A stretch of 64,000 nucleotides of DNA from Pararhizobium qamdonense (GTDB lineage: Bacteria > Pseudomonadota > Alphaproteobacteria > Rhizobiales > Rhizobiaceae), in assembly GCF_029277445.1 (NCBI RefSeq), contig NZ_CP119566.1:2854001-2918000 (forward strand), given 5' to 3'. Shown in pieces: positions 1 through 64,000 of this stretch; position 1 is the stretch's first letter, and each line of letters opens with the position of its first letter. The notes below the pieces were generated by a model, which did no database searches, was not told the origin of the DNA, and saw only the letters and a program-made list of their open reading frames with translations. The translations under genes and the position numbers were made by a program.

Positions 1-31
1 GCCCTTCATCGTCTGGCAGTTCAATCCGAGA

Positions 32-3000
32 TTATCGTGTGACCAGGCAGCTGCCACCGGCGCTCTTGTACTGGGCGCACATCGCATTGGCGGCATCGCG
101 GGAACCGGCGGGAATGCGGACCCGGTAGTAGGTGCCCTTGCCCGCAATGTCAGCCTTCTTGATATCGACACCCTTGCCGCCGATCACGCTGCCGAATTTG
201 CCCGAAAGCGTCTTGTAGGACGTCTGGGCTTCGGCCTCAGACGGCAGCGACGCGATCTGGATCACATAGGTGCCGGGTGCAATCGAGGCTGTCTCGACCG
301 GCTTTTCCGCAGCGGCAGGCTGGGTTGCGGCGATATCGTTCTTGAATGTATCGACAACCTTCCGCTCGGCCACCGGACGCGTCTGCGGTACCGCTTCGGC
401 ACTTGCCACATCCGTCGTCTTGACGGAGCGAACCGGTGCGGTTTCATCGACGGTTGCGGCGGCGGCCTCTGCGAGAGCGCTCTTTTGCCCTTGCTCGGCC
501 AGCTGTTCCACCACCGGCTGCGACCTTGGCGTCGAGGCGGTTTCGATCGGCGCAGCCACGGTCGTCGTCCGGACGACATTGATCTGCGGATCGCCGCTAT
601 TGGCAGCCACATTCGTCTGCGGCTCAGGCGCCGGCTCCTCGCGGGCCACCAGCGTACCATCCGGCTTGACGATCATCGTGCGCACCTTGCGGGGCGAGAC
701 GGCAGGCGTCTGTTCAGCATCGGCCGTGCTGGCCGTCTGTCCATCCGGCAGGAGACGTTCATCGCCGTCTTCCTCCGCCTGCATCAAACCGGGAAGCTCG
801 TTATCGGCACCGTCTAGCGGCATATTTTCCGGCGTCAGCGTGCGCTGAACCACATCGATCGGCTCCTCGGTCGAGGAGACCAGCGTGCCCTGCTGGGGGG
901 TGGTGTCCTGCGCACCGGCGACACGGTCGTAAACGGCCTTGTCCTGGTTCGGAACAGTCTTGCCGCCCTTTTCCACCGGCACCATCTTCACCGGCGACTT
1001 GTCGGCAAGAATGATTTTCGGCTCGCCGCCCGAGAGCGCAGAACCGGTGCCGCCCATGAAGGCATAGACCCCGACGCCGCCGAAGATCGCCAGACCGGCA
1101 ACGGTCGCGGCCAGCAGCGCCAGGCGCCGCCGTCCCGAGCCCCGGCCCTCGTCGTCATAATCATTGTTGGCGGCATAGCCGGAACCGACGGCCAGGCGGT
1201 CGGAAGACGGGTCATTGTCCTGCGGCTGGTTGAGCGAGCGGCGGAAATCCTCTTCCATCGCCTTTTCGAACTCATCGAAATCCTCTTCGACGCGGACATT
1301 GGACGCCTGAACCGGAGCCGCCGCCTGTGGAGCATGGGACCCGCGATCGACGCTCTGGGCATTGCGGCCGGGTGCGGCAAACAGCTGGGCCATTTCGGCA
1401 TCGATGTCGAGATCGTAGTCGGTATGCTGAACGAGCGGACGCTCCTGCTCGACAACGGGCAATTGCGGAACGTTGAGGTCGGTGATCGCCGTCAGTCCCT
1501 CTTCCGTTTCCGAAATCATCGACGGATCGAATGCCAGAGCGCTTTCGGGCTCCTCGCGAACCTCTTCCACGGCCTCCGGAACATAGCGCTCCGGTGCGGC
1601 AACGGGAATGGCGGCTGCCACGGCCGGTGCCGCAGCAACAGTCTTTACGGGCGCTGCGGCGGTTTGCACGACGGCCGGTATGAGTTCCGGCGCTGCTAAT
1701 TCTGGCGCCGCAAATTCGGCGACATCAAATTCGGAAGGATCGATATCGAGGTTGATATCGGACAGATCCAGTTCGAACGTGTCGAGATCGAATTCCGGCT
1801 CAGCGTTCACAGCCGGCTTCAACGCTTCGGCAGCTTCAACGATCACCGGTTGGACGGCAGCCTCTGCCGGCCGGTAGACGGCCTCAGCGGCAGTCGCCAT
1901 GACAGGCGTCGCCACGACAGCGGCAGCCAGCGGCGTTGTATAGGCCTTCTGAGAGGACGCGCCACCACTGGAGGCAACTGGGGTCGCGCGGCTGAATGTC
2001 GGCGTAAACGGGTAGTTGACCTTGCGCGCGACCTCCGCTGGAGAGGCAACCTTCACCTCGGCTGCGGGCGGGACTGGGAAACGCTCGATATCGGCTAGGA
2101 GAGCGTCGATACCATTGGTATCAGCCGGCGAAATGACGACATTGCCGGAGACCGGCGTATCCTGCCATTCCGGCAATTCGGTCTGCATCAGAACGTCTGG
2201 CTCGACGGCGGCCTGCGTGGCAGGCGGCGTGTGCACGGGCTCAACCGCAACCGGGGTCTCGATAGTAACAGGGGTCTCGATCACGGGAGAAGCAACGGCC
2301 GGTTCAACACCAGCGGGCGCGGCGATATCTGCGATCGCAGCAGCGGAAAAATCCGGCTCCGGCTCGTCATGCGGCGCCCGCACTGCACTCGCTTCTGCAT
2401 GCGCTGCCTCAACCTGTGCGTCGTCGTAACCGATCGACAGCTCAAGTTCGCGCTCCAGGTCCGTGGCGTCAAAATCGGGCGCAGTCCACTGTTCGACCGC
2501 CCAGCCAGCGTCCACTTGCGGGACAGGTTCGGCAATTGGGGCAACCGCGACGTCATGGACGGGGGCGCTTGCCTCGACAGCGATGCTTTCCGCGTAAACT
2601 GGCACATCGACAGCAACCGGCGCGATGTTTTCGGCAGGCGTGAAAGCCTCGACACTGGGAGCAGCGATTTCTGCAGCCTGGAATTCTACGACAGGCGGCT
2701 CGGCCGGATATTCCGGCGCTGCAGGCTGTTCGTCCTGCGCGGGTGCAAAGGCCAGAGGCGCTTCGACAGCCACAGGCTCGGCAACATGATGCACAAGCTC
2801 TTCATGAAGCACGGGCTCTTCATGATGCACGGGCTCTTCGGCCCGAACAGGATCGACGGCATGAACTGCCGGCGCAACCTGCGGCGCATCGTAGAAATCG
2901 AATTCGCGCAACAGCTCGTCCTCGAGATCGAGAACCGGCTCCCGGCTCACCATCTCGCGATGCCGTTCGAGTTCCTGCAGCTGCTGGACTGCGGGCCGAT

Positions 3001-3100
3001 TGTCATAGCCGACGATGCGGGCGAGTTCGGCCAATGGATCATCATCCGCCAATACGCCGAAATCCGCAGCCCCGCTTCGTGCCAATTGTTTCTCTGCCAT
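32..3100 (-). CDS. SPOR domain-containing membrane protein with very long acidic cytoplasmic region
   Basis: A 1022-residue protein with three visible parts. Residues 1 to about 655 are low-complexity and rich in Ala, Val, Pro and Glu, with no recognisable fold. A single membrane segment lies near residues 658-685 (LALLAATVAGLAIFGGVGVY). A C-terminal SPOR domain covers about 942-1022 (starts GTYVIQIASLP, ends GGSCLVTR). SPOR domains bind denuded septal peptidoglycan, so a role in cell division or envelope remodelling is the family expectation. The ATG at 3100 (MAEKQLARSG) is chosen over a GTG three codons upstream because GAGTGGAG sits just before it. It follows argS by 62 nt on the same strand. 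The N-terminal region contains an 18-bp tandem repeat (2785-2838). Confidence 0.85.
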   Translation of the reverse strand: MAEKQLARSGAADFGVLADDDPLAELARIVGYDNRPAVQQLQELERHREMVSREPVLDLEDELLREFDFYDAPQVAPAVHAVDPVRAEEPVHHEEPVLHEELVHHVAEPVAVEAPLAFAPAQDEQPAAPEYPAEPPVVEFQAAEIAAPSVEAFTPAENIAPVAVDVPVYAESIAVEASAPVHDVAVAPIAEPVPQVDAGWAVEQWTAPDFDATDLERELELSIGYDDAQVEAAHAEASAVRAPHDEPEPDFSAAAIADIAAPAGVEPAVASPVIETPVTIETPVAVEPVHTPPATQAAVEPDVLMQTELPEWQDTPVSGNVVISPADTNGIDALLADIERFPVPPAAEVKVASPAEVARKVNYPFTPTFSRATPVASSGGASSQKAYTTPLAAAVVATPVMATAAEAVYRPAEAAVQPVIVEAAEALKPAVNAEPEFDLDTFELDLSDINLDIDPSEFDVAEFAAPELAAPELIPAVVQTAAAPVKTVAAAPAVAAAIPVAAPERYVPEAVEEVREEPESALAFDPSMISETEEGLTAITDLNVPQLPVVEQERPLVQHTDYDLDIDAEMAQLFAAPGRNAQSVDRGSHAPQAAAPVQASNVRVEEDFDEFEKAMEEDFRRSLNQPQDNDPSSDRLAVGSGYAANNDYDDEGRGSGRRRLALLAATVAGLAIFGGVGVYAFMGGTGSALSGGEPKIILADKSPVKMVPVEKGGKTVPNQDKAVYDRVAGAQDTTPQQGTLVSSTEEPIDVVQRTLTPENMPLDGADNELPGLMQAEEDGDERLLPDGQTASTADAEQTPAVSPRKVRTMIVKPDGTLVAREEPAPEPQTNVAANSGDPQINVVRTTTVAAPIETASTPRSQPVVEQLAEQGQKSALAEAAAATVDETAPVRSVKTTDVASAEAVPQTRPVAERKVVDTFKNDIAATQPAAAEKPVETASIAPGTYVIQIASLPSEAEAQTSYKTLSGKFGSVIGGKGVDIKKADIAGKGTYYRVRIPAGSRDAANAMCAQYKSAGGSCLVTR
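2785..2838. repeat. Three tandem 18-bp repeats inside the SPOR protein gene
   Basis: Three consecutive 18-bp units (2785-2802, 2803-2820, 2821-2838) of the form CATGATGCACGGGCTCTT, differing at a few positions. On the coding strand they encode repeated six-residue units rich in His-Glu-Glu-Pro-Val. In-frame repeats of this kind can change copy number without breaking the gene. Confidence 0.85.
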
Positions 3101-3162
3101 CCGCTCCACTCACAAGTACTAGCCAGTCATTGCCAGTTCATTGTGGGTAAATGGTGACAATA

Positions 3163-4923
3163 CTATCGCATCTCATTGGGTGCAGCGGTACCTGTAATGG
3201 ACAGGCCCGATTTCAACACCGAGGCGACAGCACGCACCAGCCCAAGTCTGGCAATGGTCAATTCTCCATTTTTATCGTTAACAAAACGTAATTCTGGAGA
3301 ATCTTTACCTTTATTCCAGTGTGCGTGGAAGGCGCTCGCAAGATCATAGAGGTAAAATGCAATGCGATGAGGCTCCTGGGACAGTGCCGCAGCCTCGATA
3401 ATACGCGGATATTCTGCCAGCTTGGCAACAAGCTGAAGCTCGTTCGAATCAGAGATGTTGCCTTGAATGGCGCCAGCCAGATCGACGGTATCAAAGTCGA
3501 TGCCCGGAAACGCCTCGCCCGCCTGCCGGAAAACCGACATGCAGCGCGCATGCGCATATTGTACGTAGAAGACCGGGTTATCCTTCGACTGTTCTGTCAC
3601 CTTGGCAAAATCGAAGTCCAGCGGCTCGGAACTCTTGCGGTAGATCATCATGAACCGCACCGAATCGCGGCCGACCTCTTCGACGACGTCGCGCAGCGTG
3701 ACGAAATCGCCCGACCGCTTCGACATCTTCACCGGCTCGCCGTCACGATAGAGCTTCACCAGCTGGCACAGGAGCACCGTCAGCTTCGACGCACCGCCGG
3801 AGACCGCCCGCGCAACCGCTTCCAGACGCTTGACGTAGCCGCCGTGGTCGGCGCCGAGAACATAGATCATCTCGTTGAAACCGCGATCGTACTTGTCCTT
3901 GAAATAGGCAACGTCGGCGGCGAAATAGGTATAGGCGCCATCCGACTTGATCAGCGGCCGGTCGATATCGTCGCCAACCTCGGTGGAGCGGAACAATGTC
4001 TGCTCGCGATCTTCCCAATCTTCCGGCAGCTGGCCCTTCGGCGGCGGCAGCGTGCCCTTGTAGACATGGCCCTTGAAGGTCAGGTCGTTGATGGCGTTGC
4101 GAATGCGCGTTGCGCCATCCGCATGCAGCGTGCGCTCGGAGAAGAACACGTCGTGATGAACGTTGAGAGCCGCCAGGTCCTCGCGGATCATGACCATCAT
4201 CGCGGCGATGGTGCGTTCCTTGACGAGCGGCATCCACTTGTCTTCCGGCATGATGCGCAGGCTTGAGCCGTACTCAGCGACCAGCGCCTCGCCGACCGGC
4301 ACAAGGTAATCGCCGGGATAGAGCCCTGCCGGGATCTCGCCGATCTTTTCGCCCAGCGCCTCACGGTAGCGCAGAAAGGCCGAGCGGGCGAGCGTATCGA
4401 TCTGCGAGCCGGCGTCGTTGATGTAATATTCCTTGGTGACCCCGTAGCCTGCAAATTCGAGCAGGTTGGCGAGCGTGTCGCCGACAACGGCGCCACGGCA
4501 ATGTCCGACATGCATCGGACCGGTCGGATTGGCCGAGACATATTCGACATTGACCTTGCGGCCGGCACCCACGGAGCTCTTGCCGTATTCGGTGCCTTCG
4601 GCAACCATGACGGTCAGAAGTTTCTGCCAATAGGCGATCGAAAGCTTGACGTTGATAAAGCCGGGGCCTGCGACAGAAACGCCGGCAACTTCCGGATCTT
4701 CCTTCAGCTTGGCAACGATCTGGTCGGCGAGCGCGCGCGGATTGGTGCCGAGCGGCTTGGCCAGGACCATCGCCGCATTGGTCGCGACATCGCCATGGCT
4801 CGCGTCGCGCGGTGATTCCACGCTGATTCGGCTGAAATCGAGCTCTGATCGGTTTTCACGCACGATATCAAGTGCTTCGAGCACGTTTTTAATTCTTGAT
4901 CCGAAGTCAGTGAAAAGATTCAT
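3163..4923 (-). CDS. argS: Arginyl-tRNA synthetase
   Basis: Class I aminoacyl-tRNA synthetase that charges tRNA-Arg in the cytoplasm. The 586-residue product has the N-terminal ArgS additional domain, the HIGH-type motif HVGH at residues 138-141 within [12 protein letters not shown], and a KMSKS-type motif read as KMSKR around residue 400. The C-terminal part is the DALR anticodon-binding region. The start MNLFTDF at 4923 matches the usual rhizobial N-terminus; an ATG at 4932 is an alternative. Upstream lies dgt on the same strand, 104 nt away, and the SPOR gene follows; the three could form one transcript. Length and motifs are normal, so the assignment is secure. Confidence 0.97.
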
Positions 4924-5027
4924 AGCACCCATCCGCTCAGCTGCACCTCAAGGTGCAAGGCCGCGTTCCTATCGTTCACATCAACAGCAGCCCGATATCG
5001 CGATGCTGCCGCCAACCGGCGCGGTGA

Positions 5028-6245
5028 CTACCGCAAATCAGGGGTATGGTCAAACAATCGCCTGTGCACGGAGATTGCATAGGTATCGGTCATCCCGGCC
5101 AGATAGTCGCCGACATGGCGGGCCTTGGCCGGTTCCGCCATGCCGGGGATCTGGTCGATCCAATAGTGTTTCAGCATTTCGCCGGGATTGGCCATGAAGG
5201 CCTTGTAGAGGTCGGTGACAATCAGGGCCGCATCCTTGCGCACCCGCATGACGTCCGGATGGCGATAGATCCGCGTCATCAGCATCTTCTTGATCAACCG
5301 GTCGGTCTCGGCCATAGCGGGCGAGAAGGTGGCGATCACCCTGCCCGCGTTGCGCACATCAGCCGCACTCTGCGGCCGGATTTCCTTCAGATTGTCCTGC
5401 GCAACCGTGATCACGTCCTCAACCATGGCGGTGATCTGGCGGCGCATGATTTCATGGGTGAAGCGGCTGGCCTCAAGTCCCGGATAACGCTCGCCAACCT
5501 CGCGCATCAGCCCGGCCAGGAACGGTATTTCCTCCAGCATCTCGAACTTGAGATAGCCGGAGCGGAGCCCGTCGTCGATATCATGGGTATTATAGGCAAT
5601 ATCGTCGGCAATCGCCGCCACCTGGGCCTCAAGGCTGGCAAAGCTTGCCAGCTCCAGATCGTGGACGGCACAATAATCGAGGATAGGCTGCGGCACGGGA
5701 CCGCGCGTGCCCTCGCCAGTTGCAGCCACCAGCGGCCCGTTGTGCTTGACCAGCCCTTCCAGGCTCTCCCATGTGAGGTTCAGCCCATCGAATTCGGCAT
5801 AGCGGCGCTCAAGCTTGGTGACGATGCGCAGCGACTGGGCATTGTGATCGAAGCCGCCATAGGGGGCGAGCATTTCGTGCAGCGCATCCTCGCCGGTATG
5901 CCCAAAGGGCGTGTGGCCGAAATCGTGAACCAGGGCGACGCCCTCGGCGAGGTCTTCGTCCAGCCGCATGGCGCGCGCCAGCGCCCGGGCGATCTGCGCC
6001 ACCTCGATCGTATGCGTGAGGCGCGTGCGGTAGTGATCGCCATCGGCGGCGATGAAGACCTGGGTCTTGTGCTTGAGCCGCCGGAAAGCGGTGGTGTGGA
6101 CGATACGGTCGCGGTCGCGCTGGAAATCGGATCGCGTCGCGCTGCCGGTTTCAGGATAAAGCCGTCCGCGGCTGGACCAGGGATCCGAGGCGAAAATCGC
6201 GCGTTCACCCGCACCGAAACCAAGCGCATGTCTGTCCAATGTCAT
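5028..6245 (-). CDS. dgt: dGTP triphosphohydrolase-like protein (HD superfamily)
   Basis: HD-domain phosphohydrolase of the deoxyguanosinetriphosphate triphosphohydrolase-like family, 405 residues. Members hydrolyse dNTPs to the nucleoside and triphosphate. The metal-binding signature is visible: His78 in [14 protein letters not shown], then His107-Asp108 in [20 protein letters not shown]. The N-terminus [19 protein letters not shown] is typical of the alphaproteobacterial branch. The start at 6245 ([11 protein letters not shown]) was chosen because it matches the family N-terminus and has GGGA just upstream; the frame stays open further upstream but that part resembles no known domain. It is divergent from erpA, with about 209 nt between the two starts. 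Exact substrate preference cannot be read from sequence. Confidence 0.93.
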
Positions 6246-6454
6246 TTCCCGTTCAGCATCCCATTGACGCGGTATGAAAGCCTTCATACCTATAGTGGGC
6301 GCTGCAGGAAAGCACCGAGTGGAAATCGCTCGTGACCTTGAATGAAAACAAGGATTTGCCGCGCAATCGATCCTTCCCGTCCACCGGCACTTTTGGACGA
6401 CGGGTGATATGAACAGCGAATCTCTCCGGTTCTTGACCCCGGCAGGAGGTAGAT

Positions 6455-6787
6455 ATGACGATAGACACCGTAACTCTCTCGGACTCGGCGGCAAAACGCA
6501 TTGCCGTCATCCTGAAATCCGATGCCGAGAAGAAGGCCATGCGCGTTTCCGTCGAAGGCGGCGGCTGCTCGGGCTTTTCCTACAAGTTCGATCTTGTCGG
6601 CGATGCCGATGACGACGACCTTATCCTGGAAAAGGGCGAGGCCAAGGTCCTGATCGACAGCCTGTCTCTGGTCTATATGAGCGGCTCCGAAATCGATTTC
6701 GTCGATAACCTGCTCGGCCAATCCTTCCAGATCAAGAACCCGAACGCCGTCGCAAGCTGCGGCTGCGGCACCAGTTTTTCGGTCTGA
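6455..6787 (+). CDS. erpA: A-type iron-sulfur cluster carrier / insertion protein
   Basis: Small (110-residue) A-type carrier of the HesB/IscA/ErpA family, which receives Fe-S clusters from the scaffold and passes them to apo-enzymes. The three ligand cysteines are present: Cys38 in GGGCSGF and Cys102 and Cys104 in the terminal SCGCGTSF. A strong ribosome-binding site, AGGAGGT, lies 5 nt before the ATG. The gene is divergent from dgt, an arrangement seen in other rhizobia, and converges on the cardiolipin synthase with only 15 nt between stop codons. ErpA and IscA are hard to separate by sequence alone; the isolated location away from suf/isc genes favours ErpA. Confidence 0.9.
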
Positions 6788-6802
6788 CGGCAGCCTGCCC
6801 TT

Positions 6803-8263
6803 TTAAAGATAGGGCGATCCCAGCCAGAATATTTTGTTGAGCAGGCGCGTGGTGAACGGCTTGGCCCGCAGGTCTGCGAGGGTCACTGGCTCGGCACTGC
6901 TCAGCACGGATTGCAACTTGTTGCCGACGGTGCTGGCGAAGCCTGCGTCCAGAACCTCCAGATCGATCTCGAAATTGAGCCGCAGCGAGCGCGGATCGAG
7001 GTTGGAGGAGCCGACATAGGCCCAGCGGTCATCGACCGTCATCAGCTTGGAATGATTGAACGCACCGGTGGCGCGCCAGATGCGGCAGCCGCCTTTGAGC
7101 GTCTGGTCGAACTGCGCCGTCATCGCCCGGTCCACCAATACCAGATTGTTGACGGCCGGGACGACGATATCGACCTCGACCCCGCGCAGCGATGCCGTGA
7201 CCAGCGCGCTGATCAATTCCCGGTCCGGCAGGAAATAGGGCGACATGATGCGGATATTGCGTCTGGCGACCGAGAAAGCCCCCATCATCATCTTGTGGTT
7301 GGATTCGTTGGCGCGGTCCGGCCCAGACGGCACGGCGCGCATCAGCATGGTTGGCTTTTGCTGGGACGGTGCCGCAGAGATTTTCCATTCCGGCCCATCC
7401 AGTGCTTCGCGGCTGGAAAACCGCCAGTCCTCCGACGCCACCTGGAAAAGATCGGCAACGACCGGGCCGGTGACGCGAAAATGCGTGTCGCGCGCCTGCC
7501 CTTCACCGGCAAACTCGCCGGTAAAGCCAGAGCGTATGTTCATCCCGCCGGTGAAGGCCACGGCACCATCGACGACGAGGATTTTCCGGTGGGTGCGCAG
7601 GTTGGCATAGGGCAGCCGCAGCCCCATGATGATGTTGCCGTTGAAGACCCTGACCGTCACGCCCCCCTGCTGCAGGTAACCGACAATGCTGGGCACCGAA
7701 TAGCGCGCGCCGACGGCATCGATAAGGACGCGAACGGCAACGCCGCGTTTGGCAGCGGCGATCAGGGCATCGGCAAAGCGCAGGCCAATCGGATCGCGAT
7801 CGAAAATATAGGTTTCCAGAAGGATGGAGCGCGTTGCGCCGCCGATCTGATCCAGCATCATCGCATAGGCTTTATCGCCGCCTTCCAGCATTACGATGCC
7901 GTTGCCGCCGCACATGCGATGCCGGCTGACGCGATCCCCAAGCAGTTTCATCGCGCCGAATCGCTGCCCGAACCGCTCGGCAACCACGGTGCTCGAAATA
8001 TCGAATTTTTCCATGGCATCCGGCCCGCGTTCGCGAAACAGCGACCGCTGCTGTCCGATCGACGAGCGGCGGATGCGATTAATGCCGGCAACCGCGTAGA
8101 TCAGCGCACCGATGACGGGCGACAGAAGAATGACACCCACCCAGCCAAGCGCCGAGCGTACCTCGTCCTTGGTCATCGCCGCGTGAATGGCGGCGGGAAC
8201 GCCAAGGATGATGGAGAGCGCCGCCAGGATATGCGGCCAATAGGTTGTCAAAAGATCGATCAT
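6803..8263 (-). CDS. cls: Cardiolipin synthase (phospholipase D family)
   Basis: Inner-membrane enzyme that makes cardiolipin by phosphatidyl transfer. The 486-residue protein begins with two membrane segments (about residues 5-25 and 40-60), the layout of bacterial ClsA-type synthases. It carries two phospholipase D HKD motifs: one starting at His225 (HRKILVVDG, followed by AFTGGMN) and one at His404 (HSKLMTVDD, followed by YVGSSNLDPRSL). Both catalytic His/Lys/Asp sets are intact. It is transcribed alone, converging on erpA and divergent from xth across about 140 nt. Other PLD transferases share the motifs, but the paired N-terminal membrane helices and the length support Cls. Confidence 0.92.
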   Translation of the reverse strand: MIDLLTTYWPHILAALSIILGVPAAIHAAMTKDEVRSALGWVGVILLSPVIGALIYAVAGINRIRRSSIGQQRSLFRERGPDAMEKFDISSTVVAERFGQRFGAMKLLGDRVSRHRMCGGNGIVMLEGGDKAYAMMLDQIGGATRSILLETYIFDRDPIGLRFADALIAAAKRGVAVRVLIDAVGARYSVPSIVGYLQQGGVTVRVFNGNIIMGLRLPYANLRTHRKILVVDGAVAFTGGMNIRSGFTGEFAGEGQARDTHFRVTGPVVADLFQVASEDWRFSSREALDGPEWKISAAPSQQKPTMLMRAVPSGPDRANESNHKMMMGAFSVARRNIRIMSPYFLPDRELISALVTASLRGVEVDIVVPAVNNLVLVDRAMTAQFDQTLKGGCRIWRATGAFNHSKLMTVDDRWAYVGSSNLDPRSLRLNFEIDLEVLDAGFASTVGNKLQSVLSSAEPVTLADLRAKPFTTRLLNKIFWLGSPYL

Positions 8264-8406
8264 GCACGGAACTATAACGGGCCGCGATCAGGAAGCAATT
8301 CACCTGCCGTCCACACGTCTTTGTCTGCACCGGGTTTGTGAAAAGGGTGCGGTGGCGCTAAAAGAAAGACAGGCCGCTGCGCCGCCAGCCAAAAGGACGT
8401 GATTGC

Positions 8407-9195
8407 ATGAAAATCGTTACCTGGAACATCAACGGCGTTCGGGCCCGCATCGACGTTCTCGTGGCCTGGCTGAAGGAATCGCAGCCCGATATCGTTTGCC
8501 TCCAGGAAATCAAGACGATGGACGAAGGCTTTCCGCGCGCCGAGATCGAGGCGCTTGGTTATCACGTCGAAACACATGGGCAAAAGGGTTTCAACGGCGT
8601 CGCCATCCTGTCGAAGCTGAAGCCCGACGAAATCAATCGCGGCCTGCCCGGCGGCGATGCAGACGAGCAGTCCCGCTTCATCGAGGGGGTCTTTTCCGTC
8701 GAAGGCGGTGCCATCCGCGTCTGCTCGCTCTATCTGCCCAATGGTAACCCGGTCGAAACGGAGAAATTTCTCTATAAGCTGTCCTGGATGGACCGCCTCA
8801 ACGCCTTTGCTGAGAGCCGCCTTGCCCTGGAGGAGCCGCTTATACTGGCCGGCGACTACAATGTCATTGCCGAGCCGCATGATTGCTGGGACGTCAAGGT
8901 CTGGCAGAATGACGCCCTGTATCAGCCGCGCACGCGCCAGGCTTTCCGCCGGCTTGAAAACCTGGGCTTTACCGATGCCGTCCGTTCAACCACGGATGCA
9001 GCACCACTTTATACATTCTGGGATTATCAGGCCGGTTGCTGGCCGAAGAATTTCGGAATCCGGATCGATCACCTGATGCTGTCGCCGGAAGCGGCCGACC
9101 GGCTGGTCTCGACCGATATCGAAAAGCACGTGCGCGCCTGGGAAAAGCCGTCCGATCACGTGCCGGTGGCAGCCCAGTTCAATTTTGCGGCTTGA
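8407..9195 (+). CDS. xth: Exodeoxyribonuclease III / AP endonuclease
   Basis: DNA repair nuclease of the exonuclease III (ExoA/Xth) family, 262 residues, which cleaves at abasic sites and trims 3' blocked ends. Visible active-site elements are WNINGVRAR at the N-terminus, Glu34 in CLQEIKTMDE, the GDYNVI segment, and the C-terminal GIRIDHLM followed by His251 in SDHVPVAAQF. AGGA about 10 nt upstream serves as ribosome-binding site. It stands alone on the plus strand and converges on exoR. Rhizobial genomes usually hold several paralogues, so no numbered symbol is given. Confidence 0.94.
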   Translation: MKIVTWNINGVRARIDVLVAWLKESQPDIVCLQEIKTMDEGFPRAEIEALGYHVETHGQKGFNGVAILSKLKPDEINRGLPGGDADEQSRFIEGVFSVEGGAIRVCSLYLPNGNPVETEKFLYKLSWMDRLNAFAESRLALEEPLILAGDYNVIAEPHDCWDVKVWQNDALYQPRTRQAFRRLENLGFTDAVRSTTDAAPLYTFWDYQAGCWPKNFGIRIDHLMLSPEAADRLVSTDIEKHVRAWEKPSDHVPVAAQFNFAA

Positions 9196-9221
9196 AAGAA
9201 TGAACGAAAGGGCCTGACGGC

Positions 9222-10025
9222 TCAGTCGCTATCGCTGTCCAGATGAATGCTGTGGGACATGGCGACGGCCTTGCGGCGGTCGTCTTCACCGGCAATCGAA
9301 AAGGCCTGCTCCTGCAGCGACTGCAGCCATGGCCGTTCCTTCGGCGTACACTGGTCCAGTGCTGCCGTCATATAGGCCAGCCCACGCGCTGTCTGGCCTT
9401 CCTGGAAGATCACATTGCCGAACACGCCCATGGCACCGGCGTGGCCATTCTTGCGGGCGCGGTTCAGCCATTTCTTGGCCTGTTGCACATTGACGCTGCC
9501 GCCATCGCCGGAGAGAAGCATCTTGGCCAGCTGAAACTGCGCCTCGGGAACACCGAAGGTGGAGGCGGCCTGGAAATAGAGCTGACGGGCCTGGCTGAGG
9601 TCGCTCTTGACGGGGCTGTCGGGAATGCCGCGGCGATAATAGCCTGCCAGCGAAATCAGCGCATTGACGAAATAGCCGGTATCCTCAGAGCCGGGCTCCA
9701 CACCCTTCTCCGCAATCTCGTTATAGATCTTGAAAGCTTCCAGGTCGTTTTCCGCCACGCCGTCGCCATAGGCGTACATGTTGGCCAGTGCCCAGCGCGA
9801 ACCCGTATGGCCCTGTTCGGCGGCATAGCGGTAGGCTTCGACTGCCTCGTCCTTGCGGCCATTCTTATAGGCGGAAAAACCGAACTTGAAGAGAGCGAAC
9901 GGTCCCGATTCCTTGGTGACGCCGGCATTGGGATCAAAAGCGTAGGCCATGCGGTGCTCAGCGGACAGTGCAAGCGCCACACTCAGAACAAGAAACGTCA
10001 ACGACCGGTAACCGCGTATCAGCAT
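9222..10025 (-). CDS. exoR: ExoR, periplasmic Sel1-repeat regulator of exopolysaccharide and motility
   Basis: A 267-residue exported Sel1/TPR-like repeat protein. The signal peptide covers about residues 1-29 (cleavage before FDPNAGV). The body matches rhizobial ExoR closely by eye: SPFALFKFGFSAYK, EAVEAYRYAAEQGHTG, SRWALANMYAYGDGVAEND and QARQLYFQAASTFGVPEAQ are hallmark segments. In Sinorhizobium and Agrobacterium, ExoR binds the periplasmic part of the ChvG/ExoS sensor kinase and holds the ChvG-ChvI system off, repressing succinoglycan and favouring motility; low pH triggers its degradation. No chvG, chvI or exo synthesis gene is in the window, as expected for this unlinked gene. A roughly 600-nt gene-free region lies upstream. 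Confidence 0.92.
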   Translation of the reverse strand: MLIRGYRSLTFLVLSVALALSAEHRMAYAFDPNAGVTKESGPFALFKFGFSAYKNGRKDEAVEAYRYAAEQGHTGSRWALANMYAYGDGVAENDLEAFKIYNEIAEKGVEPGSEDTGYFVNALISLAGYYRRGIPDSPVKSDLSQARQLYFQAASTFGVPEAQFQLAKMLLSGDGGSVNVQQAKKWLNRARKNGHAGAMGVFGNVIFQEGQTARGLAYMTAALDQCTPKERPWLQSLQEQAFSIAGEDDRRKAVAMSHSIHLDSDSD

Positions 10026-10632
10026 GATAGTCTATTTCTTCCGTTCGAAACCAAGAGCCGACCCATAAAAGTTCCCAATGAGCCCCTGTCGAAAGCGCTG
10101 TTCACACCCGCATTTTCCAAACAGTAGCCAATGTTTCCGGCAAGAGTGCGGCCTGCCCCGGCTGCACCATCCACCTCACCCATGCCGCACACGTCAACCC
10201 GCTCCGAAAAGCTGCCTTGAAGCCTCGTAACATGATGGGAGATTTGAACTTTCTCGAAAACGCTGTGACTCATCTTTCCCCAAATGCCGCATGCTCAAAA
10301 CTTACCGGCATCTTTGTCAAGTCCATCGGTGCTCCCAGTTTGTGGCGGGAAATAGACACAATCGCCTGCCAGCCAGCTGCTGCGAAGTATAGAAACAATG
10401 TGTTGCTGAATCGTCACAAAACGTGATGCCTCATGACCAGAAATTTCCGCTGCCGGCATTGAAATAAATTGCCGCAGAACCATGACCAAGACGCGTTTTT
10501 TGCCGTCGATCTCGTTCATCTGCAAAATTCAGTGGTCATGAAATTGGAGACAATTTGCCCCTGCCCGGCCTGCACATACAAAAATGGCCCGATGCGAACA
10601 CCGGGCCATTGTTTTTACTGCGTCCTCAAATA
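10026..10632. other. Gene-free region between exoR and the FadL-type porin gene
   Basis: About 600 nt without a convincing gene. It must contain the exoR promoter (minus strand, near 10026-10300) and, at its right end, the terminator of the porin gene. Short open frames on both strands lack recognisable products. No tRNA-like fold or repeat family was recognised. A small regulatory RNA cannot be excluded. Confidence 0.6.
10579..10617 (-). terminator. Intrinsic terminator downstream of the FadL-type porin
   Basis: Inverted repeat AATGGCCCG (10583-10591) and CGGGCCATT (10602-10610), followed on the minus strand by TTTTT. It lies about 20-50 nt past the porin stop codon. Confidence 0.7.
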
Positions 10633-11859
10633 TCAGAACTTGACCTTCAGAGACGTCGAAATCGCGGTGACGATATCGGTGCCGAAATCGTATGCAACGT
10701 CTTCGCCGACGGAGCTGCCGCTCGTCAGCACACCGACAGCGCCGGCAAGCCGCAGCTCGACATTTTCAGTCGGCGAATAGGAAACGCCGGTGCCGAGCGT
10801 CCAGGTGTCGGACTGGTTGCCGTAGCCATGGCTGGTACCGCGGTCCCAGGTCAGGCTGGCCGCACCGCTCCACTGATCGTTGAACTTATGGCCAACGCCG
10901 CCGGACACTGTCCAGCCATCCCGATAAAGAAGAGTGAGGTTGGTCGGAAGGTTACGGGGATCCAGCGTGCTGTTCGGATTGATCTGGATGACCTGGAGCT
11001 GGCTCCAGTCCGTCCACTTGATCGATCCGAAGACGAGCCAACCGGGTGCGACGCCGGACTGAACCTTCAGTTCCAGAGAGTCCGGCATGGAGGCGAAGCT
11101 GGAGACGTCGTACTTCGTGCCCGGAACAAAACCGCCAACGCCGTTCGGAAGCAGAACCTTGGTCAGGTCGATCTTGCCGCCCAGATTGTCGAGATCCACG
11201 GCGCTGTTGTAGACAAGGCTGGCGCGGAACGCATATTCAGGGATTTCGTAGGCCGCGCCTGCGCGCCAGCCCCAGCCGCTGCCGTCCAGGTCGAGGCGGC
11301 CAACGCCGTCAAATCCCGGAGCGAGAACCGGCGTCACGAGACGTTCCTTGAAGCCACCGACTTCCTGATAGAAGCCACCGCCGATGATGCGTAACTGGCC
11401 CTGGCCGACATCCCACTTGTAGGAGCAGGTCGCAGCGTAGTTGTCGCTTTCGATCTTTGTTTCGATATTGTCGTTGGCGCCCATCCAGTTGGCGCCAGGC
11501 TTCGTGTGCGCACCCCAGGGCTGGGAATAATCAGCCATACAATCGACGCTGTCACCGAAGCCGGCCTTCACGCCGATGCGCGGCACCCAATAGCCTTCGG
11601 TATCCCTGACGCCATCGGTTCGGCCGCCGCCAATGCCGTTCGAACCAATACCGTCTGTCGGATCAACATCCACCACATTGTCGAGTTCGCGCTGCGGATT
11701 GACATAGGTTGCCGCAGCTTCCGCCGCATAGGTCGATGGATCGAACAAAAGGTCGATATTGTAGCCGCCGCGCTCAAGACCGCCGGCATGTGCTGCCGTG
11801 CTGGTCAACAGCACTGCAACCGCTGCCGTCATCGCCGCCTTGATTTTGAAGTCAATCAT
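10633..11859 (-). CDS. FadL/TodX-type outer-membrane transport protein
   Basis: A 408-residue outer-membrane beta-barrel of the OMPP1/FadL/TodX family, whose members carry hydrophobic molecules such as long-chain fatty acids across the outer membrane. A signal peptide is clear (MIDFKIKAAM...TAAHA, cleaved after about residue 25). Alternating hydrophobic strands, the LFDPSTYAAEAAATYVNPQREL segment and a C-terminal barrel strand ending in ISTSLKVKF fit the family. The start at 11859 is picked because the signal peptide begins there and GGGGGGAAA precedes it. The gene stands alone, with its own terminator and a long upstream region. The substrate is not determined by the sequence. Confidence 0.85.
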   Translation of the reverse strand: MIDFKIKAAMTAAVAVLLTSTAAHAGGLERGGYNIDLLFDPSTYAAEAAATYVNPQRELDNVVDVDPTDGIGSNGIGGGRTDGVRDTEGYWVPRIGVKAGFGDSVDCMADYSQPWGAHTKPGANWMGANDNIETKIESDNYAATCSYKWDVGQGQLRIIGGGFYQEVGGFKERLVTPVLAPGFDGVGRLDLDGSGWGWRAGAAYEIPEYAFRASLVYNSAVDLDNLGGKIDLTKVLLPNGVGGFVPGTKYDVSSFASMPDSLELKVQSGVAPGWLVFGSIKWTDWSQLQVIQINPNSTLDPRNLPTNLTLLYRDGWTVSGGVGHKFNDQWSGAASLTWDRGTSHGYGNQSDTWTLGTGVSYSPTENVELRLAGAVGVLTSGSSVGEDVAYDFGTDIVTAISTSLKVKF

Positions 11860-12312
11860 CCGTTTCCCCCCTGAATTCAGATCTTTGGCCGGCGCGGACG
11901 CCGACCTGTTGAAGGAACTATCGACTGCGAAGGGCGAAAGGCAAATCCCTAAATTTCGCAACCGGACACATCAGCGCACTAAAAATTTACGTAAGAAAAT
12001 CCAGCGTCGCGTCAAAATGAGAAAATTGGGTAAATAATTTCGCCATCGCGTCAATAAAATGCCTGAGGAGGAATAATCCTCCATAAATTTCGGCGTGTGT
12101 TACTTCGACACAACAATGCCATTTTTTGGACGATAGGCGCAGCTCGATTGGGATATTGAGCCAGCGGGGGCAGATCGACCCATTTCGAGCGTTTTCGGGA
12201 AGTCTCACGAGAATCACATAAAACGGAAAAAGGCGGTCGAAACCGCCTTTTTTGATCATTTCATCCCAAATTTATCCAGGCTGGGCATGGCCCGCCATGG
12301 CCCATCTCCGCC
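11860..12312. other. Intergenic region between the FadL-type porin and valS
   Basis: About 450 nt with no gene. It contains the valS terminator (12227-12253), a small hairpin GGAGGA-ATAA-TCCTCC near 12066-12081, and two direct copies of TCGCGTCAA at 12007-12015 and 12046-12054. The AT-rich part near 11990-12060 is the likely promoter area of the porin gene on the minus strand. Confidence 0.6.
12227..12253 (-). terminator. Intrinsic terminator of valS
   Basis: Perfect 11-bp stem AAAAAGGCGGT (12227-12237) and ACCGCCTTTTT (12242-12252) with a 4-nt loop. U-tracts exist on both strands, so it could work in both directions. It sits about 60 nt past the valS stop. Confidence 0.8.
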
Positions 12313-15153
12313 TCAACCGGCGTCGGCGACCCTTGCCAGCGCCACGGCGAGAGACGTCTTCTGGCTGTCGAGTTCCGCCAGGCGTTCCCGCTCCGCTTCG
12401 ACCACGTCGGGACGTGCATTGGCGACGAACTTCTCGTTCGACAGTTTGCCGAGGATGCGTTCGCGTTCCTGCTCAACCTTGCCGACGGCTTTTTCCAGCC
12501 GGGTCCTTTCAGCGCTCAAATCGATCAGGCTGCCGAGCGGCAGGCAGACCGTTGCTTCGCCGATGACGATCTGCGCACTGCCCTTGGGGGCCGAGGCTGC
12601 CAGATCGATCGCATCGACACGCGCCAGACGGCGGATGGCGGCCGCGTGGCGTTCCAGGCGTTCCTTGGTCGCAAGGCTTGATTCCACCACGACCAGCGGC
12701 GCAATGGCAGCCGGCGGAACGTTCATTTCCGAGCGGACCGAGCGGATGCCCGACACGAGATCGATCAGCCAGTTGATTTCACCGGCGGCAGCATCATCCG
12801 CATAGGATGCGGCAGGCCAGTCCGCGTGGCACAGAAGGCCATCGCGTACCGCGCCCTCGCCTGCTGTCTGCGCCCACAATTCCTCCGTCATGAACGGCAT
12901 GAACGGATGCAGGAGCTTATAGGTCTCGTCGAGAATATAGGCGACGCAAGCCCGCGATTCCGCCTTTCCGGCCTCATCCTCGCCGCCGAAGACAGGCTTC
13001 AGCAGTTCTAGGTACCAGTCGCAGACCTGGTTCCAGACGAAACGGTAGAGGCTGCCAGCGGCATCGTTGAAGCGGTAGTTCTCGATCGCCTCGGTGACGT
13101 CGCGGATCGTGCGCGAGAGTTCGGTGAGGATCCAGCGGTTGATCGTCAGCGAGCAGGTTTCGGGCACGAATTTCGGATCGTTGGCAACGCCGTTCATTCC
13201 TGCAAAGCGTGTCGCATTCCAGAGCTTCGTTCCGAAATTGCGATAGCCGGCAATGCGGGCGGGGTCGAGTTTCACGTCGCGGCCCTGCGCTGCCATGATC
13301 GCCAGCGTGAACCGCAGCGAATCGGCGCCATACTCGTCGATCAGGTCGAGCGGATCGATGACGTTGCCCTTCGACTTCGACATTTTCGCGCCGTTCTTGT
13401 CGCGAACCAGGGCGTGGATATAGACGGTATGGAAGGGTTCTACCGGATTTCCGGCATCATCCTTCATGAAATGCAAGCCCATCTGCATCATCCGGACGAC
13501 CCAGAACGGAATGATGTCGAAGCCGGTGACGAGCACGTTGGTCGGATAATATCTTTCCAGTTCCGGCGTCTTGTCCGGCCAGCCCAGCGTCGAGAATGGC
13601 CAGAGTGCGGACGAAAACCATGTGTCGAGCACATCTTCGTCGCGCGTCAGGATTTCGCCCGGCCTGAAATTCTCCAGCAGATCCTCGACATAGGCCTTCA
13701 TCGGCCCTTCATGCGAGAGGTAATGCTGAATGGCGGCGTGCAGCGCCTCTTCTTCGCTCTTTTCAACGAAGACCTGACCATCCGGGCCGTACCAGGCGGG
13801 GATCTGATGTCCCCACCAGAGCTGGCGGGAAATGCACCACGGCTCGATATTTTCCAGCCATTGGAAGTAGGTCTTTTCCCAGCTCTTCGGAACGAACTGC
13901 GTGCGGCCTTCCCGGACGGACGCGATCGCGGGCTTGGCCAGCGTCTTGTTATCCACCCACCATTGTTCGGTCAGGCGCGGCTCGATCGGCACGCCACCGC
14001 GATCACCGTGCGGGACGGTGTGCTGGTGCGGTTCGATCTTGTCGAGGAGGCCGCGTTCCTCGAACATCGTGACGATCGCCTTGCGCGCCGCAAAGCGCTC
14101 CACGCCGTCGAGCGCCGAGACCAGTGCCTCCAGCGCATCTGTTGCCGGAAGGCCTTCGAGGAACTCCTCGTTGCCGGCAAGCGTCAGATGGCCCTCGATG
14201 GTGAGGATATTGACCTGGCGCAGATGATGGCGCCGTCCGACCTCGAAGTCGTTGAAATCATGCGCCGGCGTCATCTTGACCGCGCCGGTTCCAGCTGCCG
14301 GATCCGGATATTCGTCGGCGACGATCGGAATGAGGCGGCCGACCAAAGGCAGCACGACATGTTTGCCAACGATCGCCTTGTAACGCTCGTCATCGGGATG
14401 AACGGCAATGCCAGTATCGCCCAGCATGGTTTCCGGACGGGTGGTCGCCACAACGAGATAATCGCGCGTTTCCCAATCCGTCGGCTTGCCGTCCTCGTCG
14501 AACGCAACCGGGTGCTGATAGGTGACGCCGTCTTCCAGCGGATAACGCAGATGCCAGAGGCTGCCCTTCACCTCGACCTGCTCGACCTCCATGTCGGAGA
14601 TCGCGGTCAACAGCTTCGGATCCCAGTTGACCAGGCGCTTGTCCTTGTAGATCAGGCCATCCTTGTAGAGCGAAACGAAGACTTCGAGGACGGCCTTCGA
14701 GAGCCCCTCGTCCATGGTGAAGCGTTCGCGCGACCAGTCGCAGGACGCGCCGAGACGCTTCAGCTGGTTGAAGATCAGGCCGCCGGATTCGGCCTTCCAC
14801 TCCCAGACCTTATCGATGAACGCCTCGCGGCCCATCTCGCGGCGATGCAGCTGCTGTTCCATCAGCTTGCGCTCGACGACCATCTGCGTGGCAATGCCGG
14901 CATGGTCCATGCCGGGCTGCCAGAGCACGTCCTTGCCGCGCATGCGCTCGAAGCGGACCATGATGTCCTGCAGCGTATTGTTCAGCGCATGGCCCATATG
15001 CAGCGAGCCCGTCACATTCGGCGGCGGGATGACGACGCAGAAGCTTTCCGCACCCGGTTTTGCCCCAGCACCTGCACGGAAGGCGTCCTCGTCATCCCAA
15101 ATCTTGGCGATGCGCGGTTCGACAGCGGCGGAATCATAGGTTTTTTCGAGCAT
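12313..15153 (-). CDS. valS: Valyl-tRNA synthetase
   Basis: Class I aminoacyl-tRNA synthetase of 946 residues that charges tRNA-Val and edits misacylated threonine. The HIGH motif reads HMGH at residues 52-55 (PPPNVTGSLHMGHALNN), and KMSKS is at about 590-594 (GAKMSKSKGNV). The connective-peptide editing domain, the anticodon-binding domain and a C-terminal coiled coil (RTRLEKAVGKVEQERERILG region) follow in normal order. The start MLEKTYDS is the family N-terminus. It lies downstream of popZ, and each gene has its own terminator, so they need not be co-transcribed to the end. Confidence 0.98.
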   Translation of the reverse strand: MLEKTYDSAAVEPRIAKIWDDEDAFRAGAGAKPGAESFCVVIPPPNVTGSLHMGHALNNTLQDIMVRFERMRGKDVLWQPGMDHAGIATQMVVERKLMEQQLHRREMGREAFIDKVWEWKAESGGLIFNQLKRLGASCDWSRERFTMDEGLSKAVLEVFVSLYKDGLIYKDKRLVNWDPKLLTAISDMEVEQVEVKGSLWHLRYPLEDGVTYQHPVAFDEDGKPTDWETRDYLVVATTRPETMLGDTGIAVHPDDERYKAIVGKHVVLPLVGRLIPIVADEYPDPAAGTGAVKMTPAHDFNDFEVGRRHHLRQVNILTIEGHLTLAGNEEFLEGLPATDALEALVSALDGVERFAARKAIVTMFEERGLLDKIEPHQHTVPHGDRGGVPIEPRLTEQWWVDNKTLAKPAIASVREGRTQFVPKSWEKTYFQWLENIEPWCISRQLWWGHQIPAWYGPDGQVFVEKSEEEALHAAIQHYLSHEGPMKAYVEDLLENFRPGEILTRDEDVLDTWFSSALWPFSTLGWPDKTPELERYYPTNVLVTGFDIIPFWVVRMMQMGLHFMKDDAGNPVEPFHTVYIHALVRDKNGAKMSKSKGNVIDPLDLIDEYGADSLRFTLAIMAAQGRDVKLDPARIAGYRNFGTKLWNATRFAGMNGVANDPKFVPETCSLTINRWILTELSRTIRDVTEAIENYRFNDAAGSLYRFVWNQVCDWYLELLKPVFGGEDEAGKAESRACVAYILDETYKLLHPFMPFMTEELWAQTAGEGAVRDGLLCHADWPAASYADDAAAGEINWLIDLVSGIRSVRSEMNVPPAAIAPLVVVESSLATKERLERHAAAIRRLARVDAIDLAASAPKGSAQIVIGEATVCLPLGSLIDLSAERTRLEKAVGKVEQERERILGKLSNEKFVANARPDVVEAERERLAELDSQKTSLAVALARVADAG

Positions 15154-15225
15154 TTTGAAGCCAAACTTGCTGATTGATATCGGTGGTTTGTAAATCGGAA
15201 CGGGGCATTGCTGTCAACAATAACA

Positions 15226-15260
15226 GCAAAAAAGCCGCCAGTGTGATCGCTGGCGGCTTT
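15226..15260 (-). terminator. Intrinsic terminator of popZ
   Basis: Perfect 11-bp stem AAAGCCGCCAG (15231-15241) and CTGGCGGCTTT (15250-15260), followed on the minus strand by a run of six T (A's at 15228-15233). It lies 21-55 nt after the popZ stop. Confidence 0.8.
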
Positions 15261-15280
15261 GGAAGAGAGAAATGCGGGGG

Positions 15281-16222
15281 CTAGCGCCGTGGACCGCGCG
15301 CAACGCGCTCGATTTCCTCACGCACGAGCCGTTCGACGAGTGTTGGCAGATTGTCGTCGAGCCATTCGTGCAGCATCGGGCGCAGCATGTCTTCGGCGAT
15401 CTCATCGAACGAGCGGCGCGAACTGCTGTCCACAGCCAGGGCCAGATCGCCAAAGGAGCGCGCGACCTGTTCGCTGACGGCTGGCGACACCAAAGCTGCC
15501 ACATCCTTTTCACTGATGATGGACAGAGGCTGGCGTTGCACTGTGGCTTCCTCAATCGGAGCTACAGACGGTTCGACAGTCTCAGTGCGCAGTTCCGGAG
15601 CGGCAACAGGTTGCGCCACGGAAGCTGCCGGCGCCGGTGCGGCTTCCTGCGTGCTTTCGACATGCAGAGGCGAAGACGTCGGCGCCATCCGCGCGGTGAC
15701 CATCGGGTTGTCGGATTTCGCCCGGGATGCGGCAGCCTGGTTTTCCGCATCGCGCAATGGTGCCGAATGCCGCTCCGAGGCAGCGCGGACGCGGGCTGCG
15801 ACATCGGCAAGCGACATAGGCGGCGGCGACACGGGCTGCGAGGTCATGGACGGCGGGGTGATGGACGGCGGGGTGATGGACGGCGGGGTCAAAGCCGGCT
15901 TGGCGTCCTCGACGCTGCGCGACTGCGCTTCCGGCAATTGCGGCTCCAGCATCTGGGCCTCCCGCAAAGCAGGATCCATGGGCGCAAAATTCTTCTGCTC
16001 CCCGGCTTCAAATTCCTGTGCGAGAACCTCGTCGTCGATCGTCAGATGAATATCTTCGCCGGAATCATCATCGTCATAGCCGCGATAGGCATTGTTCGAA
16101 GCCGGGCCGAGATCGTTGGCGGGGAAGCCGGGAATGCCGGGTTCGTTGCTTTCGATGATCTTGCGGATGGACGCCAGGATTTCGTCCATCGAAGGTTCAC
16201 GCGCTACATTGGGCTGTGCCAT
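15281..16222 (-). CDS. popZ: PopZ polar organizing protein (DUF2497)
   Basis: A 313-residue protein with the three-part PopZ layout. First comes a short N-terminal helix, EPSMDEILASIRKIIES, that recruits clients. A long disordered region rich in Pro, Ala and acidic residues follows (about 30-230). Last is a helical C-terminus ending in MLRPMLHEWLDDNLPTLVER, used for oligomerisation. In Caulobacter and Agrobacterium, PopZ forms a polar matrix that anchors the chromosome origin through ParB; in Agrobacterium it marks the growing pole. Two adjacent ATGs exist; the second (16222) has better spacing from GGGGATA. The disordered region contains a 15-bp tandem repeat. tolC lies upstream on the same strand. 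Confidence 0.9.
   Translation of the reverse strand: MAQPNVAREPSMDEILASIRKIIESNEPGIPGFPANDLGPASNNAYRGYDDDDSGEDIHLTIDDEVLAQEFEAGEQKNFAPMDPALREAQMLEPQLPEAQSRSVEDAKPALTPPSITPPSITPPSMTSQPVSPPPMSLADVAARVRAASERHSAPLRDAENQAAASRAKSDNPMVTARMAPTSSPLHVESTQEAAPAPAASVAQPVAAPELRTETVEPSVAPIEEATVQRQPLSIISEKDVAALVSPAVSEQVARSFGDLALAVDSSSRRSFDEIAEDMLRPMLHEWLDDNLPTLVERLVREEIERVARGPRR
15846..15890. repeat. Three tandem 15-bp repeats in popZ
   Basis: Three consecutive copies of ATGGACGGCGGGGTG (15846-15860, 15861-15875, 15876-15890, the last with one change). On the coding strand they give repeated TPPSI/TPPSM pentapeptides in the disordered linker, so copy-number change would alter linker length without a frameshift. 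Confidence 0.9.
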
Positions 16223-16438
16223 CATTATCCCCGTTTCTGCGTCGCGCCGGATCGATACATGGCCGCGCCGTCATTGCGGCGGACTGTATGCGAGTTCGGC
16301 GCCGAACAAAACGCTGCGAATCATATAGCTGGAATCTTGCACAGATTTGTTGGCGGCGTCACCCGCCTCATGTCCACGGCAAAGCGACGCGCGCGCACTT
16401 GCCGGGAGCGATCGACAGAAATGTGACAGGGATGACGT

Positions 16439-17824
16439 TCAGCGGCCATCGACGGTTCGAAGGCCGAACCACTTGTCCTTGACGGCCTCGTAATGTTCCT
16501 CGGCGCGGTACTCCGCCACTTGCAGGCCCTGGCTCTGGATGGTCAGGCGCCCCATGGATGCCAGCAGCGAATAGCTGGCAACGACGGCATTGCGCTGCGA
16601 CGTCACCAGGCTTTCTTCGGCAACCAGTACGCTTTGCTGCGCATCGAGCACATCGAGCGTGGTGCGCTGGCCAACCTTGCGCTCCTCGATCACGCCCGCC
16701 AAGGCCTGGTTTGCGGCGCTGACCTGGGCCTTGTTGGCTGATGTCGTCGCACGCGCTGCCTCAAACTGGGCATGGGCCGTGATGATCGTCTGCTGCACCT
16801 CGGCGCGGGCCGAATCGACCAGGATGCGCTGCTGGCCCATTCTTTCCTTCGCCTGGCGGATCTGCCCGTATTCGGCACCCCCCTGATAGAGCGGCACTTC
16901 AAGCCGGGCGGTAATGGACGCGTTGGAACTATCGCCGCTATTGGTGCGATCGGTCGTGTTGCGCGATACCGAACCCTGCACCACCACGCCAGGCAGCATG
17001 GTGCCTTCGGCGGATTTCACCCGGTATCCGGCGGCATCGACATTATATTCAGCGGCGGCAATCGTCGGATGATCGCGCAACCCTGCAGCGACAGCCTGAT
17101 CCAGGCTTTTCGGCAGTGCCTTCGATGCCGGCACCGGCTGCTTGATGCCCTTCGGGGCATCGCCGACGATCTGGACATAGACGGCTTCGCTCTGTTTCAA
17201 CTGCGCGACGGCATTGACGAGAATGGCCTTCGCGCCTGCCAGCTCCGCCTCTGCCTGGCTGACATCGGTGCGGGTGCCCTCGCCCACATCCAGCCGCGAC
17301 TTGGCGGCACTCAGCTGTTCCCTGAGAAAGGCCAGGTTCTGCTTGCGGATCGCCACGATCCGTTGATCGCGGGCAATGTTGGCATAGGACTGGGCGGCGG
17401 CGAGAAGGATGGAAATCTCGTTCGCCTTCAATGTTTCGCGGCTTGAAAAGACATTGGCCTCGGCAGCCCGCACATTGTTTAGCGTCTGGAAGCCATCAAA
17501 GATCTGCTGGGTGATGGTGATGCTGGCAGATCCATTGGTATAGTCCTGGCTGACAAGCGGCGTTCCCGGTCCAAATCCCTCGTCCCCCAGCCGTGTCGCC
17601 GATCCGGTGATGGCGGCGGAGATCTGCGGCCTGTAGCCGGCCTTGGCAATCGGCACGCCCTCATCGGTGGCGCGAAGCCCGGCACGCACGGCGTTCAAAT
17701 CCGGATTGTTCTGATAGGCCTTTGCCATTGCGGCTGAAATGGTTTCCGCAAGAACGGTCTGTGGGCAAAGCCACACGGCGGAGGAAAGGGCGGCCGCCAA
17801 AGCCGTTTTACGAAAAATCGACAC
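16439..17824 (-). CDS. tolC: TolC-family outer-membrane efflux / type I secretion protein
   Basis: Outer-membrane channel of the TolC family, 461 residues. It forms the exit duct for type I secretion and RND or ABC efflux pumps. A signal peptide (SIFRKTALAAALSSAVW...VLA) is followed by two homologous halves rich in heptad-like alpha-helical stretches such as EANVFSSRETLKANEISIL and TSANKAQVSAANQALAGVIEE. The start is assigned to the GTG at 17824, because GGAGTGAT lies at good distance upstream; the GTG at 17833 overlaps that site. It is preceded by pcm and followed by popZ on the same strand. Partner pumps are not in the window. Confidence 0.9.
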   Translation of the reverse strand: MSIFRKTALAAALSSAVWLCPQTVLAETISAAMAKAYQNNPDLNAVRAGLRATDEGVPIAKAGYRPQISAAITGSATRLGDEGFGPGTPLVSQDYTNGSASITITQQIFDGFQTLNNVRAAEANVFSSRETLKANEISILLAAAQSYANIARDQRIVAIRKQNLAFLREQLSAAKSRLDVGEGTRTDVSQAEAELAGAKAILVNAVAQLKQSEAVYVQIVGDAPKGIKQPVPASKALPKSLDQAVAAGLRDHPTIAAAEYNVDAAGYRVKSAEGTMLPGVVVQGSVSRNTTDRTNSGDSSNASITARLEVPLYQGGAEYGQIRQAKERMGQQRILVDSARAEVQQTIITAHAQFEAARATTSANKAQVSAANQALAGVIEERKVGQRTTLDVLDAQQSVLVAEESLVTSQRNAVVASYSLLASMGRLTIQSQGLQVAEYRAEEHYEAVKDKWFGLRTVDGR

Positions 17825-17997
17825 GCATATCACTCCAAAAACAAAGGCCGGCAGGGCACATCCTCATTGCGAAACGCGGCGCCCCGGCGATGCCGGACCT
17901 GTTCGTCGCGTGTTGTCCGGTCCCGATATCGAGGAAAAATGGTCAAAATGTCGCCAAGCGCAATCTTTATATTATTTTTAACTAATATTTAATCAAT

Positions 17998-18026
17998 GGA
18001 TTGGCAAATCATCGTTTTGCCAATCC
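17998..18026 (-). terminator. Hairpin between pcm and tolC, possible terminator
   Basis: Perfect 11-bp inverted repeat GGATTGGCAAA (17998-18008) and TTTGCCAATCC (18016-18026), 33 nt past the pcm stop. The following minus-strand sequence is AT-rich but lacks a clean U-tract, so this may be a weak terminator or a processing hairpin. Confidence 0.45.
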
Positions 18027-18059
18027 CCTATCCACAAAAGATGTATCGGTGCTCAACCG

Positions 18060-18725
18060 TTAAAAGACGAATTCGCGTGCCAGACGGAAGCCCGGCAACG
18101 GCTTGACGGCGGTGTTGAACGCCAGGCGCTCGGATGTCCGGCCATTTTCGCGCAGGAAAAGTTGCGCTCTCGAGGCATTGCCAAAGCCAACCACGGCAAC
18201 CAGGCGGCCACCGTCGCTCAACTGCGAGAGCAAACCATCCGGTACGGTCTCCACAGAGCCATGAACGAAGATCACGTCATAGGGCGCACCCGCCGCATGA
18301 CCCTTTTCGAGATCGCCGGTCACCACCTTGACATTCGCATGCCCAAGCCGGCCAAGAGTGGCCGTCGCCTCCGACGCCAGGGTTTCGTCGCTCTCAAGGG
18401 CCACGACGGACGCCGCCAGTTCCGACAGGATCGCCGAAGCGTAACCGGTGCCGCAGCCGATTTCGAGAACCGTGTCGTCCTTGGAAATTTCGGCCAGCTG
18501 AAGAAGCTTGGCCAGCGGCGATGGCTCCATCAGGTAGCGCCGGCCACCGGCACCATTGGCAGCCAGCTCGATATCGCTGTCGATATAGGCGAGAGGCTTC
18601 AATGCGGCAGGAACGAATTCTTCTCTGGGGACCGACAGGAATGCCGCGAGAACGGGGTGCGACGTCACGTCCGTCGTGCGGATCTGGTTGTCGACCATCT
18701 TGATGCGTGCTGCTTCGAAATTCAT
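18060..18725 (-). CDS. pcm: Protein-L-isoaspartate O-methyltransferase family protein
   Basis: SAM-dependent methyltransferase of 221 residues in the PCMT family, which repairs isoaspartyl residues in aged proteins. The SAM-binding motif I is VLEIGCGTGYASAIL (about residues 86-100). The upstream family signature RTTDVTSHPVLAAFLSVPREEFVP and the later VTGDLEKGHAAGAPYDVIFV segment also fit. The start MNFEAARIKMVDNQIR at 18725 is the family N-terminus, and an AGG-containing leader precedes it. It lies upstream of tolC on the same strand. Many alphaproteobacterial members of this branch diverge from the E. coli enzyme, so the exact substrate is less certain than the fold. Confidence 0.85.
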   Translation of the reverse strand: MNFEAARIKMVDNQIRTTDVTSHPVLAAFLSVPREEFVPAALKPLAYIDSDIELAANGAGGRRYLMEPSPLAKLLQLAEISKDDTVLEIGCGTGYASAILSELAASVVALESDETLASEATATLGRLGHANVKVVTGDLEKGHAAGAPYDVIFVHGSVETVPDGLLSQLSDGGRLVAVVGFGNASRAQLFLRENGRTSERLAFNTAVKPLPGFRLAREFVF

Positions 18726-18990
18726 CTTGCCTGACCTCGTAATCCGGATCGTCTTCCGGCGTGTGCGCGCTTTTGGCTTACGCAGATAAAACAACCGGTG
18801 GCGCTTGAGCCGACCGGGCATGGCCACGCTCATAAATCCGCGCATCCGCCGTTTCAAGCTATGGAATGCAGTTCTTGCAAAAAAGCAAGCTTCGCAAAAG
18901 CCGGTCAACATATTCTGCTCTTCTAATGGGCAGCAAGTTTGGGCAGATTCGCTGTATCGGCGCGAATCACCGGAAGAGGAGATTTACAAA

Positions 18991-19578
18991 GTGGCAGGAC
19001 GTTTCCATCATCCAGGCCGCCTCGCGCCCGGGCTTGTCTGTCTCTCAGCCGGCGTGCTGCTTTCCACATTGAGCGCGAGCCATGCGGTGGCGGCCGAAAC
19101 GGTTTTCGACGAGCTGCGCTTTGGGGCAAGCGGATCGATCAATACGGGCAATTCCCGCGAATCCGGTCTTTTCCCGTCCGCCACCATCTTCTTCGATCCA
19201 CTGTCGAGCGGCACGGCCACGACATGGCAGCAAAGCATTCTGGAGCCAAGGATCTATCTCGGCGCCTCCGCCGGGACCGGCTCCGGGGTGGATCAGGTGT
19301 TTGGCGGCTTTAGCTGGACGGCCGATATCACCAGCCGCCTGTTCGTCGAGCTCGGACTTGGGGGAACCGTTCATAACGGCAAGCTCGATGGGGGCAGCGG
19401 CAAAGGGCCGGAACTGGGCTGCCGCCTGCTCTTTCGCGAACAGGTCGCAGTCGGCTATCGCGTCACCGGCAATTGGCAAATCCTGGCGACCGCCGACCAT
19501 TCGTCGCATGCCAATCTCTGCGACGGCCCGAACAATGGCCTCAGCCATGCCGGCCTCGCCATCGGCTACAAGTTCTAA
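18991..19578 (+). CDS. PagL-like acyloxyacyl hydrolase / lipid A deacylase family protein
   Basis: A 195-residue exported protein predicted as a small outer-membrane beta-barrel. The start is a GTG at 18991, since AGAGGAG lies about 8 nt before it and the signal peptide (LAPGLVCLSAGVLLSTLSASHAVAA) begins shortly after. The C-terminal segment ADHSSHANLCDGPNNG aligns with the PagL active-site motif HxSNAxL, with His170 and Ser172 as the likely catalytic pair, and the protein ends in the barrel strand AIGYKF. PagL removes an acyl chain from the 3 position of lipid A. The residue at the position of the catalytic Glu in Pseudomonas PagL appears to be Ser185, so activity is uncertain. It is divergent from pcm. 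Confidence 0.75.
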   Translation: MAGRFHHPGRLAPGLVCLSAGVLLSTLSASHAVAAETVFDELRFGASGSINTGNSRESGLFPSATIFFDPLSSGTATTWQQSILEPRIYLGASAGTGSGVDQVFGGFSWTADITSRLFVELGLGGTVHNGKLDGGSGKGPELGCRLLFREQVAVGYRVTGNWQILATADHSSHANLCDGPNNGLSHAGLAIGYKF

Positions 19579-19608
19579 GCCGACGGCGTCTTAACCTGAG
19601 CTAGCGCT

Positions 19609-20034
19609 CTAGCCGGCAGGTGCGGCTTCCAGGCCAACCAAGCCGATCTTGGTATAGCCGGCCCGCTGGATGAGGTTCATCACCGTCATCAGCTCACCGT
19701 AGTCGACAGCCTTGTCGGCGCGCAGAAGAATCCGCGTTTCCATATTGCCCTCGGTCATACCGTTCAGCTCGGCAACGAAACCGTCGCGATTGATCTCGTT
19801 GTTGCCGAGTGCCAATGACAGATCCGCCTTCAGCGTCACGAAGACCGGCTTGTCTTCGCGTTTTACCGGAGCGGCTGCCGATTGCGGCAGATCGACCTTC
19901 ATATCGACGGTGGCGAGCGGTGCTGCCACCATGAAGATGATCAGAAGAACGAGCATGACGTCGATGAAGGGCGTGACGTTGATTTCGCTGTTTTCTTCGA
20001 GATCGCCGCCACCCTCGCTGATTTTGCTGGCCAT
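19609..20034 (-). CDS. exbD: ExbD/TolR-type biopolymer transport protein
   Basis: Inner-membrane subunit of 141 residues that, with ExbB and TonB, uses the proton gradient to energise TonB-dependent outer-membrane receptors. A single N-terminal membrane helix (about residues 22-42) carries the essential aspartate, Asp25, in EINVTPFIDVMLVLLIIF. The rest is the periplasmic ExbD domain (ILLRADKAVDYGELMTVMNLIQRAGYTKIGLV). The gene directly follows exbB with a 4-nt gap. No tonB is seen here. TolR would also fit the fold, but the tolQRAB-pal neighbours are absent. Confidence 0.9.
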   Translation of the reverse strand: MASKISEGGGDLEENSEINVTPFIDVMLVLLIIFMVAAPLATVDMKVDLPQSAAAPVKREDKPVFVTLKADLSLALGNNEINRDGFVAELNGMTEGNMETRILLRADKAVDYGELMTVMNLIQRAGYTKIGLVGLEAAPAG

Positions 20035-20038
20035 GGTC

Positions 20039-21067
20039 TTATCCGATCCGCGCTATGCCGGCTTCCGAATGCACATGGCCTTCAGCCTTGCGCGGCGCCA
20101 GACGGCGTGCCTGACGGAAATCGAGATCGCGGCTGACCAGACGCTCCGTCGCAGCCGAGGCATCGGCCAGGATCAGGCGGTAACCGCTGATCGAGCGGGC
20201 GAAATAGTTGTAGATGACGACGGCCGGGATGGCCGCAACGAGGCCGATGGCGGTTGCCAGCAGCGCTTCGGCGATACCGGGCGCCACGATCGCAAGATTG
20301 GTCGTCTGCGCCTTGCTGATGCCGATGAACGAATTCATGATGCCCCAGACTGTACCGAACAGGCCGACGAACGGCGAAATCGATCCGATCGTCGCCAGAA
20401 TGCCGGTTCCGGTGGCGATGCGCTTGCCCGCCCCTGCCTCGATGCGGGAGAGCTGGGATGCGACGCGCTCCTTGACCCCTTGCGTCGAGACGATGTCGAG
20501 AATGGCTTCCGACTTCGACAATTCATCGTTTGCGGCGGCAATCATCTGCGCCGCCGGGCCTTTTTTCGCCGTCAACATCTCGCGGGCGTCGCGAAGGACA
20601 ACGGCATCCGACAGGATACGCACCGCACGCTTGGCGCTGCGCTTGGCGGCGGCAAGCTCGAAAGATTTGGCAAACAGGATCGCCCAGGTGGCAACGGATG
20701 CGAGCGCCAGAGCGGTCATTACGGCTTTGACGATAATATCGGCGGCCATGAACATGCCAAGCGGCGACAGATCGTGCGGCAGAACCGGGTTTGGCGACGT
20801 TGCCTGCGCCTCGTCCGTTGCTGTCCCGGCGGCAGGTGCCGTCTGATCATCGGCAGGCGCTGCGGGCGTTGCATCATCTGCTGGCGTAACCGGCAAAGCA
20901 CCGGCCTGCGGCGTCACATCGGCCGGCTGCTGTGCCACTGGTGCCGGCTGCTGCGTCTCAGTGACGGCAGGAGCCTGGGTTTCCTGAGCGCGGAGCGTTC
21001 CGGAATTTAAGACCGTCAGCAGCACGGCCGCCAGCATCATCCATTTCTGCATTGCAGGGTTCGGCAT
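20039..21067 (-). CDS. exbB: ExbB, tonB-system energizer with long periplasmic N-terminal extension
   Basis: A 342-residue MotA/TolQ/ExbB-family proton channel subunit. It has an N-terminal signal-like segment (MMLAAVLLTVLNSGTLRA). About 75 residues of Ala/Pro/Gln/Asp-rich low-complexity sequence follow. The conserved core comprises TM1 at about residues 106-133, the ISKAQTTNLAIVAPGIAEALLATAIGLVAAIPAV signature (written here in two joined pieces, ISKAQTTNLAIVAPG and IAEALLATAIGLVAAIPAV) and YNYFARSISGY. E. coli ExbB has about 244 residues and lacks this extension, which is common in alphaproteobacteria. AAGGA at good spacing supports the ATG at 21067. It is followed by exbD. Iron control is the usual pattern but no clear Irr or RirA box was recognised upstream. 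Confidence 0.9.
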   Translation of the reverse strand: MPNPAMQKWMMLAAVLLTVLNSGTLRAQETQAPAVTETQQPAPVAQQPADVTPQAGALPVTPADDATPAAPADDQTAPAAGTATDEAQATSPNPVLPHDLSPLGMFMAADIIVKAVMTALALASVATWAILFAKSFELAAAKRSAKRAVRILSDAVVLRDAREMLTAKKGPAAQMIAAANDELSKSEAILDIVSTQGVKERVASQLSRIEAGAGKRIATGTGILATIGSISPFVGLFGTVWGIMNSFIGISKAQTTNLAIVAPGIAEALLATAIGLVAAIPAVVIYNYFARSISGYRLILADASAATERLVSRDLDFRQARRLAPRKAEGHVHSEAGIARIG

Positions 21068-21179
21068 GACCTATCCTTACCTCGTTTTCGCCCGCCAACC
21101 CCTTGGGAGGACAAGATGGCGGGAGCACGTAAAACATCATTTGACGACGGCGCCGAACGCGCCTGCATCCATCGCGGCT

Positions 21180-21208
21180 TCATATGACATACTATGGACG
21201 AAAGACAA
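21180..21208 (-). promoter_or_regulatory. Candidate exbB promoter
   Basis: Minus-strand TTGTCT (21203-21208) and ATATGA (21180-21185) with a 17-nt spacer, about 115 nt upstream of the exbB start. The match to the sigma-70 consensus is moderate. Confidence 0.3.
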
Positions 21209-21262
21209 GTATTTGTGGAGTAGTTTAATCAAGAATAACAATCCTGTGAGATTCTCGAGCTT

Positions 21263-23794
21263 TCATTCGACCAGTTCTCCCGCATCAAACTGGCCGCTGC
21301 GCCAATCATACGTCCTGTGCTGCGCCCAGGGACGTTGCAATTGCGCTTGTGCAAACACCACTCGCATCGCCGCCCGGCCATCTGCCTTGTCCGCCGTTCC
21401 CGCACCTGTGCCATAAATCTCCACGGCTCCCGTGCGGCGGAGACTCTGGCCGCTAAACAGCAGCGCGCCCGACCGGCAGGTGCGAAAACGCAGCATGGCC
21501 GGCGTCACGACGATATCCGCCTCGTCGCAGGCAACGCCGATGAACCGCGCATCATCGACGGTGACAATCCGCCATCCCTGCGCTGCCGTTCCCGCGCACC
21601 ACTGCTTTGCGACACAGAGAAAACGGCCGGGCGCAGCATTGGCCAAAAGCGTGCGGATGACGTTTCGCGCCGCATCCCTGTCGATCGGCGGCTTGGTTGC
21701 GCGTGTTTCTGTGGGTTCTTCACCGCTTGCCGCTTCGGCTGCATCGACGATTGCCAGTTCCGGCTTCTGCTGCGGCCCTCGATGATCCTCCAGCCGCAAA
21801 GCGCGCTGCCACTGTGAAAACACGAAATCCGGTGGCTTTGTCCGGTTGCTGGAAGCCTGCGCCTGCCGGATCATCGCGACCAGACGGCCGTCTTCAGCGA
21901 TCACCATATCCGGTTGCTCCATTCCGCTCAAAGAGACCACCACAAGACCGGCTGCCACGATCATCAGGCCGGATATGGCCAGCCATGTGCGAAACAGGCA
22001 GGCGAGAGCGCCACCCGCGGCAATCAGCAGGAAGGCCTGTTGCGGAATGCGGCCCGTCGTCACCTCACCGCCCCATGACGCCACCATCTGCGCAATGGAG
22101 ATCATCCAATCCAGACCCTGCCCCATGACCAGCAAGGGATAGCGATCGAGTCCAAACGGCATCAACAGCATGGCCAGCAAGCCGAAGGGCATGACGAAGA
22201 TGCTGATGATCGGCATGGCCAGCAGATTGCCAACCAGGCCATAGGCGGCCAGCCGGTGGAAATGGCCGGCGGAGTAGATCATCGTCGACAGGCCGCCGAT
22301 CAGCGAACTGAGCAACAGGCCGGCAAAGAACCCGCCGGCGGCCTTCAAGGGACCGGTCCAGCGGTTTGCGGCACGGGTTGCTGGAAGACTTTCGCGGCCC
22401 GGCCGCTCGCGCCAAAAGGCGTAGCCCGCAACCAGCGCCACGGTCGCGGCAAAGGACATCTGGAAACCCGGCCCCGTGATGGCGGAGGGTGTGACGGCCA
22501 GGATGATTAATGCCGACAGGGCCACATTGCGCAGGCTGATCGACGGCCTGTCGAAGAAGACGGCAATCAGCATGATGGAAATCATGATCCAGGAGCGCAC
22601 CGCCGAAACCGCACCGCCCGAGATGAGGATATAGGCAAACACCATGATCAGCGCCCCGCCAGCGGCGAGTTTCTTGATCGCAAACCGGTGCGCCAGCCCC
22701 GGAACGAGGCTGAGCAGCGTGCGCGCGCCGATCAAGAAGGTTCCGGCGGCCAGCACCATGTTCAAGCCGGAGATCGCCAGCACATGTGCAAGTCCCGCCT
22801 CGCGCAGCGCCTCGATCGTCGGCCGCCCGATGGCGCGTTCTTCGGCTGTGACAAGTGCGGCAGCGATCGCGCCGGCGTCGCCGCCGATCGTGCCGCGAAT
22901 GCGTGCGCCAACTGCTTCGCGCCATCGGGCAATCGTTTCCCCAATACCGGCACGCCAGGTGGCAATCCCGCTTATGCCGGTGCCTTCGCTGCCCGGTACA
23001 GAGCGCGGTTTCCCATAGAAATATCCGACGGCGCCAATACCCCGGAAATAGCTGTCAAAGGCGAAATCGTTGAGACCTGGAAGTGCCGCACCTGAAGGCG
23101 GCGACAAACGCGCCCTGCCCTCGATACCGCCGCCAATGTTGACCGGTGTTTCCCGGCTGCGGGACAAGAGCGTGATCCTTAAGGGCGGACGTCCCAATTG
23201 CGGGTCCGACGTCTTCGCAAGTGCCACTGTATATCGCCAATAGCCGCGATCAGTGGTTTCGCGCGCAGTCACCGTTCCGCGCACCCATGTCGTCACCGGC
23301 GTGTCGAGCACCACGGTCCCCAGCCGCGCCGTCTCCCATGCGGCAAGCGCCATGCCCGTGGTCACCAAGGCGGCAATCAGGATGCCCGTGCGCCAAAAGC
23401 CCGGGCGGTGCCGGAGTGCGAAAAATGCCATGCCGAAAACGCACATCAGCAGTGCAAGTTTAAGAGGGCCCGGCGTCTGCGGCAGCCAAAACCACACAAG
23501 TGCGCCTGAACCGACAAAGACGGGAACGAACAGAAAGGCATGTCCAAAGGCCAGTTCTTCAGCGACCGCACGTTTAAATTGCACATGCCGGTATAGAGGT
23601 CGAATGCCTCCCTTTGCCGCGATCAGATGGGCAAGAGACCCATGCCACGCCCGGTTCTGCGGCTGTTGCGGGATGACATCAGCACGCTGCGAACTGCGCG
23701 TGCGGGCATGGGTGAGCATGCTGTCAAACGGCGCGCGTGGCGCCAGATCCTGCTCCTGCCCCTGCGCCATGGATGCTGCTCCAGCCGCCGCCAT
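21263..23794 (-). CDS. comEC: ComEC/Rec2 family DNA-uptake channel-like protein
   Basis: An 843-residue polytopic membrane protein of the ComEC/Rec2 family, which in naturally competent bacteria carries single-stranded DNA across the inner membrane. An N-terminal membrane pair and soluble DUF4131-type domain (about residues 75-270, with LRITLLSRSRETPVNIGGG) precede the competence domain, whose signature REAGLAHVLAISGLNMVLAAG is clear. Many membrane helices follow to about residue 620. The C-terminal about 220 residues contain no HxHxDH motif, so the metallo-beta-lactamase nuclease domain of longer ComEC proteins is absent or unrecognisable. The start is uncertain; residue 1 or 9 are both possible. 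It is divergent from gltA. Confidence 0.85.
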   Translation of the reverse strand: MAAAGAASMAQGQEQDLAPRAPFDSMLTHARTRSSQRADVIPQQPQNRAWHGSLAHLIAAKGGIRPLYRHVQFKRAVAEELAFGHAFLFVPVFVGSGALVWFWLPQTPGPLKLALLMCVFGMAFFALRHRPGFWRTGILIAALVTTGMALAAWETARLGTVVLDTPVTTWVRGTVTARETTDRGYWRYTVALAKTSDPQLGRPPLRITLLSRSRETPVNIGGGIEGRARLSPPSGAALPGLNDFAFDSYFRGIGAVGYFYGKPRSVPGSEGTGISGIATWRAGIGETIARWREAVGARIRGTIGGDAGAIAAALVTAEERAIGRPTIEALREAGLAHVLAISGLNMVLAAGTFLIGARTLLSLVPGLAHRFAIKKLAAGGALIMVFAYILISGGAVSAVRSWIMISIMLIAVFFDRPSISLRNVALSALIILAVTPSAITGPGFQMSFAATVALVAGYAFWRERPGRESLPATRAANRWTGPLKAAGGFFAGLLLSSLIGGLSTMIYSAGHFHRLAAYGLVGNLLAMPIISIFVMPFGLLAMLLMPFGLDRYPLLVMGQGLDWMISIAQMVASWGGEVTTGRIPQQAFLLIAAGGALACLFRTWLAISGLMIVAAGLVVVSLSGMEQPDMVIAEDGRLVAMIRQAQASSNRTKPPDFVFSQWQRALRLEDHRGPQQKPELAIVDAAEAASGEEPTETRATKPPIDRDAARNVIRTLLANAAPGRFLCVAKQWCAGTAAQGWRIVTVDDARFIGVACDEADIVVTPAMLRFRTCRSGALLFSGQSLRRTGAVEIYGTGAGTADKADGRAAMRVVFAQAQLQRPWAQHRTYDWRSGQFDAGELVE

Positions 23795-23990
23795 CTCGCC
23801 ACATTGTGCAACCGTAAAAAATGAAATGCAACCTTGAATATTATTGCATAAAAAACTTGCAGAAGTTTCCGGGGTGATGGAACCGGGTCTTTGGCCGAAC
23901 GATTATGTCATTGGACATATGGCCCGAACGTGCAATTATTGCGTCGCCATATGCCTATTTTTGCATCGCACAATTTGCCTTTCGTTGAAC

Positions 23991-24019
23991 TTGGCAGCCG
24001 TGAGTAAATCGGATAGCAC
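23991..24019 (+). promoter_or_regulatory. Candidate gltA promoter
   Basis: TTGGCA (23991-23996) and TAGCAC (24014-24019) with a 17-nt spacer, about 65 nt upstream of the gltA start codon. Only a moderate consensus match. Confidence 0.35.
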
Positions 24020-24082
24020 ATGGTCGGCGTTAATATCTGCGGCATAATTGTGTGCCAATTTGCTGCAAACGGAGGATCCCCC

Positions 24083-25372
24083 ATGACAGGAAAAAGCGCA
24101 GTCGTAACCGTGGACGACAAGACGGTGGAATTGCCGGTACGATCGGGGTCGATCGGTCCGGATGTGGTCGATATCGGCACGCTCTACAAGCAGACCGGCC
24201 AGTTCACCTACGATCCCGGCTTCACATCGACCGCATCATGCGAATCCAAGATCACCTATATCGATGGCGACCAGGGCATCCTCCTGCATCGCGGTTATCC
24301 GATCGAACAGCTCGCTGAACACGGCGATTTCCTCGAAGTCTGCTACCTGCTGCTTTACGGCGAACTGCCGACGGCAGCCCAGAAGAAGGACTTCGACTAC
24401 CGCGTCACGCACCACACCATGGTGCACGAGCAGATGTCGCGCTTCTTCACCGGCTTCCGCCGCGATGCGCATCCGATGGCCGTTATGTGCGGCTGTGTCG
24501 GCGCACTGTCCGCTTTCTATCATGACTCGACCGACATCACCGATCCGCACCAGCGCATGGTTGCAAGCCTGCGCATGATCGCCAAGATGCCGACGCTCGC
24601 CGCCATGGCCTACAAGTACCATATCGGCCAGCCCTTCGTTTATCCGAAGAACGATCTGGACTATGCGTCGAACTTCCTGCGCATGTGCTTTGCCGTCCCT
24701 TGTGAGGAATATACGGTCAATCCGGTGCTGTCGCGCGCCATGGACCGCATCTTCATCCTGCATGCCGACCACGAGCAGAACGCCTCGACATCGACCGTTC
24801 GCCTTGCCGGCTCGTCGGGTGCCAACCCGTTTGCCTGTATCGCTGCCGGCATTGCCTGCCTCTGGGGTCCGGCGCATGGCGGCGCCAACGAAGCCGCGCT
24901 GAACATGCTGGCTGAAATCGGCTCGGTCGATCGCATTCCGGAATTCGTTGCCCGTGCTAAGGACAAGAACGATCCGTTCCGCCTGATGGGTTTTGGCCAC
25001 CGCGTCTACAAGAATTACGACCCGCGCGCCAAGATCATGCAGAAGACCACCCATGAAGTGCTGGCGGAACTCGGCCACAAGGACGATCCGCTGCTTGAAG
25101 TGGCCATGGAGCTCGAGCGTATCGCGCTGACCGACAGCTACTTCATCGAGAAGAAGCTCTATCCGAACATCGACTTCTACTCCGGCATCACGCTGAAGGC
25201 TCTCGGATTCCCCACCACCATGTTCACGGTGCTGTTCGCACTCGCCCGCACGGTCGGCTGGATTGCCCAGTGGAACGAGATGATCGAAGATCCGGAACAG
25301 CGCATCGGCCGTCCGCGCCAGCTCTATATCGGCGAGCCGGAACGCGATTACGTCCCGGTTTCCAAGCGCTAA
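24083..25372 (+). CDS. gltA: Citrate synthase (type II)
   Basis: Condenses acetyl-CoA and oxaloacetate to citrate at the entry of the TCA cycle. The 429-residue protein has the length and features of the hexameric, NADH-regulated Gram-negative type. Catalytic residues are visible: His265 in [10 protein letters not shown], His306 in [16 protein letters not shown], and Asp364 in NIDFYSGI. The [10 protein letters not shown] segment (His227-His230) binds substrate. GGAGGA eight nucleotides upstream fixes the ATG at 24083. The N-terminal beta domain ([21 protein letters not shown]) is complete. It is convergent with lpxB and shares a terminator with it. Confidence 0.97.
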
Positions 25373-25390
25373 GCTAAGGAAATACCAAAG

Positions 25391-25422
25391 AAAAAGCCCG
25401 GTCAGCGATGGCCGGGCTTTTT
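25391..25422. terminator. Bidirectional terminator between gltA and lpxB
   Basis: Perfect 11-bp stem AAAAAGCCCGG (25391-25401) and CCGGGCTTTTT (25412-25422) with a U-tract on both strands. The right arm and loop are also the last codons of lpxB, whose stop codon is at 25402-25404. Confidence 0.85.
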
Positions 25423-26577
25423 CGTGGTGTAGACATCGAGAACGATGCGGGCGGCGATCTCACCCGGTGGCTGTTGCGTCGCCATGCGTTGCCAGACGGT
25501 TCTGTAACCCGCAAGCATGGCGCCGCGCTCCGGCGTATCGCCGGACAGACGCTCCATCCAGCGCGACAGTGCACCGGCGCGAATGGCCTCGTTCAGATAT
25601 TCCGGCACGATCGGATAATCCGCCACCAGATTGGGAATGGCTGCCGTCCAGATTTTGATGCGTTTGTGCATCAGGCGAATGAGCCAGTCGGCCTTGTAGG
25701 ACGACACGACCGGAATACCGGCGAGCGCAAGCTCCAGGATCACCGTGCCGGATGCGGCAACCGCTGCATCGGCTTGTGAAAACGCCGCCCATTTGGCCGC
25801 AGCTCCGACGGAGATTTCCGGCTTGACGGACCAGGACGCCGTTACCTGCCGCACCAGCGCTTCCTGCCGTGGCACCGTTGGCAGCAGGAACCGCATATCC
25901 GGATGCCGGCTGCGCAGTTCCTGTGCGGTCTCTCCGAATTCCGGCAGGAGCCGGCTGATTTCGCTGCCGCGCGACCCTGGCAGCAGCAGGCAGGTCGCCG
26001 CCTCCGGATCGACGCGTTTGTTGATCTGGCGCGCCCGCACCGCCAGCACATTGGCGTCGCTTGCCAGCCGGTGCCCGACATAGGTGGTCGGTGGCCCGCC
26101 GAGGCGCTGCATGACCTCGGGCTCAAACGGGAGCACCGCCAGAACATGATCGACATAAGGCCGCATGTTGACGGCGCGTTCCGGCTTCCACGCCCAGACA
26201 CTCGGGCAGACATAATTAACGACGGGCAGATCCGGCAACGCTTTGCGCACGAGGCGTGCAACGCGGTGAGTGAAATCCGGGCTGTCGATGATGACGAGGA
26301 TATTGGGTCTGGCGGCAATGATCGCCCTGGCGGTCTGGCGGATGCGCCAGATCAGCTTCGGCAGGCGGGCGAGAACCTGAGCGATACCCATGATCGACAG
26401 CTCGGAATAGTCAAACAGCGACGTCAGGCCCTCGGCCTCCAGTCCCTCGCCGCCGACGCCAACCAGTGAAAGCTTACCCTTAACCAGCGGGCGCAACGCC
26501 TTGACGAGATCAGCACCCAGCAGGTCGCCCGACACTTCGCCGGCGATCACGGCAAGCTTCAGATCCTGCGCACTCAT
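25402..26577 (-). CDS. lpxB: Lipid-A-disaccharide synthase
   Basis: Glycosyltransferase (family 19) that joins 2,3-diacylglucosamine 1-phosphate to UDP-2,3-diacylglucosamine to make the lipid A disaccharide at the inner-membrane surface. The 391-residue protein has the N-terminal VIAGEVSGDLLGADLVKAL signature, the PNILVIIDSPDFTHRVAR and VWAWKPERA segments, LLPGSRGSEI, and the VSSYKADWLIRLM nucleotide-sugar region. The start overlaps the lpxI stop as ATGA, indicating translational coupling. It is the last gene of the lpxD-fabZ-lpxA-lpxI-lpxB run and ends inside a terminator hairpin shared with gltA. Confidence 0.96.
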   Translation of the reverse strand: MSAQDLKLAVIAGEVSGDLLGADLVKALRPLVKGKLSLVGVGGEGLEAEGLTSLFDYSELSIMGIAQVLARLPKLIWRIRQTARAIIAARPNILVIIDSPDFTHRVARLVRKALPDLPVVNYVCPSVWAWKPERAVNMRPYVDHVLAVLPFEPEVMQRLGGPPTTYVGHRLASDANVLAVRARQINKRVDPEAATCLLLPGSRGSEISRLLPEFGETAQELRSRHPDMRFLLPTVPRQEALVRQVTASWSVKPEISVGAAAKWAAFSQADAAVAASGTVILELALAGIPVVSSYKADWLIRLMHKRIKIWTAAIPNLVADYPIVPEYLNEAIRAGALSRWMERLSGDTPERGAMLAGYRTVWQRMATQQPPGEIAARIVLDVYTTKKPGHR

Positions 26578-27455
26578 TGTCCACCTCGCAAAAGCGCGCG
26601 GTCTACGCCGGTGACGAACAGGCCGGCCTCGTTGGCAAGCGCGATCATCTCCTCCCGGTCCAGGACCAGGGCCCGGCCGGATTCAACGGCGATACCGGCC
26701 AGCCCCGCCGCCTGCGCACCCTTGATCGTTGATGGACCGATCGAGGGAAGATCGGCGCGCAGGTCCTGTTGCGGCTTGCAGAGCTTGACCAGCACGCCGC
26801 GGCGGCGGCTGGAGATGCGTCCATCGGCTTTCAGGCGCGCTACCCGCTCCAGCATTGCATCGGTTCCCTCGGGGCCCTCCAGCGCCACGACGCGGCCGCC
26901 AACGGCAACGGCACCCTGCCCGACATCGAGATGACCAAGGGCGATGGCAGCCGCTTCGGCAGCCTCGATATCCACCTGGTCTTCCGAACCCGGCGCGCGC
27001 GCGCCAAGCGTACCGATCTCGGCCAGCAGTTCAGGCACGATATCCTGTACGCCGATGACGCGTGCGCCGTTGGTCTCGATCAGTTCGATCGCCATTTTCA
27101 AAACGGCATCGTCGCCACCGGACAACAAGGTGCGCAGAACGCTCGGTATCTTCACCAGGCTTTTCAATGTCGGCTTGATATCGCGCCAGTCCGGCCGGCG
27201 GCGCACCGCGCCCGACATGACTACCCGGCCAATGCCGGCATCGCGGAAGACGCCGCTGATCGCCTTGAAATTGCCGATGCCCAGCGTCGTGTGATCGAAG
27301 GACGACCAGTCCCGCTCAGACTCGTTGGCAAGCGCGATAATGAAGGGATTTTCGCCGTGCGTCCGCGCAGCCTCGGCGACATGCAATGGCAGCAGGCCGC
27401 CACCGGCGATGATGGCCAGCCGGTCTTTGATGTCGGGCCGGCTGTCCAAGCTCAT
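26574..27455 (-). CDS. lpxI: UDP-2,3-diacylglucosamine diphosphatase LpxI
   Basis: Hydrolyses UDP-2,3-diacylglucosamine to lipid X in lipid A synthesis. Alphaproteobacteria use LpxI in place of the unrelated LpxH. The 293-residue protein shows the DUF1009 family pattern: RLAIIAGGGLLPLHVAEAAR at the N-terminus, GVQDIVPELLAEIGTLG in the middle, and DLPSIGPSTIKGAQAAGLAGI and LFVTGVDR towards the end. The start at 27455 (MSLDSRPDIKD) is taken because it lies 5 nt after the lpxA stop; an earlier in-frame ATG would overlap lpxA heavily. The position between lpxA and lpxB supports the function. Confidence 0.93.
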   Translation of the reverse strand: MSLDSRPDIKDRLAIIAGGGLLPLHVAEAARTHGENPFIIALANESERDWSSFDHTTLGIGNFKAISGVFRDAGIGRVVMSGAVRRRPDWRDIKPTLKSLVKIPSVLRTLLSGGDDAVLKMAIELIETNGARVIGVQDIVPELLAEIGTLGARAPGSEDQVDIEAAEAAAIALGHLDVGQGAVAVGGRVVALEGPEGTDAMLERVARLKADGRISSRRRGVLVKLCKPQQDLRADLPSIGPSTIKGAQAAGLAGIAVESGRALVLDREEMIALANEAGLFVTGVDRALLRGGQ

Positions 27456-27460
27456 CTGCC

Positions 27461-28273
27461 TCAGCCTTTGCTGCCTCGCGTCGGCGACGACAGCGCGCGA
27501 TCGCTTTCGGCCGCGATGAAATCGAGAATTTCGAGCGCCGGCGGGCATTCCAGATAATCGCCACGGATGGATGCTGCATTGGCGCGGATCGATTCCGGAC
27601 CTTCGAAAATCTGCTTGTAGGCGCGGCGAACGGCGTGGATAACCGGTTTCTCGATGCCGGAACGGCTCATGCCGACCACGTTCAGCCCGCCCAGCAGCCC
27701 CGGATTGCCGTTGAGCATGCCATAGGGAATAAGATCGTAGGAGACTGCCGAGAGCCCGCCGACAAAGGCATGGCGGCCGATACGGGTAAACTGGTGAACA
27801 GCCGAGCCGCCACCGAGAATGGCGCGGTCTCCAACCGTCACATGGCCTGCAAGCATGACATTGTTGGAGAGGATGATATTGTTGCCGAGGCGGCAGTCAT
27901 GCGCCACATGCGCATAGGCAAGGAACAGATTGTTGTCGCCGACAATGGTGGCGCCGCCATGTTCGACAGTGCCGGTATTCATCGTCACGCCTTCGCGGAT
28001 GGTGCAGTTTTCACCGATCAGCAGCGTCGTATCGACGGCGCTGTGATGAACGCTCTGCGAATCGCCACCAATCACCGCTGAGGGGAAAATCTTCGAGCCT
28101 TTGCCGACCGTCGTGCGGCCAAGCACCACGACATGGCTGATCAGTTCGACATTGGCTGCGAGCGTCACCTTCGGCCCAACATGACAGAACGGCCCGACAA
28201 CGACGTTGTCACCGATCACCGCTCCGTCTTCGACAACCGAGAGCGGATGGATCTTCGCGGTAGAGGCAATCAT
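27461..28273 (-). CDS. lpxA: Acyl-ACP--UDP-N-acetylglucosamine O-acyltransferase
   Basis: First enzyme of lipid A synthesis, transferring a 3-hydroxyacyl chain to the 3-OH of UDP-GlcNAc. The 270-residue protein is a left-handed beta-helix built from hexapeptide repeats ([20 protein letters not shown] onwards). The catalytic base is His125 in [14 protein letters not shown], the same number as in E. coli. A helical C-terminal domain follows ([15 protein letters not shown]). It starts 2 nt after the fabZ stop and is followed at once by lpxI. Only the chain-length selecting residues, not readable here, remain open. Confidence 0.97.
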
Positions 28274-28275
28274 GT

Positions 28276-28743
28276 TCAGGCGTCTTCCTTGCTGATAATC
28301 ATGGCGCCGATATCAGCTTCCGCGACAAGTTGCCCGTCAACTTTTGCATCACAGTGAAATTTCCAGATATGGCCGCGCTGCTTCTGCTTGACGACATGGA
28401 ATTCCACCCTGTCGCCGGGTACGACCGGCTTGCGGAAGCGGGCGTTGTCGATGGTCATGAAGTAGACGAGGTTGTTGCCGTCGCCGGTCTTGCGGGCACA
28501 GATCGCGCCTGCAGTCTGTGCCATGCCTTCGATCAGAAGAACGCCCGGCATGATCGGCTGCTCGGGAAAATGCCCGGTAAAATGCGGCTCGTTGGCCGTG
28601 ACGTTCTTGATCCCGATCGCCGAATTGTCGCCATCGATCTCGATGATCTTGTCGACCAGCAGGAATGGATACCGATGGGGAAGCAGCTTCAAGATTTCCC
28701 TGATATCAGCCGTACCGAGAACGGTGGTTGCTGCTTCACTCAT
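28276..28743 (-). CDS. fabZ: 3-hydroxyacyl-ACP dehydratase FabZ
   Basis: Hot-dog fold dehydratase of fatty acid elongation, 155 residues, acting on 3-hydroxyacyl-ACP. This is the same intermediate used by LpxA and LpxD, which explains its place in the lipid A operon. The catalytic residues are His58 in [14 protein letters not shown] and Glu72 in [12 protein letters not shown]; the substrate-tunnel segment [14 protein letters not shown] is intact. The start at 28743 overlaps the end of lpxD by 8 nt and is preceded by CAGGAGG. FabA is excluded by the N-terminal motif and the neighbours. Confidence 0.97.
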
Positions 28744-29803
28744 CTTTGCCTCCTGATTTCTTCTGCCTGTTGTGCGCGCGCGCCGTGATCTCTGCAATTT
28801 CGCGCAGGAAATCGCGCATGGGGCGCGCCGGAATGCCGCCGTAGCGTTCGCCGGCGGGAACGTCGGAAGCGACACCGCTCATGGCGCCGATCTGCGCCCT
28901 GTCGCCGATGGTAATATGTCCATTGATCGCGGCAGCGCCGCCGATCAACACGCCGTCGCCGATCCGCGTGCTGCCGGCAATGCCCACCTGGGCTGCGATA
29001 CCGCAATGGCGGCCAACGCGGACATTGTGTCCGAGCTGGACGAGATTATCGATCTTGGTGCCCTCGCCGACCACCGTATCATCCATGGCGCCGCGGTCGA
29101 TCGTCGTATTGGCGCCGATCTCGACCCTGTCCTGCAGGATGACGCGGCCGATCTGGACAAGCTTGATCATGCCGCCTTTTGGCCCCGGCGCATTGCCGAA
29201 ACCATCCTGGCCGATCCGGGCACCGGGATGGATGATGACTTCGTTGCCAATGAGCGCACACATGATGCTGGCACCGGCGGCGATGGTGCAATCGCGCCCG
29301 ATCCGCACACCCGGACCGATCACGGCCCCGGCTGCAATCCGCGTGCCCGTGCCGATATGGGCGCCGGCACCAATCACGGCCGTCGCTTCGATATCGACAT
29401 TGTCCTCGATCTGCGCGGATGGATCGACAAAGGCGGCAGGAGAGATGCCGCGCGGTCCCGACAGGTTCTGTTCAGGACGCATGGCCTGCGGATGCAAGAT
29501 CGCACCGGCAAGCGCAAAAGCCGTGTGGGGATAGCGTGTCAGAAGAACGGGGATGTGCGGCGGGACGATCGCAGCGATCGTCTCGTCGCAAATGATCGCG
29601 CCGGCCTTGGATGTTTCGAACTCGTCTCGAAAGCGGCGCTGCAGCATATAGCAGACATCGAACTCGCCAGCCCGATAGGTCGGAGCCACGGAGCGGACGA
29701 TCCGGTCGCTGAGCTCCGGAGCCTGCAGGACCGCACCAATCTGATCCGCCAGATCGCTCAGGCGGATCCCATCATGCGGTGGGAAGAACCAATTGTTTTC
29801 CAT
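28736..29803 (-). CDS. lpxD: UDP-3-O-(3-hydroxyacyl)glucosamine N-acyltransferase
   Basis: Third enzyme of lipid A synthesis; adds the N-linked 3-hydroxyacyl chain. The 355-residue protein has the N-terminal uridine-binding domain ([27 protein letters not shown] segment [14 protein letters not shown]), then a hexapeptide beta-helix with the catalytic His in [13 protein letters not shown], and a C-terminal helix ([16 protein letters not shown]). Start 29803 (MENNWFF) is chosen because GGAG lies 8 nt upstream. It lies 49 nt after bamA, with a small hairpin in the gap that covers part of its ribosome-binding site. The 3' end overlaps fabZ. Confidence 0.96.
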
Positions 29804-29813
29804 AGCCAACACT

Positions 29814-29842
29814 CCAGAACAGTTTTTGGCAGGCAGTTCTGG
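29814..29842 (-). other. Small hairpin between bamA and lpxD
   Basis: Inverted repeat CCAGAAC (29814-29820) and GTTCTGG (29836-29842) with a 15-nt loop. On the mRNA it follows bamA and pairs part of the GGAG of lpxD (29812-29815), so it could tune lpxD translation or protect the bamA 3' end. The stem is short. Confidence 0.35.
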
Positions 29843-29852
29843 ACTGCAAGGA

Positions 29853-32186
29853 TCAGAAGGACGACGAGATACCGAACTTCAGGTTCTGTACGCGGTCGAA
29901 ATCTTCCTTGGCAACCGGGATCGCATAATCGACACGCAGCGGACCGAAAGGCGATGCCCAGATGATGCCCAGACCAACGGAGGCGCGCAGCGAGCTGTTG
30001 GTGCCCTCAAGCTCGTCGTCGGCCGTTGTTCTGACCTCGTTGCCATACAGCGTCCCTGCATCTGCAAAGATTGCACCGCGGAAACCGGCATCGCGCGAAA
30101 CGAACGGCAGCGGGAACGTTGCTTCGGCAGAGGCCGTGAAGTAGGTCGTGCCGCCGATGGCGTCGCCATATTCTCTGCTGCGCGGACCGATGCCGTTACG
30201 CTCGAAACCACGGATGTCGTTCTGGCCCAACTGGAACTGGTCGAAGACTTCCATCTGACCGCCCGTGTTGAACATGTGACCCGCGCTACCGCCGAGAGAC
30301 GCGATGATATCGGCATCGTCGTTGACGGTATAATACCACTTGGCCTTGGCGGTCAGCTTGTAGAAATCGGACGTACCGCCGAGACCGGCAAATTCCTGCG
30401 TTGCCGACGCCAGAATGCCTTCATGCGGCAAGGTCGCGTCGTCGAGTGAATTGTAGGTCAGCGTCTGAGAGACCGACGAACGCGTCCACGTGCTGCCGTC
30501 GATCGCACGGCGGTATGGGCTGGACAGGTCGGACCGGTCGCCGCTGTAATCCAGCTGCGTCAGGTTGTAACGGAAGGTGGTAGACAGACGCTCGGTGATC
30601 GGCGCGGTCACACGCAGGCTGAAGCCCTTGTCTTCGTAGCTGTAATTGTCTTCGTCATAGTCGTTTTCGTTCTGGAACACGTCGAAACCGGCGGCCAGGC
30701 GATAGCCGAGGAAGTAGGGCTCGGTGAACGAAACGTTATAGGTGCGGCTCTGGTCACCACGGCCTGCGGCAAGGCGGATATACTGGCCACGGCCAAGGAA
30801 GTTCTTTTCTTCGATAGAGGCTTCCACGAGGAAGCCGCCGCCGCTACCGGCCGAATAGCCGGCGCCGATGCCGAACGAACCGGTGGACTGATCCTGCACG
30901 TCGACGATGACGACGACGCGGTCAGACGCGCTGCCGGGCTGGGTCGTGATGTTGACGGCGGAGAAGTAACCCAGAGCATCCAGGCGGCGCTTTGCCGTCG
31001 TGATCAGTTCCTGGTTGAACGCATCGCCTTCGCTCATGTCGAATTCGCGGCGGATGACGTAGTCACGGGTACGGGTGTTGCCGCGGATTTCGATACGCTC
31101 GATATAGGCGCGCTCGCCCTGATCGACCAAATAATCGACAGCGATCGTGCGGCTGCCGAAATCGCGGTTGCCGCGCGGCGTGACACGGGCGAACGGATAG
31201 CCCTGGGCGGCGACGCGCTTGGAGATCGCGGAGATGCTGTCCTGAACGTCCTTCGCCTTGTAGATCGAGCCCGGCGACGACTGCACGAGACCCTTGAGCT
31301 CATCGGCATTGACGCCTTCAACGGTCGATTCGACGTTGACGGTGCCGAAATCGTAGCGCTCGCCTTCCTCAACAGTGATCGTCACCGTGTATTCATTGGT
31401 GGATTCATCCAGCACGGCATCCGAGGACACGATGCGGAAATCCGCATAGCCGCGATTGTAGTAGAACTGGCGCAGCAACTCTTCGTCGGCGCGCAGCTTG
31501 TCGGGATTGTAAACGTCCTTGCGGGTCAGGAAGGAGAAAATCCCCGATTCCTTGGTCGCGATCACAGCCTCGAGACGGCCGTTGCTATAGGCGTTGTTGC
31601 CGACAAAGTTGATCGCGGTGATCTTGGTGCGGTCGCCTTCATTGATGACGAAAGCGAGATTGACGCGGCCTTCGGCGATCGGAACGACCTGCGTGGTCAC
31701 AGTCACATCTTCGCGGCCGATGCCGGCATAGGCTTCCTTGATGGCCCGAATGTCAGATTCGGCGGTCGCCTCGCTGTACGGACCCAGCGAACGCGTGCGC
31801 ACGATGGTCGCCAGCTTTTCGTCCTTGATCTTGCGGTTGCCGTTGAAAACGACCTGGTTGACCAGCTGGTTCTCGCTCACGGTGACGACAAGCGTACCGC
31901 CCGAGATATTGATGCTGACATCGGAGAAATAGCCTGTGGAATAAAGGCGCTTGACGGAAGAATCGATATCGCTGTTGCTGAAGGCCTTGCCGGGAACGAT
32001 CGTGATGTTTGCACGGACCGTTTCGGGGCTGACGCGGGTGGCGCCACGGACTTCGACGCGGCTGATCGTTGCAGCTTCAGCGACGCTCGCACTGGCAAGC
32101 GTAACGATGCCAGACCCCGTTGCGACCATACTTGCAGACAGCGCAACCGCCGACACCGCGTTCAAAAATTTTGAACCAGCTTTCAT
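29853..32186 (-). CDS. bamA: Outer membrane protein assembly factor BamA
   Basis: Core of the BAM complex, which folds beta-barrel proteins into the outer membrane. The 777-residue protein has a signal peptide (cleavage near residue 38, [11 protein letters not shown]). Five POTRA domains cover about residues 40-430, with the usual starts [40 protein letters not shown] and [13 protein letters not shown]. The 16-strand barrel contains the [11 protein letters not shown] segment and ends in the BAM signal KFGISSSF. The start at 32186 is chosen because AAGG and the signal peptide begin there. It is flanked by rseP upstream and lpxD downstream, the classic order. Confidence 0.97.
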
Positions 32187-32434
32187 AAATCTTACCTTCT
32201 TCCCAATGCCCCGCAGCGAACTCGTACCGACTCCGGTCACGGCTGCCGTTTTAACCGCTTTTCATATACAAGCAAGCCAGCTCGTTAATTTCTGTTTACT
32301 TCAATTGAAACCGTGTCCTAACGGCCACTACGGAATTCAATTATCGTAAACAATTCCTTTCGATCAACCCTTTGAAATCTCAAAGAAGCCGATCGCCTCT
32401 CCCGCAGCCTTATGACCGCCGCAGGCCTTACGTG

Positions 32435-33568
32435 CTAGCCCAAAAGCGAACTGATGTCGTTCCATGTCGCAAACACCATCAGCATCAGCACCATGGCAAA
32501 ACCGATCCGGAACGCGACATCCTGTGTGCGTGGTCCAACCGGTTTTCCGCGAATGGCTTCCACCGCATAAAACATCAGATGGCCGCCATCAAGTACGGGA
32601 ACCGGCATTAGGTTGAGAAGTCCAATGGAAACCGACAGGACCGCCGCCAGCTGCAGCACGGCGGCAACCCCGATCGTCGCCATCTGGCCTGAGGCCTGCG
32701 CCACGCGGATGGGGCCGCCGAGCTGATCGGCCTTCATACGGCCGGTGACAAGGTTGCCGAGATAGTTGAACGTGCCGGTGACGATATGCCAGCTTTCGAC
32801 CGCACCCTGCCCCACGGCCTCGACCGGACCGAAGGTCTCCAGGCGGAAATTGCCGGTTTCCTGATTCGTCAGGATGCCGATAATGCCGAGTTCCATCTTG
32901 TTGCCGAACTGGTCGGTGATTTCGGTACGCTGAGGCACCATTGGCAGATCGAGCAGCTCGCCCTGGCGCTTGATCTGGATGGTGATCGGCGTTTCCGGGC
33001 GGATGCTGACATAGCGGCGCACATCGTCGAAAGTGGTGACATGCGTCCCGTCGATTGCGACCAGGAGATCGCCCGGCAGCACGCCTGCCTTGGCGGCAGC
33101 GCTGTTTTCCTTGACCTCGGCCACGACCGGATCGGCAATCGGCTTGCCATAGACCGTAAACAGCACGGCAAAAATGGCGATAGCGAGGATGAAATTGGCG
33201 ATCGGCCCGGCAGCAACCGTGGCCGCCCGCTTCCAGAGCTTGGCACCCAGGAACGTCCGGTCCCGGTCTTCGGGCGAATATTGCTCCAGCTTGCTGTAGT
33301 CGGGGACGCTGGCGGCGTCCTCGTCGCCGAAGAATTTCACATAGCCGCCGAGCGGGATGGCGCAGAACTTCCAGCGCGTTCCCTGCTTGTCGGTATAGCC
33401 GAACAATTCCGGGCCGAAACCGACGGAAAAAGCGAGAATACGGATGCCTGACCAGCGGCCGACCAGATAGTGTCCCATTTCATGCACGAAGACGAGCAGC
33501 GTCAGCACCAGCAGGAACGGCACGATATAGCCGGCAATCAGTTGAAGCGTATCGGCCAGGTAAGCCAT
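32435..33568 (-). CDS. rseP: RseP/EcfE-type intramembrane zinc metalloprotease
   Basis: Site-2 protease of 377 residues in the inner membrane that cleaves anti-sigma factors and signal peptides within the bilayer. The zinc site HEMGH (residues 29-33) lies in the first membrane helix. One PDZ domain follows (VVAEVKENSAAAKAGVLPGD...), and LMPVPVLDGGHL supplies the third ligand. The LGGYVKFFGDED loop is typical. E. coli RseP has two PDZ domains; only one is evident here, as in many alphaproteobacteria. It lies between cdsA (31 nt) and bamA (about 250 nt), an arrangement conserved in proteobacteria. Confidence 0.95.
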   Translation of the reverse strand: MAYLADTLQLIAGYIVPFLLVLTLLVFVHEMGHYLVGRWSGIRILAFSVGFGPELFGYTDKQGTRWKFCAIPLGGYVKFFGDEDAASVPDYSKLEQYSPEDRDRTFLGAKLWKRAATVAAGPIANFILAIAIFAVLFTVYGKPIADPVVAEVKENSAAAKAGVLPGDLLVAIDGTHVTTFDDVRRYVSIRPETPITIQIKRQGELLDLPMVPQRTEITDQFGNKMELGIIGILTNQETGNFRLETFGPVEAVGQGAVESWHIVTGTFNYLGNLVTGRMKADQLGGPIRVAQASGQMATIGVAAVLQLAAVLSVSIGLLNLMPVPVLDGGHLMFYAVEAIRGKPVGPRTQDVAFRIGFAMVLMLMVFATWNDISSLLG

Positions 33569-33598
33569 GAGGTCCTCGATCAGGTATGCGGGCGCCTT

Positions 33599-34432
33599 TT
33601 ATGGCGCCAAAAGGATTGCCCCCAGGGGCAGATTCTGTCCGCCGCTGGACACGACTTCAACCAAAGCAATCAAAAGCGCGGCAAAACAGGCAAAAACAAG
33701 TCCATCGACCCGGTCCATGACACCGCCATGACCGGGAATGAGCTTGCTTGAATCCTTCACGCCGAACCGACGCTTGATATAGGATTCAAAGAGATCGCCG
33801 ATCTGGCTGGAGATCGAGAGCGCAAGGGCTAAAAGCGGAATGCGCACATCGTTCAGCGAAAAATAGCTCATGAAGACAGCAACCCCGGCAATGACGCCGC
33901 ACACCGTTCCGCCGATCGCGCCGGACCAGGTTTTTCCGGGCGAGATGCGCGGTGCCAGCTTCGGGCCGCCGATCGCGCGGCCGGTGAAATAGGCCAGAAT
34001 ATCGGTCGCCCAGACCACGGCAAAGATGAAGATCATCGCGATCAGGCCGATATCGGCCTCACCGCGTATGGCCGACAGCGAAATGCCCGTCAGGCCGGCA
34101 TAGACGATGCCGCCGGGAAGCCACCATGTTCCGCTGCGGACAAACACCCAGATGGCGGCAATCGCGGCAAAGCCCGCCAAGACAAGCAGCGTGGCATGGG
34201 CGCCATCGAACAGGATGAGAGCGGAGATCACCGCCTGCGATAGCCAGCCGAAAGCATTGCCCTGGAAATCACGCTCGGCCAGCTTGGTGATCGTCGACCA
34301 CTCGTAATAGACGAGAACGGCAATGGCGACGGACAGAAGCTCGAACACCGTCCCGCCAACCCAGGTCGCGCCCAAGGTCACTGCAGCCATGATGATGCCG
34401 GAGATGATGCGTAGCCGTAATTCGCTCTGCAT
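33599..34432 (-). CDS. cdsA: Phosphatidate cytidylyltransferase
   Basis: Integral membrane enzyme of 277 residues that makes CDP-diacylglycerol, the precursor of all phospholipids. About eight hydrophobic helices are visible. The CTP transferase signature is spread over SPGKTWSGAIGGTVCGV and the C-terminal SKLIPGHGGVMDRVDGLVFA. Its ATG overlaps the last base of the uppS stop (TGATG), indicating translational coupling. rseP follows. Length and motif are normal for the family. Confidence 0.96.
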   Translation of the reverse strand: MQSELRLRIISGIIMAAVTLGATWVGGTVFELLSVAIAVLVYYEWSTITKLAERDFQGNAFGWLSQAVISALILFDGAHATLLVLAGFAAIAAIWVFVRSGTWWLPGGIVYAGLTGISLSAIRGEADIGLIAMIFIFAVVWATDILAYFTGRAIGGPKLAPRISPGKTWSGAIGGTVCGVIAGVAVFMSYFSLNDVRIPLLALALSISSQIGDLFESYIKRRFGVKDSSKLIPGHGGVMDRVDGLVFACFAALLIALVEVVSSGGQNLPLGAILLAP

Positions 34433-35175
34433 CAGGAACCAACCGCAAGCGTCGGCTGCGACAGGCCACCAAACCGGCGTTCCCGCCCGGCATAGGTCTT
34501 CAAGGCATTGAGGAAGACTTCACGGTTGAAGTCGGGCCAAAGCTCGGGCACGAACAGAAGTTCGGAATAGGCGGCCTGCCAGAGCAGGAAATTCGACAAC
34601 CGCTCCTCGCCGCTGGTGCGCAAAACCAGATCGGGATCGGGAATACCGGCCGTATCGAGTTTGCTGGCAATGCGCTCCGGCGTGATCTGGTCGGCGGTCA
34701 ACCGCCCTTGCGCAACGTCTACCGCCAGCGCCCGCATGGCGCGGGTCATTTCATCGCGGGAACCATAGTTGAAGGCGATAACCAGTGTGATACCCGTATT
34801 GTTGCGCGTCGTATCCTCCGCCTCCAGAAGCAGAGGAAGAATATCGCCGCGAAGATTGTTCTTGTCGCCGATCACCCGGATGCGCACGTTCTGCTGGTGC
34901 AGGTCGGCCAGATCGCGCCGGATGAAGGCTTTGAGAAGCCCCATCAGATCGGAGACTTCCGCCTCTGGCCGGCTCCAGTTTTCAGACGAGAAGGCAAACA
35001 GCGTCAGGTAACGGATACCGACTTCGCCAGCCGTGCGAACGGCCTCGCGCACGGATTCGACGCCCTTGCGATGTCCCATCGTCCGCGGCAATCCGCGTGA
35101 ATTGGCCCAACGGCCGTTGCCATCCATGATGATGGCAACATGCGTGGGAACATTTCTGGGCAATGGGTTTGACAT
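34432..35175 (-). CDS. uppS: Undecaprenyl diphosphate synthase
   Basis: Cis-prenyltransferase of 247 residues that builds the C55 lipid carrier for peptidoglycan and O-antigen. The first conserved region [18 protein letters not shown] contains the essential Asp18; the later [13 protein letters not shown] and [25 protein letters not shown] segments are also diagnostic. The ATG at 35175 fits the family N-terminus. It is 37 nt downstream of frr and overlaps cdsA by 1 nt. There is no doubt about family membership. Confidence 0.97.
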
Positions 35176-35212
35176 CGATGGTCCGAAAAACAGAGACTCG
35201 GAAACAGGCAGA

Positions 35213-35773
35213 CTAGACCTGCATGATTTCCTTTTCCTTATCGCCGAGCAAGCGGTCGATGTCGGAAATCATCTCATCTGTCATTTTCTGGACCTTTTCG
35301 GACTGGCTTCGGCTGATATCCTGACCGATATCCCCATCCTTTTCGGCTTTTTTCAGACTATCCATGCCGTCACGGCGTACGTTGCGCACGGCGACCTTGG
35401 CTTTTTCGCTATAGTCGTGCGCGACCTTCACCAGCGACTTGCGGCGCTCTTCGTTGAGTTCCGGCAGCGGAATACGCAGATTCTGGCCATCGACGATCGG
35501 ATTGAGGCCGAGATTGGATTCCCGGATGGCGCGGTCCACGGCGTTGACCATGGACTTGTCCCAGATCGACACGCCCAGCATGCGCGATTCCGGCACCGTG
35601 ATATTGGCCACCTGGTTCAGCGGCACGCGCGAACCATAGGCTTCCACCATCACCGGATCGAGAACGTTGGCGGATGCGCGTCCCGTGCGCAGCGATGCGA
35701 TATCGCTTTTGAATGCGTTGATGGCACCATCCATGCGGCGCTTCAGGTCATTCAGGTCAATACCTTCACTCAT
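35213..35773 (-). CDS. frr: Ribosome recycling factor
   Basis: Releases ribosomes from mRNA after termination together with EF-G. The 186-residue protein is a two-domain L-shaped fold: a three-helix bundle ([41 protein letters not shown]) and the inserted beta domain ([20 protein letters not shown]). The length is standard (about 185 residues). It sits between pyrH (50 nt upstream) and uppS, the near-universal order in proteobacteria. Nothing is unusual. Confidence 0.98.
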
Positions 35774-35823
35774 GGATCAAACTCCCGTTTATCGCGGCGG
35801 CCTTGCGACCGCCCTTTAGCTGC

Positions 35824-36546
35824 TCAATTGTCTGTTACGATGGTCGCCCGGCCGCCGCCGGTCAAGATTTCCGCAAAACCGCCCTTCTCGTGGATCGAGA
35901 AGACGATGATCGGAATGCTGTTTTCCCGCGCCAGGGCCACGGCTGCAACATCCATGACGGCAAGGCCCTTCTGCAGGACTTCGCTATGAGTCAGGCGGTC
36001 AAAGCGGGTGGCTGTCGGGTCCTTCTTCGGGTCGGCGGTATAGATACCGTCAACCTGCGTGCCCTTGAAGATCGCCTCCGCACCCATTTCGGCGGCGCGC
36101 AGGGCGGCAGCCGAATCGGTGGTGAAGAACGGATTGCCCGTGCCGCCGGCAAAGATCACGACACGGCCCTGGGACAGATGGAAAAGCGTGGCGCGCTGCG
36201 AGAAGCTCTCGCAGATTTCCGGCATGGCGATGGCCGAGAGAACGACGGTATCGACGTCGAGCTTGCGCAGCGAGGTCGCCAGCGCCAGTGCGTTGATGAT
36301 GGTGGCGAGCATGCCCATATGGTCGCCGGTTACCCGGTCGCCGCCCTTGGAGGCGACCGCGACACCGCGAAAAATGTTTCCGCCGCCGACGACGACGCCG
36401 ACTTCAACGCCCATGGCGCGCGCCTGCGCAATGTCGGAGGCGATCCGGTCGGCGACGGCGACGTCGATCCCAAACCCCTGGTTTCCCATCAATGCTTCGC
36501 CCGAGGCCTTCAACAGCACGCGTTTGTAGAGAGGTTCGGCCGACAT
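35824..36546 (-). CDS. pyrH: Uridylate kinase
   Basis: Amino-acid-kinase-fold enzyme that phosphorylates UMP to UDP, 240 residues, usually hexameric and GTP-activated. Visible motifs are RVLLKASGEALMG at the N-terminus, VGVVVGGGNIFRGVA, and the DGIYTADPKKDPTATRFD segment typical of bacterial UMP kinases. The start at 36546 (MSAEPLYKR) is preferred over an in-frame ATG 8 codons earlier because it fits the family N-terminus. It lies about 190 nt downstream of tsf with a hairpin in between, and leads into frr. Confidence 0.96.
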   Translation of the reverse strand: MSAEPLYKRVLLKASGEALMGNQGFGIDVAVADRIASDIAQARAMGVEVGVVVGGGNIFRGVAVASKGGDRVTGDHMGMLATIINALALATSLRKLDVDTVVLSAIAMPEICESFSQRATLFHLSQGRVVIFAGGTGNPFFTTDSAAALRAAEMGAEAIFKGTQVDGIYTADPKKDPTATRFDRLTHSEVLQKGLAVMDVAAVALARENSIPIIVFSIHEKGGFAEILTGGGRATIVTDN

Positions 36547-36679
36547 CGTCACTCCTGTCCAAGAAGGCACACATGCGGAGATGGTGCATAAACTGATCTT
36601 TTCACGCCTGCGCGGCCGATATCATCCGGATGATCCCCGAAGGAGCCTGCGCCAATGTGATGATGATGCCGGATACACG

Positions 36680-36709
36680 AAGGGCACCGCGTTGTCACGC
36701 GATGCCCTT
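36680..36709 (-). terminator. Hairpin between tsf and pyrH
   Basis: Inverted repeat AAGGGCACCGCG (36680-36691) and CGCGATGCCCTT (36698-36709), 12 bp with one mismatch. The T-rich flank is on the plus strand, so on the transcribed minus strand it would terminate only weakly; it may act as a processing hairpin. Confidence 0.4.
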
Positions 36710-36735
36710 TTGTTTTCCCAATCAGGATGAAGAAA

Positions 36736-37662
36736 TCAACCCTTGGCGACAGCTGCGACTTCGGCTGCGAAGTCGGTTTCTTCCTTTTCGACGCCTTCGC
36801 CGAGAAGCAGGCGGGCCATGCCGACAACTTCGATCGGAGCGCCGACGGTCTTTTCAGCTTCCTTGACGGCAGCTTCGACGGTCAGGTCCGGGTTCATGAC
36901 GAAAGCCTGCGACAGAAGCGCGACTTCTTCGAAGAACTTGCGCATGCGGCCTTCGACCATCTTTTCGATAATCGCTTCCGGCTTGCCGGATTCGCGTGCC
37001 TGTTCGATGAAGATGTTGCGTTCGCGCTCGGCGACAGAAGCATCGACTTCCGTCGAACGGATGGCAAGCGGGTTGGTTGCTGCGATGTGCATGGCAACCT
37101 GGCGGCCGATGGCGTTCAGCGCATCCTTGTCGCCGGTCGACTTCAGCGCGACGAGAACGCCGAGCTTGCCGAGGCCGTCAGCAACGGAATTGTGGATGTA
37201 GGTGGCGACAACGCCGTCTTCGACCGACAGCAGGGCCGAACGGCGCAGAGCCATGTTCTCGCCGATTGTCGCGATCGCATCGGTGATGCTTTCAGCGACC
37301 GACTTGCCGGTTGCCGGATAGTTGGCAGCGCTGATGGTTTCAACGGAACCGTCGGTGCCGACGGCCACGGCTGCAACGCCACGGACGAGGTCCTGGAAGG
37401 CATCGTTGCGGGCAACGAAGTCGGTTTCCGAGTTCAGTTCGATGACAACGGCCTTGGTGCCGCTGCTGGCGATACCGATCAAGCCTTCGGCAGCCGCACG
37501 GCCGGACTTCTTGTCGGCCTTGGCGATGCCCTTGGCACGCAGCCAGTCGATCGCGGCTTCCATGTCGCCATTGGTTTCGCCGAGTGCCTTCTTGCAATCC
37601 ATCATGCCTGCGCCGGTCTTTTCGCGCAGTTCCTTCACCATTGCTGCAGTAATAGTGCTCAT
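36736..37662 (-). CDS. tsf: Elongation factor Ts
   Basis: Guanine-nucleotide exchange factor for EF-Tu, 308 residues. The N-terminal UBA-like domain and signature are clear ([20 protein letters not shown], then [19 protein letters not shown]). The core contains the [13 protein letters not shown] motif that contacts EF-Tu, and [15 protein letters not shown] near the end. The start at 37662 (MSTITAAMV) is the family N-terminus; the open frame upstream is intergenic. It lies 255 nt downstream of rpsB, from which it is separated by a terminator-like hairpin. Confidence 0.98.
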
Positions 37663-37831
37663 CTTTGTTGCCTCTTCGTTTGTTCGGCTGGCGCGCTGCC
37701 AGAAAGCCGGCGCGATACCAGGAGGATGTGGCAGGGCATGACCCCTGAATGTGACATCGTGATGAAAGGGTTCATCGCGGTGATGGGCATCTTTGAGACC
37801 GGCACCCGATGGGCTGGTCCGATGCAAAAGA

Positions 37832-37869
37832 ACAAGGCCGTTCACTTTTTCAGTCGTAAACGGCCTTGT
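37832..37869 (-). terminator. Terminator-like hairpin between rpsB and tsf
   Basis: Perfect 10-bp stem ACAAGGCCGT (37832-37841) and ACGGCCTTGT (37860-37869), loop of 18 nt, followed on the minus strand by TCTTTTG. It lies about 50-85 nt after the rpsB stop and may reduce read-through into tsf. Confidence 0.55.
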
Positions 37870-37917
37870 CCTGATCGTGTCTAAAGGAACGGCGGGATGA
37901 GCCGCCGCCCCGCCTTA

Positions 37918-38685
37918 TCAGGCTTCAGCAGCTTCTTCGAGAGCCGGCTCAAGCGGCAGATCGGAGGAAGCGCCGAGGTCGCGGCCCGACGAGCTCTGCT
38001 GACGGGCAATGCCATCAAGCGCTGCACGCGAGATCAGATCGCAATAAAGCGAGATCGCACGCGAAGCGTCGTCGTTGCCGGGGATCGGGAAGTCGATACG
38101 GTCCGGATCGCAGTTCGAATCGATGATCGCAACAACCGGGATGCCGAGACGCTTTGCTTCGTCGATGGCAATCGATTCTTTGTTGGTGTCGATGATGAAC
38201 ATCAGGTCGGGAACGCCGCCCATGTCACGGATACCGCCAAGTGCGCGGTTCAGCTTTTCGCGTTCGCGCTCGAGGTTGAGGCGTTCCTTCTTGGAATAGC
38301 CGGAGCCTTCCGAAGCGAGGATTTCGTCGAGCTTGCGCAGGCGCTGGATCGAGTTCGAGATCGTCTTCCAGTTGGTCATCATGCCGCCGAGCCAGCGGGC
38401 GTTGACGTAGTACTGGGCCGAACGCTTGGCAGCGTCAGCGATGATTTCGGATGCCTGGCGCTTGGTGCCGACGAACAGAACGCGGCCGCCCTTGGCAACC
38501 GTGTCGCTGACAACCTGCAGCGCGCGCGACAGCAACGGAACGGTCTGTGCGAGGTCGATGATGTGAACGTTCGAACGATCGCCGAAGATGTACGGCTTCA
38601 TTTTCGGGTTCCAGCGGTGAGTCTGGTGACCGAAGTGAACGCCAGCTTCCAGAAGCTGACGCATGCTAAAATCGGGCAATGCCAT
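37918..38685 (-). CDS. rpsB: 30S ribosomal protein S2
   Basis: Small-subunit ribosomal protein of 255 residues. It begins [20 protein letters not shown], contains [32 protein letters not shown] and [13 protein letters not shown] [20 protein letters not shown], all hallmark S2 segments. A strong AAAGGAG upstream sets the start at 38685; the frame upstream is leader sequence. The C-terminal tail ([13 protein letters not shown]) is short and acidic, as in other rhizobia. It is followed by tsf. A candidate promoter is about 130 nt upstream. Confidence 0.98.
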
Positions 38686-38810
38686 GCCTTTTTCTCCTTT
38701 TCCGGTTGAACCTCCGCAAGGCAAACAGCACTCTCGTTGAGAGTACCACCGGGTGGAACTGCCCGGATTTCTCCCGGACGGTCCCAAACCTTACGTGTGG
38801 AATGCGGTGC

Positions 38811-38839
38811 CCTTACCCCGTGGCGCCCGATAAATCAAG
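38811..38839 (-). promoter_or_regulatory. Candidate rpsB promoter
   Basis: Minus-strand CTTGAT (38834-38839) and GTAAGG (38811-38816) with a 17-nt spacer. The CTTGA-type -35 element is typical of strong alphaproteobacterial promoters, but the -10 match is poor. About 125 nt of leader would precede rpsB. Confidence 0.35.
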
Positions 38840-38878
38840 CGCAAAGGCAGAAAATAGCAGCGGGCGGGGTCTTGGTGC

Positions 38879-39706
38879 CTATTTGCACTTTTCCTGCTTG
38901 AAGACTTCCAGATCGGCAAGTTTGCCCGTCAGGACAAAATCGCCATAGTCCATGGTGAGATCGCGGGTGATGCCGTTTTCATAGAGCTTGAACTCCATGC
39001 GGTAGATCGGCACGGCATCCCCGGTCGCATTGTCGTTGAAATAGGAAATGGTCACCGGCCAATAGGGTTTTGCCGCCATGGCGGCCGCCTTTTCGCCGTC
39101 GGCATCACCAGCCGCAGCCTTTTGCGGCTTGCCGATCATGGTGGTGGTGATCAGCGTCTTGTCGCCGGCGTCGGACCCGTCGAAGATCCGCGATTCAAAC
39201 AGCGTTTCGCCCTTTTTGGCCCGGTCGATGACATCGAGCATATGCTCGGTCGGAAACAGGCCCTGCGCCAGATCGACCTGGCGCTTGTCCGGCGACGTCA
39301 GATCCACCGTCAGCCCCTGCTTGGCCTCATGGGCGGAACCGCGGACTTCCTTGTCGAGCTTTTCGTCGGTGAAGGAGCGCGTCAGGAAGCGGAAATTGCC
39401 GTTCTTTAGGTCCTCATAGGTGGTCGTCTGCTGGTCGGTCAGCTTGACCTCGTCGCCTGTGTCGACCTTGGTGACGAACCGGAAGCTGACGGTATAGCCC
39501 TCGCAGGCCGAGCCGTTGAACTCATAGACCATCCGCCCGTACATGCCGGAAATTCCGGAGCGCTCGGAGGCGTCCTTCAGTTCCAGATCATAGACCGCGC
39601 GGTGAGGCACAAGGATGTTGGCGGACGCAGCGGAAGCACCGCCGACCGTCACACCTGATAAACACGCCCATGCCAGAACGGCAGAGGCAAAGCTTGAACG
39701 AAACAT
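38879..39706 (-). CDS. eipB: EipB-like periplasmic envelope integrity protein (DUF1849)
   Basis: A 275-residue exported protein of the DUF1849/EipB family. In Brucella, EipB is a periplasmic spiral beta-sheet protein needed for envelope integrity and virulence. A signal peptide (SSFASAVLAWACLSGVTVGGASA) is followed by LVPHRAVYDLELKDASERSG, GMYGRMVYEFNGSACEGYT and LTDQQTTTYEDLKNG, which match the family. One Cys in SACEGY and one in the terminal QEKCK could form the conserved disulfide. A GGAGGAAA site places the start at 39706. It is transcribed alone and is divergent from ridA. Confidence 0.88.
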   Translation of the reverse strand: MFRSSFASAVLAWACLSGVTVGGASAASANILVPHRAVYDLELKDASERSGISGMYGRMVYEFNGSACEGYTVSFRFVTKVDTGDEVKLTDQQTTTYEDLKNGNFRFLTRSFTDEKLDKEVRGSAHEAKQGLTVDLTSPDKRQVDLAQGLFPTEHMLDVIDRAKKGETLFESRIFDGSDAGDKTLITTTMIGKPQKAAAGDADGEKAAAMAAKPYWPVTISYFNDNATGDAVPIYRMEFKLYENGITRDLTMDYGDFVLTGKLADLEVFKQEKCK

Positions 39707-39860
39707 CCGTTTCCTCCTGTTGGATTCGCTGATGATGCTATAAGAACACATCGGGCAAAAGCGAGGCATCAATGTTCGCGATGCGATATTTTACCACTTC
39801 ATGAAACATGCTGTGCATGCAGCATTTGACGGCAAAACACAACAATGACCGGAGTTATCC

Positions 39861-40328
39861 ATGTCTGCAGATATTGAAGCACGCATCAAGGAACTGGGAA
39901 TCACCCTGCCGCAGGCGGCGGCGCCTGCTGCCAATTATGTTCCCTTTGTCATCAGCGGATCGCATCTTTATATCTCTGGCCAGTTGCCCATGGAAAATGG
40001 CAAGGTCGCGGTCACCGGACATCTCGGCGACGGCATCGATATTGCCACCGGCCAGCGCGCCGCAGAACTCTGCGCCATCAACATTCTCGCCCAGGCCAAG
40101 GCAGCGCTCGGCGGCGACCTCTCGCGCATTCGCCGCATCGTCAAGCTCAATGGCTTCATCGCCTCCAAGCCGACCTTCATCGAGCAGCATCTGGTGATGA
40201 ACGGCGCTTCCAACCTGATCGCCAACGTGCTCGGCGACGCCGGCATTCATGCGCGCGCCGCCGTCGGCATGGCCGCCCTGCCCTTCAACGCCGCCGTCGA
40301 AATCGACGCCGTGATCGAAATCGCCTGA
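39861..40328 (+). CDS. RidA family protein (reactive enamine/imine deaminase-like)
   Basis: A 155-residue protein of the YjgF/YER057c/UK114 superfamily. Visible segments are ARIKELGITLPQAAAPAANY, VISGSHLYISGQLPMENG, and the C-terminal HARAAVGMAALPFNAAVEID. Canonical RidA hydrolyses reactive enamines formed by PLP enzymes. This longer variant, with an N-terminal extension, belongs to a RidA-like subgroup in which deaminase activity is not assured. It heads a plus-strand group with a GDPD (14 nt), a FemAB-like protein and a HIT protein, probably one transcript. Confidence 0.88.
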   Translation: MSADIEARIKELGITLPQAAAPAANYVPFVISGSHLYISGQLPMENGKVAVTGHLGDGIDIATGQRAAELCAINILAQAKAALGGDLSRIRRIVKLNGFIASKPTFIEQHLVMNGASNLIANVLGDAGIHARAAVGMAALPFNAAVEIDAVIEIA

Positions 40329-40342
40329 GCGGAACGATATTC

Positions 40343-41068
40343 ATGAAAGACCTGTCCTGGCTGACGGCGCAACCGGTCGCTCATCGCGGCTACCACGACA
40401 TGAACCATGCCATCTGGGAAAATACGCTTTCTGCCTTTTCCCGCGCGGCCGAACACGGCTTTGCCATCGAATGCGACCTGCAATACACCGCCGACAGCGT
40501 ACCGGTCGTATTCCACGATGACGATATGCAGAGGCTCTGCGGCATCAAGGGCGATATTCGCGCAAAGACGGCGGGCGAGCTTGGCCTCATCACCATCGGC
40601 GGTACCGCCGACAAAATCCCGACGCTCGGACAGCTTTTAAGGCTGGTCAAGGGCCGGGTGCCGATCGTGCTCGAACTGAAAGGCCGCAAGGGCGACGACG
40701 AGGGCTTTGCTGACGCCGTGTTGGAAGCGCTGGAAAGCTATGACGGCCCGGTTGCGCTGATGAGTTTCGACCATTGGCTGCTGAAAGACCTGAAAGCCCA
40801 GGACCCGCCCTACCCGGTCGGATTGACCGCTGGCGGCAACCAGCCGGAGCAATTTAGCGTTCACGAAGATGCGATGCAGCTCGGGCTTGATTTCATTTCC
40901 TATTTCTATGCGGATTTGCCAAACTCGTTCATCAGCAAGGAACGCTCCCTCGGGCGGCCGATCCTGACCTGGACCGTGCGGGATCAGGCCGGCGTCGATT
41001 ATACCTATGCTCACGCCGATCAGATGACATTCGAGGGTTTCGAACCCAAGGAAAGGCTTATCGCTTAA
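40343..41068 (+). CDS. Glycerophosphodiester phosphodiesterase
   Basis: TIM-barrel phosphodiesterase of 241 residues that splits glycerophosphodiesters to sn-glycerol 3-phosphate and an alcohol. The GDPD catalytic pattern is present: His14-Arg15 in VAHRGYHD, Glu26 in WENTLSAF, Glu43 and Asp45 in IECDLQYT, and His58 in VVFHDDDMQRLC. There is no signal peptide, so a cytoplasmic location is expected. It lies 14 nt after the RidA gene and only 3 nt before the next gene, strongly suggesting co-transcription. The natural substrate is unknown. Confidence 0.9.
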   Translation: MKDLSWLTAQPVAHRGYHDMNHAIWENTLSAFSRAAEHGFAIECDLQYTADSVPVVFHDDDMQRLCGIKGDIRAKTAGELGLITIGGTADKIPTLGQLLRLVKGRVPIVLELKGRKGDDEGFADAVLEALESYDGPVALMSFDHWLLKDLKAQDPPYPVGLTAGGNQPEQFSVHEDAMQLGLDFISYFYADLPNSFISKERSLGRPILTWTVRDQAGVDYTYAHADQMTFEGFEPKERLIA

Positions 41069-41071
41069 AGA

Positions 41072-42265
41072 ATGACCGGCGACGTCAAAATCCGCGTCGA
41101 GACGTCCTTTCAGGATATTTCGAAGGAATGCTGGGACGGATTGTCTGGGACCACCAAGGGGCAACCCGGCGGCCTCTACAATCCGTTCATTTCGCACGCC
41201 TATCTGTCATCGCTGGAGGAGTCTGGCTCGGCGACCGCCGATACCGGCTGGCTCGGCCAGCATCTCCTGATGGAAGATGGCAAGGGCGGATTTGCAGGCG
41301 GGCTGATCTGCTACCTCAAGAACCACAGCCAGGGCGAATATGTGTTTGACCACGGCTGGGCCGACGCTCTGGAGCGGGCGGGCGGGCGCTATTATCCAAA
41401 GCTGCAATGTTCGGTTCCCTTCACACCGGCAACCGGGCCAAGGCTGCTGAGCGCCACCACGGCTGATGAAACCGCCGTGCGCAATTCGCTTGCCGCCGGT
41501 CTGCAGGAACTCACCCGCCGTCATCAGGCCTCGTCTGCGCATGTGACGTTCCTGCCGGAAGATGAAATCGCCACGTTCGAACAGGCGGGCTTCCTGCACC
41601 GGACCGACCAGCAGTTCCATTTTATCAATGACGGCTATGCTTCCCACAACGATTTCCTCGAAACGCTGGCATCGCGCAAACGCAAGGCTCTGAAAAAGGA
41701 ACGCCGCGCCGCGCCCGAAGGCGGCATCACCATCGACTGGCTGACCGGCAAGGACCTGACCGAAAGCATCTGGGATCAGTTTTTCGCCTTCTATATGGAT
41801 ACCGGCAGCCGCAAATGGGGCCGTCCTTACCTGACGCGCAAATTCTATTCGCTGATCGGCGAACGCATGGCCGATGACATTCTGCTTGTCATGGCCAAAC
41901 GCAACGGCAAATATATTGCCGGCGCCATCAATTTCATCGGCAGCGATGCCCTCTATGGCCGCCACTGGGGCGCGATCGAGGATCATCCCTTCCTGCATTT
42001 CGAGGTCTGCTATCATCAGGCGATCGATTTTGCGATCGACAAGGGTTTGAAGCGCGTCGAGGCCGGGGCGCAGGGCGAACACAAGCTGGCGCGCGGCTAT
42101 CTTCCCGCGACCACCCATTCGGCGCATTTCATCGCCCATCCCGGCTTGAAACGCGCCGTTGCCGATTATCTCTACCGCGAACGGCAGGAGGTCGAGCAAA
42201 TGAGCGATATCCTGGCCGAGCACAGCCCGTTTCGCAAAGGCGAGCGGCAAGAGACCGACGACTGA
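41072..42265 (+). CDS. FemAB-like N-acetyltransferase domain protein (COG3146 type)
   Basis: A 397-residue protein of the COG3146/FemAB_like family, a double GNAT fold related to peptidoglycan-bridge aminoacyltransferases. Diagnostic segments are GGLYNPFISHAYLSSLEESG, YFDHGWA-like YVFDHGWADALERAGGRYYPKL and the C-terminal EVCYHQAIDFAIDKGLKRVEAGAQGEHK and RGYLPATTHSAHF (shown in parts). The biochemical role is not established in this family. It lies 3 nt after the GDPD gene and 31 nt before the HIT gene. No signal peptide or membrane segment is visible. Confidence 0.85.
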   Translation: MTGDVKIRVETSFQDISKECWDGLSGTTKGQPGGLYNPFISHAYLSSLEESGSATADTGWLGQHLLMEDGKGGFAGGLICYLKNHSQGEYVFDHGWADALERAGGRYYPKLQCSVPFTPATGPRLLSATTADETAVRNSLAAGLQELTRRHQASSAHVTFLPEDEIATFEQAGFLHRTDQQFHFINDGYASHNDFLETLASRKRKALKKERRAAPEGGITIDWLTGKDLTESIWDQFFAFYMDTGSRKWGRPYLTRKFYSLIGERMADDILLVMAKRNGKYIAGAINFIGSDALYGRHWGAIEDHPFLHFEVCYHQAIDFAIDKGLKRVEAGAQGEHKLARGYLPATTHSAHFIAHPGLKRAVADYLYRERQEVEQMSDILAEHSPFRKGERQETDD

Positions 42266-42296
42266 AAGACAGACCAGCATTTGAGGAGAGACGCAG

Positions 42297-42722
42297 ATGA
42301 CCAGCGCCGCCTATGACAGCAACAATATCTTCGCCAAGATCCTGCGCGGCGAAATTCCCGCTCATAAGGTTTATGAGGACGACAACGTGCTCGCCTTCAT
42401 GGACGTCATGCCGCAGGCGCAGGGTCATGTCCTGGTGGTTCCGAAGGCCGCATCCCGCAACATTCTCGATGCCGATCCGGCCACGCTGTCCGCCCTCATC
42501 CTCACCGTCCAGAAAATCGCGATTGCCGCGCAGGAGGCGTTTGACGCCGACGGCGTGACGATCATGCAGTTCAACGAAGCACCGGCGGGACAATCGGTCT
42601 TTCACCTGCACTTTCATATCATTCCGCGCCACGAGGGCACGCCGCTGCGGCCGCATTCGGGCAAGATGGAGGACGGGGCCGTGCTTGCGGCGAATGCGGA
42701 GAAGATTAGGGATGCGCTCTGA
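42297..42722 (+). CDS. HIT family nucleotide-binding protein
   Basis: Histidine-triad protein of 141 residues related to HINT/Hit hydrolases that act on nucleoside phosphoramidates and adenylated compounds. The catalytic HxHxH triad is at residues 103-107 (VFHLHFHIIPRHEG), with the N-terminal IFAKILRGEIPAHKVYEDD and FMDVMPQAQGHVLVVPK segments complete. GAGGAGA lies upstream of the ATG. It ends the ridA-GDPD-FemAB-like-HIT group and converges on the PAP2 gene, with 8 nt between the stop codons. Confidence 0.93.
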   Translation: MTSAAYDSNNIFAKILRGEIPAHKVYEDDNVLAFMDVMPQAQGHVLVVPKAASRNILDADPATLSALILTVQKIAIAAQEAFDADGVTIMQFNEAPAGQSVFHLHFHIIPRHEGTPLRPHSGKMEDGAVLAANAEKIRDAL

Positions 42723-42730
42723 TCGCGGGA

Positions 42731-43660
42731 TCAGGCGATCTTTGGCTCACCGATCGTGTGATAGGCATTGCTCATCCTGCGCATTGTCAGGCCTGACAGC
42801 GCATAGGCGATCGCGAACACGCCGACGCCACCGAACATGTCGATGAGGTGATGTCCGCCCTGCACGAGGATGGCCAATGCCATGAAGGCATTGAGGCAAA
42901 AGATCACTGGCATCAAAACAAAATGGCGCGGCACGAAACAGACCGACATGCATGCCATAACGGTATGGAATGAGGGAAAGCCGATCAAACCCAGGACGTT
43001 TTTCGGAGACAGATAATCCACTCCATCGCGGCTGAGGGCCAGCAGCGCGTCGCCATAGGCCGGGGTGACAGCGATCGGAAATGCATCCAGGACAGATTGC
43101 GGCAGCTCATGGAAGCTCTTCGCCCCGAAATTGGGGAAAAGCGCCCAAATTACAATCGCCAGAAGCGCGCCAATAACGCCCGTCAGCAGAAAGCGGTGCA
43201 ACTCTTTCGCCTGTCCCATGAAGCCCAAAACGAGAATAATGACCAGGAGCTGAGGCAGAGAGGTGAAATAGACCTGATACAGGAATGTGCCGAACCACGG
43301 GTAATTCGACACCCAGATCAACAAAGTGGGCCAATGATATCCCATCGCCGCATCGACCTGCATCAGAAAATCATCAATGGGTGCAAAGGCGTTGGGCAGA
43401 AACATATAATTGAAAATCGAGCCGATAATGGTGAACAGGATGAACAATCCCGCCGCCGTAAGAGCCAGCGCGAGACGGCCTTCATTCCGGATGACGCGAT
43501 AATACTGCCCGATTGCCACCAGAAACAATCCGATCCCAATCACGCTGGCATAGCCCATGACATCGACCGGTATGTTCTTCACAAAGAGCAACACGGCATC
43601 CAATGCGGCCAGCACCAAAAGAATTCGGACGACGAACCATTCTCCCGGCAAAAAACGCAT
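42731..43660 (-). CDS. PAP2-superfamily membrane phosphatase / phosphotransferase
   Basis: Integral membrane protein of 309 residues with about six or seven hydrophobic helices. The PAP2 signature is partly visible: GFPSFHTVMACMSVCF (motif with catalytic His) and the later ALAILVQGGHHLIDMFGGVGV (third motif with His and Asp). Such PAP2_3-type proteins include phosphatidate phosphatases and inositol-phosphorylceramide synthase relatives; the substrate here is unknown. AAGGAG before the ATG at 43660 sets the start. It is transcribed alone between the HIT gene and azlCD. Confidence 0.85.
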   Translation of the reverse strand: MRFLPGEWFVVRILLVLAALDAVLLFVKNIPVDVMGYASVIGIGLFLVAIGQYYRVIRNEGRLALALTAAGLFILFTIIGSIFNYMFLPNAFAPIDDFLMQVDAAMGYHWPTLLIWVSNYPWFGTFLYQVYFTSLPQLLVIILVLGFMGQAKELHRFLLTGVIGALLAIVIWALFPNFGAKSFHELPQSVLDAFPIAVTPAYGDALLALSRDGVDYLSPKNVLGLIGFPSFHTVMACMSVCFVPRHFVLMPVIFCLNAFMALAILVQGGHHLIDMFGGVGVFAIAYALSGLTMRRMSNAYHTIGEPKIA

Positions 43661-43743
43661 CTGCTGCTCCTTTGAAAACAGGCAACACATACGCCATCGC
43701 ATTTAAGATTCGGCTAAGCGCAGGTGCACTTTGCGGGCGTTTC

Positions 43744-44088
43744 TTAAAATCCCAATGCCCATAATCCCATAGCCAGCACCGCAATTGCCGTGCCAATGCC
43801 AACCGCCGGTTTCTGCCGGCCGATGAAGAAGGCGGCGGCACCGGCGGCGATCGATCCGAGCCGGAGCCAGAGCGGTGACTGTTCGAGAATGCCGGTGGGA
43901 TACAGAATCAGCTTGGCGATGACGGCTGCCACCAGGGCGGTTGCGACCGCCCTCACCCAATTGAGGACTTCGGAATCCTCGCGCAGCCGGTTGCCCGCGA
44001 GAACGCCGAGCCAGCGCCAGAGATCGGTTGCCAGCCATCCGGCGATGGCGATGAAGACATAGGCCCACCAGCCTTCCAGCACGGTCAT
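43744..44088 (-). CDS. azlD: AzlD family branched-chain amino acid transport subunit
   Basis: Small membrane protein of 114 residues with four predicted helices, the AzlD partner of the AzlCD exporter (LIV-E family), which exports branched-chain amino acids and their analogues. The N-terminus WWAYVFIAIAGWLATDLWRWLGVLAG and the end AVLAMGLWALGF fit the family. The start at 44088 overlaps the azlC stop by ATGA, so translation is coupled and an earlier in-frame start is unlikely. Sequence conservation in AzlD is low, so context carries much weight. Confidence 0.82.
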   Translation of the reverse strand: MTVLEGWWAYVFIAIAGWLATDLWRWLGVLAGNRLREDSEVLNWVRAVATALVAAVIAKLILYPTGILEQSPLWLRLGSIAAGAAAFFIGRQKPAVGIGTAIAVLAMGLWALGF

Positions 44089-44825
44089 GCGCGGCCCTCC
44101 CGGCGTGTGCGCCACTGGCGCTCTGCCATCCAGGCCAGCGTGCCGCCGCCAACGCCCGCCAGCAGAATATCGAATTCCGGCGCGAGCCAGTAGAAAAACG
44201 GTCCAGCCACCAGGCCGATAATCAATGCCACGTAGATCACCGGATGACGGGCCGAACTCCAGATCGACGCCAGGAAATAAACCGGCGTCAGGAAGAACAG
44301 GCAACCGGCGACGATGGGCGGAAATTCCGCCACGAATTGATAGACGGCGGCGACCAGAACCATGTTGGCGACGACAAGCGTGATACCGAAGCCTGCAAAG
44401 AAGGCGACGCGATGCTCACGCGGTACCGCCTGCACCCGCTCCATGGCAAATACCCAAGCGGTGATCGCCACGAAATGCGAGAGAAACAGCAACAGCCAAG
44501 TCGGCGTTTTTTCGGTGCGGATTTCCGGGACGAGCGCTGCGACCATCGGCATCAGCCGGATGGAGGACAAAGTGACGGCGATGAAGGCGGTCAGCAGATT
44601 GGCGCCACCGAGGATCGAACTGACGAGGATGACCTTGGCCGGCAGCGCCCAGACGGCGCCGACCATGAACACCACCTGCTCGACGGGAATGCCGGCCTGG
44701 GCGGTAAAGGCGCAAAAGCCGACGAAGGACAGCATCAGGATCATTGCCGGCAGGCTGAAAATCCCACGCATGCCCGCCACGAACCACGTCCGCCCCGAGC
44801 CGGTCGTCTGGCCATCGTCCATCAC
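44085..44825 (-). CDS. azlC: AzlC family branched-chain amino acid exporter subunit
   Basis: Membrane protein of 246 residues with about six helices and the AzlC core pattern GMRGIFSLPAMILMLSFVGF, AGIPVEQVVFMVGAVWALPA, and FIAVTLSSIRLMPMVAALVPE. Together with AzlD it forms an exporter for branched-chain amino acids. Two adjacent Met codons open the frame. It is placed 77 nt after the clpA end, with the clpA terminator directly upstream of its start. It has no regulator gene next to it, unlike the Lrp-linked azl operon of Bacillus. Confidence 0.87.
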   Translation of the reverse strand: MMDDGQTTGSGRTWFVAGMRGIFSLPAMILMLSFVGFCAFTAQAGIPVEQVVFMVGAVWALPAKVILVSSILGGANLLTAFIAVTLSSIRLMPMVAALVPEIRTEKTPTWLLLFLSHFVAITAWVFAMERVQAVPREHRVAFFAGFGITLVVANMVLVAAVYQFVAEFPPIVAGCLFFLTPVYFLASIWSSARHPVIYVALIIGLVAGPFFYWLAPEFDILLAGVGGGTLAWMAERQWRTRREGRA

Positions 44826-44848
44826 ACCATCCGTCTGTTCAGTGCCAC

Positions 44849-44884
44849 AAAAAAACGGTGCCGGACAATCAAGTCCGGCACCGT
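44849..44884 (-). terminator. Intrinsic terminator of clpA
   Basis: Perfect 12-bp stem ACGGTGCCGGAC (44855-44866) and GTCCGGCACCGT (44873-44884), loop of 6 nt, followed on the minus strand by seven T. It lies 19 nt past the clpA stop and just before azlC. Confidence 0.85.
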
Positions 44885-44902
44885 GTGTCTATTTCGGCTG
44901 GG

Positions 44903-47425
<2,523 letters not shown>

Positions 47426-47434
47426 GTCAGTTCC

Positions 47435-47788
47435 TCATTTCTTTTCCATGACGCATTGCAGCGGGTGCTGATGCTCGCGGGCGAAATCCATCACCTGCGT
47501 CACTTTGGTTTCGGCAACTTCGTAGGTGAAAACACCGCACTCACCCACGCCGTGATTGTGAACATGCAGCATGATCAAAGTTGCCGCTTCGCGGTCCTTC
47601 TGGAAGAAACGCTCCAGAATATGGATTACGAATTCCATCGGCGTATAGTCGTCGTTGAGAAGCAGGACGCGATAAAGGCTCGGCTTCTTGGTCTTCGGCT
47701 GCGTCCGCGTGATGACGGACGTGCCGCGATTGGCGTTGCCCCCATCCCCGTCGCTGTCTTTTTGCATCCGGACCGGCATGGCGATCAT
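47435..47788 (-). CDS. clpS: ATP-dependent Clp protease adaptor ClpS
   Basis: Adaptor of 117 residues that recognises N-end-rule substrates and delivers them to ClpA. The core [20 protein letters not shown] and [20 protein letters not shown] contains the hydrophobic pocket and ClpA-contact residues. A flexible N-terminal segment (about 38 residues) precedes it, needed for handing over. It lies 9 nt upstream of clpA, giving a clpS-clpA operon. Rhizobia often have a second ClpS elsewhere; the clpA linkage marks this as the primary copy. Confidence 0.96.
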
Positions 47789-47977
47789 TCTACTTCATTC
47801 CCTTGTCCAGCCGCAAACGCTTGGGAGATATTTGCGACCTGTTCGTGACACTTAATCTAGTGGTTCTTTTTCAGATTTTAAGGCTGTTCGTCTGCACTGC
47901 AATCACATTTGCGTCGTCAAGCACAAGATTGATCACTTTCTTGCCGCCGCCTATCGCCAATACAGCCGTTTAGACAA

Positions 47978-48013
47978 CAAAAAACCGGCCGCAGAAAGTG
48001 GGGCCGGCTTTTC
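47978..48013 (-). terminator. Intrinsic terminator of the phasin gene
   Basis: GC-rich inverted repeat CCGGCC (47985-47990) and GGCCGG (48002-48007), extended by A and T tracts with one bulge. It is followed on the minus strand by six T and lies about 25-60 nt past the phasin stop. Confidence 0.65.
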
Positions 48014-48037
48014 AATGCTCAAACTGTGCAGTTTGCC

Positions 48038-48391
48038 TTAGGCGGCGACGGCAGCCTTGGCAGCAGCCGTTGCCTTGGCAACCGGCGCTTCGTAGGGCTT
48101 GTAAGCACCCTTGGCCAGATCGGCATACAATTCGCCGATCTTGGTGGCTTCGGCGATATAGCCTTCATATGCGCTCTTCACGTAGCTCGTCTGCAGCTCG
48201 AAAGCAGCCTCGATGCTCTTGACCGAGCTGATCTTCTCGATATGGGCAACGTTGTTTTCAAAGGCCTTCTTGGAGTAGTCGGCAGCTTCGGTGGCGATAG
48301 CCTGGAAAGCCTTGGTCACGGACGCATAGCTTTTCAGGATCGTGTCCAGCGATTCCTTGCTCTGTTTATTTGCATCTTCGAAATTGAACAT
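48038..48391 (-). CDS. Phasin family protein
   Basis: Small helical protein of 117 residues of the phasin_2 family, which coats polyhydroxybutyrate granules. The sequence is nearly all amphipathic helix (FNFEDANKQSKESLDTILK, KAFQAIATEAADYSKKAFEN), followed by an Ala/Lys-rich C-terminal tail (VAKATAAAKAAVAA). AAAAGGAG before the ATG at 48391 gives a strong start; the upstream in-frame Met lies in the promoter region. It has its own terminator and a candidate palindromic operator, so it is a single-gene unit. No PHB synthesis genes are nearby. Confidence 0.85.
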   Translation of the reverse strand: MFNFEDANKQSKESLDTILKSYASVTKAFQAIATEAADYSKKAFENNVAHIEKISSVKSIEAAFELQTSYVKSAYEGYIAEATKIGELYADLAKGAYKPYEAPVAKATAAAKAAVAA

Positions 48392-48432
48392 CAGACTGCT
48401 CCTTTTGTGACGCTCGCAATAGCAATATTTTA

Positions 48433-48445
48433 TGTGCACTGCACA
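48433..48445. promoter_or_regulatory. Candidate PhaR-type operator upstream of the phasin gene
   Basis: Perfect inverted repeat TGTGCA-C-TGCACA, 42-54 nt upstream of the phasin start. A related half-matching site GTGCAGCGCAA lies at 48464-48474. PhaR repressors in other alphaproteobacteria bind TGCA-rich palindromes before phasin genes; the assignment is inference. Confidence 0.45.
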
Positions 48446-48561
48446 ATAAAGTCAAATATGGACGTGCAGCGCAATAAAACGCTGTGATTGCAACATCTTG
48501 ATGAAAATTAGAGCAAACCGGAGCGTTTTTGCCGCGAAAATAAACGAAATCGTGAATTCAA

Positions 48562-48593
48562 CAAAAAACCCGGCCTGAAATCAGCGCCGGGTT
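48562..48593 (-). terminator. Intrinsic terminator of the DUF3126 gene
   Basis: Stem AACCCGGC (48567-48574) and GCCGGGTT (48586-48593), followed on the minus strand by TTTTT. It lies about 30-60 nt after the DUF3126 stop codon. Confidence 0.75.
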
Positions 48594-48623
48594 CAAGTCA
48601 TCAACACAATCAGAACGCGTGAA

Positions 48624-48827
48624 TTAAAGGTCGATGTCGAGAATTGCCATCGAGAAGCTGTAGGACAATTCGCCGTCTTCCTCATCGCGGAAGATGACGC
48701 CCAGGAACTCGTCGCCGAGGTAAACCTCAGCGGATTCATCTTTTTTCGGCCGCGCCTTGATGACCATTCCCTGATTGAACGTGCGCTTGAAATAGGCTTC
48801 GAGCTTTTTGATTTCTTCCGGCTTCAC
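48624..48827 (-). CDS. DUF3126 family protein
   Basis: Small conserved alphaproteobacterial protein of 67 residues, function unknown. Recognisable segments are KPEEIKKLEAYFKRTFN, KARPKKDESAEVYLGDEFLG and the end SYSFSMAILDIDL. The start is a GTG at 48827: GGAG lies 7 nt upstream, and the resulting length fits the family, whereas the open frame further upstream overlaps the cysE terminus region and has no family match. It lies about 100 nt after cysE on the same strand, so it is likely co-transcribed with cysE, and it ends at a clear terminator. Confidence 0.85.
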   Translation of the reverse strand: MKPEEIKKLEAYFKRTFNQGMVIKARPKKDESAEVYLGDEFLGVIFRDEEDGELSYSFSMAILDIDL

Positions 48828-48923
48828 GTCTTTTCTCCATGGCAGTTTGATTTGCGCCGCTTTTCGCACAGAGCTTCGATGGGTGTAAACCCCTGGCCGG
48901 CGGCCATGCGGCAAATCACACGT

Positions 48924-49751
48924 TCAGATTTCGAAGGAAACCAGCAGCTGGTCCATGGAACGGGACGGTTCCGAACAGCCGGCCTCGCCCACCACGCGGG
49001 CAGGAACGCCAGCAACCGTGGTCTTGGACGGAACCTCCTTGAGCACGACGGAGCCTGCGGCCACCCGCGAGCAATTTCCGATATGGATATTGCCGAGAAT
49101 TTTTGCGCCGGCACCGATCAGCACGCCATTGCCGATCTTCGGATGACGGTCGCTGCCCTCCTTGCCGGTGCCGCCGAGCGTCACACCGTGGAGAATGGAG
49201 ACGTTGTCGCCGATCACCGCGGTTTCGCCAACGACGAGCCCGGTCGCGTGATCCAGGAAAATGCCCTTGCCGATGCGCGCCGCAGGGTTGATGTCGGTCT
49301 GGAAAACCGACGACGAGCGGCTTTGCAGATAAAGCGCAAAATCGCGGCGGCCGCGGTTCATCAGCCAATGCGCAAGACGATGGGTCTGGATGGCGTGGAA
49401 ACCCTTGAAATACAGGATTGCCTCCAGAAAACGCGTGCAGGCCGGGTCGCGATCATAGACGGCCTGAATATCGACACGCAGGATGCTGCCCCATTCCGGC
49501 CAGTCCTCGAGCATTTCGGAAAAGGTCTGGCGCAGGAGATTGGCCTGAAGATCGGGATGATCGAGACGCTCGCAGATGCGGTAGATGACGCTGTCTTCAA
49601 GCGAGCGCTGATTGATGATGACGGAATACAGGAACGCAGCCAGCAAGGGATCCTGCTGGGCAGCGATCCGCGCCTCTTCCTGCAGACTATCCCAGATCGG
49701 ATCCATGATCTTCACGGTTTCGCTCTGGCGTATGTCAGTCCTGGCGACCAT
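48924..49751 (-). CDS. cysE: Serine O-acetyltransferase
   Basis: Acetylates serine to O-acetylserine, the first step of cysteine synthesis. The 275-residue protein has the N-terminal helical domain (DPIWDSLQEEARIAAQQDPL, LLRQTFSEM) and the C-terminal left-handed beta-helix with catalytic segments HAIQTHRLAHWL, DINPAARIGKGIFLDHATG, GVTLGGTGKEGSDRHPKIG and AGSVVLKEVPSKTTVAGVPA. The C-terminal Ile (SFEI) could insert into the cysteine synthase active site, as in the known complex. AAGGAG at 7 nt supports the ATG at 49751 rather than the upstream GTG. Confidence 0.96.
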   Translation of the reverse strand: MVARTDIRQSETVKIMDPIWDSLQEEARIAAQQDPLLAAFLYSVIINQRSLEDSVIYRICERLDHPDLQANLLRQTFSEMLEDWPEWGSILRVDIQAVYDRDPACTRFLEAILYFKGFHAIQTHRLAHWLMNRGRRDFALYLQSRSSSVFQTDINPAARIGKGIFLDHATGLVVGETAVIGDNVSILHGVTLGGTGKEGSDRHPKIGNGVLIGAGAKILGNIHIGNCSRVAAGSVVLKEVPSKTTVAGVPARVVGEAGCSEPSRSMDQLLVSFEI

Positions 49752-49853
49752 CGCCACTCTCCTTCGTCGTCCGTCTGTCCATCAGGTATAGGCCAAATCG
49801 CACCGGATATAAATGGCCGCCCGGAAATAGACGCTTAAAACGCTGATCCAGCG

Positions 49854-50639
49854 CTACGCTTGCCCGACCTTGCCCCAAAACTCAAGCGCAGCCTTTTTGA
49901 AGACCCTGTCGCCGACGGCCAGCATATGATCGCGGCCGGGAATATCGAGAGCCACGGCATCGGGGATAAGGGCTGCCAGTTCCTGCGCGGAACCGGCAAT
50001 ATCGTCCTTGGTGCCAACGGCGACCAGGACGGGAACAGCGATACGGCCCATATCCTCGACGGACAAGAGGTCGCGCGAGGTCGAGATGCAGGCAGCGAGC
50101 GCCTTGCGGTCGCTCTTCGTCTGGTCGGCAAAGGCGCGAAACATCCGCCCCCGCTCATGGGTCACCACATCGAGCGACGGCGCGTTCAAAGCATCGGCTA
50201 TCGGATCCCAGTCTCCAACCCCGGTGACCATCCCGATACCAAGGCCACCCAGAACGAGCGAGCGCACGCGATTGGGATGCGCAAGCGTCAGGAATGCCGA
50301 AATGCGGGCTCCCATCGAGTAGCCCATGACATGCGCCTCGGCGATACCGAGATGATCGAGCAGCGCCACGGCGTCTCCTGCCATCGACTGCGGATGATAG
50401 ACGGACGGGTCATGCGGCTTTCCGCTGGCGCCATGGCCGCGATTGTCGAGTGCAATCACCCGGAATCCCGCATCGCCCAGCGTCTTCAGCCAGCCCGGAA
50501 AGACCCAGTTCACATTGGCGCTGGAGGCAAATCCATGGATCAGCAGGATGGGATCACCGGACGGATCGCCCTCGTCGAAATAGGCGATCGGCAGGCCGTC
50601 ATGGGTGAAGGTGGAAAAAGCGGGCGGGTTCAGATCCAT
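49854..50639 (-). CDS. Alpha/beta-fold hydrolase
   Basis: Alpha/beta-hydrolase of 261 residues, substrate unknown. The oxyanion region HGFASSANVNW, the VIALDNRGHGASGKP segment, and the nucleophile elbow GYSMGAR (Ser108) are clear. The acid is probably one of the Asp in GTKDDIAGS and the base His238 in PGRDHMLAVGD. No signal peptide is present. The start at 50639 (MDLNPPAFSTF) is used because the sequence upstream lacks hydrolase features. It is transcribed alone and divergent from the zinc-finger gene. Confidence 0.9.
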   Translation of the reverse strand: MDLNPPAFSTFTHDGLPIAYFDEGDPSGDPILLIHGFASSANVNWVFPGWLKTLGDAGFRVIALDNRGHGASGKPHDPSVYHPQSMAGDAVALLDHLGIAEAHVMGYSMGARISAFLTLAHPNRVRSLVLGGLGIGMVTGVGDWDPIADALNAPSLDVVTHERGRMFRAFADQTKSDRKALAACISTSRDLLSVEDMGRIAVPVLVAVGTKDDIAGSAQELAALIPDAVALDIPGRDHMLAVGDRVFKKAALEFWGKVGQA

Positions 50640-50804
50640 GGCATGCGTCCTGTTTTTCTGCGACCCTATGACAGCGGCGGCACCGCGAAAACCCCGCAAC
50701 GCCAAAAAACCCGCAGGCGCGGCATCTTTGCCGCTACACTTTTGACGCAAAGCTTTCTATGGTGCGGCCGAATTCGACTATTCTTCTACATGACGGAGCA
50801 TGAC

Positions 50805-51050
50805 ATGGCCGGGCACGGTATTCCCCACTTTCAAAACGATGGCGGCCACGCGGTGATCGAGGTCGGCGTCAAGGAATTCATGTGCACGGGTGCCTCTGTG
50901 CCGTTCGATCACCCGCATATCTATATCGACATGGGCGACGACAACGAAAAAGTCTGTTCCTACTGCTCGACGCTCTACCGCTACAACGCGAAGCTTCATG
51001 CGGACCAGACGGTCCCGGACGGCTGCACGTTCAATGCCAAGGCGGCGTAA
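50805..51050 (+). CDS. CHCC-type zinc-finger domain protein
   Basis: An 81-residue protein of the zf-CHCC family. The zinc ligands are Cys27, His36 (or His38), Cys51 and Cys54 in the pattern FMCTGASVPFDHPH and EKVCSYCSTLYRY. The fold is shared with the NDUFS6 accessory subunit of mitochondrial complex I, and bacterial members are linked to respiratory complex I in alphaproteobacteria; the function here is inferred. GGAG 6 nt before ATG 50805 decides the start over an ATG five codons upstream. It is followed after 18 nt by an FAD monooxygenase gene, likely co-transcribed. Confidence 0.88.
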   Translation: MAGHGIPHFQNDGGHAVIEVGVKEFMCTGASVPFDHPHIYIDMGDDNEKVCSYCSTLYRYNAKLHADQTVPDGCTFNAKAA

Positions 51051-51068
51051 GCTGCAAACGCTCCCCGC

Positions 51069-52214
51069 ATGACGCGACCCGTTGCGATCGTTGGCGCCGG
51101 CATAGCCGGGCTGACGGCGGCCCTCAGTTTTGCCCGCAAAGGCATGGAGACCGACATCTTTGAACGCACCAGCGTTCTCAGCGAGGCCGGTGCCGGGCTG
51201 CAGCTCTCGCCGAATGCAACACGGATTCTTGCCAGGCTCGGGCTGCTCCCGGCGTTGGAAAGCCTCTGGAGCGAACCGCAGGCGATCACGCTGGCGAGCG
51301 GTGTATCGCTGCGCACGATCGCGTCCGTTCCCTCCGGCCCATTCGCACGCAGCCGCTGGCAATCACCCTATGGCGTTCTTCACAGGGCCGATCTGCAAAA
51401 GACCCTGCTGGATGCCGTCAATGCCAATCGCCTTTGCCGTCTTCATCTCGGCACGCAGATCGGGGATGCCGATCACGGTCGGATAAATGGCAGCGAGCCA
51501 CGTCTTGTGGTGGGCGCCGATGGCGTCTGGTCGCAGATGAGAAAGCAGATAGAAGCCGCTGGAAAATCGATCTTTTCCGGCAATGTAGCCTGGCGCTTCA
51601 CGCTCAGTGAGGAGGAGGCTCCGGCGGTGTTCGATAAAACCAAAGTCACGGCCTTTCTCGGCAGCGGCTCGCACCTGGTCGTCTACCCCTTGCAGCACTC
51701 CGGCCGTTTCAATGTGGTCGCCATCACCGCCGGTGCTGATCCCGGACAATCATGGGACAGCACCCTGCCCTTGGACCATAGCCGCGAACGCTTGCTGAAG
51801 GCCTTCCATGGATGGCATCCGCAGATCACCGATCTGCTGCGGCAGGCGGGCGGGCTGACGATCTGGCCGCTGCATGAAGTCAGTGACGGCGCCTGGCATC
51901 AGGGAGATAAAGCAGTGCTGATCGGCGACGCCGCCCATGCGATGATGCCCTTTGCTGCGCAAGGGGCGGCAATGGCGATCGAGGACGGGTTTGAGCTTGC
52001 TTCGTTCGTGGCGGCTGGAAAGCCGCTGAGCGCCTTTGCCGATCACCGCAAAAGCCGCATGGCGCGCGTCCGCTCGCGTGGCGCCTTCAACCGTTTTGCC
52101 TATCACGCCCGCGGCCCGGCACGGCTCGGGCGCGATATCGTCCTCTCGCTGCGGCGGCCGGAAAGCCTGGCCGCCGATTTCGACTGGCTTTATGGGTACG
52201 AGCCGAAGGACTGA
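51069..52214 (+). CDS. FAD-dependent monooxygenase (aromatic hydroxylase family)
   Basis: Group A flavin monooxygenase of 381 residues. The N-terminal Rossmann motif is GAGIAG (residues 9-14 in VAIVGAGIAGLTAALSFARK), the middle DG motif appears as LVVGADGVWSQMRKQI, and the GD motif as VLIGDAAHAMMPFAAQGAAM. The overall pattern resembles salicylate hydroxylase and 6-hydroxynicotinate monooxygenase relatives; ubiquinone hydroxylases of the UbiH type are less similar. The substrate is unknown. It converges on metC with only 3 nt between the two genes. Confidence 0.88.
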   Translation: MTRPVAIVGAGIAGLTAALSFARKGMETDIFERTSVLSEAGAGLQLSPNATRILARLGLLPALESLWSEPQAITLASGVSLRTIASVPSGPFARSRWQSPYGVLHRADLQKTLLDAVNANRLCRLHLGTQIGDADHGRINGSEPRLVVGADGVWSQMRKQIEAAGKSIFSGNVAWRFTLSEEEAPAVFDKTKVTAFLGSGSHLVVYPLQHSGRFNVVAITAGADPGQSWDSTLPLDHSRERLLKAFHGWHPQITDLLRQAGGLTIWPLHEVSDGAWHQGDKAVLIGDAAHAMMPFAAQGAAMAIEDGFELASFVAAGKPLSAFADHRKSRMARVRSRGAFNRFAYHARGPARLGRDIVLSLRRPESLAADFDWLYGYEPKD

Positions 52215-52217
52215 ACG

Positions 52218-53408
52218 TCAGACGGCCTTTGCGGCCGCAAACCCGGCTTCGATGTCCTTGCGCAAATCCGCAACATCCTCAAGGCCGATCTGCAGCCGAA
52301 TGACCGGACCTTCGGCGGGCGCCTTGCAGACTTTGCGATCGGACAGACCGACATGCACGGCCAAGCTCTCATACCCACCCCAGGACCAGCCGAGGCCGAA
52401 GATCGACAGCGCGTCGAGGAAGGCATGCGCCTTCGGCTTGAACTGATCAGCACTTTCAGCCTTGAGTACGACGGAGAAGATACCGCTTGATCCGGTAAAA
52501 TCCCGTTTCCACAGGTCATGACCGGGAAAGCCCGGCAAGGCCGGGTGCAACACGCGGGCGACATCGTCGCGCTCTTCCAGCCAGCGGGCAATATTGAGCG
52601 CGCTTTCCTGATGGCGCTCCAGCCGGATGCCCATCGTGCGCAAGCCGCGCAAAATCTGGTAGCTGTCATCGGGCGAGCCGCAGAGGCCGAGTGCGCCATG
52701 CGTTTCGAGCAACTGCTCCCAATGGGCCGCATTGGCAGAGATCGTGCCCATGAGAATATCGGAATGACCCGACGGGTATTTGGTCGCCGCATGGATCGAT
52801 ATATCGACGCCGTGATCCAGCGGCTTGAAATAAAGCGGCGTTGCCCAGGTATTGTCCATCGTCACCACGCAGCCATGGCGATGCGCGACAGCCGATATCG
52901 CGCGAATATCCTGCATTTCGAATGTGTTGGACCCCGGCGCTTCGGTATGGACAAGCTTGGTATTCGACTTGATCAGGCTTTCGATACCGGCCCCAATCAT
53001 CGGGTCGTAATATTCGACGGTGACGCCGAGCCGCGTCAGCATGGTGTCGCAGAAATGCCGGGTCGGGAAATAGACCGAATCGACGATCAGCGCATGATCG
53101 CCCGCCGACAGGAAAGCCAGGAACGGCACGGTGACGGCGGCGAGCCCGGACGGGACAAGAACAGTGCCGGCCGAACCCTCAAGCGCATCGATCGCCTCAC
53201 ACAAAGCATCGGTGGTCGGCGTTCCCCGCGTTCCATAGGTGTATTTCTGCGCCTTGGTTTCCATGGCTTTTGCGTTGGGAAACAACACAGTGGACGCGTG
53301 CACGACAGGCGGATTGACGAACCCATGAAAATCGAAGGGCGAATTGCCGATATGCGACAGCTTCGTGTTCACGCCGGCGGCGGCGAGGAAATCATTCTTT
53401 TCAGTCAT
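52218..53408 (-). CDS. metC: Cystathionine beta-lyase
   Basis: PLP-dependent Cys/Met metabolism enzyme of 396 residues that splits cystathionine to homocysteine, pyruvate and ammonia. The PLP-binding lysine is near residue 210 in ISIHAATKYPSGHSDILMG. Other signatures are YTYGTRGTPTTDALCEAID at the substrate-binding N-terminal region, VDSVYFPTRHFCDTML and the C-terminal SLAVHVGL. The N-terminus and these motifs fit the MetC branch better than MetB or MetZ. It is divergent from aapJ across about 340 nt. Confidence 0.92.
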   Translation of the reverse strand: MTEKNDFLAAAGVNTKLSHIGNSPFDFHGFVNPPVVHASTVLFPNAKAMETKAQKYTYGTRGTPTTDALCEAIDALEGSAGTVLVPSGLAAVTVPFLAFLSAGDHALIVDSVYFPTRHFCDTMLTRLGVTVEYYDPMIGAGIESLIKSNTKLVHTEAPGSNTFEMQDIRAISAVAHRHGCVVTMDNTWATPLYFKPLDHGVDISIHAATKYPSGHSDILMGTISANAAHWEQLLETHGALGLCGSPDDSYQILRGLRTMGIRLERHQESALNIARWLEERDDVARVLHPALPGFPGHDLWKRDFTGSSGIFSVVLKAESADQFKPKAHAFLDALSIFGLGWSWGGYESLAVHVGLSDRKVCKAPAEGPVIRLQIGLEDVADLRKDIEAGFAAAKAV

Positions 53409-53752
53409 GGGAAGGTCCGCTTGTGAAATTTCATGTCCCCTCCCTTCTCAGCCCAGCGGGCCGGAGGGTCAAGGGACTTCGCCTGCAGTAAGCTGGCGTA
53501 AATGCGGAAAACTGCGGATATGGAAGTTTTTTGAACATAAAACTGCATCAAACCGTCAAAAACTGCCTAAACATGCGGCGCAATCAACGTTTCTGGTGGT
53601 GCAGCCCGGAAAATCGGCAACGTGTCTTGACCCTGCGCTGTTTTGAGCATGAGATAGACAGTACTCGCGCCAGGAGGGTGGCGGGGGCCGTTGCTGCATC
53701 CAAGCGCAGCCTGCGGGACAAGAACAAAGACAACAGAAAAAGGTTCTAAAAA
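53409..53752. other. Regulatory region between metC and aapJ
   Basis: About 340 nt without a gene, holding the divergent metC and aap promoters. It contains three direct copies of AAAACTGC (53508-53515, 53539-53546, 53559-53566), a candidate aap promoter at 53627-53655, and an aapJ leader of about 95 nt. No riboswitch class was recognised. Confidence 0.6.
53627..53655 (+). promoter_or_regulatory. Candidate aapJQMP promoter
   Basis: TTGACC (53627-53632) and TGAGAT (53650-53655) with a 17-nt spacer, about 98 nt upstream of the aapJ start. The -35 match is good, the -10 match moderate. Confidence 0.4.
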
Positions 53753-54778
53753 ATGGCAAAAAGAATTCTGACAGCGCTCATCGGCGCTGCCGTCATGGGG
53801 ATTGGCACTCAGGCAGCATCGGCAACTACGCTCGGCGACGTCAAGGCGAAGGGTTTCCTTCAATGCGGCGTCAACACCGGCCTGACAGGCTTTGCCTCCC
53901 CGGACGCCTCGGGTAACTGGAGCGGCTTCGACGTCGATTATTGCAAGGCGATTGCTGCTGCGATCTTTGGCGACGCGACCAAGGTAAAATACACCCCGAC
54001 ATCCGCCAAGGACCGTTTCCCGGCGCTGCAGTCGGGCGAAGTGGACGTTCTGGCCCGTAACACGACCTGGACGATCAACCGCGATACCGCACTCGGCTTC
54101 AACTTCCGCGCAGTCAACTATTATGACGGCCAGGGCTTCATGGTCCGCAAGTCTTTGAACGTGAAGTCGGCGCTTGAGCTGTCCGGCGCTGCCGTCTGCG
54201 TCCAGACCGGCACCACGACCGAACTGAACCTCGCCGACTATTTCAAGGCCAACAATCTGCAGTACAACCCGGTCGTTTTCGAAAAGCTCGAAGAAGTGAA
54301 CGCTGCCTATGATGCCGGCCGTTGCGACGTCTACACGACGGACCAGTCGGGCCTCTATTCGCTGCGTCTGACGCTGGCTGCTCCGGACGATCACATGATC
54401 CTGCCGGAAATCATCTCCAAGGAGCCGCTTGGACCGGCCGTCCGCCAGGGCGACGACCAGTGGTTTGACATTGTCAGCTGGGTTCATTACGCGCTCGTCG
54501 GCGCCGAAGACTTCGGCATCACTTCGGCCAATGTCGAGGAAATGAAGAAGTCGACCAACCCGGACATCCAGCGCTTCCTCGGCGTTGAGGCAGACACCAA
54601 GATCGGTACCGACCTTGGCCTGGAAAACGATTGGGCCGTCAAGATCATCAAGGCTGTGGGCAACTATGGCGAAGTGTTTGACCGCAACATCGGTGCAGGC
54701 AGCCCGCTGAAGATCGAACGTGGCCTGAACGCTCTGTGGAGCAAGGGCGGCATCCAGTATGCACCGCCAGTACGCTAA
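53753..54778 (+). CDS. aapJ: General L-amino acid ABC transporter substrate-binding protein
   Basis: Periplasmic binding protein of 341 residues for the Aap general amino-acid permease of rhizobia. A signal peptide (MAKRILTALIGAAVMGIGTQ...ASA, cleavage after residue 24) precedes the mature TTLGDVKAKGFLQCGVNTG. The family-3 signature GFASPDASGNWSGFDVDYCKAIAAA and the LQSGEVDVLARNTTWT segment are clear, and the C-terminus SKGGIQYAPPVR fits AapJ. The ribosome-binding site AAGG is 9 nt upstream. In Rhizobium leguminosarum, Aap feeds amino-acid cycling in nodules and is controlled by nitrogen status. Confidence 0.95.
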   Translation: MAKRILTALIGAAVMGIGTQAASATTLGDVKAKGFLQCGVNTGLTGFASPDASGNWSGFDVDYCKAIAAAIFGDATKVKYTPTSAKDRFPALQSGEVDVLARNTTWTINRDTALGFNFRAVNYYDGQGFMVRKSLNVKSALELSGAAVCVQTGTTTELNLADYFKANNLQYNPVVFEKLEEVNAAYDAGRCDVYTTDQSGLYSLRLTLAAPDDHMILPEIISKEPLGPAVRQGDDQWFDIVSWVHYALVGAEDFGITSANVEEMKKSTNPDIQRFLGVEADTKIGTDLGLENDWAVKIIKAVGNYGEVFDRNIGAGSPLKIERGLNALWSKGGIQYAPPVR

Positions 54779-54793
54779 GACCATATGACAATC

Positions 54794-54819
54794 GGGAAAG
54801 CGGCTCCGGCCGCTTTCCC
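54794..54819 (+). terminator. Intercistronic hairpin between aapJ and aapQ
   Basis: Perfect 11-bp stem GGGAAAGCGGC (54794-54804) and GCCGCTTTCCC (54809-54819), loop TCCG. It lies just after aapJ and lacks a U-tract, so it probably stabilises the aapJ mRNA or lowers downstream expression rather than ending the operon. Confidence 0.65.
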
Positions 54820-54875
54820 CTCCCAAAAATAAGAATCGCTCGAAACAGGGCGATCAGGGGATTAAGAGGCTCTGC

Positions 54876-56069
54876 ATGACGATCGACGCCACGATTCCGC
54901 CCGGCAAGGACAAGCCGACCGGCTCAATACTCAACGATCCCAAGGTTCGCGGCTTTATCTACCAGGCCGTGACCTTGCTACTGCTGATTGTTTTCATCTA
55001 CTGGATCGCGATGAACACCAGCGAAAACCTGAAGCGCGCCAATATCGCTTCCGGTTATGGCTTTCTCAACGGACGCGCCGGCTTTGATGTCGGTCAATCG
55101 CTGATCGCCTATTCCAGCGATTCGACCTACGGCCGCGCCCTGGTGGTGGGTTTCTTCAATACGATCCTGGTGGCCGTCGCCGGCATCGTCACGGCAACGA
55201 TCATCGGGTTTCTGGTCGGCATCGGCCGGCTGTCGAAGAACTGGCTGATCGCCAAGCTGTCGATGGTCTATGTCGAGGTCTTCCGCAACATTCCGCCGCT
55301 GCTGGTCATCTTCTTCTGGTATTCCGGCGTTCTGGCCGTCCTGCCGCAACCAAGGGATTCCGTGGCGCTGCCGCTGGATATGTATATCAACAATCGCGGC
55401 CTCGCCTTCCCGCGCCCGGTGTTTGAAAGCGGCTCGCAATTCATCCTGCTTGCCCTCATCATCGCAGCGATCGGCAGCTTCCTGTTTGCCCGCTATGCAA
55501 ACAAGAAGCAGATGGAGACAGGCAAGCGCCTGCCGGTGCTCTGGACCGTCCTTGGCCTGTTGATCGGCCTGCCGCTCCTCACCTATTTCGTCACCGGCGG
55601 TCCGATCTCCTTCGACGTTCCGGTTGCCGGCAAGTTCAACCTGACCGGCGGCTCGGTGGTTGGCCCGGAATTCCTGTCGCTGTTTCTGGCGCTCTCCTTC
55701 TATACGGCATCCTTCATCGCCGAAATCGTCCGCGCCGGTATTCGCGGTGTCAGCCATGGCCAGTCGGAAGCGGCCCATGCGCTGGGGGTGCGGCCCGGTC
55801 TCACCACGCGCCTCGTCGTCGTGCCGCAGGCCATGCGGATCATCATCCCGCCCTTGACCAGCCAATATCTCAACTTGACGAAAAACTCGTCTCTCGCCAT
55901 CGCCATCGGCTATTCGGACCTCGTTTCCACCGGCGGCACCATCCTGAACCAGACCGGCCAAGCCATTGAAATCGTCAGCATCTGGATTGTCGTCTATCTG
56001 ACGCTGAGCCTCTCGACATCGGCGATCATGAACTGGTTCAACGCCAAGATGGCACTGGTGGAGAGATAA
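54876..56069 (+). CDS. aapQ: General L-amino acid ABC transporter permease AapQ
   Basis: First membrane subunit of the Aap transporter, 397 residues, of the HisMQ permease type. Hydrophobic helices start at about residue 27 ([18 protein letters not shown]). The N-terminal permease signature [19 protein letters not shown] and the EAA loop [18 protein letters not shown] are present, with [19 protein letters not shown] typical of polar amino acid permeases. AGAGG 6 nt upstream supports the start. It lies 97 nt after aapJ, behind the hairpin, and 4 nt before aapM. Confidence 0.95.
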
Positions 56070-56073
56070 GATC

Positions 56074-57231
56074 ATGAACACGCATCAGACCAACTTCGTC
56101 CGCACCAGCATGATCGACCAATCGACACCGCCGGTGCTCGATAAGGGTTATATCGCCTGGATAAGGAAGAACCTTCTCGCCACGCCGCTGGATGCGGTGC
56201 TGACGATTATCGCCATCCTGGCGCTCGCCTGGTTCCTGCCGCCGGCCATCAAATGGCTGTTCATCGACGCCTCCTGGACAGGCGGCGGACGCGGCGTTTG
56301 CGCAACGGCCGCTCAAGGGGGCTCGCAGCCGGAAGGCTGGAGCGGCGCCTGCTGGGCGTTTGTCGGCGCCAAATTCGACGTGTTCATGTTCGGCCGGTAT
56401 CCGGTCGATGAACGCTGGCGTCCCATGCTGGTCGGCTTCCTGTTTGTGGCGCTCCTCGTCCCGATCCTGATCCCGAAAGTGCCCTATAAGAGCCTGAACG
56501 CCATCCTTTTGTTTGGCGTGCTGCCGATCCTGTCCTTTTTCGTGCTGATCGGTGGCGTGCTTGGCCTTTCCTATGTGGAAACGCCGCTCTGGGGCGGCCT
56601 GATGGTGACGCTGATCCTGTCCTTTGTGGGCATCGCCGTATCCTTGCCGCTTGGCATCGTGTTGGCGCTCGGGCGCCGGTCCACCATGCCGGTGATCCGC
56701 CTGCTCTGCACGGTCTTCATCGAGATTGTCCGCGGTATTCCGCTGATCACGGTGCTGTTCATGGCCAGCGTCATGCTGCCCTTGTTCCTGCCCCAGGGCA
56801 TGACCGTCGACAAGTTCCTCAGAGCCGTGATCGGGGTGTCGCTCTTTGCCTCCGCCTATATGGCCGAAGTGGTGCGCGGCGGCCTGCAGGCCATCCCGAA
56901 GGGACAGGCGGAAGGCGCCGATTCGCTGGGCTTGAGCTACTGGCAGAAGATGCGGCTGATCATCCTGCCGCAGGCACTGAAGCTGGTCATTCCCGGCATC
57001 GTCAACACCTTTATCGGCCTGTTCAAGGATACGTCGCTGGTGTCGATCATCGGCATGTTCGATCTGCTCGGCATCGTCCGGCAGAATTTCTCGGACGCCA
57101 ACTGGGCATCGCCGGTCACGCCACTCTCCGGTCTCGTCTTTGCCGGATTTACTTTCTGGCTTTTCTGCTTCGGTATGTCGCGCTATTCAGGGTTCATGGA
57201 ACGAAAGCTCGACAAGGGCCACAAACGATAA
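56074..57231 (+). CDS. aapM: General L-amino acid ABC transporter permease AapM
   Basis: Second membrane subunit of the Aap transporter, 385 residues. It carries the polar amino acid permease core [40 protein letters not shown], and the EAA loop [20 protein letters not shown] that contacts AapP. The first about 130 residues (with the cysteine-containing [19 protein letters not shown] loop) are an extension characteristic of AapM compared with HisM. It starts 4 nt after aapQ and ends 18 nt before aapP, so all are in one transcript. Confidence 0.95.
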
Positions 57232-57249
57232 CGAATAAGGGGAAATACA

Positions 57250-58026
57250 ATGGCAGCTGAAGCCAAACCGCTGAAGATCGAAGTGTCTTCCACGGACGTC
57301 GCGGTCGAAATCGTCGGCATGAACAAGTGGTATGGAGATTTCCACGTTCTGCGCGACATCAACCTGAAGGTCATGCGCGGTGAACGCATCGTCGTTGCCG
57401 GCCCGTCCGGTTCCGGCAAATCCACGATGATCCGCTGCATCAACCGTCTGGAAGAACACCAGAAGGGCACGATCATCGTCGATGGTATCGAGCTCACCAA
57501 CGACCTGAAGAAGATCGATGAAGTGCGCCGCGAAGTCGGCATGGTGTTCCAGCATTTCAATCTCTTCCCGCACCTGACCATCCTGGAAAACTGCACGCTG
57601 GCGCCGATCTGGGTGCGCAAGATGCCGAAGAAGCAGGCGGAAGAAATCGCCATGCACTTCCTCAAGCGCGTCAAGATCCCCGAACAGGCCAACAAATATC
57701 CGGGCCAGCTTTCCGGCGGTCAGCAGCAGCGCGTGGCGATTGCCCGTTCGCTCTGCATGAACCCGCGCGTCATGCTGTTCGATGAGCCGACCTCGGCGCT
57801 TGACCCGGAAATGATCAAGGAAGTGCTCGACACGATGGTCGGCCTTGCCGAAGAAGGCATGACGATGATCTGCGTCACCCATGAAATGGGCTTTGCCCGC
57901 CAGGTCGCCAACCGCGTGATCTTCATGGACCAGGGCCAGATCGTCGAACAGAACGAGCCGGCCGCGTTCTTCGACAACCCGCAGCACGAGCGCACCAAAC
58001 TGTTCCTCAGCCAGATCCTGCATTAA
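57250..58026 (+). CDS. aapP: General L-amino acid ABC transporter ATP-binding protein AapP
   Basis: ATPase subunit of the Aap transporter, 258 residues. Walker [14 protein letters not shown], signature [15 protein letters not shown], Walker [15 protein letters not shown] and the H-loop [13 protein letters not shown] are all intact. The start [14 protein letters not shown] has AAGGGG 8-11 nt upstream. It is the last gene of aapJQMP; a perfect 11-bp hairpin lies 28 nt past the stop. It converges on the caspase operon across a palindromic repeat element. Confidence 0.96.
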
Positions 58027-58053
58027 CGATAGGATCGTCTGGCCATCGAACTG

Positions 58054-58082
58054 GAAGGCCCGTGACATTGGCACGGGCCTTC
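58054..58082 (+). terminator. Hairpin downstream of aapP
   Basis: Perfect 11-bp stem GAAGGCCCGTG (58054-58064) and CACGGGCCTTC (58072-58082), loop of 7 nt. There is no U-tract after it, so it may be a mRNA 3'-end stabiliser or a factor-assisted terminator. Confidence 0.55.
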
Positions 58083-58134
58083 AGGCCGCTGACGAACTCT
58101 GAATTGGCTTGTTTGACGATAGCGACGCCCCATT

Positions 58135-58255
58135 CTCCCTCATTCTCGCCCTTGTGGCGGGAATCCAGCCAGCTCAAGTCCTTGAGCTGAAAGACTCTTT
58201 GACCCGACGGACGTCGGGTCGCTGGATTCCCGCCACAAGGGCGAGAATGAGGGAG
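58135..58255. repeat. RIME-like intergenic palindromic element
   Basis: A 121-bp element made of a perfect 35-bp inverted repeat (arms 58135-58169 and 58221-58255, inner end ATCCAGC/GCTGGAT). The arms enclose two smaller perfect hairpins: AGCTCAAG-TC-CTTGAGCT (58171-58188) and GACCCGAC-GGAC-GTCGGGTC (58201-58220). It would fold as a three-armed cloverleaf. Its layout and the CCTCATTC...AATCCAGC pattern resemble the RIME family of rhizobial intergenic mosaic elements. It encodes no protein and sits between two convergent operons. Confidence 0.85.
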
Positions 58256-58307
58256 GTTGGGGTGTGGCTCCCACCAGACAATCATATTTCAGATTGGTCA
58301 GCAGTGC

Positions 58308-59864
58308 CTATTCTACCGTGTATTTCAGCGTTCCCAGCGACCAGCGCACGCCACGGTTTTCCGCATCGCCGGTCCAGGTTTTCTGCAGCCGGGCGACGAT
58401 TTCGCTCAGAGACTGGCGGGCATCGAGCTCTCCATTCAGGCCCTGCGACGATGGCGCTACGTCCTGCAAGTCCACGGCATCGCTGACGACGATGGCGACC
58501 AGCATATTCTCGCCGCTGCCCTCAGCCTCAAAATCGAAGCCATAATAGCCGTCCGGGATCGTCAGCGTCGAACCGGCCGAAAGCGGCGTGATTTTCTGTG
58601 CCAAGTCGTTGGGGAATATCTGCGTGGCGGTACCCTCGCCGTTCACATCGAGAAGGATGAGATGTCCCGCATTTCGGCTGGTGACGGAAATCTCGAAGGC
58701 CTGGCCTTTGTTCAAAGCCGGGCCTTTATCCAGCAATACCGTGACATCGCCCGTATCCGCCTTCCCGACGATGTCGCCGATCGCTTCGACAGGATTGGCA
58801 TCGACATAGGCGGGTGCCACGGCAGCCTCGACCACGACCTCTTGGTAAGCAGGCTCCGGCTTGGCCGCCGGTTGCTGTGCAATTGCCTGTTCCGCCGTGT
58901 CCGGTTCCGGTTTGGCGATGCTGGTGCCGAGCATATCCGGCACGCTTTCCAGCTGCGGATCGAGATTGTCGCAGCCGTCCAGCGTCGCGCAATAGTCCTT
59001 CGATTTGCGGGTCACATATTCGAAAAGCTCGGCATTGCTGACGAGACCGTTGCCATTCGCGTCGGATTCTTCAGGTTTGTAGCCGGCTATGTAAGCGGAT
59101 GTGAAAACGCCATGCCGATCTTCGACCGGCAGGCGAACATCGTCCCACGCCACCTGATAGGCAGCCGCAGCACTCCAGGCGGTCAGCCCACCGGCCGTCA
59201 ATTGCGCGGGTTTATCGACAACACCGAGATCGATGCGCAGGCCCCGTGTTGCCGGCTGTTTGGTGCTTTGCGCAAACGGGCGCGGCAGATAACGGGCGCC
59301 TTGCAAGCCTGATACGGCCTCTCGCGACAAGGAACGGGAAATCGTCCCGGAATGGCAGGCATCGATCACCAGCGTCACTGCCCTGCCCTTCAGTTTCTCC
59401 AGCACGGCCTCCAGTTCGTCATCGAGGATGACATTGGTCCAGTCCTCGTCACCGGCTTTGAGATCATAGGTTGAAATGGCCTCGTCCATCCCATCCTCTT
59501 CGTCGCCACTCATATCCTTGACCTGCAGGCCATGCCCGGAAAAATACAGATAGACCCGGTCGCCCGGCGACGTTCCGGCAATCAGCCATTCGTCCATCGA
59601 CGACAAAATCGCCTGACGGGTGGCCTTGTCATCGGTGAGGACCCGGATTTCCTCAGGCTTGAACTGCAGCGTGCCGGTCAACAGAGACTGGATTGCCTTC
59701 ACATCGTTCTTCGGTCCATGCAGAAACATGTCTTCCGGCAGGTTTTCATAGGTGCCGATGCCGATGACCAGCGCCCGGTCCTGCGCCCACGCCCCTGCCG
59801 GTTGCGCCCCCAGCGATGCCAGGCACCAGAGCGCGGCTGTGGCAGTGTTGCGCAAAACCGTCAT
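58308..59864 (-). CDS. Exported caspase-family protease with EF-hand-like loop and DUF4384-like domain
   Basis: A 518-residue protein. A signal peptide covers about residues 1-28 (ends GAWA/QDR). The caspase-like (peptidase C14) domain starts ALVIGIGTYENLPED and holds the dyad His111 (YLYFSGHGLQ) and Cys170 (VIDACHSGT). A canonical 12-residue EF-hand loop lies at 268-279 (DANGNGLVSNAE). After a Pro/Ala/Glu linker (about 312-365), a C-terminal DUF4384-like beta domain spans about 375-460 (LNKGQAFEISVTSRNAGHLI, LLDVNGEGTATQIFPND). The ATG at 59864 overlaps the stop of the preceding protease gene by 1 nt (TGATG). It is the last gene of the operon. Substrate and cleavage specificity are unknown. 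Confidence 0.88.
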   Translation of the reverse strand: MTVLRNTATAALWCLASLGAQPAGAWAQDRALVIGIGTYENLPEDMFLHGPKNDVKAIQSLLTGTLQFKPEEIRVLTDDKATRQAILSSMDEWLIAGTSPGDRVYLYFSGHGLQVKDMSGDEEDGMDEAISTYDLKAGDEDWTNVILDDELEAVLEKLKGRAVTLVIDACHSGTISRSLSREAVSGLQGARYLPRPFAQSTKQPATRGLRIDLGVVDKPAQLTAGGLTAWSAAAAYQVAWDDVRLPVEDRHGVFTSAYIAGYKPEESDANGNGLVSNAELFEYVTRKSKDYCATLDGCDNLDPQLESVPDMLGTSIAKPEPDTAEQAIAQQPAAKPEPAYQEVVVEAAVAPAYVDANPVEAIGDIVGKADTGDVTVLLDKGPALNKGQAFEISVTSRNAGHLILLDVNGEGTATQIFPNDLAQKITPLSAGSTLTIPDGYYGFDFEAEGSGENMLVAIVVSDAVDLQDVAPSSQGLNGELDARQSLSEIVARLQKTWTGDAENRGVRWSLGTLKYTVE

Positions 59865-61402
59865 CACAAGTGTTCCCGTGTGTAGAGCGGCTGGATTGCC
59901 ACGCTCGTATCGGTGCCGTCGAGCCGCGTGACCAGAAGCTTCAGTACAGTGGCGGCATCCACGCTCTTGCTGGCCAAAGCCGCGCCGATCGCATCGATAG
60001 GTTCATTGGTCGAGATCACGATCAGATGATCGGCGCCGAAGGGTTCGACCACCTGCAGATTGCTGAGCTTGAACCCGGCACTCGCCGTTCCCTCCGACTG
60101 CACATCCAGCAACTGTATCTGCCCGGTGTTGGCCAGATTGAACACAACCATGTTTCTATAGCCGGAGGCCGGTGCATTGAAGGCAATCTTGTCGCCGGCG
60201 GCGTAGATGTCCTTCTGCGGCGTCAGGGACACTGTGCCCGGATTCTGGCTCGCCATGATCTTCAGGAAATCGAGCAGGATGAACTTATCGACAACCGGCT
60301 GTATCGAGCGGCCATCGATATGCTCGCCGGCAACGTCGCCGTTTGGCGTGTAGACAATGCCGCTCGCGGCATCCCAGCGATAGGGCACGCCTGTGCCACC
60401 CACATTGTCCGGCACGGCATCGGAGCCCTCGACAGATAGGGCCAGCTTGCCATTCCAGCCGGATTCGCGGACGGATTTATGCATCTTCTCCGCTTCCGGT
60501 GCGATTGCCACAGTGGCGCTGCGCGTCAACGGCATGACCACCTCATCGTCGGAGCGTGGCAGTTGCGGTGTGAAATTGGGAACCTGCAGGGCCTCCGACT
60601 GGGTCTTCACAGTGGCAAAGACATAATCCTCGAGCTCCACCCGCGACAGGCGGCCGTCACCATTGCGATCTGCCGCCCCCTCGACAGCGCGGGCAAAACT
60701 CCAGCTCAAGGCACCGCGCGGCTCGCCGCTGATAATGACCTCAGGCGACGGCTGGCTCTCCAGCGATGCGGCAAGCACCGTGACAGTGCGAAATTGAGTT
60801 TCTTTCACCGCAGCACCCGACACCGCCTCCTCAGACGGCGGCGGCAGCTTCACCGTGACGGCATGGGCAAGGCGGGTCTTGCCGGAAAAGGACCGGCTCA
60901 TGCCGCCGGAATGGCAGCTGTCGGAGACGAACAGGACCTGCACGCCTTTGGCTTCCGCTTCGGAAAACCAAGCATTCAGCTCGTTATCGACGATGATCTC
61001 ATGGTCGGTTTCGGCGGCGCGGCTGCGGTCGAAGCCTGGCAATTGCAGGAACTCGTCGAGACCGTCGGCCTCGTCCCCGGCCACAAGTTCCGGCATCTGC
61101 GCACCGTGCCCGGCATAGGTGAAGATGATCGTGTCGCCCTTGGCCGCACGGGCAACAAACCCGCTCCAGGCCGCACGGATATCGTCCTTGCGGGCGGCGG
61201 CATCGAAAAACGCCGCGATCTGATCAACGCTTGCCCGCCGCAACGACGCTTCGACATCCTTGGCATCCTTGACGGCACCGTCCAGGCTGACCTCATAGGG
61301 GTAGGCATCGACGCCGACAACAAGAGCGAAAGTCGCTGAGGATGCGGCACCGAGCGGCACTGCAGCCAGGAGGAGAGCAAGGGCCAGGCGGCGCAGCATC
61401 AT
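59864..61402 (-). CDS. Second exported caspase-family protease with EF-hand-like loop
   Basis: A 512-residue protein with a signal peptide (MLRRLALALLLAAVPLGAASS) leading straight into the caspase-like fold ATFALVVGVDAYPYEV. Catalytic residues are His99 (IFTYAGHGAQMPEL) and Cys163 (VSDSCHSGGMSRS). A perfect EF-hand loop is at 245-256 (DRNGDGRLSRVE). The C-terminal region 391-465 (LTPQKDIYAAGDKIAFN, MVVFNLANTGQIQLLDVQSE) resembles DUF4384. It differs strongly from its neighbour outside the motifs, so this is not a recent duplicate. The start follows the stop of the OmpA gene without any gap, with GGAG 6 nt upstream, and the stop overlaps the next protease gene. Confidence 0.87.
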   Translation of the reverse strand: MMLRRLALALLLAAVPLGAASSATFALVVGVDAYPYEVSLDGAVKDAKDVEASLRRASVDQIAAFFDAAARKDDIRAAWSGFVARAAKGDTIIFTYAGHGAQMPELVAGDEADGLDEFLQLPGFDRSRAAETDHEIIVDNELNAWFSEAEAKGVQVLFVSDSCHSGGMSRSFSGKTRLAHAVTVKLPPPSEEAVSGAAVKETQFRTVTVLAASLESQPSPEVIISGEPRGALSWSFARAVEGAADRNGDGRLSRVELEDYVFATVKTQSEALQVPNFTPQLPRSDDEVVMPLTRSATVAIAPEAEKMHKSVRESGWNGKLALSVEGSDAVPDNVGGTGVPYRWDAASGIVYTPNGDVAGEHIDGRSIQPVVDKFILLDFLKIMASQNPGTVSLTPQKDIYAAGDKIAFNAPASGYRNMVVFNLANTGQIQLLDVQSEGTASAGFKLSNLQVVEPFGADHLIVISTNEPIDAIGAALASKSVDAATVLKLLVTRLDGTDTSVAIQPLYTREHL

Positions 61403-62302
61403 TCAATTCTCCACATCGACTTCGACGCGCCGGTTCATCTGGTTCAGCGTCTCCTCATCATAAGCGCTGGCATCATCCGCCTTGAACGGTTCGTCCTCAC
61501 CTTTGCCTAAGGTTTTCCAAACGCCTGCATACCCCTCGGCAACGAGGTATCCCGCCAGCGCATCAGCGCGTGCCAGCGACAAAACACGATTGGCTTCCTG
61601 CGTGCCGACGGGGTCGGTGTGTCCGGTGAGCGTGATCGCCTTGGGCTTGACCGATTTCAGGCATTCCGACAGGTCCCTGGCGGAAGCCAGCCCTTCCGGG
61701 GTAAATTCCGCCGTGCCGAAGACATAGCGCACCGGCGTCGATTTCTTCTTCAGGGAGACGCCGCGATAGCTGATCTTGCAGGCGCCGCGCACAGTGAGTT
61801 TTACGGGGTTTGGGGAGGCAAGCCGCATCTCCGTTGCCATATGATCGAGCCTGACGATATAGGCCTGATCCGGCGCCATCCATTGCGGCGTCAGCACCTC
61901 GTTGCCGGCATCCTCCAGCGCCAGCTGATAGTAGCGGGCCGCCGCCTCATAAGTCCGCCGGTCACGGTTGATGTCCCCCAGCGCGTCGAAAACCTGCCAG
62001 GGTGCCGAATTGCTTGTGCGGATCGCCTCAAGCTCGCGTTCGAAATCTGCGAGATTTGCACCCTGCCCGACAGCGCCGACAATCCGGTTGAAGGACGCCA
62101 GCGCCGCCACGCGGTTAATCATCGCCTTGTCGTCGGCGGTACAACCGGGCTTCGGCATGCCGGCAATCTGCTTGGCCAATGCCTCGTTGCCCGCATTGGT
62201 GGCCTTGGCAATCTGCGCCAGGGCATCGCAGGCGGCCGTTGCCGTCCCGGCACAGAAAAATATCAGCAGCGATGCCCCGGCAAGAACCCTCAATCGCATC
62301 AT
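61403..62302 (-). CDS. OmpA-domain protein of the caspase operon
   Basis: A 299-residue exported protein. A signal peptide (MMRLRVLAGASLLIFFCAGTATA) is followed by a helical repeat-like middle part (about 25-170; DALGDINRDRRTYEAAARYY looks TPR-like). The C-terminal OmpA-like domain (about 195-298) contains the peptidoglycan-binding pattern ITLTGHTDPVGTQEANRVLS and LARADALAGYLVAEG, ending NQMNRRVEVDVEN. Such domains bind diaminopimelate of peptidoglycan. The start could also be 62314 (MERRMMRLR); both have GGAAA-type sites. No lipobox is evident, so it is expected to be soluble in the periplasm. It is directly coupled to the downstream protease gene. Confidence 0.87.
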   Translation of the reverse strand: MMRLRVLAGASLLIFFCAGTATAACDALAQIAKATNAGNEALAKQIAGMPKPGCTADDKAMINRVAALASFNRIVGAVGQGANLADFERELEAIRTSNSAPWQVFDALGDINRDRRTYEAAARYYQLALEDAGNEVLTPQWMAPDQAYIVRLDHMATEMRLASPNPVKLTVRGACKISYRGVSLKKKSTPVRYVFGTAEFTPEGLASARDLSECLKSVKPKAITLTGHTDPVGTQEANRVLSLARADALAGYLVAEGYAGVWKTLGKGEDEPFKADDASAYDEETLNQMNRRVEVDVEN

Positions 62303-62386
62303 GCGCCTTTCCATTTCATTTCCAGTCAAACCGCCATGTCCAGCCTGACCGAACAGGCCAACCGGCACTGCGCGGCCGACGCCCGC

Positions 62387-64000
62387 CTATTTTATGATCT
62401 CGAAGGTCACCACTTGCAGGCCGCTGGCGCCCTTGTCGTCCTCGGCTTTCTTGGCAAGGTTGATCGCCAGTCCGCGCGTCGGCGGTAGATGCGACTGCGC
62501 CACCAGCTGGCGCGCCCGCTCCACGGTCAGCTTTTGATCGCCCAGCCCACCCTCGCGGCAGTAGGCGATCATGGTTTCGGCCGGTGCCGGCGTGTCGAAG
62601 GTCAGATCGCCGGTTCCGGGCTGCGGGATCAGGCGTTTCTCGCCCGGTTGCAGCGTGGTATTGCCGATCATCGCATCGGGAATGACTTCCACGTTGCCGG
62701 TCTCTTCCACATACAGGATCTGCAATTCGCAGGCCCTGTTGGCACTCAGCTCGAAGGACAGCTGGTCGCCGACCTTCGCGGTGGTCGTGGCCACATGCAG
62801 CGCCAGTTCAAGCTTGCCGCGATCGGCAGGCTGCTCCTGGCGATAGGCGGGCGTCGCGGCCGCGATTGTCTGCGGCTTGACATAATCCTGCTGCGCCGTT
62901 TGACCGGCCACGTCCTCACCTCCACCGGCCGTGGCCACGTGGACGGTTGCCGTGTCGAGCGGCTTCAGCTGCATCAGGGGATGCAGAAGCAGCGGAAATT
63001 GCTGCTCGACCTCGGCGCGGGGGACCGTCGCGCCCGCCTCAAGCGTCGTCACCCAGTCGATGCCAAGCCGCAGCGTATCGACATCCTCCACCCGCTTGAT
63101 CGCCGAGGACAACTCTGTCGGCGTCATGTCGAACTCAGCCGCGAGCGCATCGAAATCGAGTTCATCCTCATATTTGTCGCCAAAATAGGTGACGAGTTCG
63201 GCATTGCCGGGCGCCTGCATGCTCTGAGCGCTGCCATCTGGCGTCGGCTCGGTCACACCGAGCTTGACCAGCGCCTCGACGAAACGCTGCCGGTCCTTGT
63301 TATAGGCGGCATCAAGCTCTTCCTGCGGCACGTACATATCCAAGAGAATGGCCTGCTGATCCCGGGTGAACAGCGTCGATGTCTGGATATGCTCGCGCAG
63401 CTGGTCGCGTTTCGACAGGATGCCGTTGGCATGGCAATCGAAACAGGAGCGGGCATTGATGATCTCGACCCCCTTGCCGATCGGCCGCTTGCGGAAGGAC
63501 ACGATCGAGGTTGGCCCGATATCCAGCTGCTTTCCCGCCGCTGTCGACAGGTAATAGCCCTGCAGCCCGTTCGGCAGCGAGAAGATCATCTCGCCGCCAT
63601 CGTGCTCAAACGGCGTCAGACCGCCATCGAACGGTTCCAGTTCCTTCGGCCCTTGCGGAAAACGCTTCAGCACCTGGCGGCCGACATCGCCGCCGAAATC
63701 ATAGGACTTCCAGTAGTAGCCGCCGAACGGCATATCGTGGCGTTCCAGCATGCGGTTATGATCTGAAACCCCTGACGATCCATCGGCAAAACCCGCGCGC
63801 AGCACCTGGCGGCGGCGGATATTGTCATCGACATTGATCTGGAACCGCTGTTCGAGTTCGCGGATATGGGTCGGCAGCTTCATCAGCCGGTTGTAGATCT
63901 TTGGTTTGGCGGCATTGGCCATGAACCAGTCGATGCGCATGATCGGCAGGACGGTGCCGGTTTCCTTGGTGAGCGCCAGAAGCGAGGCATCGCTGGCGGG
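62387..64000 (-). CDS. CxxCH-containing (haem c-like) protein with C-terminal DUF4384-like domain, 5' end outside window
   Basis: The frame is open to the window edge, giving at least 537 residues without the N-terminus; sequence before the first internal ATG (63940) continues in good coding style, so the true start lies outside. The visible N-terminal part (RIDWFMANAAKPKIY, RAGFADGSSGVSDHNRMLER, PFGGYYWKSYDFGGDVGRQ, GGEMIFSLPNGLQGYYL) belongs to a family of cytochrome-c-like exported proteins. One haem-attachment motif CFDCH (SCFDCHANG) lies at visible residues 186-190. The C-terminal about 110 residues form a DUF4384-like domain (KVGDQLSFELSANRACELQI, VIPDAMIGNTTLQPGEKRLI). It is followed after about 70-85 nt by the OmpA gene on the same strand. 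Confidence 0.8.
   Translation of the reverse strand, partial: PASDASLLALTKETGTVLPIMRIDWFMANAAKPKIYNRLMKLPTHIRELEQRFQINVDDNIRRRQVLRAGFADGSSGVSDHNRMLERHDMPFGGYYWKSYDFGGDVGRQVLKRFPQGPKELEPFDGGLTPFEHDGGEMIFSLPNGLQGYYLSTAAGKQLDIGPTSIVSFRKRPIGKGVEIINARSCFDCHANGILSKRDQLREHIQTSTLFTRDQQAILLDMYVPQEELDAAYNKDRQRFVEALVKLGVTEPTPDGSAQSMQAPGNAELVTYFGDKYEDELDFDALAAEFDMTPTELSSAIKRVEDVDTLRLGIDWVTTLEAGATVPRAEVEQQFPLLLHPLMQLKPLDTATVHVATAGGGEDVAGQTAQQDYVKPQTIAAATPAYRQEQPADRGKLELALHVATTTAKVGDQLSFELSANRACELQILYVEETGNVEVIPDAMIGNTTLQPGEKRLIPQPGTGDLTFDTPAPAETMIAYCREGGLGDQKLTVERARQLVAQSHLPPTRGLAINLAKKAEDDKGASGLQVVTFEIIK

Follow-up and report, generated by a model that had tools for sequence, protein, structure and literature searches.

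Introduction

Why would a bacterium keep two exported-looking caspases in one operon with a c-type haem protein and an OmpA-domain protein? The question is raised by a minus-strand operon at the end of the window, the stretch of 64,000 nucleotides that was analysed here (G000 C1:2854001-2918000 of the whole genome). A preliminary description of the window had noted four genes in a row and had proposed a peptidoglycan-associated, redox-linked pair of envelope proteases. Its observation is partly confirmed and stands with three corrections, which concern a gene cut by the window's end that carries four haem motifs, the continuation of the operon upstream, and the tail of the third protein. Its interpretation is supported in part. 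Co-conservation gives good support to a set of redox-linked proteases associated with the peptidoglycan, and more of the redox part is encoded than the window showed.

Proteins encoded by the operon

The four open reading frames are indeed consecutive on the minus strand (Table 1). Extension of the sequence past position 64,000 completes the first gene, and the operon runs on to the gene for FRE, an NAD(P)H flavocytochrome b of the ferric reductase/NADPH oxidase type, and to a 91-aa ORF. The order of the core operon is hence FRE, tetrahaem protein, OmpA-domain protein, metacaspase 1 and metacaspase 2. The tight spacing reported earlier is borne out by the coordinates: 18 nt separate the FRE and tetrahaem genes on the same strand, 18 nt lie between the tetrahaem gene and the longest start of the OmpA gene (72 or 84 nt from inner Met codons), the gap from there to the metacaspase 1 gene is 0 nt, and the two metacaspase genes overlap by 4 nt with a GTG start or by 1 nt with the next ATG. 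Beyond the metacaspase 2 end of the operon, plus-strand genes presumably encode an amino-acid ABC transporter, as recognised from their ORFs.

Table 1. Features of the operon in window numbering; positions above 64,000 lie outside the window.
Feature	Position	Strand	Size, basis or remark
91-aa ORF with leader-like start	67064-67338 (L004:11065-11339)	-	outside window
FRE gene (NAD(P)H flavocytochrome b)	65684-67003	-	439 aa; Pfam; outside window
Tetrahaem protein, whole ORF	to 65665 (= L004:9666)	-	1092 aa; extends outside window
Tetrahaem protein gene, 3' part inside window	62387-64000	-	ORF and Pfam
CFDCH haem motif, residue 741, central haem domain	63431-63445	-	alignment of homologues
DUF4384 of tetrahaem protein, residues 964-1034	62564-62776	-	Pfam E 2e-6; modelled as beta sandwich
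OmpA-domain protein gene	61403-62368	-	321 aa with longest start; probable start near 62302-62314
Metacaspase 1 gene	59864-61402	-	512 aa; His99 codon 61106-61108, Cys163 codon 60914-60916
Metacaspase 2 gene with DUF4384	58308-59867	-	519 aa; His112 codon 59532-59534, Cys171 codon 59355-59357

The first gene had been credited with a single haem motif and a DUF4384 domain. The domain assignment holds, and the full-length protein has four CxxCH motifs, at residues 76, 220, 357 and 741, which are invariant in 14/14 aligned homologues; four CxxCH motifs were also counted in each of 24 listed loci. Pfam recognises Cytochrom_C and Cytochrome_CBB3 at the N terminus, PSCyt1 at residues 357-406 and the C-terminal DUF4384, and reports nothing above its cut-off for residues ~410-960. 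The central haem domain is without a match in Pfam or NCBIfam. The structure model of the tetrahaem protein has a pLDDT of 84; its fold comparisons were confined to the DUF4384 part, and the protein is without a Pfam match to Cache or PAS. An alignment of seven distant members contains no invariant His or Met outside the CxxCH motifs, which would suit, rather than prove, an open or variable haem site.

In proteins of the FRE type, electrons of NAD(P)H cross the membrane via FAD and two b haems. The FRE protein of the operon matches Ferric_reduct, FAD_binding_8 and NAD_binding_1, all three above the Pfam cut-off. Residues H91, H105, H164 and H177 are invariant in 77/77 homologues, and we infer that they are the haem-ligating membrane histidines. 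FRE shares these three domains and the four membrane histidines with the FRE/NOX flavocytochromes b; here, its gene stands in line with those for a c-type tetrahaem protein and for proteases. Taken together, the FRE and tetrahaem genes encode the motifs for an electron route that starts at NAD(P)H, passes FAD and haem b and ends at four c haems.

The OmpA domain of the second protein of the preliminary description is recognised by Pfam (E 8e-11). The conserved Asp and Arg of the OmpA C-terminal domain are present as D252 and R267, both invariant in 58/58 aligned proteins, and we take them to be the peptidoglycan-binding residues.

The third and fourth proteins belong to the caspase family as described (Pfam Peptidase_C14, E 2e-12 for metacaspase 1 and 5e-21 for metacaspase 2), and a structure model with fold comparison gives the caspase fold for metacaspase 1. 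Their catalytic dyads are intact, His99/Cys163 in metacaspase 1 and His112/Cys171 in metacaspase 2, and remain so in 58/58 and 46/49 homologues, respectively. DUF4384-like tails had been assigned to both. Such a tail is found on metacaspase 2 (Pfam E 1e-12; profile comparison with the tail of the tetrahaem protein, 74.8% probability), whereas the tail of metacaspase 1 lacks a Pfam match and reaches a probability of 4.9% against that of metacaspase 2. Metacaspases cleave after basic residues. An acidic stretch aligns with metacaspases; by analogy with that family, cleavage after Arg/Lys and calcium dependence may be expected here. Judging from leader sequences by inspection and from a crude score, both metacaspases look exported; the score is positive for 93/105 core caspases, 34/38 other caspases and 415/1299 control ORFs, and makes many false calls that stem from long ORF starts.

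In four Ensifer loci (L057, L059, L062, L077), metacaspase 1 is intact and metacaspase 2 is altered: a dyad residue is lost in three, and the gene is fragmented in Ensifer sesbaniae. These changes fit the pseudo-orthocaspases, Gln-Cys variants included, that are reported from Rhizobiales in the accessible text of PMC6426788.

Conservation of the gene set

The genes had been expected to recur together in related genomes, and the set is conserved. We sampled the best 80 of 132 relatives in named genomes (79 distinct loci, flanked by at most 10 kb at either end) and counted FRE, OmpA and caspase genes with profiles built in this analysis. FRE is present in 77/79 loci (the two gaps are at contig ends), the OmpA gene in 78/79 (the gap is on a 5.8-kb contig) and a C14 caspase within the fetched stretch in 71/79, counts that are not independent because many of the loci are close relatives. 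By comparison, the 6.24-Mb genome of the window yields three C14 matches, of which the operon accounts for two, so that a caspase in 71 loci reflects more than chance. We consider it very probable that the module is real and conserved. The third C14 gene (L001, G000 C1:3372563-3373222), an open frame of 752 codons, is distant from the operon.

Among 61 genomes searched, the haem protein is found over most or full length in 24/25 genomes of the genus, the window's included and G011 excepted, and its specific part in 4/12 other genera sampled in the family. The names attached to close homologues suggest Pararhizobium or a nearby Rhizobium. Counted more widely, and with the window's own genome included each time, this specific part occurs in 43/394 genomes of the family, 2/385 of the class and 3/398 of the phylum. 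Wherever the short stretches of the genus loci extend far enough, FRE, haem, OmpA and metacaspase 1 genes stand in a constant order. The OmpA gene precedes the haem gene in some loci and follows it in others, and on a quick tree of 61 haem proteins this placement switches at least three times on well-supported branches, suggesting that the association of the two genes outlasted rearrangement.

Split ORFs occur in single genomes, at L042 (FRE, OmpA) and L084 (OmpA, metacaspase 1), and reflect sequencing error or decay. Relatives of the haem protein also occur on 14 contigs of a viral collection (L124-L137), possibly host DNA.

Proposed mechanism

Haem-governed envelope proteolysis is, in our judgement, the best current explanation of the operon, if still a tentative one. 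PSCyt1 and the second haem domain, often joined by DUF4384, would form an extracytoplasmic c-type haem receptor or relay that controls the co-encoded exported proteases, and the OmpA-domain protein would anchor the set to the peptidoglycan, possibly as a physical complex. The dihaem cytochrome c part at the N terminus, present in this genome, would receive electrons from the membrane flavocytochrome b, so that the route might lead from cytoplasmic NAD(P)H over FAD and two b haems to c haems in the periplasm. The central haem, through its redox or ligand state, would then switch the two exported metacaspases. Their cleavage sites may lie in envelope proteins, probably behind basic residues, and cleavage would probably require calcium. 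As proposed in the preliminary description, such an envelope set might serve to sense stress. The loci L082, L089 and L092 with no protease seen, the decay of metacaspase 2 in Ensifer and the positive export score of many control ORFs are points against haem-governed proteolysis.

Exchange of the proteases

Eight of the 79 loci have no caspase: three carry a CHAT protease, two are contigs of <6 kb (L083, L104), and at L082, L089 and L092 a protease was not found in the sequence on both sides, where part of the neighbours was Pfam-scanned. The CHAT proteins have 1656 and 1651 aa at L085 and L086 (Roseibium), and a 1432-aa TPR-CHAT protein is encoded directly upstream of FRE at L101 (Hoeflea marina).

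A second exchange accompanies shorter haem proteins of ~670-910 aa, which have the central haem domain and are without the dihaem part. Matches were counted in the alphaproteobacterial family to which genome G143 belongs, probably Rhodobacteraceae to judge from the similar P0241 of Tropicibacter alexandrii: 20/345 genomes have one, 13 of the short and 7 of the long form. At all 13 short-form loci read (L118, L138-L149), the haem gene has a gene of the trypsin type and an OmpA gene in its vicinity. Trypsin_2 is above the Pfam cut-off at each of them, the trypsin-type proteins scanned carry SH3_3, Sel1, WD40 or SPOR parts, and neither FRE nor caspase scores >30 bits within the 17-20 kb covered. 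The seven long-form loci all have FRE and a caspase, with FRE ~6 kb off and on the other strand at L155, and six have an OmpA gene, which adjoins the haem gene in four. Per-genome backgrounds are 4-20 for Trypsin_2 (13 genomes), 9-17 for OmpA (20 genomes) and 1-20 for C14 (20 genomes; some long-form genomes are rich in C14 genes, up to 20 in G1237), so that these neighbourhoods should rarely arise by chance. L119 and L121 break any strict rule: in the stretches read, both pair a short haem form with a caspase and lack FRE (with a Pfam check at L119). What stays nearly constant is the haem protein and an OmpA gene; the protease varies around them, with CHAT or trypsin taking the place of caspases.

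This pattern bears on an alternative in which FRE and the tetrahaem protein supply electrons rather than sense: the exported proteases would have their catalytic cysteines kept in reduced form within an oxidising compartment, and would be controlled in another way. FRE and the dihaem part do accompany the caspase and CHAT loci and are missing from the 13 trypsin loci, where no thiol is needed. However, this correlation is confounded with the two types of haem protein, the serine-protease loci still keep a haem protein, and the caspases of L119 and L121 stand beside one with no FRE in reach. We consider electron supply unlikely.

The wider haem-domain family

A search with distant members scored 7997 candidates and retrieved 757 proteins with E up to 1e-10. 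Among the best 120 of these 757, most rows give no organism, and the named sources beyond Alphaproteobacteria are planctomycetes. Two CxxCH motifs are present in 116/120. Fusion partners, read from the same 120 rows with nine proteins rescanned, are FGE-sulfatase (9), DUF4384 (7), Ser/Thr kinase (5), FHA (2), Sel1 (2) and PG_binding_1 (1), and TPR or WD40 repeats occur more often. In 5/5 kinase and 2/2 FHA proteins among these 120, a single hydrophobic helix separates the first CxxCH from the cytoplasmic-type domain. The kinase fusions P0254, P0265, P0287, P0313 and P0331 consist of a Ser/Thr kinase, a membrane helix and then PSCyt1 with the central haem module, and by this layout are possible haem receptor kinases.

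The receptor-like layout of the kinase and FHA fusions is our main reason to prefer a sensor over an enzyme. A separate redox enzyme, for instance a reductase or peroxidase acting on an extracytoplasmic target, with proteases that only process or turn over its parts, would account for the complete electron chain that is encoded, for L089 and L092, where FRE, haem protein and OmpA stand without a nearby protease, and for the missing invariant His/Met, which would suit an open haem. Against it, three unrelated types of protease recur beside the haem protein, and a role in processing is hard to square with the kinase and FHA fusions; we regard such an enzyme as improbable.

Under the preferred reading of haem-governed proteolysis, the operon might belong to a new class of envelope signalling, a possible if rather speculative proposal. 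Its c-type haem receptor module, PSCyt1 with a second, unnamed haem domain, would be wired to three unrelated types of exported protease in Alphaproteobacteria and, elsewhere, across a membrane helix to Ser/Thr kinases and FHA proteins. In Rhizobiaceae, a dedicated NAD(P)H flavocytochrome b would drive the module, and the result would be a bacterial circuit that leads from electron transport over cytochrome c to a caspase outside the cytoplasm.

Comparison with described systems

Operons that share some of these features appear in a 2012 survey of bacterial metacaspases, whose accessible text describes metacaspases in predicted operons, with OmpA domains in 14 operons and more than one metacaspase in 20 operons (PMC3501461). 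The words cytochrome and heme have no occurrence in that accessible text, and the set of FRE, haem protein, OmpA and protease was not seen in it. Nor is this gene set described in the papers listed by our searches of a largely open-access literature.

The NTP-dependent conflict systems resemble the present loci in having swappable caspase, CHAT and trypsin effectors around constant parts, and differ in resting on NTPases and adapters (EADs, EACC1), according to the accessible portions of two papers (PMC7159879, PMC10907252), the first of which mentions cytochrome twice. No VMAP/EACC1-type component (NTPase, EAD, EACC1) was recognised in the five operon proteins with Pfam, NCBIfam or PADLOC, and the matches of the caspases to the caspase_w_EACC1 model stay under its cut-off. 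A role in conflict or suicide, in which the proteases would digest envelope proteins on attack and kill the cell or a competitor, appears very unlikely: it would draw on these published effector types, on the match of both metacaspases to the PADLOC caspase model and on a patchy spread over family and phylum (43/394 and 3/398 genomes), yet those component families are missing among the recognised domains, and a haem gene in nearly every genome of the genus suggests a stable role.

For haem-governed proteolysis, precedents exist on the sensor side. Haem Cache domains show that extracytoplasmic c-haem sensors exist (PMC12889525), and in the haem PAS chemoreceptors of Geobacter a c haem is bound covalently in a sensor part outside the cytoplasm (PMC8396549, PMC3460858), as far as the accessible text of these papers goes. 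A covalent c haem in an extracytoplasmic module, here a predicted one, is shared with the present system, whose partner is a protease; a sequence match of the central haem domain to haem Cache or PAS domains was not found with Pfam. For TfcP of Myxococcus xanthus, a cytochrome c of the periplasm, the accessible text describes regulation of an envelope protein that depends on calcium (PMC8833165). Unlike the haem protein here, TfcP serves PilY1 and type IV pili, and the likeness drawn here is one of described role.

PSCyt1 is shared with the planctomycete-specific cytochromes, whose gene organisations were called functionally unknown in 2017 in the accessible text of PMC5615132; in the present operon, a further haem domain comes after PSCyt1, and the neighbouring genes encode FRE, OmpA and proteases. 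The protease, OmpA and kinase partners provide a concrete hypothesis for at least one branch of the PSCyt-type organisations. In the operon itself, two exported-looking caspases are linked through conserved gene order with the motifs for an entire electron chain, down to its terminal c haems. This poses a testable question, namely whether a cytochrome c governs a bacterial caspase as in animal apoptosis, though by unrelated proteins.

Genes adjoining the operon

A gene for a serralysin-type M10 protease with RTX repeats (L004:11447-12973, plus strand) lies divergent from the 91-aa ORF. The two are together in 26/71 loci and both missing in the remaining 45, so that the 91-aa protein may act as an accessory to the serralysin, perhaps as its inhibitor or chaperone. 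A palindrome-like intergenic repeat (87% over 136 bases), at 58169-58303 of the window and at L004:13093-13228, flanks the stretch of serralysin gene and operon.
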